Virus record (IMG/VR): IMGVR_UViG_3300044293_000777
Coordinates: 1-39,044 of that record
DNA from: a virus
Length of the DNA stretch: 39,044 nucleotides
Strand: one strand, 5' to 3'
This document shows positions 1 through 39,044 of the stretch, in pieces. Every line of letters starts with the position of its first letter. The first letter of the stretch is position 1. The position numbers and the translations under genes are program-made. The notes beneath the pieces are model-generated. The model was not told the origin of the DNA, searched no databases, and worked only from the letters and a program-made list of their open reading frames with translations.

Positions 1-537
1 TATTGCTGTATCTTTATGAATCTCTAAGTCGGTATCTCCACTTATAGTTTTTGGAGCTGAAGATGCAGCAGCAGCTTTTGCCGCACGAGCTGCCTTTACC
101 TTAGTTGCATCCATTTTCAATCCGCCAGCTGTCTTTTTAGCGTTTAATAGATACATTAAAATATAATTAATTGTATAACCAGCCTGCGAAGCAGGTATAC
201 CGAACTTGTCTTTAAATACTGGCACTAATTCATTTATAAACGTCTTTGGATCGCCAGAAAAATGAAATACCTCTTTTCCATCGATTACTTTACGCTCTTT
301 TGCATGAGCAAGAATTTCCTTTGCCATCTCTGTACCAACCTCTTCCTCTGTTTTGTTAGCTGCAGCTGCAATTCTAGCTATCGCCCCAGCACCATATGCT
401 TTTCCTTGCCCAGGTAATGTTTTCTTAGTGATAGGTTCCGTTGTTATATCACCAGCCATATCTATTGGGGCTTCAGTCAATGGGTTAGCGTTATGCTTGT
501 TATATGCTTCAAATATTAGTTTGCTATCTAAATCCAT
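1..537 (-). CDS. Ala-rich putative internal/structural head protein, C-terminus cut by window edge
   Basis: A continuous minus-strand reading frame runs from an ATG at 537 to the window edge without a stop, giving at least 179 residues. The protein begins MDLDSKLIFEAYNKH, followed by a mixed Gly/Ala region, a helical middle part containing KEILAHAKERK and a very Ala-rich stretch (AARAAKAAAASSAP) near residue 160. The N-terminus ends in I-F-E followed by Ala at residues 8-11, which fits the (L/I)-x-E cleavage rule of T4-type prohead proteases; three other minus-strand proteins here start in a similar way. An exact late promoter octamer lies 10 bases upstream. I infer a late virion or core protein; no known family is recognised. 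The reading frame and promoter are solid, the role is a guess. Confidence 0.8.
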   Translation of the reverse strand, partial: MDLDSKLIFEAYNKHNANPLTEAPIDMAGDITTEPITKKTLPGQGKAYGAGAIARIAAAANKTEEEVGTEMAKEILAHAKERKVIDGKEVFHFSGDPKTFINELVPVFKDKFGIPASQAGYTINYILMYLLNAKKTAGGLKMDATKVKAARAAKAAAASSAPKTISGDTDLEIHKDTAI

Positions 538-547
538 AGTACTTGAT

Positions 548-555
548 TATTTATA
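548..555 (-). promoter_or_regulatory. T4-type late promoter, exact TATAAATA
   Basis: Read on the minus strand this is TATAAATA, the T4 late promoter octamer recognised by the gp55 sigma factor. It ends 10 bases before the ATG at 537, so the expected transcript start leaves a leader of about 5 bases. It sits 2 bases from the opposing octamer at 558-565. Confidence 0.8.
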
Positions 556-557
556 TC

Positions 558-565
558 TATAAATT
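558..565 (+). promoter_or_regulatory. Probable late promoter (TATAAATT) for the glycosyltransferase
   Basis: One mismatch from TATAAATA. It ends 11 bases before the GTG start at 577, giving a predicted leader of about 6 bases. It forms a back-to-back pair with the exact minus-strand promoter at 548-555. Confidence 0.5.
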
Positions 566-576
566 ATTATTTATGT

Positions 577-1233
577 GTGAATAAAATTGGTATTTTTGCA
601 GTAAGTCCGCTAGAATCAGACTGTTTGTTGGAGAGAACGTCTAAAAATATTAAGGATATAGAGCTAAACATAACATATAATAATAAAAATGTTGGTTTAT
701 GTGAATTTTACAATAAAGTTATAGATCAAAGCAAGTATGATATTACAGTACTATGCCATCATGATATATCATTAGAATATGCTAATTTAAATACTTTGCC
801 AACAGCTCTAAAGAAATTTGACGTTATTGGTATTGCAGGTGGTCTTAACCCAGGTATTAAAGAAAAAAATTTATGGCACTGGATGATGCCAAAGGAATAT
901 TATAGAGGTTTTGCCGGTCACTACGCTGATTCTGAGACTATGTACATGACTAATTTCGGACCCACACCATCACGCGTAGCAGTTCTTGACGGTGTATTTT
1001 TAGCATTAGATACAAGAAAAATTAGAGGGTGTAGAGCAAGGTTTGACGAAAGGTTCATATGGCATCATTATGATATCGATTTTAGCTTGACTTGTAACAA
1101 ATACCGTCTTAAATTAGGTGTATGGCCTGTATTACTCTTTCATCAAAGCCCCGGGTTAAGAGATATTAATGACGTTGAATGGAACAAGAGCAATCAAAGG
1201 TTTATTGAGAAGTGGGGAAATGAGCGAGTCTAA
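577..1233 (+). CDS. StrF-type glycosyltransferase (GT-A fold)
   Basis: A 218-residue protein resembling the Glyco_tranf_2_5 / StrF family. Visible hallmarks are a Rossmann-like start (KIGIFAVS), the CHHDIS segment at 60-65 that would hold the metal/nucleotide-sugar acidic residue, LDGVFLAL at 137-144, and FDERFIWHHYDIDFS at about 156-170 with the acceptor-side acidic residues, followed by a conserved His near 189. It should transfer a sugar from a nucleotide sugar; the acceptor is unknown. The start is GTG at 577, because the nearby ATG at 573 reads out of frame into a stop. The end overlaps the gp41 start by 14 bases. A rhamnose-type sugar enzyme at 6231 may supply its donor (inference). Confidence 0.8.
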   Translation: MNKIGIFAVSPLESDCLLERTSKNIKDIELNITYNNKNVGLCEFYNKVIDQSKYDITVLCHHDISLEYANLNTLPTALKKFDVIGIAGGLNPGIKEKNLWHWMMPKEYYRGFAGHYADSETMYMTNFGPTPSRVAVLDGVFLALDTRKIRGCRARFDERFIWHHYDIDFSLTCNKYRLKLGVWPVLLFHQSPGLRDINDVEWNKSNQRFIEKWGNERV

Positions 1234-2557
1234 AAAATATTTAGATTTAGATTTTTACGAATCTATTGTTGCATATAATTGCTTAATAGACCCCATATAT
1301 CTATCATCTATTATTGATCATTTAGAAATAAAATTTTTTAAAAATAATGATATTAAAAATATAATAAAAATTATTTTACAATTCTTTAAACAACATGGTA
1401 AAGTTCCAACTAATACTGAGGTTAAGGCCTATCTAACGTCAGATGAATTAAAAGAAAGCTTTAAGCGATTAGTTACTTCTTTTACAGATATTGATAAAAA
1501 ATTTAACCGTAATGAGCTTATAGAAAATACTGAACACTTTTTAAAAGAAAAAGCAGTTTTTAATACTCTTTTAGAGGCAGCTGAAAAGCTTGATAACAAA
1601 AATCTTAATACGGCGGATTTGCTTGGTAAAATTGAAAAAGCTGTAGGTGTAAATTTAACTCAGAATATGGGGTTAGAGCTTTTTAGCGATATTGATCGTC
1701 TTGTTGAAGAACTACATAAAGATGAGCCTTGTGTCAAGACTGGGTGGAAGTGGTTAGATAATAAGCTTGGTGGTGGGTTTCAAGAAAACGGGCGATCAAT
1801 GTATGTATTTGCTGGTGAGACTAATGTTGGGAAGAGCGTATTCTTAGGTAATGTAGCCACCAATGTAGCTATGCAAGGTAAAAATGTTTTATTAATTTCC
1901 CTTGAAATGAGTGAAATGATGTATGCAAGGCGTCTATCATCTTCTATTACTAGGATACCCTTGAGCCATTTAAAAGAAGAATCTGAAATGCTTAAAGATC
2001 AGATAAAAGAAATATCTAAAGGTAAAAAGTCGAAGATTATTATCAAGGAATTTCCGCCTTCTACTTTAACCCCCCATCAGTTAAAAGGCTTTATTAAAAA
2101 GCTTATACAAAAAGGTATTAAGATAGATTTAATTGTTCTCGACTATTTGAATCTTCTTCATAGCCCAGTTGGTAATAATAGTTATGAGCGTATCCTTTAT
2201 AGTGCGCAGCAAGTACGTGCAATTAGCTATGAAATTATGTGTCCTATTGTTTCTGCTACGCAGTTGAATAGATCTGGGTATAATGTAAACAATCCAGGTC
2301 TAGAAACAATTTCGGAGAGTATTGGTCTAGCAACAACATCAGACGCTATTATTTCAATATGGCAGAAAGATGAAGATAAGGAACTAGGTATAATAAACAT
2401 CGGCATGTCAAAGAATAGATTTGGACCAAATTTCGGTAGTATCGCTTTGAAAATAGATTATAACACCCTGACAATTACAGAAGATGATACTATAAATGAA
2501 AGCGAAGAGGCTATACAGTTCTCCAAAACCCTTACATCATTAAGTGATAATACGTGA
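1220..2557 (+). CDS. 41: Replicative DNA helicase, T4 gp41 / DnaB family
   Basis: A 445-residue RecA-fold hexameric helicase that would unwind DNA at the phage fork and pair with the primase at 7637. Walker A GETNVGKS is at 199-206, Walker B LIVLDYL at about 304-310, and the DnaB-type LLISLEMS (224-231) and SATQLNRSG segments follow. The N-terminal 150 residues are the helical primase-interaction region. I start at ATG 1220 because it follows a GGGGAA ribosome site; an earlier in-frame ATG at 1169 would only add residues that overlap the glycosyltransferase frame. Length is close to T4 gp41 (475). It opens a cluster with the T4 order 41, 33-position, 59-like, 32. Confidence 0.95.
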   Translation: MSESKKYLDLDFYESIVAYNCLIDPIYLSSIIDHLEIKFFKNNDIKNIIKIILQFFKQHGKVPTNTEVKAYLTSDELKESFKRLVTSFTDIDKKFNRNELIENTEHFLKEKAVFNTLLEAAEKLDNKNLNTADLLGKIEKAVGVNLTQNMGLELFSDIDRLVEELHKDEPCVKTGWKWLDNKLGGGFQENGRSMYVFAGETNVGKSVFLGNVATNVAMQGKNVLLISLEMSEMMYARRLSSSITRIPLSHLKEESEMLKDQIKEISKGKKSKIIIKEFPPSTLTPHQLKGFIKKLIQKGIKIDLIVLDYLNLLHSPVGNNSYERILYSAQQVRAISYEIMCPIVSATQLNRSGYNVNNPGLETISESIGLATTSDAIISIWQKDEDKELGIINIGMSKNRFGPNFGSIALKIDYNTLTITEDDTINESEEAIQFSKTLTSLSDNT

Positions 2558-2573
2558 TTTTGAAGAACCTGTA

Positions 2574-2581
2574 TATAAATT
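2574..2581 (+). promoter_or_regulatory. Possible late promoter TATAAATT
   Basis: A one-mismatch match to the late octamer, 21 bases before the ATG at 2603. The spacing is longer than at most other sites in this window and no good -35 is seen, so this is tentative. Confidence 0.3.
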
Positions 2582-2602
2582 TTAGTAAATCATTGATTAT
2601 AT

Positions 2603-2866
2603 ATGAATTTCAGCAATATACATCGTGAGGAAATCGATCATCTTTTTAGATGCTTTTGTAGCTACGTTTGTATATGTTACAACAAGAAATACAATTTAGC
2701 AAATATACTACTACTTTATCTACAGAATTTAGGTGTTAAGAATTTATTTAAAAGTATGATGGATGTTGATGATGATGTAGAAGCAGTTAGAACATTCTTA
2801 GAGTTTGACCCTTCATTATGTAAAAGCAAATATATAATGAAATATTTGAACCATAGAAAGAAATGA
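2603..2866 (+). CDS. Small protein in the gene 33 position (possible late transcription coactivator)
   Basis: An 87-residue helical protein. In T4 the order is 33, 59, 32, and here this small gene lies before a gp59-like gene and gp32. Its C-terminal half (MMDVDDDVEAVRTFLE) has a shape like the short helical region of gp33, which bridges the late sigma factor, clamp and RNA polymerase. I see no decisive motif, and the first 45 residues, with several Cys and Tyr, match nothing I know. The frequent late octamers imply that a gp33/gp55 pair is encoded somewhere in the genome. It overlaps the next gene by 4 bases (ATGA), which suggests coupled translation. Confidence 0.6.
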   Translation: MNFSNIHREEIDHLFRCFCSYVCICYNKKYNLANILLLYLQNLGVKNLFKSMMDVDDDVEAVRTFLEFDPSLCKSKYIMKYLNHRKK

Positions 2867-3501
2867 TTAACGATAAATTAATTTACAATACGTATTTAAA
2901 AATTTCTAGAACCCAAAGTGGTATGCCTTTTAGGTTTCGCAAGCAATGGGAAGGGTTCGAGGAATCACATGTATACCCTCATGTTCTAAGGCTTAAAAAT
3001 TTCTTTTCAAGAAATAGAAATGTAGATATAAATGATTTTTTTTCTGCCCCCTATACTGTATATCCCGGCGAAAGTGGCTTTGATCTTAGCTTTTATTCAT
3101 CTCCTAAAGCTATTAAAGTTTATACATTAGCCGTACGTAAAAAAATGCTACTTTCCCCGGATGATAACTATCATTTGAACAGTATTGCTAAAGGATTAAA
3201 ATTTATACAAACATTTTGTTATAATAGTAAAATATACGTTGACGATTACCCTAAATTCAAGGATGGTGTACAGAGTATGTTTATAACTCATTTAAAAGAA
3301 AAAAAAATTAGCATTTACAATCTTTTCGCTTTCAATAATTTTGAAAAATATCTAGCTGAAAATGATCCGGATTTATTGAGATTTACATTAGGGGAATTAT
3401 ATGACAATATTCCAGTATTTAGGACAAAATATCTTGGCAGTAAATCGGCAAAATTATTAGCTAGCTCAGGATTAATTAAAATAAAAAGAAATCTTGCTTG
3501 A
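2863..3501 (+). CDS. Probable helicase loader, gp59-like
   Basis: A 212-residue protein, close to T4 gp59 (217), and in the gp59 position between a gp33-position gene and gp32. gp59 loads the gp41 helicase onto gp32-covered forked DNA. The C-terminal half (FKDGVQSMFITHLKEKKISIYNLFAF, given in two parts: FKDGVQSMFITHL then KEKKISIYNLF) resembles the helical C-terminal domain of gp59, while the N-terminal half (FRFRKQWEGFE, DFFSAPYTVYP) has no clear T4 counterpart. The call rests mainly on length, basic/aromatic composition and gene order. A clean ATGA overlap ties it to the preceding gene. Confidence 0.6.
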   Translation: MINDKLIYNTYLKISRTQSGMPFRFRKQWEGFEESHVYPHVLRLKNFFSRNRNVDINDFFSAPYTVYPGESGFDLSFYSSPKAIKVYTLAVRKKMLLSPDDNYHLNSIAKGLKFIQTFCYNSKIYVDDYPKFKDGVQSMFITHLKEKKISIYNLFAFNNFEKYLAENDPDLLRFTLGELYDNIPVFRTKYLGSKSAKLLASSGLIKIKRNLA

Positions 3502-3525
3502 TTTCATAATAGAAGATATTACTAT
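3498..3525 (+). promoter_or_regulatory. Possible sigma70-type promoter for gp32
   Basis: TTGATT at 3498-3503 and TACTAT at 3520-3525 are separated by 16 bases. The predicted transcript start (about 3532) is next to the ATG at 3534. The -10 is imperfect, so confidence is moderate. Confidence 0.4.
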
Positions 3526-3533
3526 ATCAATAT

Positions 3534-4376
3534 ATGAGTACATTTACAAATTCAATGTTTGAAAGCATCAAGACTGCGCTAACCAAGAATACAAGCAATA
3601 CTTCTCGCAATAAAGACATTCTTAAAACGGAAGTGGGTAATACATACACCGTTAGACTTTTACCTAACGTGAAAGACCCCTCAAAGACTTTTTTTCATTA
3701 CTATACTTTTGGATGGACTAGTCTTTGTACAGGTCAGTATGTAGGTACGATTAGCCCTACTACTTTTAATGCCCGCGACCCTATCGCCGAAACTCGTTAC
3801 AGAATTTTAAAAACTGGTACCGAAGAAGAGAAGAACAAAGCTCGCTCTATTATTCGTTCCGAAAAATGGCTAGTTAATGCCTATGTTATTAATGATCCTG
3901 TAAATGCAGATAATAATGGTAAAGTAATGATTTTAAGATATGGTAAGCAGTTGCATAAAATTATTATGGATGCAATTGAAGGTGAAGGTTCTGAAGATCT
4001 TGGTGCGAGGATTTTCGATCTTTCGGATAAGGGTTGCGGTCTTAAGATTAAAGTGGAGCAGCAAGGTGATTTTCCAACTTACGTTAGTAGTAAGTTTATG
4101 ATGCCTAAGGCAGTTGAGGGATTAGATAAAAAGAAGATTGATGACCTCTATGCTAATACTTTTGATCTAGAAACAGTATTTCCTGTTAAGTCGTATGAAG
4201 AGTTAAAAACAATGCTAGATGAACATTTCTTCTGTACGTCAGAATCGGATAGGGCAATCACTTCTACCCTTAAGAAAGCTACCAAAGAACCAGTTCAAGA
4301 GGCAGTAGATTCTACCGAAGTACTAGAAGATGATACTGTAAAAAAGCTCTTGGCGGGTCTAGATGAGACTAACTGA
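3534..4376 (+). CDS. 32: Single-stranded DNA-binding protein, T4 gp32 family, lacking the zinc site
   Basis: A 280-residue protein that coats ssDNA during replication and recombination. The OB-fold region is recognisable from LKTEVGNTYTVRLLPN (about 30-45), KTFFHYYTFGW (51-61), KWLVNAYVINDP (111-122) and NNGKVMILRYGKQLHKII (127-144), which matches the gp32 pattern of DPAAPENEGKVF followed by a FGKKI-like segment. The tail is acidic (VLEDDTVKKLLAGLDETN), as in gp32, where it recruits partner proteins. T4 gp32 binds zinc through one His and three Cys in the loop after this point; here only C64 is present in that region, so the zinc ribbon is absent. No leader with a pseudoknot-type operator is seen. 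Its stop overlaps the next start by one base. Confidence 0.92.
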   Translation: MSTFTNSMFESIKTALTKNTSNTSRNKDILKTEVGNTYTVRLLPNVKDPSKTFFHYYTFGWTSLCTGQYVGTISPTTFNARDPIAETRYRILKTGTEEEKNKARSIIRSEKWLVNAYVINDPVNADNNGKVMILRYGKQLHKIIMDAIEGEGSEDLGARIFDLSDKGCGLKIKVEQQGDFPTYVSSKFMMPKAVEGLDKKKIDDLYANTFDLETVFPVKSYEELKTMLDEHFFCTSESDRAITSTLKKATKEPVQEAVDSTEVLEDDTVKKLLAGLDETN

Positions 4377-4804
4377 TGTCAGAAGCGTTAGTACCACTAG
4401 ATCCAAATAGTCCAGAGGCTAAAAATGCTATTCTTGCCCTATTGGGGAGTACCCTAGCTGAACTAAAGCAAATAGATAAAAATGTTGTTGGCTCTTCTAA
4501 AGATATTAGGGCTAATAAAACTAACCTACAGGATGTTTTTAATATTACAGACCAGCCAACGGTTAATTCACAATTACAATCTAATCCTCAGGTTATCCCT
4601 GTTCAACCTACAGGTAATACGTTAGCTACAATAACAACAGTAGTACAGCAGCAACCGGCTCAAGTACCAGTACAATCTGTTTCCGAGGAAGACCCTAATC
4701 AACTTGTATTTGATTTTACTAAAAAAATTACCCCAGATACAATAAACGATAAACTAGATAGAATTTTAGATAAGCTAGATAGACTTATTGATATTTTAAA
4801 GTAA
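4376..4804 (+). CDS. Unknown protein coupled to gp32, disordered middle and C-terminal helix
   Basis: A 142-residue protein of unknown function. The N-terminal part is Ala/Leu-rich and probably helical (AKNAILALLGSTLAELKQID). Residues about 60-105 are rich in Gln, Pro, Thr and Val and look disordered. The C-terminus (DKLDRILDKLDRLIDIL) repeats Leu/Ile in a heptad-like pattern and could be a short coiled coil. The start ATG overlaps the gp32 stop (TGATG), so it is probably translated with gp32, and a partner role at the fork is possible (inference). Confidence 0.75.
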   Translation: MSEALVPLDPNSPEAKNAILALLGSTLAELKQIDKNVVGSSKDIRANKTNLQDVFNITDQPTVNSQLQSNPQVIPVQPTGNTLATITTVVQQQPAQVPVQSVSEEDPNQLVFDFTKKITPDTINDKLDRILDKLDRLIDILK

Positions 4805-4806
4805 AC

Positions 4807-4833
4807 TTGACTTCCAATTAGCTAGTATATAAT
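4807..4833 (+). promoter_or_regulatory. Sigma70-type early promoter for the sliding clamp
   Basis: TTGACT at 4807-4812 and a perfect TATAAT at 4828-4833, spacer 15. The expected transcript start, seven bases past the -10, is 4840, the first base of the GTG start codon. This predicts a leaderless gp45 mRNA. Confidence 0.7.
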
Positions 4834-4839
4834 AATACT

Positions 4840-5568
4840 GTGAACGTTAATATACCAGATAGAAAGTTGTTTATTAATGGTTTTCTTGCACCGTTGAGTA
4901 AGATTAATGATAGCTGTGTTATTGCAGTTTCGAATACAGGGTTTTCTTGTGTAGTATGCACATCAGACGCTTCAATTATACTACATTCTAGTTATGATAT
5001 AGGTACAAATCTCAAAGAAAATCTTCGGTTAAATATTGCTGATATTAAGAAGGTAATTAAAGCCTTCGAATGCATAGCATCAGACAATTTTACTATTGCA
5101 ATAGATAAAAATAATATCAATTACGCAGGTGATGAAATTAAATTTAAATATCATTTGTTAGAGGATGGTATTATTACCCCACCAAAGGTTGATGTAACAA
5201 AGCTCGCAAGTTTAGAGTTTCCTGTTAGTTTTAATATCCAATATAAATCTCTTTTAGAACTCTTACGAGGCTCTACATTCGCCACAGAGAGTAACAAGCT
5301 GTATATATACTCCAAGGATGGTAAGATTTATGGCGATTTAACAGATAGGGCTAGACACAATGTAGACAGTATTTCTCTTCCACTTGGAGATTATAGCGGG
5401 ATAGAATTATTACCCTTGTGCTTGAACTTTGAGGTAATTAGAATAATTAGTAGTGTGAGAGTAAAGCAGTTAGAATGTAAAATTAACCCGAAAATCGGGG
5501 TAATATTATTTCAAATTATGGACGGAACAGTTAAAACACGATATATTGCATCTTCATTAGTCAAATGA
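4840..5568 (+). CDS. 45: DNA polymerase sliding clamp, T4 gp45 family
   Basis: A 242-residue protein with the layout of a gp45 clamp monomer (T4, 228 residues), which forms a trimeric ring tethering the polymerase and, in T4, activating late transcription with gp33/gp55. Recognisable parts are the N-terminal strand with FLAPLSKINDSCVIAVSNTG, repeated beta segments each with one helix (NIADIKKVIKAFECI near 65-80; NIQYKSLLELLRGSTF near 132-147), and GKIYGDLTDRARHNVDSISLPLGDYSG near 165-192. The start is GTG, chosen because a sigma70 promoter ends six bases upstream and no in-frame ATG is near. The end overlaps the next gene (ATGA). Confidence 0.88.
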   Translation: MNVNIPDRKLFINGFLAPLSKINDSCVIAVSNTGFSCVVCTSDASIILHSSYDIGTNLKENLRLNIADIKKVIKAFECIASDNFTIAIDKNNINYAGDEIKFKYHLLEDGIITPPKVDVTKLASLEFPVSFNIQYKSLLELLRGSTFATESNKLYIYSKDGKIYGDLTDRARHNVDSISLPLGDYSGIELLPLCLNFEVIRIISSVRVKQLECKINPKIGVILFQIMDGTVKTRYIASSLVK

Positions 5569-5933
5569 GCAAAAAGAATAAAATCACAACGCCCGGCTAT
5601 TTCATGAAAAGACTTCGTGATAACGGCTTTATTGTTTTAAAGGTTTTTAACGGTTATGGTACTCCAGATCCGCGTCGATGGACAGTTTTAGTTGATCCAG
5701 GTGGTGCTAGTGTTTTTATTACATGCTTTCACAATAAAGACTTTTTAAATGAAATTATGTTTGAATTAAATGATGGTGGCATTAGATTCAATAAAAATTA
5801 TTGTATTAAAACTGATAGTATTGAAGTTATAATTAAATACCTACTTCAACGTGAAGTAGGTAACAAACCTAAGGATAATCCATTCTATGCTGAGCGCCCT
5901 AAATATACATGTGAAGCATCCAAGGAAGTCTGA
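5565..5933 (+). CDS. Conserved-looking protein downstream of gp45, unknown function
   Basis: A 122-residue protein with TPGYFMKRLRDNGF near the start and a compact alpha/beta middle (DPRRWTVLVDPGGASVFITCF; MFELNDGGIRFNKNY). I do not recognise a named family. It is translationally coupled to gp45 by an ATGA overlap, so a replication-linked role is possible. Near its end, codons for KYLLQREVGNK contain a perfect 11-bp inverted repeat (5838-5862), which may matter for RNA rather than for protein. Confidence 0.75.
   Translation: MSKKNKITTPGYFMKRLRDNGFIVLKVFNGYGTPDPRRWTVLVDPGGASVFITCFHNKDFLNEIMFELNDGGIRFNKNYCIKTDSIEVIIKYLLQREVGNKPKDNPFYAERPKYTCEASKEV
5838..5862. repeat. Perfect 11-bp inverted repeat with 3-base loop inside coding sequence
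   Basis: TACCTACTTCA at 5838-5848 pairs exactly with TGAAGTAGGTA at 5852-5862 around an ACG loop. No U-run follows on either strand, so it is not a standard terminator. It lies about 85 bases before the start of the next gene and could be an RNA processing or protection stem or a protein-binding site. Confidence 0.75.
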
Positions 5934-5946
5934 CGACGGTAACCAT

Positions 5947-6234
5947 ATGAAACCGACGAGGATTCAGAAGTTACAAATTGAAGATCTGTTAAAATCTGTT
6001 GTACAGGATTATATGAAGCATCATGCCCATATTAAAACAGAGAAGATGAAAAATATACAAAATCTTGTTGGCTTAGTATCTGAATATTTAAGCGCTTTTA
6101 TAATCCTAGGTTACGACGTAAACGGTGCTCCAGTTAATTTTATTCATGCAAAAAATCAGATGGATGCAGATGCACTGTCTGCTGCTATTAATAAATTTAT
6201 CTTTAACGCTATTAATACGTCAGACGAAAAATGA
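5947..6234 (+). CDS. Small helical protein of unknown function
   Basis: A 95-residue protein starting MKPTRIQKLQ. I prefer ATG 5947 over the upstream in-frame ATG at 5887, because the extra residues would overlap the previous gene for 47 bases and read like out-of-frame sequence. It is mostly helical (QIEDLLKSVVQDYMKHH; KNIQNLVGLVSEYLSAFIIL) and ends with a second helical region rich in Ala and Asn (DADALSAAINKFIFNAI). No family is recognised. It sits 13 bases after the preceding stop and overlaps the sugar-enzyme gene by 4 bases, so it belongs to the same operon. Confidence 0.7.
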   Translation: MKPTRIQKLQIEDLLKSVVQDYMKHHAHIKTEKMKNIQNLVGLVSEYLSAFIILGYDVNGAPVNFIHAKNQMDADALSAAINKFIFNAINTSDEK

Positions 6235-7103
6235 AGCCAATTCTCCTTTTAGGAAAAGGTTATATAGGTACTACGCTTGAGCAGACGTTAAAGCAAAACG
6301 GGTTTACGGTTGACGCATACAGTCGCAATCAACTCGATTATACCTCACCTGTTGCTCTACAAAAACATATAAAAGAACGTAATGGTGAATATGAAGCGGT
6401 TATTAATTGTTCCGGCTATACTGGATTCCCTAACGTTGATGGGTGCGAAAAGAATAAGCAAGATTGCTGGTTTTGGAATGTTATAGTTCCGAGAAATATT
6501 GTGTTGTCTAGCAATGCATTTACTATCCCTACGATACAGGTAAGCAGTGGGTGTATATATACTGGTCATGAAAAAGAATTTACTGAAGAAGACGAACCAA
6601 ATTTTGGTTTATTTAATAACAATAGTAGCTTTTATAGTAAGACTAAGCATGCATGTGAAACTATTTTTCAAAACTGTTACGGTTATATCCTAAGAATAAG
6701 AATGCCTTTTGATAGTACCCTTAAAAACAAAAATTATTTAAATAAACTCTACAAATACAATACTTTAATTAGCCAGAAAAATAGTCTTACCAGTACAAGT
6801 GACCTGAATGCATTTATATGCAAATTTTTGTATTTGTACAAAACCATACCATCTGGCCCCATAAATGTAGTGAACCCTGGCGCATTAGATGCAAGAGAGA
6901 TAGTTGAATTACTCAAAAAGTATGAGATTAATAATCCTGAGTGGAAGTTTATTGATCTAAAAGATTTAGATACTGTTGCGCAGAGAAGTAACTGTATATT
7001 AAGTACAGAGAGATTACGACAATACAATCTTGAGCTGCCCCCTGCAGTACAGTCGCTCGAGCGGGACATAGCAGTTTTTGCGAGAAATGTTTTTTCTAAG
7101 TAA
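6231..7103 (+). CDS. NDP-4-keto-6-deoxyhexose epimerase/reductase (RmlD/UER1-like extended SDR)
   Basis: A 290-residue Rossmann-fold protein. The cofactor loop GKGYIG (8-13), the serine segment SSGCIY (105-110) and the catalytic YSKTK (Y135, K139) are all present. The stretch EFTEEDEPNF followed by SFYSKTKHACE and LRIRMPFDS closely follows the plant UER1/RHM C-terminal domain, which converts an NDP-4-keto-6-deoxyglucose to NDP-rhamnose by 3,5-epimerisation and 4-reduction; Mimivirus has a similar enzyme. By this pattern it makes a rhamnose-type sugar nucleotide in the cytoplasm. No 4,6-dehydratase is visible in the window, so the substrate would come from the host or from a gene elsewhere. 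The glycosyltransferase at 577 is a plausible user. Starts by ATGA overlap. Confidence 0.85.
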   Translation: MKPILLLGKGYIGTTLEQTLKQNGFTVDAYSRNQLDYTSPVALQKHIKERNGEYEAVINCSGYTGFPNVDGCEKNKQDCWFWNVIVPRNIVLSSNAFTIPTIQVSSGCIYTGHEKEFTEEDEPNFGLFNNNSSFYSKTKHACETIFQNCYGYILRIRMPFDSTLKNKNYLNKLYKYNTLISQKNSLTSTSDLNAFICKFLYLYKTIPSGPINVVNPGALDAREIVELLKKYEINNPEWKFIDLKDLDTVAQRSNCILSTERLRQYNLELPPAVQSLERDIAVFARNVFSK

Positions 7104-7386
7104 AAAAAATTCTCCTAAGCATAGAGAGATTTTTGCAGTTACAACCGGTCTTTATATTGGTGAGTTTTTTGTTTTTATGGAAGAGACAAAGGATGCATTT
7201 ATATTCCTAAGTTTACCGAAAATGTTAGTCAGATCAGTACCAAAGGAAAACTATTTTCATGCAATTAAAAATAAAATTATATCATTTGTAGAATTATTAC
7301 CCAAAGAGATTTTTGGTCTCTGTCAACTTCAATACAAAAAGAACAAGAATATTAAAACTACCTTATTACCATCACTTTCAGGTTGA
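7087..7386 (+). CDS. Small unknown protein at the end of the clamp operon
   Basis: A 99-residue protein from ATG 7087 (a TTG at 7078 in the same frame is a weaker option). It overlaps the sugar-enzyme gene by 17 bases. The sequence has a two-layer alpha/beta look: TTGLYIGEFFVFMEE, AFIFLSLPKMLVRSVP, then FHAIKNKIISFVELLP. Basic residues cluster at both ends. I do not recognise a family. A late-type promoter begins 17 bases after its stop, so it appears to end the early operon. Confidence 0.7.
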   Translation: MFFLSKKNSPKHREIFAVTTGLYIGEFFVFMEETKDAFIFLSLPKMLVRSVPKENYFHAIKNKIISFVELLPKEIFGLCQLQYKKNKNIKTTLLPSLSG

Positions 7387-7402
7387 TATAATACATAAAA
7401 AG

Positions 7403-7410
7403 CATAAATA
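7403..7410 (+). promoter_or_regulatory. Late promoter CATAAATA
   Basis: One mismatch from TATAAATA, ending 4 bases before the ATG at 7415. The predicted transcript start is at the start codon. It places a single late gene inside an otherwise early cluster. Confidence 0.65.
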
Positions 7411-7414
7411 TAGT

Positions 7415-7603
7415 ATGGAACTAGTTAGACCCTGTAAGATTACAAGCCCTATAAGCGGTCAGCCTGTGGAGCCTAGAATTATTGAAAAGCGTGTTGGCAA
7501 TAAAATAGTGAAAGAGGCCCATTGGTTTGACCCAGCTAGCGGTACATTTATTCGTAAAGGTGTAGTTAGTGTTGAAGAGGTGCCTGGCAGTCATAATCAG
7601 TAA
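7415..7603 (+). CDS. 62-residue late protein of unknown function
   Basis: Starts at MELVRPCKIT. The frame is open further upstream (to 7313), but those residues come from within the previous gene and the promoter at 7403-7410 points to ATG 7415. The protein has one Cys, a Pro-rich turn (SPISGQPVEPR), basic IIEKRVGNKIVKEA and WFDPASGTFIRKG, resembling a small beta-barrel or decoration-type protein, but no family is recognised. Its own late-type promoter and the early promoter right after its stop mark it as a single-gene unit. Confidence 0.7.
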   Translation: MELVRPCKITSPISGQPVEPRIIEKRVGNKIVKEAHWFDPASGTFIRKGVVSVEEVPGSHNQ

Positions 7604-7631
7604 TTGATATACTTCAAGAGTATATTATAAT
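7604..7631 (+). promoter_or_regulatory. Strong sigma70-type early promoter for primase
   Basis: TTGATA at 7604-7609 and a perfect TATAAT at 7626-7631 with a 16-base spacer. The transcript start is expected at 7637-7638, on the GTG start codon at 7637, giving a leaderless primase message. Confidence 0.85.
7607..7625. promoter_or_regulatory. Operator-like palindrome between -35 and -10
   Basis: ATATACT at 7607-7613 and AGTATAT at 7619-7625 are exact inverse complements around TCAAG. The site fills the spacer of the primase promoter, where a dimeric repressor or activator could sit. No other copy was noticed in this window. It is AT-rich, so chance cannot be excluded. Confidence 0.4.
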
Positions 7632-7636
7632 AGATT

Positions 7637-8674
7637 GTGTTTCTAAACGAAAATTATATTGTATCTAAGTTTTATCAATTTGCTGGCTATCCAAAATACA
7701 ACCGTACTACAAAATCTTATTTTGGTGGATGCCCAACATGTCGAGAGGGTACATCTTGGGGTAAGAAGCGACGACTTTATTATATAGTAAAGAAGAATTT
7801 AATATTTTGTCATAATTGCGGATTGAGCGTTCGTCCTATCAAATGGATTCAGGCTGTATCTAATTCTAGTTATGTAGAAATAATGAGAGAGAATAATCAG
7901 TTTGTATCTCCAGAAATCGAGTATAAGCAGGAATTAGTTGAAGAGTATAAACCTGAAGTATCCGCAAAAGATGAGCTATTGCCAGAGGACAGTATCAATC
8001 TTTCGGATACCATACAAATTAACTATCATAAGAATAATAAGTTTGTTAGAGGTGCATTGGACTTACTTCGTAAGCGTAACCTTGAGAAAGCTGTTAATAG
8101 GCCTAAGACCTTTTGGATAAGCTTAGTCGATAAAGTTCATAAGAATAGATTAGTAATACCTTTTTATGATGTAAATGACAAAATAGCTCATTATCAGACG
8201 AGAACTATTTTTGAAGATTCGAAAAGCTCTATGCCAAAGTATCTCTCTAAACAAAATAGTGAAAAAACATTATTTGGTATTAATAATATTGATATAGCTA
8301 AAATGCATTTGTTTATTACTGAAGGCCCATTAGATGCGTGTTTTATTAAGAACGGTATTGCTGTTGCTGGTATTAACGAAGGTAGAGGATCTCTCTTTAC
8401 CAAAAAACAACTAGAGCAACTAAATGCATTTTCTAATTTAGATAAAATATGGTTACTAGATAATCAATGGCAAGATAGAGCAAGTAGGCGGAAGAGCGCC
8501 TATCTTCTTAAACAAGGAGAGAAAGTTTTTCTATGGCCGGAGCAACTTAAGCAGTTTAAAGATTTAAACGAAATTTGTATCAAGCATAATTTAACAGAAA
8601 TATCAGAAAAGTTTATTCTTGATAATACGTATAATGGGTTGCGTGGTATTATGTACTTGTCGCAACTAAGATAA
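7637..8674 (+). CDS. 61: DNA primase, T4 gp61 family
   Basis: A 345-residue primase (T4 gp61 is 342) that makes RNA primers with the gp41 helicase. The N-terminal zinc ribbon uses C32, C35, C58 and C61 (CPTC and CHNC). The TOPRIM catalytic domain has TEGPLDA (228-234, Glu229) and the LLDNQ segment near 273-277 (Asp275) followed by DRASRR. IPFYDVNDKIAHYQTRT near 174-190 is the conserved region before TOPRIM. Start GTG 7637 is set by the early promoter directly upstream and by alignment of the zinc ribbon. Its stop directly abuts the stop of the opposing gene at 8675. Confidence 0.95.
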   Translation: MFLNENYIVSKFYQFAGYPKYNRTTKSYFGGCPTCREGTSWGKKRRLYYIVKKNLIFCHNCGLSVRPIKWIQAVSNSSYVEIMRENNQFVSPEIEYKQELVEEYKPEVSAKDELLPEDSINLSDTIQINYHKNNKFVRGALDLLRKRNLEKAVNRPKTFWISLVDKVHKNRLVIPFYDVNDKIAHYQTRTIFEDSKSSMPKYLSKQNSEKTLFGINNIDIAKMHLFITEGPLDACFIKNGIAVAGINEGRGSLFTKKQLEQLNAFSNLDKIWLLDNQWQDRASRRKSAYLLKQGEKVFLWPEQLKQFKDLNEICIKHNLTEISEKFILDNTYNGLRGIMYLSQLR

Positions 8675-9088
8675 TTACAAGTCGTTAGAAATTAAATAGC
8701 CTTTTAGCGACTCGTTAAGAGAGCTCAATTCCATGGCAACACGAGCAATTCTCTTTTTCTCACTTGATGCGACCCTTTCAAAGAGAGTGTCACAACCAGC
8801 GGTTGCTAGTTGCGACTGAACGCTTTGCTGACTTACCCCATTTAAATAATCAATAAATTCCGCTATCTTAGCTATCCACTCTGTAAGTGCTTTTTTCTGA
8901 GCTGCTGTATGAGCGCCTTTAGTAGCTTCTATATCTGGGGGCACTTGAGCATCAAACGCTTTAGCATCTGTATTTGGTTCTAACTGCTGTTGCATTGCCT
9001 GTTTTTCTGCATCAGCTGTATCCTGTGCATTCACATCTACTTGATCTGCTTCTAATATCTTTAAAAAGTGTTTTTCAAATAAACTCAT
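8675..9088 (-). CDS. Putative internal head protein with CTS-like N-terminus
   Basis: A 137-residue protein starting MSLFEKHFLKILEADQ. Residues 11-13 (I-L-E) followed by Ala fit a prohead-protease (L/I)-x-E site, like the 10-residue capsid-targeting peptide of T4 internal proteins. After this comes a Gln/Ala/Asp-rich, probably disordered region (about 15-55) and a helical C-terminal half (ALTEWIAKIAEFIDYLNG; RIARVAMELSSLNESLKGYL). No family is recognised. It is a lone minus-strand gene with its own late promoter and it converges on the primase with no space for a terminator. The internal-protein role is an inference. Confidence 0.75.
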   Translation of the reverse strand: MSLFEKHFLKILEADQVDVNAQDTADAEKQAMQQQLEPNTDAKAFDAQVPPDIEATKGAHTAAQKKALTEWIAKIAEFIDYLNGVSQQSVQSQLATAGCDTLFERVASSEKKRIARVAMELSSLNESLKGYLISNDL

Positions 9089-9094
9089 ACTATA

Positions 9095-9102
9095 TATTTA
9101 TT
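9095..9102 (-). promoter_or_regulatory. Late promoter AATAAATA (minus)
   Basis: On the minus strand the octamer is AATAAATA, one mismatch from the consensus, ending 6 bases before the ATG at 9088. It is paired back-to-back with the site at 9111-9118. Confidence 0.55.
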
Positions 9103-9110
9103 TAGGTTGC

Positions 9111-9118
9111 CATAAATA
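9111..9118 (+). promoter_or_regulatory. Late promoter CATAAATA
   Basis: One mismatch from TATAAATA, 10 bases before the ATG at 9129. It forms a divergent pair with 9095-9102. Confidence 0.6.
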
Positions 9119-9128
9119 TTAAGAAATA

Positions 9129-9503
9129 ATGAAAAAAAGACCTACTGTATTAAGTGAAGATTCAATGAAGCTGTACAATCAATGGGTAAGCGGTATAGCA
9201 AAAAGAGGCCTTCAGCCTGAAGTAATTACCGTGGCCGATATTATTAATAGATATAGAAATCGATCTCAAGCTCCTAAGAAAATGCCATATCCTTTAGACA
9301 ACGCACTAGATTATCTGGGAGAGCTTTTTGTCAAAGCTGCGGACTTTAGAAAATTACTTTATACTAGTATGTCTAACCCGGTTGTTAGCGAAAGTGCTGA
9401 TTGTATCCAGGCAATAAGGGAGCTAAATGAGAAGCTTGCCGATATTCAAGATATAGTTTTCTCTTGTACAGAGCAACTAAACAAAATAGTTGAAAATCAA
9501 TAA
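9129..9503 (+). CDS. Unknown 124-residue helical protein
   Basis: Starts MKKRPTVLSEDSMKLYNQW. The N-terminal third includes DIINRYRNRSQAPKKMPYPLD, which contains a basic, possibly nucleic-acid-binding stretch; the rest is helical and ends in a coiled-coil-like segment (IRELNEKLADIQDIVFSCTEQLNKIV). I recognise no family. It is expressed from its own late-type promoter and followed 22 bases later by a gene with an early-type promoter, so it is a one-gene unit. Confidence 0.7.
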   Translation: MKKRPTVLSEDSMKLYNQWVSGIAKRGLQPEVITVADIINRYRNRSQAPKKMPYPLDNALDYLGELFVKAADFRKLLYTSMSNPVVSESADCIQAIRELNEKLADIQDIVFSCTEQLNKIVENQ

Positions 9504-9518
9504 GACATACATTATTAT
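9490..9518 (+). promoter_or_regulatory. Sigma70-type promoter for the membrane zinc-ribbon gene
   Basis: TTGAAA at 9490-9495 and TATTAT at 9513-9518 with the ideal 17-base spacer. The predicted start (9525) is one base before the ATG at 9526. The -35 lies inside the end of the previous gene. Confidence 0.65.
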
Positions 9519-9525
9519 TATATAA

Positions 9526-9969
9526 ATGTTAAAACGGCTTACCGTTAGTTTAGTGTTGACCTTAGCTATTGCTTCCCTACTAGCATGGCCTGTTACATAC
9601 GTTGGGATTAATTTTTTCGCCGGTTTAGTTTTCTTCTCAGTATTGCAATTTGTTGGTAGTTATTTTTATCGCGATTATATGGAAAAAAAGCTAGCCGTTG
9701 AAGAAGAAAAATTAATTATTGCGCGGGAAGCTGAATTAAGCAAGCAAGGCGCCACAGTTACTTGTCCTTGTGATAGGGGAATGCAATGCTTCATTCCGAT
9801 AAAATTAAATGAACCAAATGAATATTCTTGCCCAGGATGTAAAAAACAAGTCAATGTTCATATAAATTATAAGACAGCTATAGCGACTATACCTGTTGTA
9901 GAAGACCCAGAAACCATAGTAATGCAGCAATTAAGAAGTAATTTAAAGGAGAATAATGGATTTTATTAA
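9526..9969 (+). CDS. Inner-membrane protein with cytoplasmic zinc ribbon
   Basis: A 147-residue protein with two hydrophobic segments at about 5-24 and 26-46 (LVLTLAIASLLAW; FFAGLVFFSVLQFVG) forming a short membrane hairpin. A charged helix follows (EEEKLIIAREAELSK), then a zinc-ribbon-like domain with C80, C82, C88, C102 and C105 (CPCDRGMQC and CPGC). With Lys/Arg at the N-terminus and right after the second segment, both ends should be cytoplasmic. It could anchor a phage or host nucleic-acid complex to the membrane, but that is a guess and no family is recognised. It has its own early-type promoter and overlaps the next gene by 14 bases. Confidence 0.75.
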   Translation: MLKRLTVSLVLTLAIASLLAWPVTYVGINFFAGLVFFSVLQFVGSYFYRDYMEKKLAVEEEKLIIAREAELSKQGATVTCPCDRGMQCFIPIKLNEPNEYSCPGCKKQVNVHINYKTAIATIPVVEDPETIVMQQLRSNLKENNGFY

Positions 9970-10345
9970 TGTACCAGCAAGTCAGATTATGCCGGTTTCT
10001 GGTTTGGAAACACCCTTAACACTTTCTAAGATTAGAGATAATGCAGATGCTTTTCTTTTTTCCAAAGGACCCGTGCCTTATAAAATTTGGAAAAATGCTT
10101 TAGCTAGCTCTACCGGTATTAATAAGAGTACACAAGAATTTATAGAAAATTTCTTCGATGTACTTGAAAATTCTATTAAGCTTCAAATGAGAGAACACGG
10201 ATCAACAGATAAAGCGTTGTTAGTAAAGGATGCTTTTGATTCACTTAGAAGTACATTTAGATTGCTTAATAAGGCCGGTGTAGACTACGAACCAATTACC
10301 TTTTATTGTGCATTAATAGGCTTTATTCTTGGCAAATTACGCTAA
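9956..10345 (+). CDS. Unknown 129-residue protein
   Basis: Starts MDFINVPASQIMPVSGLETP, with a good AAGGAG ribosome site inside the end of the preceding gene, 5 bases before the ATG. The body is helical (KIRDNADAFLFSKG; TQEFIENFFDVLENSIKLQM; VKDAFDSLRSTFRLLNKAG), ending in a hydrophobic YCALIGFILGKLR. Translationally coupled to the membrane zinc-ribbon protein, so the two may act together. No family is recognised. Confidence 0.7.
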   Translation: MDFINVPASQIMPVSGLETPLTLSKIRDNADAFLFSKGPVPYKIWKNALASSTGINKSTQEFIENFFDVLENSIKLQMREHGSTDKALLVKDAFDSLRSTFRLLNKAGVDYEPITFYCALIGFILGKLR

Positions 10346-10355
10346 AAGAATTATC

Positions 10356-10384
10356 TTGAACATTTTCTTCTTACCCTATACACT
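10356..10384 (+). promoter_or_regulatory. Sigma70-type early promoter
   Basis: TTGAAC at 10356-10361 and TACACT at 10379-10384 with a 17-base spacer. The predicted transcript start is 10391, exactly the A of the ATG of the next gene. Confidence 0.65.
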
Positions 10385-10390
10385 GCTTGT

Positions 10391-10732
10391 ATGAACCAAG
10401 AAATTATCAATTTACAAGGTAAGGAAAAAACGTTTTCTCTTAAAAAAGAAGAATATGCTCGGTGGCTTTGTCTAATTGAAGCTATTGATCTAGTTGAACG
10501 AAAAGCCGCTGAATTAAAAACTGATTTAATATCTGATAATTTTTGGATCAAGCCCTTATCGTTTCAAAAATATATTGCAGAAAGATATGAAACTATGATG
10601 CTTGATATAGAAAGAGAAGAACTTAAAAAAGATATTATCCTTACATCTATTCCCAAGTTTATTGATAGTGAGAATCAGATTGAAGAGGAAGAGGTAGGCC
10701 CTGATTTAGCTGAAATTGAAGTGGATCAATAA
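10391..10732 (+). CDS. Unknown 113-residue protein, acidic C-terminus
   Basis: Starts MNQEIINLQGKEKTFSLKKEEYARW. Largely helical and highly charged (EYARWLCLIEAIDLVERKAAE, then LDIEREELKKDIIL), with an acidic tail (IEEEEVGPDLAEIEVDQ). No family is recognised. A single-gene early unit: an early-type promoter with no leader lies in front, and its last 7 bases overlap the end of the convergent gp14 gene. Confidence 0.7.
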   Translation: MNQEIINLQGKEKTFSLKKEEYARWLCLIEAIDLVERKAAELKTDLISDNFWIKPLSFQKYIAERYETMMLDIEREELKKDIILTSIPKFIDSENQIEEEEVGPDLAEIEVDQ

Positions 10733-11478
10733 TACCCACCATATTCAAGAGTATTATTCTTGTCCATATCAAAAACTAGGTTCTTACTTACAGTATCTGC
10801 ATCATATGGATAGGCACTTCCACGAACAGTTGTAGTCCCTGCATTACTAATTGCAGCACTCAATGTACCATACTGAATACTGTCCTGTACCTGGGTACTG
10901 CCTTTCTCAAACGTTATATTAGGTTCAAAGGAATAATCGAATCTCTTAGCCTTTAACATCCACACATAATGACCCATCAATGGGTTGATTTGAGAATTAT
11001 CCTCATCAACTCGTTCCGTTATTTCAAACATCTTCCCGTTACGTTCCCCAGGCCTATCACTACCATATTCAGTTAATTGAAATACGTCACCTGCTTTCGG
11101 CTCTACATCCGGAGGATATACTGAATAAAAAGAACTTACGTGTACATAGGCAGTTAGTTGATCATCGCTCTGATATCCAAATTTACTCAGTATAAGGGCG
11201 TTTTCAGACAAACGTATTGCCATTACAAAACTTTTTGGAGTTTCAAATTTTTGTAATGGCATTTCACCATATATGTTGTCTGCAGACAAGGTATTATAAA
11301 GATTTCTATAATAAAGTATTTTTTGTCCATAAAGATCTATTTGTTCTCTAAACATATTACTATATAACTGACGCTCACATTCGTTATTATCCTTATCAGT
11401 GAACCTTAGCGTACTGGTTGTATACTGCATAGGATATTTTCTTATGCAATTAACACCAGTATATTTGTCCATGCTCAT
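10726..11478 (-). CDS. 14: Neck protein, T4 gp14 family
   Basis: A 250-residue protein (T4 gp14 is 256), a head completion/neck component that joins the DNA-filled head to the tail. The gp14 pattern is visible: EQIDLYGQKILYYRNLYNT (compare the ESIQMRG...YYVPR segment of T4), DNIYGEMPLQKFETPKSFVMAI, SKFGYQSDDQLTAYVHVSSF, EPKAGDVFQLTE, and GKMFEITERVDEDNSQINPL followed by YVWMLKAKRFDYS. Start ATG 11478 overlaps the stop of the preceding minus-strand gene (ATGA), so the two are co-translated from the late promoter at 11869. It converges on the plus-strand gene at 10391 with a 7-base overlap. gp13 and gp15 are not in the window. Confidence 0.8.
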   Translation of the reverse strand: MSMDKYTGVNCIRKYPMQYTTSTLRFTDKDNNECERQLYSNMFREQIDLYGQKILYYRNLYNTLSADNIYGEMPLQKFETPKSFVMAIRLSENALILSKFGYQSDDQLTAYVHVSSFYSVYPPDVEPKAGDVFQLTEYGSDRPGERNGKMFEITERVDEDNSQINPLMGHYVWMLKAKRFDYSFEPNITFEKGSTQVQDSIQYGTLSAAISNAGTTTVRGSAYPYDADTVSKNLVFDMDKNNTLEYGGYY

Positions 11479-11864
11479 TTAATAATATATCCTTGTACTT
11501 CCGGACTAAAAACCATTACTTTACCAGTATTACCTAAATTTTTTGGTGCTCCAGTATTAAGTCTTGATATACCAAATTTACTACAAATTTGTTTTATTTC
11601 ATCCTCGGATAATTTTTTACCAGGGAAATTTATTATAGCAGATATTGATGTCGGATCTGCTTTGTGCATATCAGGTACAGTTTGAGAATGTTTTCTAAAT
11701 TTTGGATCTTTAATAACCTTTCTATGTCTTTCTTTTGGTTTAGAAGGATTAGTCGGCTTAAATATTCTGAGTTTTGGTGTATAATGAATTGGCATTATAC
11801 CAGTATTCCAAGTAGTTACTTCATTTACAAGTTCTTGATTAAAAGCTTTTTTGAAGAGACTCAC
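11475..11864 (-). CDS. Unknown basic protein upstream of gp14
   Basis: A 129-residue protein with a GTG start at 11864, chosen because an exact late octamer lies 4 bases upstream. It begins MSLFKKAFNQELVNEV, similar in style to the other minus-strand proteins but without a clear (L/I)-x-E site. The middle is very basic and Pro-rich (KPTNPSKPKERHRKVIKDPK), and the C-terminal part (LSEDEIKQICSKFGISRL; GKVMVFSPEVQGYI) looks like a small folded domain. It is coupled to gp14 by an ATGA overlap, which suggests a head-neck or head-internal role. No family is recognised. Confidence 0.75.
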   Translation of the reverse strand: MSLFKKAFNQELVNEVTTWNTGIMPIHYTPKLRIFKPTNPSKPKERHRKVIKDPKFRKHSQTVPDMHKADPTSISAIINFPGKKLSEDEIKQICSKFGISRLNTGAPKNLGNTGKVMVFSPEVQGYIIK

Positions 11865-11868
11865 AAGT

Positions 11869-11876
11869 TATTTATA
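11869..11876 (-). promoter_or_regulatory. Exact late promoter TATAAATA for the gp14 unit
   Basis: Exact consensus on the minus strand, 4 bases before the GTG at 11864. It begins only 4 bases after the stretch of T residues of the terminator at 11879-11906. Confidence 0.85.
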
Positions 11877-11878
11877 AT

Positions 11879-11906
11879 AAAAAAGCCGTCATTAATGACG
11901 GCTTTT
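11879..11906 (-). terminator. Rho-independent terminator of the acidic core-protein unit
   Basis: Stem GCCGTCA / TGACGGC (11885-11891 and 11896-11902) closes a TTAA loop. Read leftward it is followed by TTTTTT and then ATTATAAATA. The flanking A and T runs extend the palindrome to 26 bases (11881-11906). It ends the minus-strand transcript that stops coding at 11931 and separates it from the next minus-strand unit. It is the only clear terminator seen in the window. Confidence 0.85.
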
Positions 11907-11930
11907 CTATTTAAGATTTATCTTCTTTAT

Positions 11931-12500
11931 TTATTTGAAGAAATCACCGGCTTTATAACCAGGAGCGTTAGCCTTATGAGCAGACTTGCTAGTTAACGAA
12001 TGACCCTTGCTATCAGCAATAGGTGTACCCTTCGCATCAATCTCTGTGCTTAATTGACCGGAAGCCTTAGAAGATTTGACATGGCCTGTCTTTGTGCCGA
12101 CGGTAGGTACACCGCCTTTCTTTTCTAAGGATTTACCTTTAGAATCGGGAAGATGTTCCAAATGAGTAGCTTCACCAGCTACTTCTTTTTTATCTTCTTC
12201 TTCATCCTCGTGCTTCTCTTCAGCTTCTTCTGCTTCAAGGGCTTCTTCACCACCCAAATCCTCTTCACCCTTATCTTCGTCATCCTTATCTTCAGCGCCG
12301 CCAAGAACTTCCATAAGAGCGTCGTGCAATTTTTGAGCTAGATCCTTGTCTAGCTTAATAGTAACGGTGTCTTCACTACCACCGCTCAAGTCAAGGTCCT
12401 TTGCATCGGCGGCTTCGCCTTCAGGACCTGCTTGAATGCCAAGATCAAGCTTGTCATCACCAATTACATCTTCATATAGTTTATCAAAAATTGACTTCAT
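11931..12500 (-). CDS. Inner in-frame form of the acidic protein (189 residues) with its own late promoter
   Basis: An in-frame ATG at 12500 begins MKSIFDKLYEDVIGDD. Five bases upstream is an exact TATAAATA (12506-12513), the same spacing as for the long form. The N-terminus matches the FEKLYES start of the protein at 28114, and L-Y-E followed by Asp is a possible prohead-protease site. I infer that late transcription produces this shorter protein separately, perhaps as the real head-packed form. Alternatively the octamer is chance in an AT-rich stretch. Confidence 0.6.
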   Translation of the reverse strand: MKSIFDKLYEDVIGDDKLDLGIQAGPEGEAADAKDLDLSGGSEDTVTIKLDKDLAQKLHDALMEVLGGAEDKDDEDKGEEDLGGEEALEAEEAEEKHEDEEEDKKEVAGEATHLEHLPDSKGKSLEKKGGVPTVGTKTGHVKSSKASGQLSTEIDAKGTPIADSKGHSLTSKSAHKANAPGYKAGDFFK

Positions 12501-12848
12501 ATGATTATTTATATTCTCTCCAGCTAATTTTCTAGTGTTATCTGAAAATTTTTCTGGTTCATAGTGATTATCTTTTTTTGTTATCTTGGGATCAACAATT
12601 TTTACTTTGCCTTCTAATGCAGCTGCCGGGCCTGAGTCTTTATGAACAAAAGCATTTTTGTCTGAACCTTTTTGCATAGTTTTTGCTAAGTTAATCTTTT
12701 TATCTGTCGCTTTTGGAAAGCCTTCCAATTTCTTCGCAGCTTTTTCTTCAACTACCCTCTTTGTAACTTGTTCAACTACAGGCTTTTTTGAATCTAATAT
12801 TTGCCCGTATAAAAGACCTATATCAACTATGCTTTTTTTTCTAGTCAT
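11931..12848 (-). CDS. Acidic low-complexity protein, putative prohead core/scaffold, long form
   Basis: A 305-residue protein from ATG 12848; the frame stays open a little further upstream, but an exact late octamer 5 bases before 12848 sets this start. Residues 1-116 are basic and Lys-rich (SKKPVVEQVTKRVVEEKAAKK; KGSDKNAFVHKDSGP). A second module begins at M117 with MKSIFDKLYEDVIGDDKL, then a short predicted fold (DTVTIKLDKDLAQKLHDALMEVL), a strongly acidic run at about 200-235 rich in Glu, Asp and Lys, and a Ser/Lys/Gly tail. The acidic run recalls the T4 prohead core peptide gp67 in composition only. The internal start is described separately. Confidence 0.8.
   Translation of the reverse strand: MTRKKSIVDIGLLYGQILDSKKPVVEQVTKRVVEEKAAKKLEGFPKATDKKINLAKTMQKGSDKNAFVHKDSGPAAALEGKVKIVDPKITKKDNHYEPEKFSDNTRKLAGENINNHMKSIFDKLYEDVIGDDKLDLGIQAGPEGEAADAKDLDLSGGSEDTVTIKLDKDLAQKLHDALMEVLGGAEDKDDEDKGEEDLGGEEALEAEEAEEKHEDEEEDKKEVAGEATHLEHLPDSKGKSLEKKGGVPTVGTKTGHVKSSKASGQLSTEIDAKGTPIADSKGHSLTSKSAHKANAPGYKAGDFFK
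12506..12513 (-). promoter_or_regulatory. Exact late promoter inside a gene
   Basis: TATAAATA on the minus strand, inside the coding sequence of the long form and 5 bases before the internal ATG at 12500. The expected transcript start coincides with that ATG. Confidence 0.65.
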
Positions 12849-12853
12849 ATATC

Positions 12854-12861
12854 TATTTATA
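12854..12861 (-). promoter_or_regulatory. Exact late promoter TATAAATA for the acidic protein
   Basis: Exact consensus on the minus strand, 5 bases before the ATG at 12848. It is part of a divergent pair with the weaker plus-strand site at 12864-12871. Confidence 0.85.
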
Positions 12862-12863
12862 TC

Positions 12864-12871
12864 GCTAAATA
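12864..12871 (+). promoter_or_regulatory. Weak late-type promoter (GCTAAATA) for terminase
   Basis: Two mismatches from TATAAATA but with the core TAAATA and the typical spacing of 6 bases to the ATG at 12878. No sigma70-type -35/-10 pair is seen, so this is the best candidate promoter for terL. Confidence 0.4.
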
Positions 12872-12877
12872 TTATAA

Positions 12878-14605
12878 ATGGAGAAAAAAGAGAAATATTA
12901 TCTTGGTAACGTACGGCTACCAACGGTAGATACAAAGCATGAATATACGCCGGAAATGATAAATGAATTAAAAAAATGTAAGAAAAATCTTCTTCATTTT
13001 GCTGAAAATTATTTCTATATTATTAATCTTGATCGTGGTAAAGAAAAAATTAAACTTTATTCATGTCAAAAAAGAGTATTACGCAGTTTGCGTGATGGTA
13101 GATTTATTATATTATTAGCATCACGACAGATAGGTAAGACCACACTGATGACTATTTATTGTCTCTGGAATGCCTGTTTCAACGAAGATCAAAGAATATT
13201 AATTGTAGCAAATAAAGAGCAAACTGCAAAAAACATTTTTAAGCGTGTACGACTAGCGTACGAAATGTTACCTAACTTTTTAAAGCCTGGTGTAGTAGAG
13301 TACGGTCAAACAAGCATGACCCTAACGAACGGGAGTAGTATTGGCATTAGTACAACAAGTAGCGATGCTGGTAGGGGTGACAGCTGTAATTGTTTAATTC
13401 TCGACGAGTTGGCATTTATTGATAATCATATTGTAGAGAAGTTTTGGGAATCAGTATATCCTATTATCTCTTCTTCAAAAAAATCTAAAATTTTTATAGC
13501 AAGTACTCCCAATGGGACAGATAATTTATTTTATAATCTATATCAAGGCGCGAAAGGTAACGAAAACAATTGGGTAGCAGAAAGAATAGACTGGTGGGAG
13601 ATACCTGGAAGAGATGAAAAGTGGAAACATGACACTATAAAAACCCTTGGCAGTGTAGAGGCATTCTCGCAAGAATTTGGAAATGAATTTTTACATGGCG
13701 GGGAAAGTTCAATTGATGAAGAGCTGTATACACTGCTATATAGAGAGGTACGTGAACCAGAATTTATTTTTGATGAAAATAGATACCTGGTTTGGGAAGA
13801 ACCTAAAGAAGGCAGATTGTATGTAGTAGGTGTAGATATAAGTGAAGGTGTAAGTGAAGCCGCTAGTGTTATACAGATTCTGGATGTTACCGATCTTACT
13901 TCCATAGAGCAAGTGGCAATATATCACACAAGAGACACAATACCTTTTCAATTTACTGCTAAATTATTGGAAGTTTTAAATCAATGGGGCCGCCCACCAG
14001 TATTAATTGAAAGGAACAGCTGCGGTGCACAGGTGGTTGAACAACTTAAATTTACCCACAGGTATGAAAATATAGTAACGTGGGGCGCTAAGGCTGGCGA
14101 TAAAGCGCTTCAAAAGAGAGTCGGTATATATTCACATACTAATACCAAATACCGCGGAGTACAAAATATGAGATATTGGGTAAATGAATTGCGCGCAGTA
14201 AAGATACGTGACGTTAATACTTTAAAAGAAATGCAAAGTTTTACTAGATTTCCTAATAATACGTGGGGAGCAAGACCAGGGGCAAATAGTTGGGATGATA
14301 GAGTAATGTCATTAATATGGGCTTTAATGGCTTTAGAAAATGAAATTTGCGTAAAATATTTTGATGTTGTTTCTTTAGACGCTTGCGATAGACCGCAGGT
14401 AATTAAGCAACTCGACTACGGATTAAGAGGGGTTATAAGCCCGTTCTCAATATATAACAACGAAAAATTAGAAAATTCAGAGAATGGAATTCTTCCCATG
14501 GTATTTAATGATAAGCCTCAAGAGTCTGAGATCGAGGAACTTAAAGATCAGGGATGGATGTTTCCAGGAGAAATAGGATTAAATAAACCGTGGCAACAGC
14601 TGTAA
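12878..14605 (+). CDS. 17: Terminase large subunit, T4 gp17 family
   Basis: A 575-residue packaging motor and nuclease. ATPase: Walker A ASRQIGKTT at 81-89, Walker B CLILDE at about 172-177, coupling motif ASTPNG at 207-212. Nuclease (RNase H fold): VGVDISEG near 316-323 (Asp319), IERNSCG near 376-382 (Glu377), and WDDRVMSLIWAL near 471-482 (Asp472/473). It pumps DNA into the prohead through the portal, which is outside this window. Slightly shorter than T4 gp17 (610). The small terminase candidate is about 11 kb away on the other strand. The end overlaps the next gene by 16 bases. Confidence 0.97.
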   Translation: MEKKEKYYLGNVRLPTVDTKHEYTPEMINELKKCKKNLLHFAENYFYIINLDRGKEKIKLYSCQKRVLRSLRDGRFIILLASRQIGKTTLMTIYCLWNACFNEDQRILIVANKEQTAKNIFKRVRLAYEMLPNFLKPGVVEYGQTSMTLTNGSSIGISTTSSDAGRGDSCNCLILDELAFIDNHIVEKFWESVYPIISSSKKSKIFIASTPNGTDNLFYNLYQGAKGNENNWVAERIDWWEIPGRDEKWKHDTIKTLGSVEAFSQEFGNEFLHGGESSIDEELYTLLYREVREPEFIFDENRYLVWEEPKEGRLYVVGVDISEGVSEAASVIQILDVTDLTSIEQVAIYHTRDTIPFQFTAKLLEVLNQWGRPPVLIERNSCGAQVVEQLKFTHRYENIVTWGAKAGDKALQKRVGIYSHTNTKYRGVQNMRYWVNELRAVKIRDVNTLKEMQSFTRFPNNTWGARPGANSWDDRVMSLIWALMALENEICVKYFDVVSLDACDRPQVIKQLDYGLRGVISPFSIYNNEKLENSENGILPMVFNDKPQESEIEELKDQGWMFPGEIGLNKPWQQL

Positions 14606-15174
14606 ATCAAACACCAACCTTTCAAAGCCCCTTCAATAAGCAACGTAGGGATAAATTTATCTTAGTTTTAACTATTCCGGATATTTTAAAGGATAAAGTT
14701 GCCGAGATTACTAGGAGAAATAATTCCGTTAATTTTAATACGCTACAGTTTAGTATATGGGGGGCGGTTGCACCACCTATAGAAGTACCACCTGTATTAG
14801 TTCCTTATTCTGGACAAACTCTTCAAGTAACATCCTATGCTCGTCCAGCTTATCCAAATTTAAAAGTGAGCTTTACAGTAGATAATCAGTTTAATAACTA
14901 TTGGGTTCTATATAAATGGTTAGATATTTTTAATAATACTCTTACTGGTATTTTTGACCCAAATAACCCTAATTTTACATCTAATACACCAGAATATATG
15001 ACAAATATATCCATATATGGTTTGGACGAATACAACAAAAGAACTGTTCGTTTTGACTACTTAAAGTCATTTCCTATAGGTTTAGAAGGAGTTAACTACA
15101 ATGATAGAGATCCTGGTGAAATGGAATGTGGCTTTCAATTTGCATATCATCAGTTAAAAATGACTCTTATTTAA
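14590..15174 (+). CDS. Tail-tube-fold protein between terminase and sheath
   Basis: A 194-residue protein with GTG start 14590 overlapping terL by 16 bases. It has the tube-protein pattern: DKFILVLTIPDILK, VLVPYSGQTLQVTSYARPAYPN, LKVSFTVDNQFNNYWVLYKWLDIFNN and, at the end, GEMECGFQFAYHQLKM. This is the gp19/gp54-type fold. The standard gp19 is at 17672 and a gp54-like protein at 18250, so this is a third tube-like protein in a place where T4 has none (17 is followed directly by 18). It could be a tail-end or joining protein; the exact role is unknown. Confidence 0.8.
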   Translation: MATAVNQTPTFQSPFNKQRRDKFILVLTIPDILKDKVAEITRRNNSVNFNTLQFSIWGAVAPPIEVPPVLVPYSGQTLQVTSYARPAYPNLKVSFTVDNQFNNYWVLYKWLDIFNNTLTGIFDPNNPNFTSNTPEYMTNISIYGLDEYNKRTVRFDYLKSFPIGLEGVNYNDRDPGEMECGFQFAYHQLKMTLI

Positions 15175-15213
15175 AAAAAGAAACAAAATTTTGCAAAAGT
15201 TAGATCCGAAACA

Positions 15214-15221
15214 TATAAATA
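15214..15221 (+). promoter_or_regulatory. Exact late promoter TATAAATA for the tail sheath
   Basis: Exact consensus, directly followed by an overlapping TATAAATG at 15220-15227. The transcript should start about 15227, giving a leader of about 40 bases, unlike the other late genes here. Confidence 0.85.
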
Positions 15222-15249
15222 TAAATGATATGAGTCAAAAAGTTCTTCT

Positions 15250-15256
15250 AGGAGGT
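15250..15256 (+). promoter_or_regulatory. Strong ribosome binding site AGGAGGT for the sheath gene
   Basis: A near-perfect Shine-Dalgarno sequence 10 bases before the ATG at 15267. It is the strongest in the window and shows that the host ribosome uses the canonical anti-SD, although most phage units here have none. Confidence 0.9.
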
Positions 15257-15266
15257 TTAGTATAAT

Positions 15267-17654
15267 ATGGCCAGAACAATTCAAAGTCCCGGGGTTGAGA
15301 TCAGAGAAGTTGACCTTACCCTTAGGCCAGTAGTAAACCAAGGCACTAGTGTATTTATAACAGGTTTTGCAAATCAAGGACCTGTCGACGAAGTTCTACA
15401 ACCGACTAGTATTAGTGAATTTGAGCAAATTTATGGTACACCAACCAATGCTGCAGAAAGATATTTCTACCATACAGTCAAAGCTGTTCTGCAAGCACCA
15501 GTACAATTAAAAGTTAGTAGGTTGCCTTACGGAGTAGCAAAAGGTGAAGGATTTGCTGAATGGAAATATAGCGCATTGGTTTATCCAGTAGCAGCCACAC
15601 TCAATAATACCGTTACAAATAATCTCTCATCTGCTGATACTTACTTTCTAGGGACACCTACTCATCTAGAATTAAGTATTGAAGAATATCAAGCTCTTCT
15701 AAACAACGATATTAACTGGCTCAATAATCAGCAGTTAAGCGCTACAAAGTTTACATTTGATACTTTAAATAATTCTGGTGTTATTATTTTAAATAGAGCT
15801 CAAACAACCGTTAACAATAAGTTTGAAGGGTATTATCTAGGCTTAACTGATAACAATAATAATAACCCTGCAACACCCTTTGACGGTATTCTAAGTGTTC
15901 AAGGTATTGCTAGCAACGCTACAGCAATAAACTCTTATATTGATATACCTCCAGCTAGATTAAACTTCACACTAAGTGCCACTAAGTTTGGTGATGGTAC
16001 TTCAGTTAGTGAAGTAATGGAAAATCTTAGCAACTACGATTTAAGCCCAAGATCTTTTGATGATACCCTTTCGCTGGCAGTATTTAAACTTCGTCAGAGT
16101 GTATTTTCACCCGATATAATCGCTCTTGATTATGTGCTTGCGGAAAGCACAGCGGGATCGTTGAATTATCATAGACAAATTGCCCCGGAAAATGCTGGTC
16201 CAGCAGTTAGCTTCTATCTAGGTAGTAAAGCAGAAAATTCCGCTAATATTAGAATTTTAGTTAATCCGTTTATTAGTAACAAATATGGTGATTCTTGGCT
16301 TGGTGACGATGGTATACCTGACAAGAAGGTCAGAATGCTATCTCCTTCGCTAGCCAAACCATTTAATGCAGCGGGATTTGTAGATACAAATACAAGCTAT
16401 ATTACTCGTGTGGGTGCACCGTCTGGTGTTGTATCAGACCTACTTGCATCAATGGGAACTACAAATGCATTATTCCCGATTGGTATCTATACAAATACGG
16501 TAGTTGCAAATAAAGATATTGGTAATCTTCCTCAGAAGCTAGAGAGGGTATTTGAACTAGTTGAAAATCCTGATCTTTATCCAATCAATATTGCTTGTGA
16601 AGCCGGTTTAGGTACTATTTATACAGGTGCAGCAGTTCTTGCTAATCAACAAGGTGTTGCTCTTTCTGCTTGCGGGCCTTACATTGACAGTCTACCATTA
16701 AATCCTCTCAGCGGTTTCTATACAACTAATTCTGAGAATTTAAACTCTGACGGCTTAGCTATACGCGCAATCTACAATTCAGTAGCAAGTATATTTGTTA
16801 ATCAAACTCAAAACCAGCGTAAAGACTTCTTGGTAATTTTAGATGCATTGAGACACATTTTTGTACAGGGTGATAATAATAAGATTATTAATTCACAGAA
16901 ACTGTGGAGCCCTAATGCAGGTATTGATCCAAATCCTTTTGCTCCAGGTTATGTTACAACTAACTTCAGCCAACACATCTATTGGCCATTAAGGCATCAG
17001 TTTAGCTTGCTAGATACAAGTTATGCTTGCATGTATGCCACTGTTGCTCAAGTACTTGACCCATCCTCTAATAGACAAGTATGGGTACCATTTAGTGGTT
17101 TTGCAGCTGCTGCAATGGGCAATACAGATGCTAACTTCCAACCATGGTTCGCCCCCGCTGGATTTACAAGAGGTGTTCTACTCGGTGTTAATGATCTTGG
17201 ATTTTATCCCAAGCAAAAACAACGTGATCAATTGTATAAGATTGGTTTAAATCCCGTTGCGTTCTTCCCTGTAGAAGGGTTTGTAATATTCGGGCAAAAA
17301 ACCCTGTTAAAGAAGCCTAGCGCATTTGATAGAATTAATGTACGTAGACTCTTCTTAAATCTCGAGATTGCTACAAGAGATACTGTTAAGTTTTTTATAT
17401 TTGAACCTAATACACTCTTTACAAGAACTCAAGTAATTAATACATTAACACCTATATTCGAAAATGCAAAGAATACAGAAGGTGTTTATGATTATTTAAT
17501 TATCTGCGATGAGCGTAATAATACACCCGATGTTATTGATAATAACGAAATGAAGGTGGATATTTACCTCAAGCCAGTACGTGCAGCAGAGTTTATCTTA
17601 GTAAGCTTCTATGCTACCCGTACCAGTCAAAACTTCCAGGAGCTATTAGCGTAA
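15267..17654 (+). CDS. 18: Contractile tail sheath protein, T4 gp18 family
   Basis: A 795-residue sheath subunit (T4 gp18 is 659), forming the outer tail cylinder that contracts on infection. Hallmarks: N-terminal MARTIQSPGVEIREVDLT with VFITGFANQGPVDEV; a long inserted middle region (about 110-300); and the conserved C-terminal half (YWPLRHQFSLLDTSYACMYA; FQPWFAPAGFTRGVL; RINVRRLFLNLEIATRD; the last strand EFILVSFYATRTSQNF that links neighbouring subunits). The extra length is in the middle, surface-exposed domains. A dedicated late promoter and strong ribosome site fit its high copy number. Confidence 0.95.
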   Translation: MARTIQSPGVEIREVDLTLRPVVNQGTSVFITGFANQGPVDEVLQPTSISEFEQIYGTPTNAAERYFYHTVKAVLQAPVQLKVSRLPYGVAKGEGFAEWKYSALVYPVAATLNNTVTNNLSSADTYFLGTPTHLELSIEEYQALLNNDINWLNNQQLSATKFTFDTLNNSGVIILNRAQTTVNNKFEGYYLGLTDNNNNNPATPFDGILSVQGIASNATAINSYIDIPPARLNFTLSATKFGDGTSVSEVMENLSNYDLSPRSFDDTLSLAVFKLRQSVFSPDIIALDYVLAESTAGSLNYHRQIAPENAGPAVSFYLGSKAENSANIRILVNPFISNKYGDSWLGDDGIPDKKVRMLSPSLAKPFNAAGFVDTNTSYITRVGAPSGVVSDLLASMGTTNALFPIGIYTNTVVANKDIGNLPQKLERVFELVENPDLYPINIACEAGLGTIYTGAAVLANQQGVALSACGPYIDSLPLNPLSGFYTTNSENLNSDGLAIRAIYNSVASIFVNQTQNQRKDFLVILDALRHIFVQGDNNKIINSQKLWSPNAGIDPNPFAPGYVTTNFSQHIYWPLRHQFSLLDTSYACMYATVAQVLDPSSNRQVWVPFSGFAAAAMGNTDANFQPWFAPAGFTRGVLLGVNDLGFYPKQKQRDQLYKIGLNPVAFFPVEGFVIFGQKTLLKKPSAFDRINVRRLFLNLEIATRDTVKFFIFEPNTLFTRTQVINTLTPIFENAKNTEGVYDYLIICDERNNTPDVIDNNEMKVDIYLKPVRAAEFILVSFYATRTSQNFQELLA

Positions 17655-17656
17655 GC

Positions 17657-17664
17657 TATAAATA
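17657..17664 (+). promoter_or_regulatory. Exact late promoter TATAAATA for the tail tube
   Basis: Exact consensus beginning 3 bases after the sheath stop and ending 7 bases before the ATG at 17672. The tube gene thus has its own promoter with essentially no leader. Confidence 0.85.
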
Positions 17665-17671
17665 ATATATT

Positions 17672-18217
17672 ATGGCAGCCGTAAAACAACTAATAGCAGA
17701 TTTTTATAGAGTAGCATCCGCGCGTGATTTTCAACGCGATATTCAATTTCGTGTATTGAGTATTTCTCCTGGCGGTACCACACAAACGTTTGGAGAAGAT
17801 GATTTAGTATATGCTCGTTCAGCAAATCTTCCTGCCCGGGCTATTAATAATGTTACAACTAGTTACATGGGATTAAATTTTAATTTACCTGGTGTAGTAC
17901 AGTATCCTGATAGCGCAAGCTATTCCTTGACCTTCTATAATGATGCTAAAAATAACATTAGACAAAAATTTGAAGACTGGACACGCGATACTTTTAATGA
18001 CACCAACAGCACTGGTAATTATTTTACACCTACACAATCTAGCACAATAGATCTAATTCAATTAGATACACAGATGGAGAAAGTTGCACAATATCAATTG
18101 GTCGGGGTAAGTATTCGTGAAGTTGGCGGAATTAAATATGACTTCTCTGCTGGTAAAGGTGATATTATTTCTTTCGATGTAAGACTAGCTTATCACTATT
18201 TTGTCCGTAAGTCGTAA
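17672..18217 (+). CDS. 19: Tail tube protein, T4 gp19 family
   Basis: A 181-residue protein (T4 gp19 is 163), the inner tail tube subunit stacked in hexameric rings beneath the sheath. It lies directly after gp18, as in T4. The fold is recognisable by DFQRDIQFRVLSIS, DDLVYARSANLPARAINNV (the loop between inner strands), YSLTFYNDAKNNIRQKFEDWTRD and the closing strand ISFDVRLAYHYFVRKS. Confidence 0.92.
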   Translation: MAAVKQLIADFYRVASARDFQRDIQFRVLSISPGGTTQTFGEDDLVYARSANLPARAINNVTTSYMGLNFNLPGVVQYPDSASYSLTFYNDAKNNIRQKFEDWTRDTFNDTNSTGNYFTPTQSSTIDLIQLDTQMEKVAQYQLVGVSIREVGGIKYDFSAGKGDIISFDVRLAYHYFVRKS

Positions 18218-18225
18218 ATAATAGC

Positions 18226-18248
18226 TACTCCATAAATATAATGGAGTA
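18226..18248. repeat. 8-bp inverted repeat overlapping a late promoter and start region
   Basis: TACTCCAT (18226-18233) pairs exactly with ATGGAGTA (18241-18248) around a 7-base loop. The right arm contains the GGAG ribosome site and ends 1 base before the ATG at 18250. A read-through transcript would hide the site in the stem, while a transcript started at the late promoter (about 18244) lacks the left arm. T4 gene e uses this kind of arrangement. Confidence 0.7.
18231..18238 (+). promoter_or_regulatory. Late promoter CATAAATA for the gp54-like gene
   Basis: One mismatch from consensus, 11 bases before the ATG at 18250. The octamer lies within the hairpin described at 18226-18248. Confidence 0.65.
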
Positions 18249-18249
18249 A

Positions 18250-19200
18250 ATGAATAACCCGTTAACTAATGCATTTCAAGGCTTAACCAACAATGTTTTA
18301 GGTGTTGGTCGTGGTACAAATCCCCTAAGTCAGCCTCAAATTACCAATTTACTAGGGTTTAATATACCCGGTGTACCTTTAATTAGTACACGTGACTATT
18401 TCTTGCTTCAACTACAAAGCTGGCTTACTTCAATCCCACTTCAATCCCAATGGATAGCTGTTATAGATTCATTTCCTAGATTACTTAACACTCAAATCTT
18501 ACAACAACTTGAACGTACAGATGGTGCAAAAAAAGGTTTTGATATAGATCAGGCTAAAACCCTGTTAACAAGTTTTCCTTTTCAGAAAGTAATAGGCTGT
18601 GTATTTGCGCAAACAGCTCAGTTACCTCAAGAAACATTTTCAGTTAGAGATATTGCTATAGGACCTAGTGGAAAAAGTCGTGGCTTTGTACCTGGAATAA
18701 TGTCAGAAGGTAGAAATGGCTATGCGGGTGTACCTCTAAAATTAGGATTTCTTGAAACTAATACTAGTATAGTAGATAATATTTTTAGACCCTGGGTAAT
18801 GCTGGCGAGTCATATGGGTATGGTAGCATATCCCGGGGACATACCTGGACAAAAAGATGTTAGAAACGTAAAGTCAAATATTACTATTCTTTGCTACACA
18901 AGAAGCTATCAAAATATAAGTCAAATACCTAGAAAAGTTTTTACCTTTTATAACTGTGTACCTACATTAATTAATAATATTGGTTTAAATTATGATGAAC
19001 CAGGAGCAGCAACAGTATACGATATAAACTTTAACTATACAAACTATACAGTAGAAAATAGCATGTACTTTCCTTTAGCAGACATTATTAACAATGTAAG
19101 TGGTATTGTTAACGGCAATTATACACCAGCAGTATCACCGCTTCAAACTGGCGTGACTGGATCAGGTGCCAATATATTAAACCCTGCAGGATTCTTTTAA
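18250..19200 (+). CDS. 54: Baseplate tail-tube initiator, gp54-like
   Basis: A 316-residue protein (T4 gp54 is 320). It combines a helical N-terminal part with a tube-type beta fold: IGCVFAQTAQLPQE, GVPLKLGFLETNTSIVDN, FRPWVMLASHMGMVAYPGD, then KSNITILCYTRS, KVFTFYNCVPTLINNIGLNYDEPG and TVYDINFNYTNYTVEN. The pair of Cys-Xaa-Pro and LNYDEPG followed by a final strand parallels FTGCIPISVSAPELSYDGD in T4 gp54. It would sit on the hub and start tube polymerisation with gp48. A short GGAG ribosome site precedes the ATG. Its stop overlaps the next start (TAATG). Confidence 0.75.
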   Translation: MNNPLTNAFQGLTNNVLGVGRGTNPLSQPQITNLLGFNIPGVPLISTRDYFLLQLQSWLTSIPLQSQWIAVIDSFPRLLNTQILQQLERTDGAKKGFDIDQAKTLLTSFPFQKVIGCVFAQTAQLPQETFSVRDIAIGPSGKSRGFVPGIMSEGRNGYAGVPLKLGFLETNTSIVDNIFRPWVMLASHMGMVAYPGDIPGQKDVRNVKSNITILCYTRSYQNISQIPRKVFTFYNCVPTLINNIGLNYDEPGAATVYDINFNYTNYTVENSMYFPLADIINNVSGIVNGNYTPAVSPLQTGVTGSGANILNPAGFF

Positions 19201-20048
19201 TGAAACCGTTTTTTCTTAATTGCTGGGTTCCCAGCCTAAAAATATATACTAAAATTACAGAGTTAAAAATATTTCAATTTGAAATACTAGCAAAATACTT
19301 GTTAAATGAAGATGATGACAGTATTAATGAAGTTTTTAATGAAATTTTACGTGAAAATTTAGATGATAAATCTATATATTTTAATCTTAACAGATATGAT
19401 AAGTGGTTCATGTTGTTATTTTTAAGAGCTTCATCGGTTTCTAGCATGCTATATTATAAAGCAAAAGGCGAAAAGGGTGATCCTTGTGCTGTTTCATTTA
19501 ATTTGTTTGATATTTTGACTGATTTATCTGAAATTAATATACCTAATGCTGAACCACTGGTACTAGATGACTTAATAATAACCTTTTCCCCGGTTTCCAA
19601 TCTTTACTCACCTAATTTTTTACATGAAAGCATATTAAAAGTAGAGAAAAGTAACAAAGAGTATTATCCTAACACTTTTAGTCGTGAAAAAAGACAGAGA
19701 TTTTTTAATACACTCAATAATACAGTAATAAAAGAAATATATGATCACTTAATGGCTTACGAATCTAAGTTTGAAAACGTGTACATTATAAAAAATGAAA
19801 AAAAATTAAAAGATTTTTATTCAATAAACTTTAATTTATTTGGAAACACTCTGTATGGATTCTTAAAGTCTACATTTCAACCGCATGCGCAAGGATTATA
19901 CAAGAAAAAATATACATTATTAACAAAATTAGGAATAGATAACACTTCTATATTAAACTTTACACCTTCTGAGTGCGATATATACCTTAATATGTTAAAT
20001 TCAAAAAGCGAAACTAATTCAAAAGAAGGGAGCGTTAGTTTATTTTAA
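19200..20048 (+). CDS. Baseplate hub assembly protein, gp26/gp51-like
   Basis: A 282-residue protein resembling the T4_baseplate family (gp26, gp51), which helps build the central hub. The family pattern is seen in VPSLKIYTKITELKIFQFEILAKYL, repeated acidic-helical parts (NEVFNEILREN) and YDKWFMLLFLRASSVSS, which matches the family's Asp-x-x-x-LLxxLRxxS segment. The second half, with an aromatic/Lys-rich helical run, is less clear. Its neighbours (gp54-like, gp48, gp53, hub) support the call. The start overlaps the preceding stop by one base. Confidence 0.6.
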   Translation: MKPFFLNCWVPSLKIYTKITELKIFQFEILAKYLLNEDDDSINEVFNEILRENLDDKSIYFNLNRYDKWFMLLFLRASSVSSMLYYKAKGEKGDPCAVSFNLFDILTDLSEINIPNAEPLVLDDLIITFSPVSNLYSPNFLHESILKVEKSNKEYYPNTFSREKRQRFFNTLNNTVIKEIYDHLMAYESKFENVYIIKNEKKLKDFYSINFNLFGNTLYGFLKSTFQPHAQGLYKKKYTLLTKLGIDNTSILNFTPSECDIYLNMLNSKSETNSKEGSVSLF

Positions 20049-20057
20049 CGATAGCAT

Positions 20058-21539
20058 ATGGAACCTACAGAAGAAAATTTAAAAAATACAGAAAACGCTT
20101 TTAAAGACATGTATTCACGATTACATAATGTACCAAGAGATGATTTAGAGGATATTCCAGTTGAAGAACTCACAAATCTTGAATCTTCTCTCGTAAACCG
20201 TGCAAATAAAATAAGATTTAAAGAGATAAAAGCTGTTAACACTCAAAATCTAAAAAAAGAAGATTTAGGTAAAAAAGAATATTCTGAAGAAGTCACTGAA
20301 AAGATAGTTAACCCTGAAGAGAAAGAAGTAAAAACTGAAGCAACAGAAAAAGCAGAGGTTTCTACAGAGGCGATAAAAAAATCTATAACACCAATATCAG
20401 AAAAAAGCGTTCCCGATGTAACTGACTTAGATAAAAAATTAAAAGCAGAAACTGCAATGCTTCCTGAGCCACCATTAAGTAATAAACCTGTAGAAGCTGC
20501 TAATTTTAGCCCGGAACAAGAACAGTCTCTTAGAAGAGAATATCCATTCTTTGATTTTGATAAAAAACCAGTAAACGATAATGAAGCAAAGTGGCTAGAT
20601 CAATTTAAAAAAGATCTTTTAGCTAAGATGGATGAAAGAAAAGTGCAGCTACCTGTTGAATCTAAGCAAAATATTGCGACAGAGCAATCCACACCTACAA
20701 ATACCACGCAGACCTCTGAATTATCAATAGATCAAGAACAAGCACTTCGTACAGAGTATCCATTCTTTGATTTTGATAAAAAACCAGTAAACGATAATGA
20801 AGCAAAGTGGCTAGATCAATTTAAAAAAGATCTACTTTCTAAAATGGAAGAGAGAAAGCAACCAGCTATTACACAAAATATTATTACTGAACAACTTGCA
20901 GAGGCCCCCACAGAAACATCAGCAGTCAAGCAGGAACCTATTGTTCAACCAGAAATGTCTTCAAAGCAAAGTGCTGACACTAACACAGTACAATCTACAA
21001 CCAAACCTTTTTCAGAACCTGCTTCTGCTAATCAGCCTATACCTTCAGAACCTACTAAACCTAAAAATATTTCACAGTTTAATATACCAGAACCAATGGC
21101 TGCAACTATTGAATCGTTAAAAAGCATGAATATTGGTAATATAAATGAAATGATAGATCAAATGACTGCAATAGCTATGGGATTTCAAAAAAACGCCCCT
21201 ATCAATGAAGCGGCTCCGCTTCCCGCAAGCTTTTCAGAATCGTCCTTAAAATCTATTAACGATAATATAGCTAATTTAAACAAGATAAATTCGGTATCAA
21301 CAAAAGAACTTAAATCCTCTATTGACAGTCTGAGAGCTGTAGTGGAACAAATACTATCCTATCTACCAAATATTCAATCTGGTAATATGATTACTAGCAA
21401 TACTCAACAACCTAGAGATGTGCAGCAGGTAAATACAGGTTTAATACAAAGATATAAAAATGAGGTAAGACAACAATATGGTTCTGATATTATAGACTTA
21501 AGTAATAATAGACCTACTATGCCAGGATTCACTATATGA
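20058..21539 (+). CDS. Disordered Glu/Lys/Pro-rich protein with a duplicated 40-residue segment
   Basis: A 493-residue protein in the hub operon. Residues 1-150 are charged and low-complexity. Two copies of a segment of about 43 residues with the core YPFFDFDKKPVNDNEAKW begin near 156 and 228 and share 77 identical bases. Residues 260-340 are Pro/Thr/Gln-rich. The C-terminal third is helical (MAATIESLKSMNIGNINEMIDQM; KSINDNIANLNKINSVSTKEL; SIDSLRAVVEQILSYLP). No family is recognised. It lies where a ruler or hub-linked protein might be, but it lacks the long hydrophobic helices typical of tape measures. It overlaps gp48 by 4 bases (ATGA). Confidence 0.75.
   Translation: MEPTEENLKNTENAFKDMYSRLHNVPRDDLEDIPVEELTNLESSLVNRANKIRFKEIKAVNTQNLKKEDLGKKEYSEEVTEKIVNPEEKEVKTEATEKAEVSTEAIKKSITPISEKSVPDVTDLDKKLKAETAMLPEPPLSNKPVEAANFSPEQEQSLRREYPFFDFDKKPVNDNEAKWLDQFKKDLLAKMDERKVQLPVESKQNIATEQSTPTNTTQTSELSIDQEQALRTEYPFFDFDKKPVNDNEAKWLDQFKKDLLSKMEERKQPAITQNIITEQLAEAPTETSAVKQEPIVQPEMSSKQSADTNTVQSTTKPFSEPASANQPIPSEPTKPKNISQFNIPEPMAATIESLKSMNIGNINEMIDQMTAIAMGFQKNAPINEAAPLPASFSESSLKSINDNIANLNKINSVSTKELKSSIDSLRAVVEQILSYLPNIQSGNMITSNTQQPRDVQQVNTGLIQRYKNEVRQQYGSDIIDLSNNRPTMPGFTI
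20541..20617. repeat. Direct repeat copy 1 (77 bp)
   Basis: Identical over 77 bases to 20757-20833, offset 216 bases (72 codons), in frame within the same gene. Similarity continues at protein level on both sides (EQEQSLRRE / DQEQALRTE; LLAKMDERK / LLSKMEERK). Confidence 0.95.
20757..20833. repeat. Direct repeat copy 2 (77 bp)
   Basis: Second copy of the repeat at 20541-20617. Full identity at synonymous sites points to recent duplication or gene conversion. Confidence 0.95.
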
Positions 21540-22870
21540 TAGAATCACAAACAAAGCTATACTCATTCAAGGACTTTTCTGATGTAAAATACGGAGCTCC
21601 TAGATTGGTACCTGAAGGCGGCGGTTCGTCTAACGGTGGAGCTAATCTAATAGGACTTAATGCAGACAGTTTTAACCTTTATGATGTTATTAACGATTTT
21701 CAGTGGACCACATCACCTAAAACTAGTAAAGTAGATGTTCCAGAAATATTTTTAAAGGAAAAAAGACTTCTTTCAAGTACATATGTTGCGCAAGCTGCAT
21801 ACTACACATACGCTTTACAAGGAGCTGGTGCTGATGCTAAACAATTCATAGATAATTTTGGAAAAAAATTTGGATCAGCAGCAGGGCAGTTGTTAGATAG
21901 AACATTAGGTGCCGCTTTTGCATATAATTTTGGTGGTAAGCAACTAGGCGAGGTCGCTGGTGCAGGTGCAGGGTTTTTTAATAAGTTTGCAGATTTTTCT
22001 AATGCAATTAGAACTGGAGTGGGGGCACTAGCAGGAGCTACCGGTGCTGCTGTAGGAGGAGGACAGATAATAGATAATTTAAACTCATTAATCGGTGGAG
22101 GGGTAGGATTCTTAAGAGATAAATTTGATGTAAATTTAAATCTTGACAGTTTAAATAGTCAGTATCTAGAACCATATGAAGGTTTATATATAACTGAAGA
22201 TACTAAATTTTATTATAGATTTCCATATCTGGTTAATAATTGGAATGAAGTAAGAAATAATTTTAGCGATACACCACAGCAAAACTTACACCAGGCCGGA
22301 GGCCCTGCAGGTTCATTCTATAGATTTGCTTCAGACGATTTACCTAATCTAGCATATACGGTAACAGCTAATGTTAATTTTAATGCCCCTGGAATTTACA
22401 TTGAAAAGCCTAAATTTTATAATTTTGGTCAGGAAGGGGAAAATATTATTTTTAAGTTTCCGCTTATTAATACAGGCTGGTCAAATTATTATGATGTTTT
22501 AAGAAATTGGCAGCTTTTGTTTATGTTAGCATATCAAAACAGACCTAATAGACGTAGTAGAGATTTAATCGACCCACCAGTAATATATGAAATCACAATA
22601 CCCGGTATAAAGTATTTTCCGTATGCATATATCGAAAATATGAGGGTAGCTTTCTTAGGATCTGTAAGAAAGATGCTTATAGAAGTACCATATGGTGAAG
22701 GTGGAACACGGGTTATTGAAACAATCATACCAGAAGCATATGATGTTACTATTACCATGAGAACCTTAACTAAAGAATCTCAAAATTTCTTATATTCTAT
22801 GATAGAAGATAAATTTAATATTATAACCACAACCGTGGTTCCCGGTCAAGGCGGGCAGCAGGGAGTATAA
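21536..22870 (+). CDS. 48: Baseplate tail-tube cap, gp48-like, with Gly/Ala-rich insertion
   Basis: A 444-residue protein (T4 gp48 is 364), a hub-top protein that nucleates the tube together with gp54. The C-terminal half carries the family pattern: VLRNWQLLFMLAYQNRPNRRS, DPPVIYEITIPGIKYFPYAYIENMRVAFLG and the last strand EAYDVTITMRTLTKESQNFLYS (compare TFTLEITMREIITLNR in T4). Residues about 84-195 form a Gly/Ala-rich hydrophobic region (GAAFAYNFGGKQLGEVAGAGAGFF; GVGALAGATGAAVGGG) that looks tape-measure- or membrane-like. The start overlaps the previous gene by ATGA, and the next gene begins 2 bases after the stop. Confidence 0.8.
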   Translation: MIESQTKLYSFKDFSDVKYGAPRLVPEGGGSSNGGANLIGLNADSFNLYDVINDFQWTTSPKTSKVDVPEIFLKEKRLLSSTYVAQAAYYTYALQGAGADAKQFIDNFGKKFGSAAGQLLDRTLGAAFAYNFGGKQLGEVAGAGAGFFNKFADFSNAIRTGVGALAGATGAAVGGGQIIDNLNSLIGGGVGFLRDKFDVNLNLDSLNSQYLEPYEGLYITEDTKFYYRFPYLVNNWNEVRNNFSDTPQQNLHQAGGPAGSFYRFASDDLPNLAYTVTANVNFNAPGIYIEKPKFYNFGQEGENIIFKFPLINTGWSNYYDVLRNWQLLFMLAYQNRPNRRSRDLIDPPVIYEITIPGIKYFPYAYIENMRVAFLGSVRKMLIEVPYGEGGTRVIETIIPEAYDVTITMRTLTKESQNFLYSMIEDKFNIITTTVVPGQGGQQGV

Positions 22871-22872
22871 TT

Positions 22873-23259
22873 ATGATAGGATTATCTGCATTAGGAGTGT
22901 ATAGAGAAGATTTAACTTTTCTAACACCATTACAAAAAAATGCATATGAAAACATTTTTAGAATGTATTCTACAGAAAACGGTGCGGATACTCTTTTTTA
23001 CAATATAATAAATAGCGTATATATACCTACACCGCTTCAACCTGGCACCTTTTATACTATAACTACTCAACGTACAATGCCCTGGACAGTTGTAAGTTAT
23101 GATGAATATAAGACTATAAATTTGTGGTGGTTAATAGTACTTGCAAATAACATTTATAACCCAATTCAATATCCGCCTGCAGGGTCTACTCTTAATATTA
23201 TTAAGCCGCGATATGTTCCAACTATACTCGATAATATAGCACAACAACTACGTGTATGA
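22873..23259 (+). CDS. 53: Baseplate wedge protein, gp53-like
   Basis: A 128-residue protein shorter than T4 gp53 (196) but with its typical core: the FRMYSTENGADTLFYNIINSVYIP region and then VSYDEYKTINLWWLIVLANNIYNPIQYP and PAGSTLNIIKP, the LysM-like part that joins wedges around the hub. A GGGAG ribosome site lies in the end of gp48. It overlaps the hub gene by 4 bases. Confidence 0.85.
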   Translation: MIGLSALGVYREDLTFLTPLQKNAYENIFRMYSTENGADTLFYNIINSVYIPTPLQPGTFYTITTQRTMPWTVVSYDEYKTINLWWLIVLANNIYNPIQYPPAGSTLNIIKPRYVPTILDNIAQQLRV

Positions 23260-24803
23260 TTCACCCCATAGTAAAAAATCTAGGTTTTAATGATTTAAAC
23301 TCTGATATAGTTACGATATCAGATAACAAATATAGGTTTAATGTAATTATTTTTAATTCTAATGGTAACTATGCAAAAATTAATTATTCTGCTATAACAG
23401 AATTTAGAATAGTAGACAGAATTACTTCTTTCTATAGTAGCGGTTATATTATTTTTAATAATCAAGAAGATACTCTAGAGAGCTTTAACAGTATTGGAAG
23501 TAATACGGACGGCACTATTAATGATACGTTTGTACCGTATTCCTTTAGAGGTGATGGAAGAGATTTTATGTTAGTTAATGTAGAACCATTTGTTAATAAT
23601 GATGAAGACGTACCTTATGCAAATTCAAAGAGTAAAATACAAGCAATAGGGTTAAATTATATTTTTAGTATATATGACAGTGAGGATATTTTATATGAAG
23701 ACAAATCTATGAAGCAAAAAAAGCTTTATCTCTACGATTATTCCTATCAATTTTTAAAAGAACGAAATTCTTATTTTAGTACAGGTAAATATAGCAAGGG
23801 TAAAGGAAATACTGATAGAAGTCTTTATACTGGAGAGGCATTGCAGAGATTGCTAGAAGAAACGTATAAAGATTACAACCTAAAACCTCAATTTGGCAAC
23901 TGGGATAAAGGTGGAGAAAAAATATTCTATAGCAGCCCTGCCTATTATAAAGCTATTGATGATTTGTTTTATATGTTAGATAACCACGTAAGTGATGCAG
24001 CAAATCAATACTGCCCGACAGTTCTTTCAAAGAAAAACGATATATGGTCTTTTGAGCCTATTAATAATATTTTTAACCAAGCCTATTACAAAGGAAATGC
24101 TAGCTTTGGCGATCTTGGTGGTCCTAGGTTGGTAGAAAATTTCATTCTAGGTAAGCAAACTGCGGACGATCTAGCCGTGAGTAATCAACCTACACGAAGG
24201 CCTGCATCAGTATTTTCTTATGATCTAGCAGATTATTCTCTTATTGATAACTTTCAACTATCTCACCCCGCTGCTTCTGATATAAACAATAACTACGTTT
24301 CGCATATGGTACATAACTATGATGTTTCTAATAAAACGTTTAGTGTAGATATTACTAATAATAATATTACTAGTAATTTAAATGTATATAAAACAAGCTT
24401 TGTAAATAGTATGAAGGGTGATAAAGATAATAGTCCTAATTCAAATATACCCATCAGCCAGCCACGATTGTTACAAACCAATATAATTAACAAATTTAAT
24501 CCCAACAGAAATCAAAATGCTAGACTAAACTCCGGAAGAAATAGATTTTTATTATCAAGTATATTACTAAACACTACTATATCTTTTAGGTGTAGAGGCA
24601 ATGTTATTCGTACACCAACAAACTTTATCTCTATTTCGAGGTATAACAAGCAAGCTAATAATAGTTTTGATAATAAATCCTTGGGAATATATATGGTAAC
24701 TTCTGTAGAACATTTATTCGGCTCTGGAACTTACTACAATAATATAGTTGCGGTTAAAACCTACGATTACAGTAAGAACAACAACATTAATACATCACTA
24801 TGA
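23256..24803 (+). CDS. Baseplate hub protein (gp27-like)
   Basis: A 515-residue protein. The N-terminal part holds strands such as YRFNVIIFNSNGNYAKINYSAITEFRIVDRI, the centre helices and loops (LYDYSYQFLKERNSYF; LQRLLEETYKDYNLKP), and the C-terminus a barrel strand set (TISFRCRGNVIRTPTNFISISRYN; LGIYMVTSVEHLFGSGTYYNNIVAVKTYD) like that of gp27/gpD hub proteins. It should form the central ring that carries the tail spike. T4 gp27 is 391 residues, so this is larger. The family call rests on these C-terminal strands and on its position after gp53. The ATGA overlap couples it to the next gene. Confidence 0.65.
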   Translation: MIHPIVKNLGFNDLNSDIVTISDNKYRFNVIIFNSNGNYAKINYSAITEFRIVDRITSFYSSGYIIFNNQEDTLESFNSIGSNTDGTINDTFVPYSFRGDGRDFMLVNVEPFVNNDEDVPYANSKSKIQAIGLNYIFSIYDSEDILYEDKSMKQKKLYLYDYSYQFLKERNSYFSTGKYSKGKGNTDRSLYTGEALQRLLEETYKDYNLKPQFGNWDKGGEKIFYSSPAYYKAIDDLFYMLDNHVSDAANQYCPTVLSKKNDIWSFEPINNIFNQAYYKGNASFGDLGGPRLVENFILGKQTADDLAVSNQPTRRPASVFSYDLADYSLIDNFQLSHPAASDINNNYVSHMVHNYDVSNKTFSVDITNNNITSNLNVYKTSFVNSMKGDKDNSPNSNIPISQPRLLQTNIINKFNPNRNQNARLNSGRNRFLLSSILLNTTISFRCRGNVIRTPTNFISISRYNKQANNSFDNKSLGIYMVTSVEHLFGSGTYYNNIVAVKTYDYSKNNNINTSL

Positions 24804-25645
24804 ACAATCAAACTATAGATCCCGTATTAACACAAATAAATCTTTTTTATAAGAAAGACTTTTATAATAAAGCCTCTAATTTTCTTTCAACTATAGACAA
24901 ATATTCAAACGAATTGGATTATAGTATTGAATATAATAAGACTAAAGTTCAAAATGATGTTATTACAGCACAAAAAGATTTTTTTGTAAAAATGGATAGT
25001 AGGATGAAAAATGTAGACCCGCAGTTTGCTGCTTTTTGGATAAACAAATTTAATAATTCATTAGATGAAGTTAAGAATAAGGTTAGAATCCAGCTTAATA
25101 ATAGTACGTTTTATAGATCATTTAGCGATGCAATAGGAAGTTTGGCTAAAATAGAAAACTATCTAGATGATAGTATGCAACTAGTTAGCGATATAGATGG
25201 TAGTAAAATGATGACACCGCTTAGATTTGGATCCTCGTTGTCTAATAAAATAAGCCCGTCAACATTATTGCTACACGCTGATATGAGTAAAAAAACTAAT
25301 ATAGTTTTTAGAAAAAATATACAAAATATTCAATCCTCAGTTCAGAGTAGCAATACAGCACAAGGCAGCAACTTAACACCGGATACACAGCATTTTGTAA
25401 GAATAAAAAGTATAGCGCCAAAAATTGTTCAGCAGATTCAGTCAGAATTTAAAGAATTATATAATGTAATAATGTTCTACTGTAATTATAATCCCAGATC
25501 TGCATCAAATAATATTCAATTTGTACCCAATGTTAATATAACAGTAGATGTAGAGGGTAACGATTTAAATCAGGACTTACTCTTTAATCAGTTAAAAGAC
25601 GTCAAGAGCTCTCTGACTTCTCAGGGAGTTCTTGGGGTTGGTTGA
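24800..25645 (+). CDS. Helical tail/baseplate-associated protein of unknown function
   Basis: A 281-residue protein, mostly helical for the first 170 residues (FYNKASNFLSTIDKYSNELDYSIEYNK; RMKNVDPQFAAFWINKFNNSLDEVKNKV), with a second helical part (QQIQSEFKELYNVIMFYCNYN) and a final beta-like segment (IQFVPNVNITVDVEG). No family is recognised. It ends the hub operon by ATGA coupling. Its last 44 bases overlap the convergent minus-strand gene at 25602, so the two genes share coding sequence on opposite strands. Confidence 0.75.
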   Translation: MNNQTIDPVLTQINLFYKKDFYNKASNFLSTIDKYSNELDYSIEYNKTKVQNDVITAQKDFFVKMDSRMKNVDPQFAAFWINKFNNSLDEVKNKVRIQLNNSTFYRSFSDAIGSLAKIENYLDDSMQLVSDIDGSKMMTPLRFGSSLSNKISPSTLLLHADMSKKTNIVFRKNIQNIQSSVQSSNTAQGSNLTPDTQHFVRIKSIAPKIVQQIQSEFKELYNVIMFYCNYNPRSASNNIQFVPNVNITVDVEGNDLNQDLLFNQLKDVKSSLTSQGVLGVG

Positions 25646-26096
25646 TACTGATAGCCTCTGCTTCTATTGTTTTAGCATCTTCCATTATTTTCTTAAAAAT
25701 TTCATCTCTTGTAATATACAATAAAGTATTATTATCCTCTTTCTTAATTTCCTTCCTTGCTTCTATATCCATTGTCTTAAGCTCTTTAGCACTTTCTTTT
25801 CTTATTTGTGTTACATGTATATCCTTTACGACAGAGAGAGCGCTTGCAACAGCCTTTAATGCTTCTGCTAACGCTTGAACCTCTCTACTTTCCGGATTAT
25901 TCATTACATATTCTTTAACACCTTCTACTATATCCAAGCCCTGAGTAACAAGCTTACCGGTGCTATTCAAGACAAACTCCTCTAGTCTATCTTTTGGCAG
26001 ATTAAATTCGTCCTTTTTAAGAAGATCCTTATTTTCCTTAGTATTAATTTTTAGCTCACTTATTAGGTCATTTACGCTAAATTCTTTTTCTTCCAT
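25602..26096 (-). CDS. 16: Probable terminase small subunit, gp16-like
   Basis: A 164-residue protein, the same length as T4 gp16. The central region (residues 41-100: FVLNSTGKLVTQGLDIVEGVKEYV, then NNPESREVQALAEALKAVASALSVVKDI) follows the gp16 pattern of a long helix, a Pro-x-Ser-Arg-x-x-Glu-Val turn and a second helix (compare NADSPRHMEVFATLMGQM in T4). The second helix pair forms the ring that recognises DNA and stimulates the gp17 ATPase. Terminal parts are acidic and variable. In T4, 16 precedes 17; here it is far away and on the opposite strand, with its own exact late promoter. Confidence 0.65.
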   Translation of the reverse strand: MEEKEFSVNDLISELKINTKENKDLLKKDEFNLPKDRLEEFVLNSTGKLVTQGLDIVEGVKEYVMNNPESREVQALAEALKAVASALSVVKDIHVTQIRKESAKELKTMDIEARKEIKKEDNNTLLYITRDEIFKKIMEDAKTIEAEAISINQPQELPEKSESS

Positions 26097-26100
26097 ATAT

Positions 26101-26108
26101 TATTTATA
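26101..26108 (-). promoter_or_regulatory. Exact late promoter TATAAATA for gp16-like gene
   Basis: Exact consensus on the minus strand, 4 bases before the ATG at 26096. It lies directly beside the -35 of the divergent dUTPase promoter. Confidence 0.85.
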
Positions 26109-26110
26109 TA

Positions 26111-26138
26111 TTGAATTTATTATACAATACGTTATATT
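26111..26138 (+). promoter_or_regulatory. Sigma70-type early promoter for dUTPase and gp44
   Basis: TTGAAT at 26111-26116 and TATATT at 26133-26138 with a 16-base spacer. The predicted start is 26145, the A of the dUTPase ATG. This gives an early/late divergent pair with 26101-26108. Confidence 0.7.
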
Positions 26139-26144
26139 ATTAAT

Positions 26145-26588
26145 ATGTCTTTACCCTCGTACCTGCCCTCTATTAAATTTGAAAAAACTCATCCGGATGC
26201 ACAGCTACCCGCTAAAAACTTTGAGTCCGATTCGGGTTGGGATCTTTCTGCGGCTGAAAATACTGTTATTCCTCCTCTTGGACAAGCTGTCGTACCGGTA
26301 GGTCTAAAGCTTGCTTTTTTAGAACAAGGTTATTGGCTACAAGTTTGTTCTAGATCTGGTCTTAGCTTTAAAAGCGGAGTGCTAGCCCACCCAGGTGTCA
26401 TCGATCAAAACTATAGAGGTGACCTTGGCGTTCTTCTTTATAACCACAGACAGACTGCGTACGAAGTAAAGAAAGGCGATAGAATTGCTCAGTTAGTTGC
26501 GCATTTTAATCTACAAATGATGGCTGAATGGGGTACTGTACAAGCGACAGATCGTGGGGAAAAAGGCTTTGGTAGTAGCGGTAAATAA
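26145..26588 (+). CDS. dut: Trimeric dUTPase (dUTP diphosphatase)
   Basis: A 147-residue enzyme converting dUTP to dUMP and PPi, keeping uracil out of DNA and feeding dTMP synthesis. All five motifs are present: motif 1 SDSGWDLSA (28-36), motif 2 SRSGLSFK (69-76), motif 3 GVIDQNYRGDLGV (84-96; catalytic Asp87), motif 4 GDRIAQLV (111-118) and the C-terminal P-loop-like motif 5 RGEKGFGSSGK (137-147). T4 itself uses the unrelated gp56 dCTPase/dUTPase, so this phage uses the cellular-type enzyme, implying a thymine-containing, non-HMC strategy or at least different nucleotide handling (inference). It shares an early unit with gp44, which starts 1 base after its stop. Confidence 0.97.
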   Translation: MSLPSYLPSIKFEKTHPDAQLPAKNFESDSGWDLSAAENTVIPPLGQAVVPVGLKLAFLEQGYWLQVCSRSGLSFKSGVLAHPGVIDQNYRGDLGVLLYNHRQTAYEVKKGDRIAQLVAHFNLQMMAEWGTVQATDRGEKGFGSSGK

Positions 26589-26589
26589 T

Positions 26590-27522
26590 ATGGATGTAGA
26601 TAAATTATGGGTCGAAAAATATCGACCTAAAGTAGTTGATGATATAGTACTCTCAGAGGGTACTCGCAAAATTATCAATTTATTTATAGCTAACGACGAG
26701 ATCCCTAACTTAATGTTTTGTGGTCATCAAGGTATAGGGAAAACAACAACATCAAAAGTTTTGATTAGTACATTGGATGCAGAACATATATATCAAAATT
26801 GTTCCGAAGTAGGCATTGATGCGGTTCGAAACGATATAACAAATTTTAGCAGAACAAAAAGTTTTAACGGTAAGAAAAAGATAGTTCTACTAGATGAGGT
26901 AGATGGTATGGCTTCTACGGAAGCGCAGCGTTCACTACGCAACGTATTAGAAGAATATGCGTCGCATTGTAGATTTATTCTTACTTGTAATTATAAGCAT
27001 CGCGTTATTGGACCCCTACAAAGTAGATGTCAATTTATTGATCTTGAGCCTAGTCTTCAAGATGTTGTTAAGAGGTGTTATAGTGTACTTAAATCAGAGA
27101 ATATTTCAATTGATGATGGTAATAAGACTAAATTAATTGGACTTATAAGAAGATATTTTCCGGATATTAGAAAATGTATTAATGAACTGCAAAAATTTAG
27201 TCTTACTGGTAAGCTACAAATACCTGAACTAAATGTTCAAGATGAATTTGCCAGTAAGATCATTAGGTTTATTACTACTAAAAAAATATTTCAGGCGAGA
27301 AAATATGTAATAGAAAACGAAGCTTCCTTCCATGGTGAATATTCACTGCTAACTAAAGCGCTCTTTGATGCAGTATGTCAAGGTGATAATTCACTAACAG
27401 AGCAACAGAAAAAGATATGGTTAATTACAATCGGAGAATATATGTATAGGGCAGCATTCGTTATTGATCAAGAAATTAATTTCTACTGCCTTGTGCTTGC
27501 GTTATCTGAAATTAGCGCTTAG
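26590..27522 (+). CDS. 44: Clamp loader ATPase large subunit, T4 gp44 family
   Basis: A 310-residue AAA+ ATPase (T4 gp44 is 319) that opens and loads the gp45 clamp. Walker A GHQGIGKT (45-52), Walker B VLLDEVDG (99-106), sensor 1 near LTCNYKHR (131-138) and the arginine-finger SRC motif (145-147) are intact. The start is ATG 26590, 1 base after the dUTPase stop; the frame is open back to 26554 but that reading is the dUTPase end in another frame. The gp62 partner is not visible here. The last 11 bases overlap the convergent gene at 27512. Confidence 0.95.
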   Translation: MDVDKLWVEKYRPKVVDDIVLSEGTRKIINLFIANDEIPNLMFCGHQGIGKTTTSKVLISTLDAEHIYQNCSEVGIDAVRNDITNFSRTKSFNGKKKIVLLDEVDGMASTEAQRSLRNVLEEYASHCRFILTCNYKHRVIGPLQSRCQFIDLEPSLQDVVKRCYSVLKSENISIDDGNKTKLIGLIRRYFPDIRKCINELQKFSLTGKLQIPELNVQDEFASKIIRFITTKKIFQARKYVIENEASFHGEYSLLTKALFDAVCQGDNSLTEQQKKIWLITIGEYMYRAAFVIDQEINFYCLVLALSEISA

Positions 27523-28114
27523 GCAGATATCGGTGTGTCCCAGCCTCAACACTAGGATTTGCCTCACCTTTTGCAGTCTCACTAGGGATTTTTGTATTAA
27601 AATTATTTAATTTTCTATCCCCGGGTGAATCTTTTTTATCACCTTCATCACTTGTCAAAGTCTGTCTATGAGGTGATAGCATCATTTCTGTTGCATTCTT
27701 CAATGCAACAGGGTGCGGCTCTATAGATGTATTGTTATGTCTCTTTAGGCTATCAGGTACTGGTGCTAGATTAGGATATGTATTAATAGGCTCCAAAATA
27801 TGTGCTGGTACTGTTATAAACTCTCTATATAGCCCGGGGGCAACTTCTTGTACTATATCTACAAGAAAGGATTCAGCTTCATTCTGTATATCACCTGAAT
27901 GTATTGTGGGTCTGATAGCCTTTATAGCACTAACGCGTAGGTTTAATCCACCATCACTAAAAGATCTTGCTTTCTGAACATAATTAGGTGATTGTTTCTT
28001 GAAGAAATCATCCTTAAATGCGTTTTCCGTAAACTTTACCAAATCACCCGTTAAAAACCCTCCTCTTGTAAATCTCTGAATAGCAGATTCATAGAGCTTC
28101 TCAAACTTATTCAT
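27512..28114 (-). CDS. Putative internal head/structural protein with CTS-like N-terminus
   Basis: A 200-residue protein starting MNKFEKLYESAIQRF. Residues 7-9 (L-Y-E) followed by Ser make a candidate prohead-protease site, and FEKLYES is nearly the same as FDKLYED in the protein starting at 12500. The body has an alpha/beta-like part (LNLRVSAIKAIRPTIHSGDIQNEAESFLVDIVQEV; YREFITVPAHILEP) and a hydrophilic, probably disordered C-terminal 80 residues. No family is recognised. A lone minus-strand gene with its own late promoter, inserted between gp44 and the wedge genes. The internal-protein role is an inference. Confidence 0.75.
   Translation of the reverse strand: MNKFEKLYESAIQRFTRGGFLTGDLVKFTENAFKDDFFKKQSPNYVQKARSFSDGGLNLRVSAIKAIRPTIHSGDIQNEAESFLVDIVQEVAPGLYREFITVPAHILEPINTYPNLAPVPDSLKRHNNTSIEPHPVALKNATEMMLSPHRQTLTSDEGDKKDSPGDRKLNNFNTKIPSETAKGEANPSVEAGTHRYLPKR
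27688..27711. repeat. Perfect 10-bp inverted repeat with 4-base loop
   Basis: CTGTTGCATT at 27688-27697 pairs with AATGCAACAG at 27702-27711 around CTTC. It is inside the minus-strand gene and about 165 bases past the gp44 stop. No U-run follows on either strand. It could cap or protect the 3' end of gp44 read-through RNA, or bind a protein. Confidence 0.7.
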
Positions 28115-28120
28115 ATATAG

Positions 28121-28128
28121 TATTTATG
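28121..28128 (-). promoter_or_regulatory. Late promoter CATAAATA (minus)
   Basis: One mismatch from consensus on the minus strand, 6 bases before the ATG at 28114. Confidence 0.65.
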
Positions 28129-28150
28129 TCCATTAGAACAAATATCCCCA

Positions 28151-28158
28151 TATAAATA
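28151..28158 (+). promoter_or_regulatory. Exact late promoter TATAAATA for the wedge/tail operon
   Basis: Exact consensus, 5 bases before the ATG at 28164, so the expected start is the A of that ATG. No other good promoter is seen before 38883, so this probably drives more than 10 kb of tail genes. Confidence 0.85.
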
Positions 28159-28163
28159 ATACT

Positions 28164-28631
28164 ATGGCTGCTATAGTAGTTACTAGTTTAACATCAACTT
28201 TATCTGCGGCCACCTACAGAGACTTACTTCTTGATTTAAAAGTAAATTACACAAAAAACTTACAGCTTCTTAAGCGTAGAGAAGTAAAAGATATTCAAAT
28301 TTCGGAAGATTTAGGAGCTGTTAAAAACAGCTTGTTTAATCTTTTCACTACTATACCTGGCCAAAAAATATTAAATCCTATTTATGGTTTAAATTTGACA
28401 CAATATCTATTCGTCCCAGTCTCACAGGCTCAAGCACGTATAATTGGTGAAACTATATTAAAAGGTATACAAAAATACGAGCCTAGAGTACAATTGTCGA
28501 AATTAAACATTGAAGTTGATCCAGATAATAATCAATATAACGTCTTCATGTTAATTAATGTTCCAACGTTAAATATTACAGGAGTAAGTTTAAAAGGTGT
28601 TTTAAGCGAATCCGGATATTATTTTGATTAA
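28164..28631 (+). CDS. 25: Baseplate wedge protein, T4 gp25 family
   Basis: A 155-residue protein of the gp25 family (T4 132), a lysozyme-independent wedge component at the sheath-baseplate contact. The family core is clear: KDIQISEDLGAVKNSLFNLFTTIPGQKILNPIYGLNLTQYLFVP and QARIIGETILKGIQKYEPRV, then the strand NQYNVFMLINVPTLN. It opens the wedge operon and overlaps gp6 by one base (TAATG). Confidence 0.93.
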   Translation: MAAIVVTSLTSTLSAATYRDLLLDLKVNYTKNLQLLKRREVKDIQISEDLGAVKNSLFNLFTTIPGQKILNPIYGLNLTQYLFVPVSQAQARIIGETILKGIQKYEPRVQLSKLNIEVDPDNNQYNVFMLINVPTLNITGVSLKGVLSESGYYFD

Positions 28632-30502
28632 TGAAAGAGGTAACAAGCAACCAGTTCAATCTGCCGTTTAACGCGTATGCCGCGTTCGATGCGGTATCGT
28701 TAAAATCATTAATGCAGCAACGACTTAATGCTGGTGGAGTATTTACAGATCAAATTTATGAAGGAAGTAATTTTAACAGCCTACTAGATATAATTGCTTA
28801 TAGTTATCACGTATTGCTTTTCTATCTCAACAAAACAGCTAGTGAGAGTCTTTATAGTCAGTCTCAACTTTATGAGAACATGAATCGAATTGTTAAAGCG
28901 TTAAACTATAATCCTGTAGGTGTACAATCAAGTATTTTAAATTTTAATGCAATTGCTCCTGCCTCCTTACCGGCAGGAATTTATACTATTCCACGATATT
29001 CGTATTTTACAGTAAATGGAATTAATTATAGCTTTCCTCAGGACACTACATTTATTAAATCTACAAACAATGAAGAATCTCTTACTCAACTTTCTCAGAG
29101 TTCTTTGCTATATCAAGGGTTATTTCAAGAGTATCCGGTTTACGTTGCAACCGGCGCACCATTTGAGCAATTTTCCATAGTTTCTACTGGTCCTGATAAT
29201 AATAACGAATTAGTAGACCATTCTAATATTCATGTTTATGTATTAGATGAATCCGGTATATGGTCGGAGTGGACACGTGTTGATACTCTTTATCTAGAAG
29301 GTCCAGCGAGTAAAGTATTTGAATGTAGGTTAAACGAAAATCAAAGATACTCGATTAAATTTGGTAATAGTGTTAACGGTAGACAATTGCTTCCTAATTA
29401 CTTGGTAGCCGTTTACTATCTAAAGAGCGATGGTGCAGCAGGAGAAGTAGGGCCCAGTACTTTAGATGGTAATAATATGTTTCTTTATAATACTACGCAA
29501 TTTAATACCATTTTTCGTAATATAAAAAATCCTAATCAATCCTATCTCACATCAAATCAGTCAGCATCATTAATATTTTCTAATATTAATGCATCAACAG
29601 AATTTGCTCAGTTAGAGACGTCAGAAGATATAAGAAATAATGCTGCAAATACTTTTAAAACTCAATATAGATTAATTACTACGTCTGACTTTAAACTTTT
29701 TATAAGAAATAATTACGGCAATCTTATCAACGATGTAGAGGTTGTTAATAACTGGGACTATACTGCTAACCACATGAGATATTATTATAATATTGGGTTA
29801 AAAGCACCTAACCAGGACAGTAGAGTTTTGTTGAACCAAGTTACATTTTCAGACAGCTGTGATTTTAACAATTTGTATGTATACATAGTACCAAAGCTTC
29901 AAAAAACAAACAGCGTGCAAATTAATAATAACTTTCTAGCTACTGGATTAAAAGATTATATAATAAAAGGGTTGCAAAATGTAAAATTGGCAACATCGGA
30001 GGTGGTGATGATGGACCCGGTGTATACGGCGTTTGGTGTAGGAATCGCAACAAACGCAGAGATAAACGGAAAACAATTAGTTACTAGTATAATTAGTGAT
30101 ACTTCATTGGTAGTAACTCGTGACCCTAACTCAAGATATAGTGAAGATGAAATAAAAAGACAAATATATAGTATTATCACAACATACTTTGAACCAAAAA
30201 ATGTAAAGTTGGGTCAGGTAGTAAATTTAGATGAACTTACTACAAAAATTTTATCTATAGACGGTGTCGTTTCAATGTACTGCTCAAGAATTATAGATGG
30301 TGTAGAGGTGGTTAGAAACGGCTTAGGCTTTATTGTTTTTAATCCTGTGTATAGTGACCCGGGCGAAGATATTCAAGCTATCTCACAAAGCTTACCATTA
30401 CCATATTTTAAAGTGCCCTATCTTTATAACCCTGACACCTTATTATCTCAGATAAAGTTAATAACACCAGATGTACAAGGTGCGAGCTTAAGGGAGTACT
30501 AA
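28631..30502 (+). CDS. 6: Baseplate wedge protein, T4 gp6 family
   Basis: A 623-residue protein (T4 gp6 is 660), the wedge dimer that forms the inner ring of the baseplate and links to gp25 and gp53. The N-terminus shows the classic gp6 start: a region of FDAVSLKSLMQQRLNAGG with DQIYEGSNFNSLLDIIAYSYHVLLFYLNKTASES, then the MNRIVKALNYNPVG segment. The middle is the J-like core (LYLEGPASKVFECRLNEN; YSIKFGNSVNGRQLLPNY; TAADVVNTFKTQYR-like ANTFKTQYRLITTSDFKLF). The C-terminal part (DEIKRQIYSIITTYFEPKNVKLGQVV) fits gp6 as well. Confidence 0.93.
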   Translation: MKEVTSNQFNLPFNAYAAFDAVSLKSLMQQRLNAGGVFTDQIYEGSNFNSLLDIIAYSYHVLLFYLNKTASESLYSQSQLYENMNRIVKALNYNPVGVQSSILNFNAIAPASLPAGIYTIPRYSYFTVNGINYSFPQDTTFIKSTNNEESLTQLSQSSLLYQGLFQEYPVYVATGAPFEQFSIVSTGPDNNNELVDHSNIHVYVLDESGIWSEWTRVDTLYLEGPASKVFECRLNENQRYSIKFGNSVNGRQLLPNYLVAVYYLKSDGAAGEVGPSTLDGNNMFLYNTTQFNTIFRNIKNPNQSYLTSNQSASLIFSNINASTEFAQLETSEDIRNNAANTFKTQYRLITTSDFKLFIRNNYGNLINDVEVVNNWDYTANHMRYYYNIGLKAPNQDSRVLLNQVTFSDSCDFNNLYVYIVPKLQKTNSVQINNNFLATGLKDYIIKGLQNVKLATSEVVMMDPVYTAFGVGIATNAEINGKQLVTSIISDTSLVVTRDPNSRYSEDEIKRQIYSIITTYFEPKNVKLGQVVNLDELTTKILSIDGVVSMYCSRIIDGVEVVRNGLGFIVFNPVYSDPGEDIQAISQSLPLPYFKVPYLYNPDTLLSQIKLITPDVQGASLREY

Positions 30503-30503
30503 A

Positions 30504-33500
30504 ATGTTGCCGCTGACGGCAGTAAGGTTAGTTGTAACTACCTCTAATACGGGCGATGCTACAGAAAATTACACTAGCTATACATTACCTAACACACCAT
30601 TTTACATCAAGCCACAACAAGTAGATGGAGCTGCAGATCTATTCAGTAACATACAGATTTATTGGGATTTTGGTGATGGTACCTCGTTTACTGGTCCAAG
30701 TGCTGAATATTTCTACAGATACCCCGGAATATATACAATAAAAGCAATTTTTTACAATTCAATCGGTACACCATATCTTGTAGATTTAAACTTAAATAGT
30801 CAACCGGTAGTTGTTAGTGTAGAGAATCCTATACCAGACTTAGTGGTAGTTAGAGATTTACTACCAGATGATAATTTAGGTGTATATACATTACCATCGG
30901 GAAAAAGAAGTGAACCTTTAAAAATATATAGATACAATTCCTGGCAAAATGACAAATATCTTAAAGATAATGATTATACAGTTATGCTTTATGCTTCAGG
31001 AAGTAAAAGCGATTTTATGTCGGTTTCTTCATATTATACTAATAAATGGAGCCATTTAAAAAGCTATTTTGGTTTTATAGAAACATATGTAACACCCGAG
31101 GGGGTGGTAAGCTCTAGGTTAGTTGACAGCACTAGAACTTCAAGCACAAGTGTATTTGCAGAACGAATTAACAATACCAATTTCTTAGCATTTTATAATT
31201 ATCCTAAGGTAGGAACTTCATTTGCCGGTACTACTGGTACATCTATTGATTATAATGTATCGTTTGTTGATCAAAAACCTTCTTCTAATGATAATTCATT
31301 AATATTTTTATATTCAAATTTAAACACAAAAGGTTTTTTAGAATTAGACCCTACATTTAATAATACAAATATAAGTGAAATCAATTCTCCTTATGGATAT
31401 ATAAATTACCCTACAAAAGTTACATACTTAAAGTCAGTATTTAACCCTGCTGCTAGCTTGGCTGTAACAAGTAACGGAATTTCTGTAGAAGGTAGTCAGC
31501 AGACAATAGGGCCTTTAACAGGTCAATTTCTACATTCGTTTAATATTTTTCCAGTAAAATTTACAAACTCAGATATTAATTTTTTTATAACTTTTAAGGA
31601 CGCAGAATTCTTTACAACAAAGTGCTATCCTCCGTTAACCGGCTTCAGATTTGACGGGCAAGATCCAACAGAATTAAATACAGTAAGCTTCGGGTTATAT
31701 AGAATTGTAGAGCAAGACCCTACAGCAACATTTGTCACAACAAGTTCTTATAGAGTAGATGAGGCTTTGTTTAGTAGAAATAATAAAGTACCTAATTATC
31801 AAACTAGTGGATCTTATTTTAGTGGTATACTCAGTTTACCTTTTGAAACACATACTGTAGCTATCTGTGCTACAGCTCTTATTCAAGATAAACCGATAGT
31901 TAATATTGGCGCCGCATATGGATTTGCCGGTCAAGCTGGGTTCAAAACAATTAGACGTTTTACTAAAGAGCCTATATTTTCTAACTGTGGTTATGAAGAT
32001 GTAAGACTTTATTTAACCGGAAATACTGAAACATATTTTACACCTAATACTTCATCATTAGTAATAAGTATTGCCCCGTTAAAATCTTATAATGCAGGAA
32101 ATGTAGACCGTGTTTGGGTAGCAGATTCTGACGAAGATAAAATATATGTTTACGGTCTCTCTGGTGTACGTTTAGCAACTTATTCTTTATCCGGCGCACC
32201 TACGTTTGTAAATAATTTAACTGTACCAACTATAAATAATTATCTCGGGGCATTAGGAAGCGCTAGTCCATCAAATATTGCACTAGATAGTAAGGGTAAT
32301 GCGTGGGTTACATTGTATGATGCCATTTCAACTATAAGAATAAATGCACAATTTGAATATATTGATAGTACAATAGTACCCCCACTACCAAATCAAGACT
32401 ATACAGATAATCAGCTATATATAACATCAAAAGAACAGTTAAGTGGATACGTGGGAGAAAATTTTATTCTACCAACATGTGTAGACACAGATACCTTAGA
32501 CAATGTATGGGTTGGCTATAGTCACCCTGTAAGTTGCTTTCTAGCACACTTTAATCAAAATGGCACGCTACTAAAAACTATTTTATTAGATCCTCTATAT
32601 TCTGTACAAGAAATTATAGTAGATAAAAATAATAATTTAATTGCATTTGCAAAAAATTTAAATGAAAATAATTCCTATGCTTATGCAAACGATGATAAAA
32701 TTTATAAATGGGATAATAATTATAATTTGATATCTGGTTATCCGATAAAATTTAATTTGATTGGCAATATAACAGTAGATTTAGATCAAAATGTATGGGT
32801 ACATCATGATTTCTGCAAGCTATCAAGAATAGATAGATTCACAAACATATTAACATTTGATATAGGAAGCGCAAACTATGACTCAAGATATTATCAAGGT
32901 ATCGACGGTATAGCTACAGATAATGATGGTTATCTTTGGGTTCTTCATAATTACGATGGACGCATATACTATTTTCCTATAGCAAACCCCACACCAACCC
33001 CGCTATCAGGTTTATTCTACTCTAATTTGCCTGATATACAATTATCTGCTTTTGATGGGTCGCAAGCATTTTACAGTGTGTTTGGAGATTGGACTGGCAT
33101 ACGATGGATAAACAAATATTCTAGTTCTATTAATCCAGAACCAAGACTGATTCGCGGCTCTAGTAATTTGTTTGATATAATAAATGATACTCCAATAATA
33201 ACAAAGATAAATGAAAATTTCGATGCTACTTCAAATTACAAGAGCTATATTCTACAAGAAGGCCTTTCAAATCGTAGAGAGCTATTAAACAACTTTTTAG
33301 GTCAAATAGTCGGGGATTATAAAAGTCAACCAGAAACTCTAGGTAAAACAATTTACGAGAAAATAGCTAATTTTGTTGCTAATAATTCCGATCCTGAAGT
33401 ATGCAATGTAGATTCCTTAAAGAGCTTAATGATACAATATGGATTGCAACCATCAAGCTTTGCAACTGGTTGGCCAGCCAATCTCAAACGAGCTATTGAT

Positions 33501-34016
33501 TTATTGAGCATAAATCAAACTAAATTATTTGGTACCAAGAATACATATAATAGAAATTTTGGATTAAGTGCCTTTTCCTATGATCTAGGAGAAAATTTAG
33601 GGGAAGAAATACAGATTGAGTCCGGAACCTTTATAGTAGGGGATCCCATTGTAACGTATGAAAAATTTAGTGAAAAGTATAAACTAATAAATCAAACCAT
33701 AATACCTGTAACTGATAGATGTATCCCGGTAGTTGGTGAGCCATACCCATTAAGCGGTGTAAATTACAATTGGGGTTGGGGATTAGTAACTGGAAATCGT
33801 GCACAGTCGGGCATAGATATTAAGCCATATTATATGTTTTATAAATTTAGACCAAAAAACTTAGACAATATGGTAGATGGTGTTATTAATTTTAATGATT
33901 CTCTTACGACTTTAAAACCTACAGCAAGTGGATATCAAGACTGGGTAAAGTTTGGTGGTACTATGGATACAATAATAGCAAGATCACTCTATGAAGGATT
34001 AAATTTATTCAAATGA
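30504..34016 (+). CDS. Giant tail protein with PKD domain and beta-propeller, in the gp7 position
   Basis: A 1170-residue protein directly after gp6, where T4 has gp7 (1032 residues). Residues about 25-105 are a PKD-type domain (IQIYWDFGDGTSFTG, then YFYRYPGIYTIKAIFYNS). About 530-870 is a propeller-like set of repeats with short blades (VDRVWVADSDEDKIYVYG; SNIALDSKGNAWVTLYD; TVDLDQNVWVHHDF; GIATDNDGYLWVLHNYDGRIYYF), resembling SMP30/NHL-type sheets. The C-terminal 250 residues (NFLGQIVGDYKSQPETLGKTIYEKIANFV; GTFIVGDPIVTYEKFSEKY) look like the core shared by tail proteins of marine T4-like phages. I infer a baseplate-attached host-recognition protein; whether it contains a gp7 core is unclear. 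Confidence 0.75.
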   Translation: MLPLTAVRLVVTTSNTGDATENYTSYTLPNTPFYIKPQQVDGAADLFSNIQIYWDFGDGTSFTGPSAEYFYRYPGIYTIKAIFYNSIGTPYLVDLNLNSQPVVVSVENPIPDLVVVRDLLPDDNLGVYTLPSGKRSEPLKIYRYNSWQNDKYLKDNDYTVMLYASGSKSDFMSVSSYYTNKWSHLKSYFGFIETYVTPEGVVSSRLVDSTRTSSTSVFAERINNTNFLAFYNYPKVGTSFAGTTGTSIDYNVSFVDQKPSSNDNSLIFLYSNLNTKGFLELDPTFNNTNISEINSPYGYINYPTKVTYLKSVFNPAASLAVTSNGISVEGSQQTIGPLTGQFLHSFNIFPVKFTNSDINFFITFKDAEFFTTKCYPPLTGFRFDGQDPTELNTVSFGLYRIVEQDPTATFVTTSSYRVDEALFSRNNKVPNYQTSGSYFSGILSLPFETHTVAICATALIQDKPIVNIGAAYGFAGQAGFKTIRRFTKEPIFSNCGYEDVRLYLTGNTETYFTPNTSSLVISIAPLKSYNAGNVDRVWVADSDEDKIYVYGLSGVRLATYSLSGAPTFVNNLTVPTINNYLGALGSASPSNIALDSKGNAWVTLYDAISTIRINAQFEYIDSTIVPPLPNQDYTDNQLYITSKEQLSGYVGENFILPTCVDTDTLDNVWVGYSHPVSCFLAHFNQNGTLLKTILLDPLYSVQEIIVDKNNNLIAFAKNLNENNSYAYANDDKIYKWDNNYNLISGYPIKFNLIGNITVDLDQNVWVHHDFCKLSRIDRFTNILTFDIGSANYDSRYYQGIDGIATDNDGYLWVLHNYDGRIYYFPIANPTPTPLSGLFYSNLPDIQLSAFDGSQAFYSVFGDWTGIRWINKYSSSINPEPRLIRGSSNLFDIINDTPIITKINENFDATSNYKSYILQEGLSNRRELLNNFLGQIVGDYKSQPETLGKTIYEKIANFVANNSDPEVCNVDSLKSLMIQYGLQPSSFATGWPANLKRAIDLLSINQTKLFGTKNTYNRNFGLSAFSYDLGENLGEEIQIESGTFIVGDPIVTYEKFSEKYKLINQTIIPVTDRCIPVVGEPYPLSGVNYNWGWGLVTGNRAQSGIDIKPYYMFYKFRPKNLDNMVDGVINFNDSLTTLKPTASGYQDWVKFGGTMDTIIARSLYEGLNLFK

Positions 34017-37000
34017 ATATTTTTTCTTTCAAATATAGTATATTAGAAGAGTCAGATGATCCAATAGATTATTACGCGCCTGCAACATTTTTTGTTTGGT
34101 TAAATCAACAAAACTCAATTAATCATGATATAAACCGTACTTTTGAACTGTATAGAGAGTATATTTTAGCGTGGATCAAGTACAAAGAAAAATCGGAAGA
34201 TGAGATGAATAATATTGTTAGGGATTCTTATATTCAGGTTCTAAGAGAAGTTGTTGTTAATTTTAGTACAGAAGAAGAGAAAAGATTTATCCTAAATGCC
34301 GACTTTACAGACTCAAATGACTTAGATGTTATTTTACCTTTCTTTATAGAAAAAATAAAGGCTATATGCTTATTCTATGCAAATACTCGTGAAGAGATGA
34401 AAACTGCTCCTATTCAGCATAATTTACGTGGAAGTAATTTGGGTGTAGAAAATTTGGTTAAAAAGCTAATATTTGATGCAGCTAGAACTAATCAAATAGA
34501 TTATTCTCAGTATACATGTAGTTTTCCGCCAGTATCAGCTATAGCCAGAGGTCTAAGCGTATATGTTGAAGAATTATACGATACAACAGATACATATTTT
34601 AACAATAATTCATTAAGCTCGTACAACTCTTTTAAGAATGACTCTTCGCTCAGAATACAATTAAGTTCTTCTAACCTTAATACTATACTTCCAAGCTTAT
34701 ACTTAAACTTTAAACAAGCTATTATAGATGCAATAAGAGAGTACCCGTTCTTTATACAAACGTTAGGTACAAATAATTTTACTGTAAACCCAATACTTTC
34801 TGGCACGGAGTTAAATTATCTTAAACCAAGAGATTTTATATCTTATTTGAGTGGCGGTACTGAAGAATTAAAATTAAATATACAAGCTTTATTAGCCCCA
34901 AAATATATTGGTACTGACTTTTATTATTTAAGTACAGGAACAACAACTACAAAGATAGTTAGTGGCTTATTATTTAGCACTAAAACTATTAATAGTTCAC
35001 CTACATTAAACTTCTTAAACAAACAATACCCCTCGACAGCGTCTGTACCTAATCTAAATTCTTTATATACAGAATATGAACTTGGTAGATTCTTTTTACC
35101 GCAGTTCACCGGATTACTAATACACAATACCCCTGTCAAAACATACGAAATAGATATAAATCAATTAAAACCTAATTCGGTTTATGCATTTCCAGATCCA
35201 AAAGTTGTAGGTAATGTTAGCTATGGTAATAGTACTGAAGAAGTTTCTATACCGCTTCTGTACAAAATTGATTTAACATGGAATAAAATTAATCGTTCAA
35301 ATCAATTTGCTTTTGGGGATGTTTTGTCAAATAGTTATAACCCACTCTACTACGGCTACCAAAGCCAGTCACAAGATTTACAGCGAGACATTTCAGGACT
35401 ATCTAAAGCAGTAGATAATATACAGTTCTGGACAGGAAATAAACAAGAAGTATGGTCTAACCCTGATATATGGGAGGGATTATCTGTAAATGATGAATTA
35501 CCTATAGATGAAAGACAGCAGTCATTATTAGCTAATAATTATACACCTGTTTATTGGGGAAGCGATATTTTTGGTAATGAATATGGTATTTTAAAGAATG
35601 TTTTCCCATTAAAAACTCTTTCTGCTATAGACTATAACGACAGTTCGGTGATACCCGGTAGTAATACTGTCGTACTCTCTACAGATACCTATAACATAAG
35701 AAGTTTATATAATAGAAAATACATTACACCTGGTATATTTTATTTTAGAGGTGTAGATACTACTGTGTTGCCTGCAAGCGCAGCATTAAGTGCAATTTTC
35801 TTGAAATATCCAGCAGATATTCAAGAAGAAATGTCTAGTTCTGTTCTTTACTTTAACATTTATTTTGATACATTTGTTATAGAAACACAAAATTACGTAG
35901 TGATAGATTCCTTTAATTATAATTACGATACTAATAAAATTATTATTAATAACTCTGCAGGTTATTTTATAAAGAAAGTATTTACAAATAATAAATTAGA
36001 GAAATTTGCTGGTGAATGGTATTCGGAAAATGATAATACGTTATTTTTAGCCTTTACACAGCTTCTACCCTATTTATCTGGTTCTAATTATAAGGTTCTA
36101 TATCCAGTAATATATAAAACTCCTTTAACAAATATAAAAGTAGAGAAAGTATATCCTCCAGCTAATACCCCTATTTCCATTAATTCCTATTCCCTGAGCG
36201 CGGGTTTTGCAGAACCGCCTCAGATAAATTTGACAGAATTAAACGGGATAAGCTTTACAAAATCAGAAAAAAAAGGTTTATTTAACTTCACCTATCTTGC
36301 AAAAAATTTAAACGGAATGCCATTTTTTGTTAATGAGCAATTAAAAGAAGGTGATTGGGATATTTATTTAGAAACTTTTAATCCGCGGCTTTTTAGACCA
36401 TACTATTTCATATATGATAATAATTATTCTAACCCTGTAATGCCGTTTTTAGTAAAGTACTCAGGTGCACTAGGCGGTACTATGGGCGGTCAGTATCTAA
36501 AGAGTGGATATATTGATATAGGTTTTGAAAGCGAACCGGGCGAACTTACATATCTCTTTGCAAATGGAATTCGTCCAGTACAAATAAATAAACCAGGAAC
36601 TTATATAGTTCAATTTGATTGGGAATCTTATAATGAAGTTTCTATTTTTGTTGGATGTTCAGGTTATAGTATTAAAAATGTTGGTTCAAATATTATATTT
36701 AATAATGGTACCCCTAATGCTATAATATTAGATACTTATGGTGAGGTTAGCGGAGAGGCAATTGCCTTCGGTACATATTATAACACTTTGACTAGTGTAT
36801 CTGCTCTGGCATTAGCTCCCACAGTTACTGCATACTTTGTAGGTATTTCCTCTAATACTGACTTTTCGGTCGGTAGCGCTACCAAGATATCGCCTTCTAT
36901 AATAACCAATACACCATCAACGTATGGTGATTATACTAAATGGGTTTTATCAAATAAAAGAAATTTAACTTATCAAGAGTTTGCTGAAAGTATAGTACAG

Positions 37001-38875
37001 GAAGGTAATATTAAATGTTTTATAGTAGATAGGCTCTATCAACCTGTACCAACTTCTGATGATTTTATCTTTGAGTTAATGCCAGCAAGACCATTCTTAA
37101 ATGCGTTTGCCTCTGATATTTTTCTATATCCTGCAGCTCCTTTTCTTACTCAATATTCTCAAATTAAATGTAATGTAGAGAGACCTACTTTTCCGGATAC
37201 CAGTGTACTTAAATTTACGCTTACCCCATCAGTATCTATAACAGATTTAACTTTCTGCAAAACTCCATCAGAAATTCTTAGAGATCTTTATATTACTAAA
37301 TCTGGTACAGGTAGCGGGGTTGTTATCACAGATCCTTATTGCATTGATTGTGGTGATATATGTTATCAGACATTTCCCTATAATTCTACAGTATCTATAG
37401 TTGCTTCGGCAAACACAGATAGTGAATTTACGAGATGGGAAGGTGGACCGTGTAATTTATCGATATACCCCGACTGTGTATATAACGTTACAGATAGCTA
37501 CACCGTTACTGCAGTCTTTACGGTTATTCCTAGGTATGAAGTAAATGCTGTATCACTTGGCTATATAATAACACCTTTCTCCAGTCATTATAATGTCGGA
37601 AGAGTATATTCTACGGATGGGTTGATAGATTCTCCTACATATAAATCCTACAATTATAAGAGATTAACTAATGTTTCGCTATCCTGTATAGTACCAATAT
37701 CTGGATGGTACTTTACAGGGTGGCAAGGTGGGGCATGTGCCGGTATTTCAGATAGAAATATCTGTTCTTTTCAGGTTTCAGAAGCTCAATATGTATCTGC
37801 ATTTTATATTAGATATTATGACTATAATTTAACTCTAGAGTCTACCACTACTGCAAGCAACTTACAAAATTATGGTAAGGTTATCTCTTATACACAATTT
37901 GCATCAAATCAAATAGACTGCTCTGGTAGAACAATAGAAGGATTTACAGGTAATTGCTCTGTTTCACTAACGGGTACTGGTCAACTATCCGGGGTAGGTA
38001 CATTTATTACATTAAGCGCAATACCTGCAAGAGGATATCAATTTAAAAACTGGATAAACATTCCAGAGTATGGAAGAACTTTTGGAGATAATAGAACCGG
38101 GCTAGAGTTTACCGTGGCTTCAGATGTATCTTTATCTGCGCTATTTGACGTAGGATTTTATACTCTAACTATTGAATTTAGTGGTGATGGTGTAGGTTGG
38201 ATCAAATCTGCAAACCCTCTCGATTCAGGCGCATATGATGAACACGGTATATACGCAGATTCCGGTAACTCAACTCTTCAAACAAAATACCCAATAATAA
38301 GCGGTACAGTACTTACACTGTATGCCTCTGCATACCCAGATAATACTATTACAGGTCTTTCTAGTAGAACAACAACATTAGGTTTCGGTAATAGTTCAAT
38401 TAATATTACCGTTGATAGTGATGTTTCACTAGTTGCAACGTTTAGTGCAGGGGTATTTTACATATTAGATGTAAAGAGATATGGAACAAGCTGTGGTGTT
38501 ATATCTAGCACACCGGTAGGTATAAATTGTGGTCCTGCCAGCGGACCAGTATGCTCTCAACTCTTACCTAAGGGTACTATTTCAGTCATTGAAACTACCT
38601 TGACACCTACATGTAGATTATCAGCATACTTTGGTGATGGTGTAATATATAGTTACGCAGCAGGGAGAGGTATTACATTTAAAGCAGGGCCAGGTACTAC
38701 ACCTATTAGTATAGTCGAATTTATAGAGACAGAGTCGTTTGCTCTTGTAGATGGTAGTATTATTCTAGATTCGACTGGTGCTCCATATATTTCGAGTAAT
38801 AGTATTAATATAACTAACGGAGAAATTAAGATACCTATAACAACAAACAGAACGGTGTCTGCATACCTGTATTAA
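34013..38875 (+). CDS. Very large tail/adhesin protein with InlB-B-like repeats at the C-terminus
   Basis: A 1620-residue protein. The N-terminal 165 residues are helical and baseplate-linked in style (YYAPATFFVWLNQQNSINHDINRTFELYREYI; then APIQHNLRGSNLGVENLVKKLIFDA). A long beta-rich central part follows. From about residue 1090 to the end are four to five divergent InlB-B/Flg_new_2-type repeats: a Gly turn, a hydrophobic strand, WxG or WEGGPC, a Cys pair (CIDCGDIC; CNLS...C) and a last strand TVTAVF / VSAFY / VSLSALF / VSLVATF / VSAYLY. Cys residues recur at matching places, suggesting disulphides in a secreted or virion-exposed part. Probable receptor-binding or fibre-like protein. The start overlaps the previous gene by ATGA. 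Confidence 0.75.
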   Translation: MNIFSFKYSILEESDDPIDYYAPATFFVWLNQQNSINHDINRTFELYREYILAWIKYKEKSEDEMNNIVRDSYIQVLREVVVNFSTEEEKRFILNADFTDSNDLDVILPFFIEKIKAICLFYANTREEMKTAPIQHNLRGSNLGVENLVKKLIFDAARTNQIDYSQYTCSFPPVSAIARGLSVYVEELYDTTDTYFNNNSLSSYNSFKNDSSLRIQLSSSNLNTILPSLYLNFKQAIIDAIREYPFFIQTLGTNNFTVNPILSGTELNYLKPRDFISYLSGGTEELKLNIQALLAPKYIGTDFYYLSTGTTTTKIVSGLLFSTKTINSSPTLNFLNKQYPSTASVPNLNSLYTEYELGRFFLPQFTGLLIHNTPVKTYEIDINQLKPNSVYAFPDPKVVGNVSYGNSTEEVSIPLLYKIDLTWNKINRSNQFAFGDVLSNSYNPLYYGYQSQSQDLQRDISGLSKAVDNIQFWTGNKQEVWSNPDIWEGLSVNDELPIDERQQSLLANNYTPVYWGSDIFGNEYGILKNVFPLKTLSAIDYNDSSVIPGSNTVVLSTDTYNIRSLYNRKYITPGIFYFRGVDTTVLPASAALSAIFLKYPADIQEEMSSSVLYFNIYFDTFVIETQNYVVIDSFNYNYDTNKIIINNSAGYFIKKVFTNNKLEKFAGEWYSENDNTLFLAFTQLLPYLSGSNYKVLYPVIYKTPLTNIKVEKVYPPANTPISINSYSLSAGFAEPPQINLTELNGISFTKSEKKGLFNFTYLAKNLNGMPFFVNEQLKEGDWDIYLETFNPRLFRPYYFIYDNNYSNPVMPFLVKYSGALGGTMGGQYLKSGYIDIGFESEPGELTYLFANGIRPVQINKPGTYIVQFDWESYNEVSIFVGCSGYSIKNVGSNIIFNNGTPNAIILDTYGEVSGEAIAFGTYYNTLTSVSALALAPTVTAYFVGISSNTDFSVGSATKISPSIITNTPSTYGDYTKWVLSNKRNLTYQEFAESIVQEGNIKCFIVDRLYQPVPTSDDFIFELMPARPFLNAFASDIFLYPAAPFLTQYSQIKCNVERPTFPDTSVLKFTLTPSVSITDLTFCKTPSEILRDLYITKSGTGSGVVITDPYCIDCGDICYQTFPYNSTVSIVASANTDSEFTRWEGGPCNLSIYPDCVYNVTDSYTVTAVFTVIPRYEVNAVSLGYIITPFSSHYNVGRVYSTDGLIDSPTYKSYNYKRLTNVSLSCIVPISGWYFTGWQGGACAGISDRNICSFQVSEAQYVSAFYIRYYDYNLTLESTTTASNLQNYGKVISYTQFASNQIDCSGRTIEGFTGNCSVSLTGTGQLSGVGTFITLSAIPARGYQFKNWINIPEYGRTFGDNRTGLEFTVASDVSLSALFDVGFYTLTIEFSGDGVGWIKSANPLDSGAYDEHGIYADSGNSTLQTKYPIISGTVLTLYASAYPDNTITGLSSRTTTLGFGNSSINITVDSDVSLVATFSAGVFYILDVKRYGTSCGVISSTPVGINCGPASGPVCSQLLPKGTISVIETTLTPTCRLSAYFGDGVIYSYAAGRGITFKAGPGTTPISIVEFIETESFALVDGSIILDSTGAPYISSNSINITNGEIKIPITTNRTVSAYLY

Positions 38876-38882
38876 ATAATAT

Positions 38883-39044
38883 ATGAGTTATCACAGTTAT
38901 TACCACCTGCCTCCTACCCCCACTCCTACCCCTACCCCTACACCTACCCCTACACCTACACCTACACCTACACCTACCCCCACTCCTACCCCTACCCCTA
39001 CACCTACCCCTACACCTACCCCTACCCCTACCCCTACACCTACA
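38883..39044 (+). CDS. Start of a Thr-Pro repeat protein, cut by window edge
   Basis: ATG 38883 opens MSYHSYYHLP and then 22 Pro-Thr dipeptides to the window end (54 codons, no stop). It starts 7 bases after the stop of the giant tail protein, with a weak ATTAAATA late-type octamer at 38871-38878, 4 bases before the ATG. Pro-Thr repeats form stiff, extended linkers and are common in surface-exposed or fibre parts. The full length and downstream domains are unknown. A His/Tyr-rich start is unusual. Confidence 0.75.
   Translation, partial: MSYHSYYHLPPTPTPTPTPTPTPTPTPTPTPTPTPTPTPTPTPTPTPTPTPTPT
38913..39044 (+). repeat. CCTACN hexamer microsatellite, with 60-base higher order
   Basis: 22 units of six bases encode Pro-Thr. 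Variation at the third and sixth bases shows a higher-order period of 60 bases: the 42 bases at 38913-38954 recur exactly at 38973-39014. The repeat runs to the window edge. Confidence 0.95.

Follow-up and report, generated by a model that had tools for sequence, protein, structure and literature searches.

The 39,044-nucleotide stretch of DNA analysed here, which we refer to as the window, is a 39-kb IMG/VR virus record from a T4-like, uncultured virus of bacteria. Next to the gene for the terminase large subunit (12878-14605), it carries on the minus strand an open reading frame for a protein of 305 residues (11931-12848); other T4-type genes in the window encode a minus-strand gp14-like neck protein and a gp25-like wedge protein. 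The octamer TATAAATA, of the T4 late promoter type, is located on the minus strand at 12854-12861, 5 bases (gatat) 5′ of the outer ATG at 12848. A second copy on the same strand (12506-12513), translated in frame within N-I-N-N, is located 5 bases (atcat) 5′ of an in-frame ATG (12498-12500), which from the geometry of the T4 octamer (PMC1524935) is also the predicted 5′ end of an inner mRNA. The initial annotation had proposed that this gene yields two late proteins, from the outer start and from an inner ATG at 12500 that is preceded by the exact octamer at the same 5-base spacing. Both coordinates were confirmed, as were the ORF lengths of the 305-residue and 189-residue forms, and the case is stronger than had been put initially.

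The inner ATG divides the long form into an N-terminal extension (residues 1-116; 12501-12848, minus strand), with a predicted N-terminal helix at residues 7-21, and the inner, short form of 189 residues (11931-12500, minus strand). In the window, the extension is basic, as had been described, with a pI of 9.7, and the pI of 4.6 makes the inner protein acidic; the basic charge of the extension is not kept in all relatives. The inner form opens with a putative capsid-targeting sequence, MKSIFDKLYE (12471-12500), with an L-x-E cleavage site before D127, both assigned by sequence motif. Conservation and the structure model define a segment, TVTIKLDKDLAQKLHDALMEVLGG (12297-12368), containing the best-predicted helix (168-183), and sequence and model together mark a Glu/Asp-rich low-complexity stretch at 12171-12296 that is predicted to be disordered. 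Degenerate repeats (LPDSKGHSLTGKNNKV-type) are present in the C-terminal part of the protein, both in the window (12030-11940) and in relatives such as L063. After the stop codon, a hairpin with a T-run (11876-11911, minus strand; a 61-nt segment folding at -21.3 kcal/mol) resembles an intrinsic terminator and would close the unit.

Spaced octamers in the window

Counts of the bare octamer are uninformative (12 in the window against 11.9 expected). For the octamer at a fixed distance from an ATG, the valid control is the full pattern reversed, since ATAAATA alone reverses to itself and is useless for this purpose. Exact TATAAATA-N5-ATG occurs three times in the window compared with 0.21 expected, a number reached by none of 100 shuffles, and all three copies are gene starts, namely the inner start, the outer start and that of the gp25-like gene at 28164 on the plus strand. 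The start of the gp25-like gene lies 50 bases from a divergent KLYE-type start at 28114. The sharing of an FDKLYED-type peptide with other minus-strand proteins, as claimed initially, is real, but what is shared is a class of N-termini, including MNKFEKLYES (28114, minus strand) and MSLFEKHFLKILEAD (9088, minus strand), rather than one sequence.

The inner octamer in relatives

Relatives were obtained from IMG/VR in searches that took as query the inner part, the extension or the whole family, the last of which gave 239 matching stretches, and 76 non-redundant relatives were counted after removal of near-duplicates. The first base of the octamer TATAAATA is variable, as is the -13 position in T4 (PMC1524935). 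Both the inner ATG and the octamer are kept in 73 of the 76 relatives, with TAAATA located exactly 5 bases 5′ of the in-frame ATG (ATAAATA in 71); the refuting condition named initially, relatives without either of the two, thus did not overturn the proposal. The in-frame extension is open in every relative inspected, and no separate gene for it was seen. At the outer start, most relatives have NNTAAATA at a gap of 5, GTG starts included; in the few relatives where the outer start is GTG, it follows TATAAATA by 4 or 5 bases. L035 and L049 (G005) carry the octamer variant NCTAAATA at both the outer and inner starts, which resembles the CTAAATA reported for phage Aeh1.

Conservation of this kind might also be expected if only the long protein were made, with I-N-N-x-M-(x)-K-S-I-F-D-K-L-Y-E acting as a conserved linker plus protease site and the octamer arising as a by-product of encoding I-N-N. 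The I-N-N/T-x-M peptide is itself conserved, and the protease site would also function inside the long form. However, the Ile codon in the element is the rare ATA in 27 of 29 relatives, although ATA makes up 20% of the Ile codons that these genes use, and the AAT codon is present in all 29. Among ten relatives from the clade of the window, synonymous identity reaches 97% over the octamer codons 111-116 plus spacer but is 55% and 51% in the flanks, and this region ranks top among 236 windows scored for synonymous identity. Pairwise dS in codons 111-116 is zero in many pairs for which the flank dS is above 1 and near saturation. Moreover, the distance from the inner ATG to KSIF varies by 0 to 4 codons among phages, whereas that from the octamer to the ATG stays at 5; the octamer travels with the ATG and not with the downstream peptide. 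In L035 and L049 the peptide reads L-N-T and TAAATA is still kept. No octamer was found at a gap of 5 before any of 150 other internal ATGs. Taken with the absence of the element from genomes that do not use the spaced-octamer grammar (see below), these data make it improbable that the long protein is the sole product, and the synonymous constraint indicates that the element is selected as DNA. In most freshwater-clade pairs the dN of the extension is 0.2-0.4 and its dS exceeds 1, and the extension and the inner part are each under purifying selection. The proposal of one gene giving two late proteins is thus supported by the retained spacing, the synonymous constraint and selection on both forms, as far as sequence comparison can indicate.

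The three exceptions to the spaced element (L037, L045 and L048) form one small clade of close relatives and retain the inner Met. NTAAATA-N5-ATG gave 0 and 2 matches in the two contigs of this clade that were searched, in comparison with 42 in G005, the genome of another relative; judged genome-wide, this spacing of promoter and start is either missing there or no commoner than in the control. All three keep MSKSKFDKLYED and have a conserved CTAAATA 19 bases 5′ of that Met, which may be an inner promoter giving a leader. Their extension is acidic and longer.

If the inner promoter were real, it might serve the downstream neck genes rather than the inner protein, given that gp13/gp14-like genes follow on the same strand. 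However, a strong terminator-like hairpin, with differing stem sequences, is located directly after the gene not only in the window but also in 30 of the 31 relatives with sequence there, implying that the inner promoter serves only this gene and that its transcript would encode the inner protein only. In addition, a further TATAAATA belonging to the next gene is located at 11876-11869, 4 bases before a GTG at 11864, and a promoter directed at downstream genes would not need a gap of exactly 5 to the inner ATG. We regard a role confined to the downstream genes as very improbable. The downstream neck gene (11475-11876, minus strand) probably starts at this GTG (VSLFKKAFNQELVNE...), while the ORF list has an ATG at 11795.

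Promoter spacing and predicted leaderless messages

The T4 late octamer occupies positions -13 to -6 relative to the transcription start site (PMC1524935). With a gap of 5, +1 would fall on the A of the ATG, predicting a leaderless mRNA. The gap of 5 in 73 of 76 relatives matches, by geometry only, a nested isoform expressed from an internal promoter with +1 at the inner ATG. In G004, a 209-kb relative, the gap peaks at 5: an ORF start follows within 60 bases for 57 octamers, with 25 at a gap of 5, none at 4 and six at 6. In G001 the peak extends over gaps of 4, 5 and 6, with 8, 12 and 10 octamers. By comparison, the late region of T4 yielded 12 octamers, at distances of 12 to 35 bases from the starts and none closer than 12, and in P-HM2 and phiM9 the parts examined contain only 4 and 3 octamers. 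The late sigma factor gp55 is encoded in both relatives covered by the search, G004 (E 1.8e-17) and G001 (E 1e-16); the window itself is a 39-kb fragment.

Octamers 4-6 bases before many starts were seen genome-wide in G004 (L068-L078) and G001 (L079-L090). A perfect palindrome in G004 (C1:128064-128079, in L074), CATAAATATATTTATG, constitutes two divergent octamer-N5-ATG starts that share the same 16 bases.

The start sites used by the late sigma factor of this clade are predicted ones, and the exception clade retains the Met without the spaced octamer, as might be anticipated if the inner protein were translated from a conventional message with a leader, or if translation began internally on the long mRNA. 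Yet the gap is fixed at 5 across the family, its lower edge is sharp in G004 (25 at 5 and 0 at 4), and GTG outer starts hold a gap of 4-5. The octamer also takes the position of a Shine-Dalgarno site, although the geometry itself explains part of the lack of such sites at starts preceded by an octamer, and this lack is not counted as independent proof. Leadered or internally initiated synthesis consequently appears unlikely, and a leaderless inner mRNA is the reading that we prefer. Leaderless late mRNA is predicted to be a trait of much of this phage group, and late messages in the group as a whole seem to start exactly at the start codon.

A candidate capsid-interior protein in two lengths

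The first 10 residues of T4 capsid-targeting sequences suffice for targeting, and gp21 cuts after L/I-x-E (PMC9026906). The N-terminus of the inner form, MKSIFDKLYE|D, is likewise a peptide of about 10 residues ending in L/I-x-E, and its S, F, L and E do not vary across 22 diverse relatives. N-termini of this kind are also found in further proteins of these phages whose genes start at an octamer, among them gp21 (MPLRLLVE). The assignment of a putative targeting sequence and cleavage site is based on motif and N-terminal position, (L/I)-x-E being short. A gp21-type protease (PF03420) scored over the cut-off in four of the five records searched, with none in the 39-kb window fragment, and four relatives encode both gp21 and gp23. 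Since a gp22-like gene is encoded separately in relatives, adjoining gp21 and gp23, the product of the nested gene is not gp22, and identity with this scaffold was rejected.

A second targeting sequence with L/I-x-E at the N-terminus of the long form (approximately residues 19-21) was also considered; it fits some relatives but not the clade of the window, and is treated as a lead. In six relatives (L021, L022, L039, L041, L053 and L056) an L/I-x-E motif some 20 residues into the long form may represent such a sequence.

No homology to the named T4 core or internal protein families was detectable and 22 members gave no consistent Pfam or PHROG match; searches of cultured phage records and of bacterial genomes gave no match to the protein family. 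The AlphaFold model (pLDDT 51, mostly low confidence) shows the conserved short helix in an otherwise disordered chain and is too weak for a fold search. The motif, its position and the accompanying genes suggest that the product, in its two lengths, is likely one of the core or internal proteins of the prohead.

We consider it probable that this late gene has two products and encodes a protein of the prohead interior, combining an embedded promoter, a leaderless inner mRNA and gp21-type cleavage. The outer late promoter would direct synthesis of the 305-residue form, while the embedded gp55-type late promoter would give an mRNA with its 5′ end at, or about one base from, the inner ATG, to be translated without a Shine-Dalgarno site into the acidic 189-residue form. 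MKSIFDKLYE would then allow this form to enter the prohead core, where a gp21-type protease would cut it after LYE. As the same cut site is present inside the long form, the protease would split this too, and the extension would become an internal peptide of its own. A nested start would let the phage make the acidic core part in excess of the extension. We infer the transcription start, leaderless translation, capsid location, cleavage and stoichiometry from sequence.

The internal proteins IPI-IPIII of T4 have an N-terminal targeting peptide of about 10 residues that ends in the same L/I-x-E motif and is cut by gp21, but their mature parts are without detectable homology to the protein described here and they are not described as nested in-frame products (PMC9026906). 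T4 gp22 and gp67 are prohead core proteins processed by gp21, as is proposed here; the nested gene has no profile match to either, and the gp22-like gene of the relatives is separate. In lambda C/Nu3 and herpesvirus UL26/UL26.5, a longer gene for head assembly also gives, in frame, a shorter form that is the scaffold, and the long form is the protease. In contrast, the protease in these phages is the separate gp21. For T4 gene 17, a late gene, the annotation records internal transcription and the in-frame translation of shorter products, as proposed here, but this is the terminase gene, whereas the nested gene encodes a putative capsid core protein. Proven leaderless synthesis of a shorter form is known from VirF30/VirF21 of Shigella, where transcription from a promoter inside the gene begins 1-2 nt ahead of an in-frame ATG (PMC5101355). 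VirF, however, is a bacterial regulator expressed from a host promoter and a single case, unlike the phage late promoter, conserved family and predicted leaderless message considered here.

Very probably, to judge from the sequence comparisons, a second promoter fused to a second start codon enables one gene to make two capsid proteins; in genetic terms this would be a simple way for a single locus to supply two proteins of the capsid interior. Promoter and start form a single 16-bp unit able to encode x-I-N-x-x-M, and could thus become embedded in coding sequence. It seems somewhat more likely than not that, in a large uncultured group of T4-like phages, many late genes are expressed on leaderless mRNAs through a compact octamer-N5-start cassette, an embedded copy of which has given rise to a conserved gene with two products, setting the ratio between two proteins inside the capsid. 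The model phage, T4, uses leaders and Shine-Dalgarno sites. Late messages starting at the AUG, as the geometry predicts, would imply that the ribosomes of the hosts accept leaderless mRNA efficiently. Gene callers report the long ORF only and would miss a second start that is kept in nearly the whole family, and the signature of promoter plus targeting sequence may be used to find packaged internal proteins in uncultured phages.
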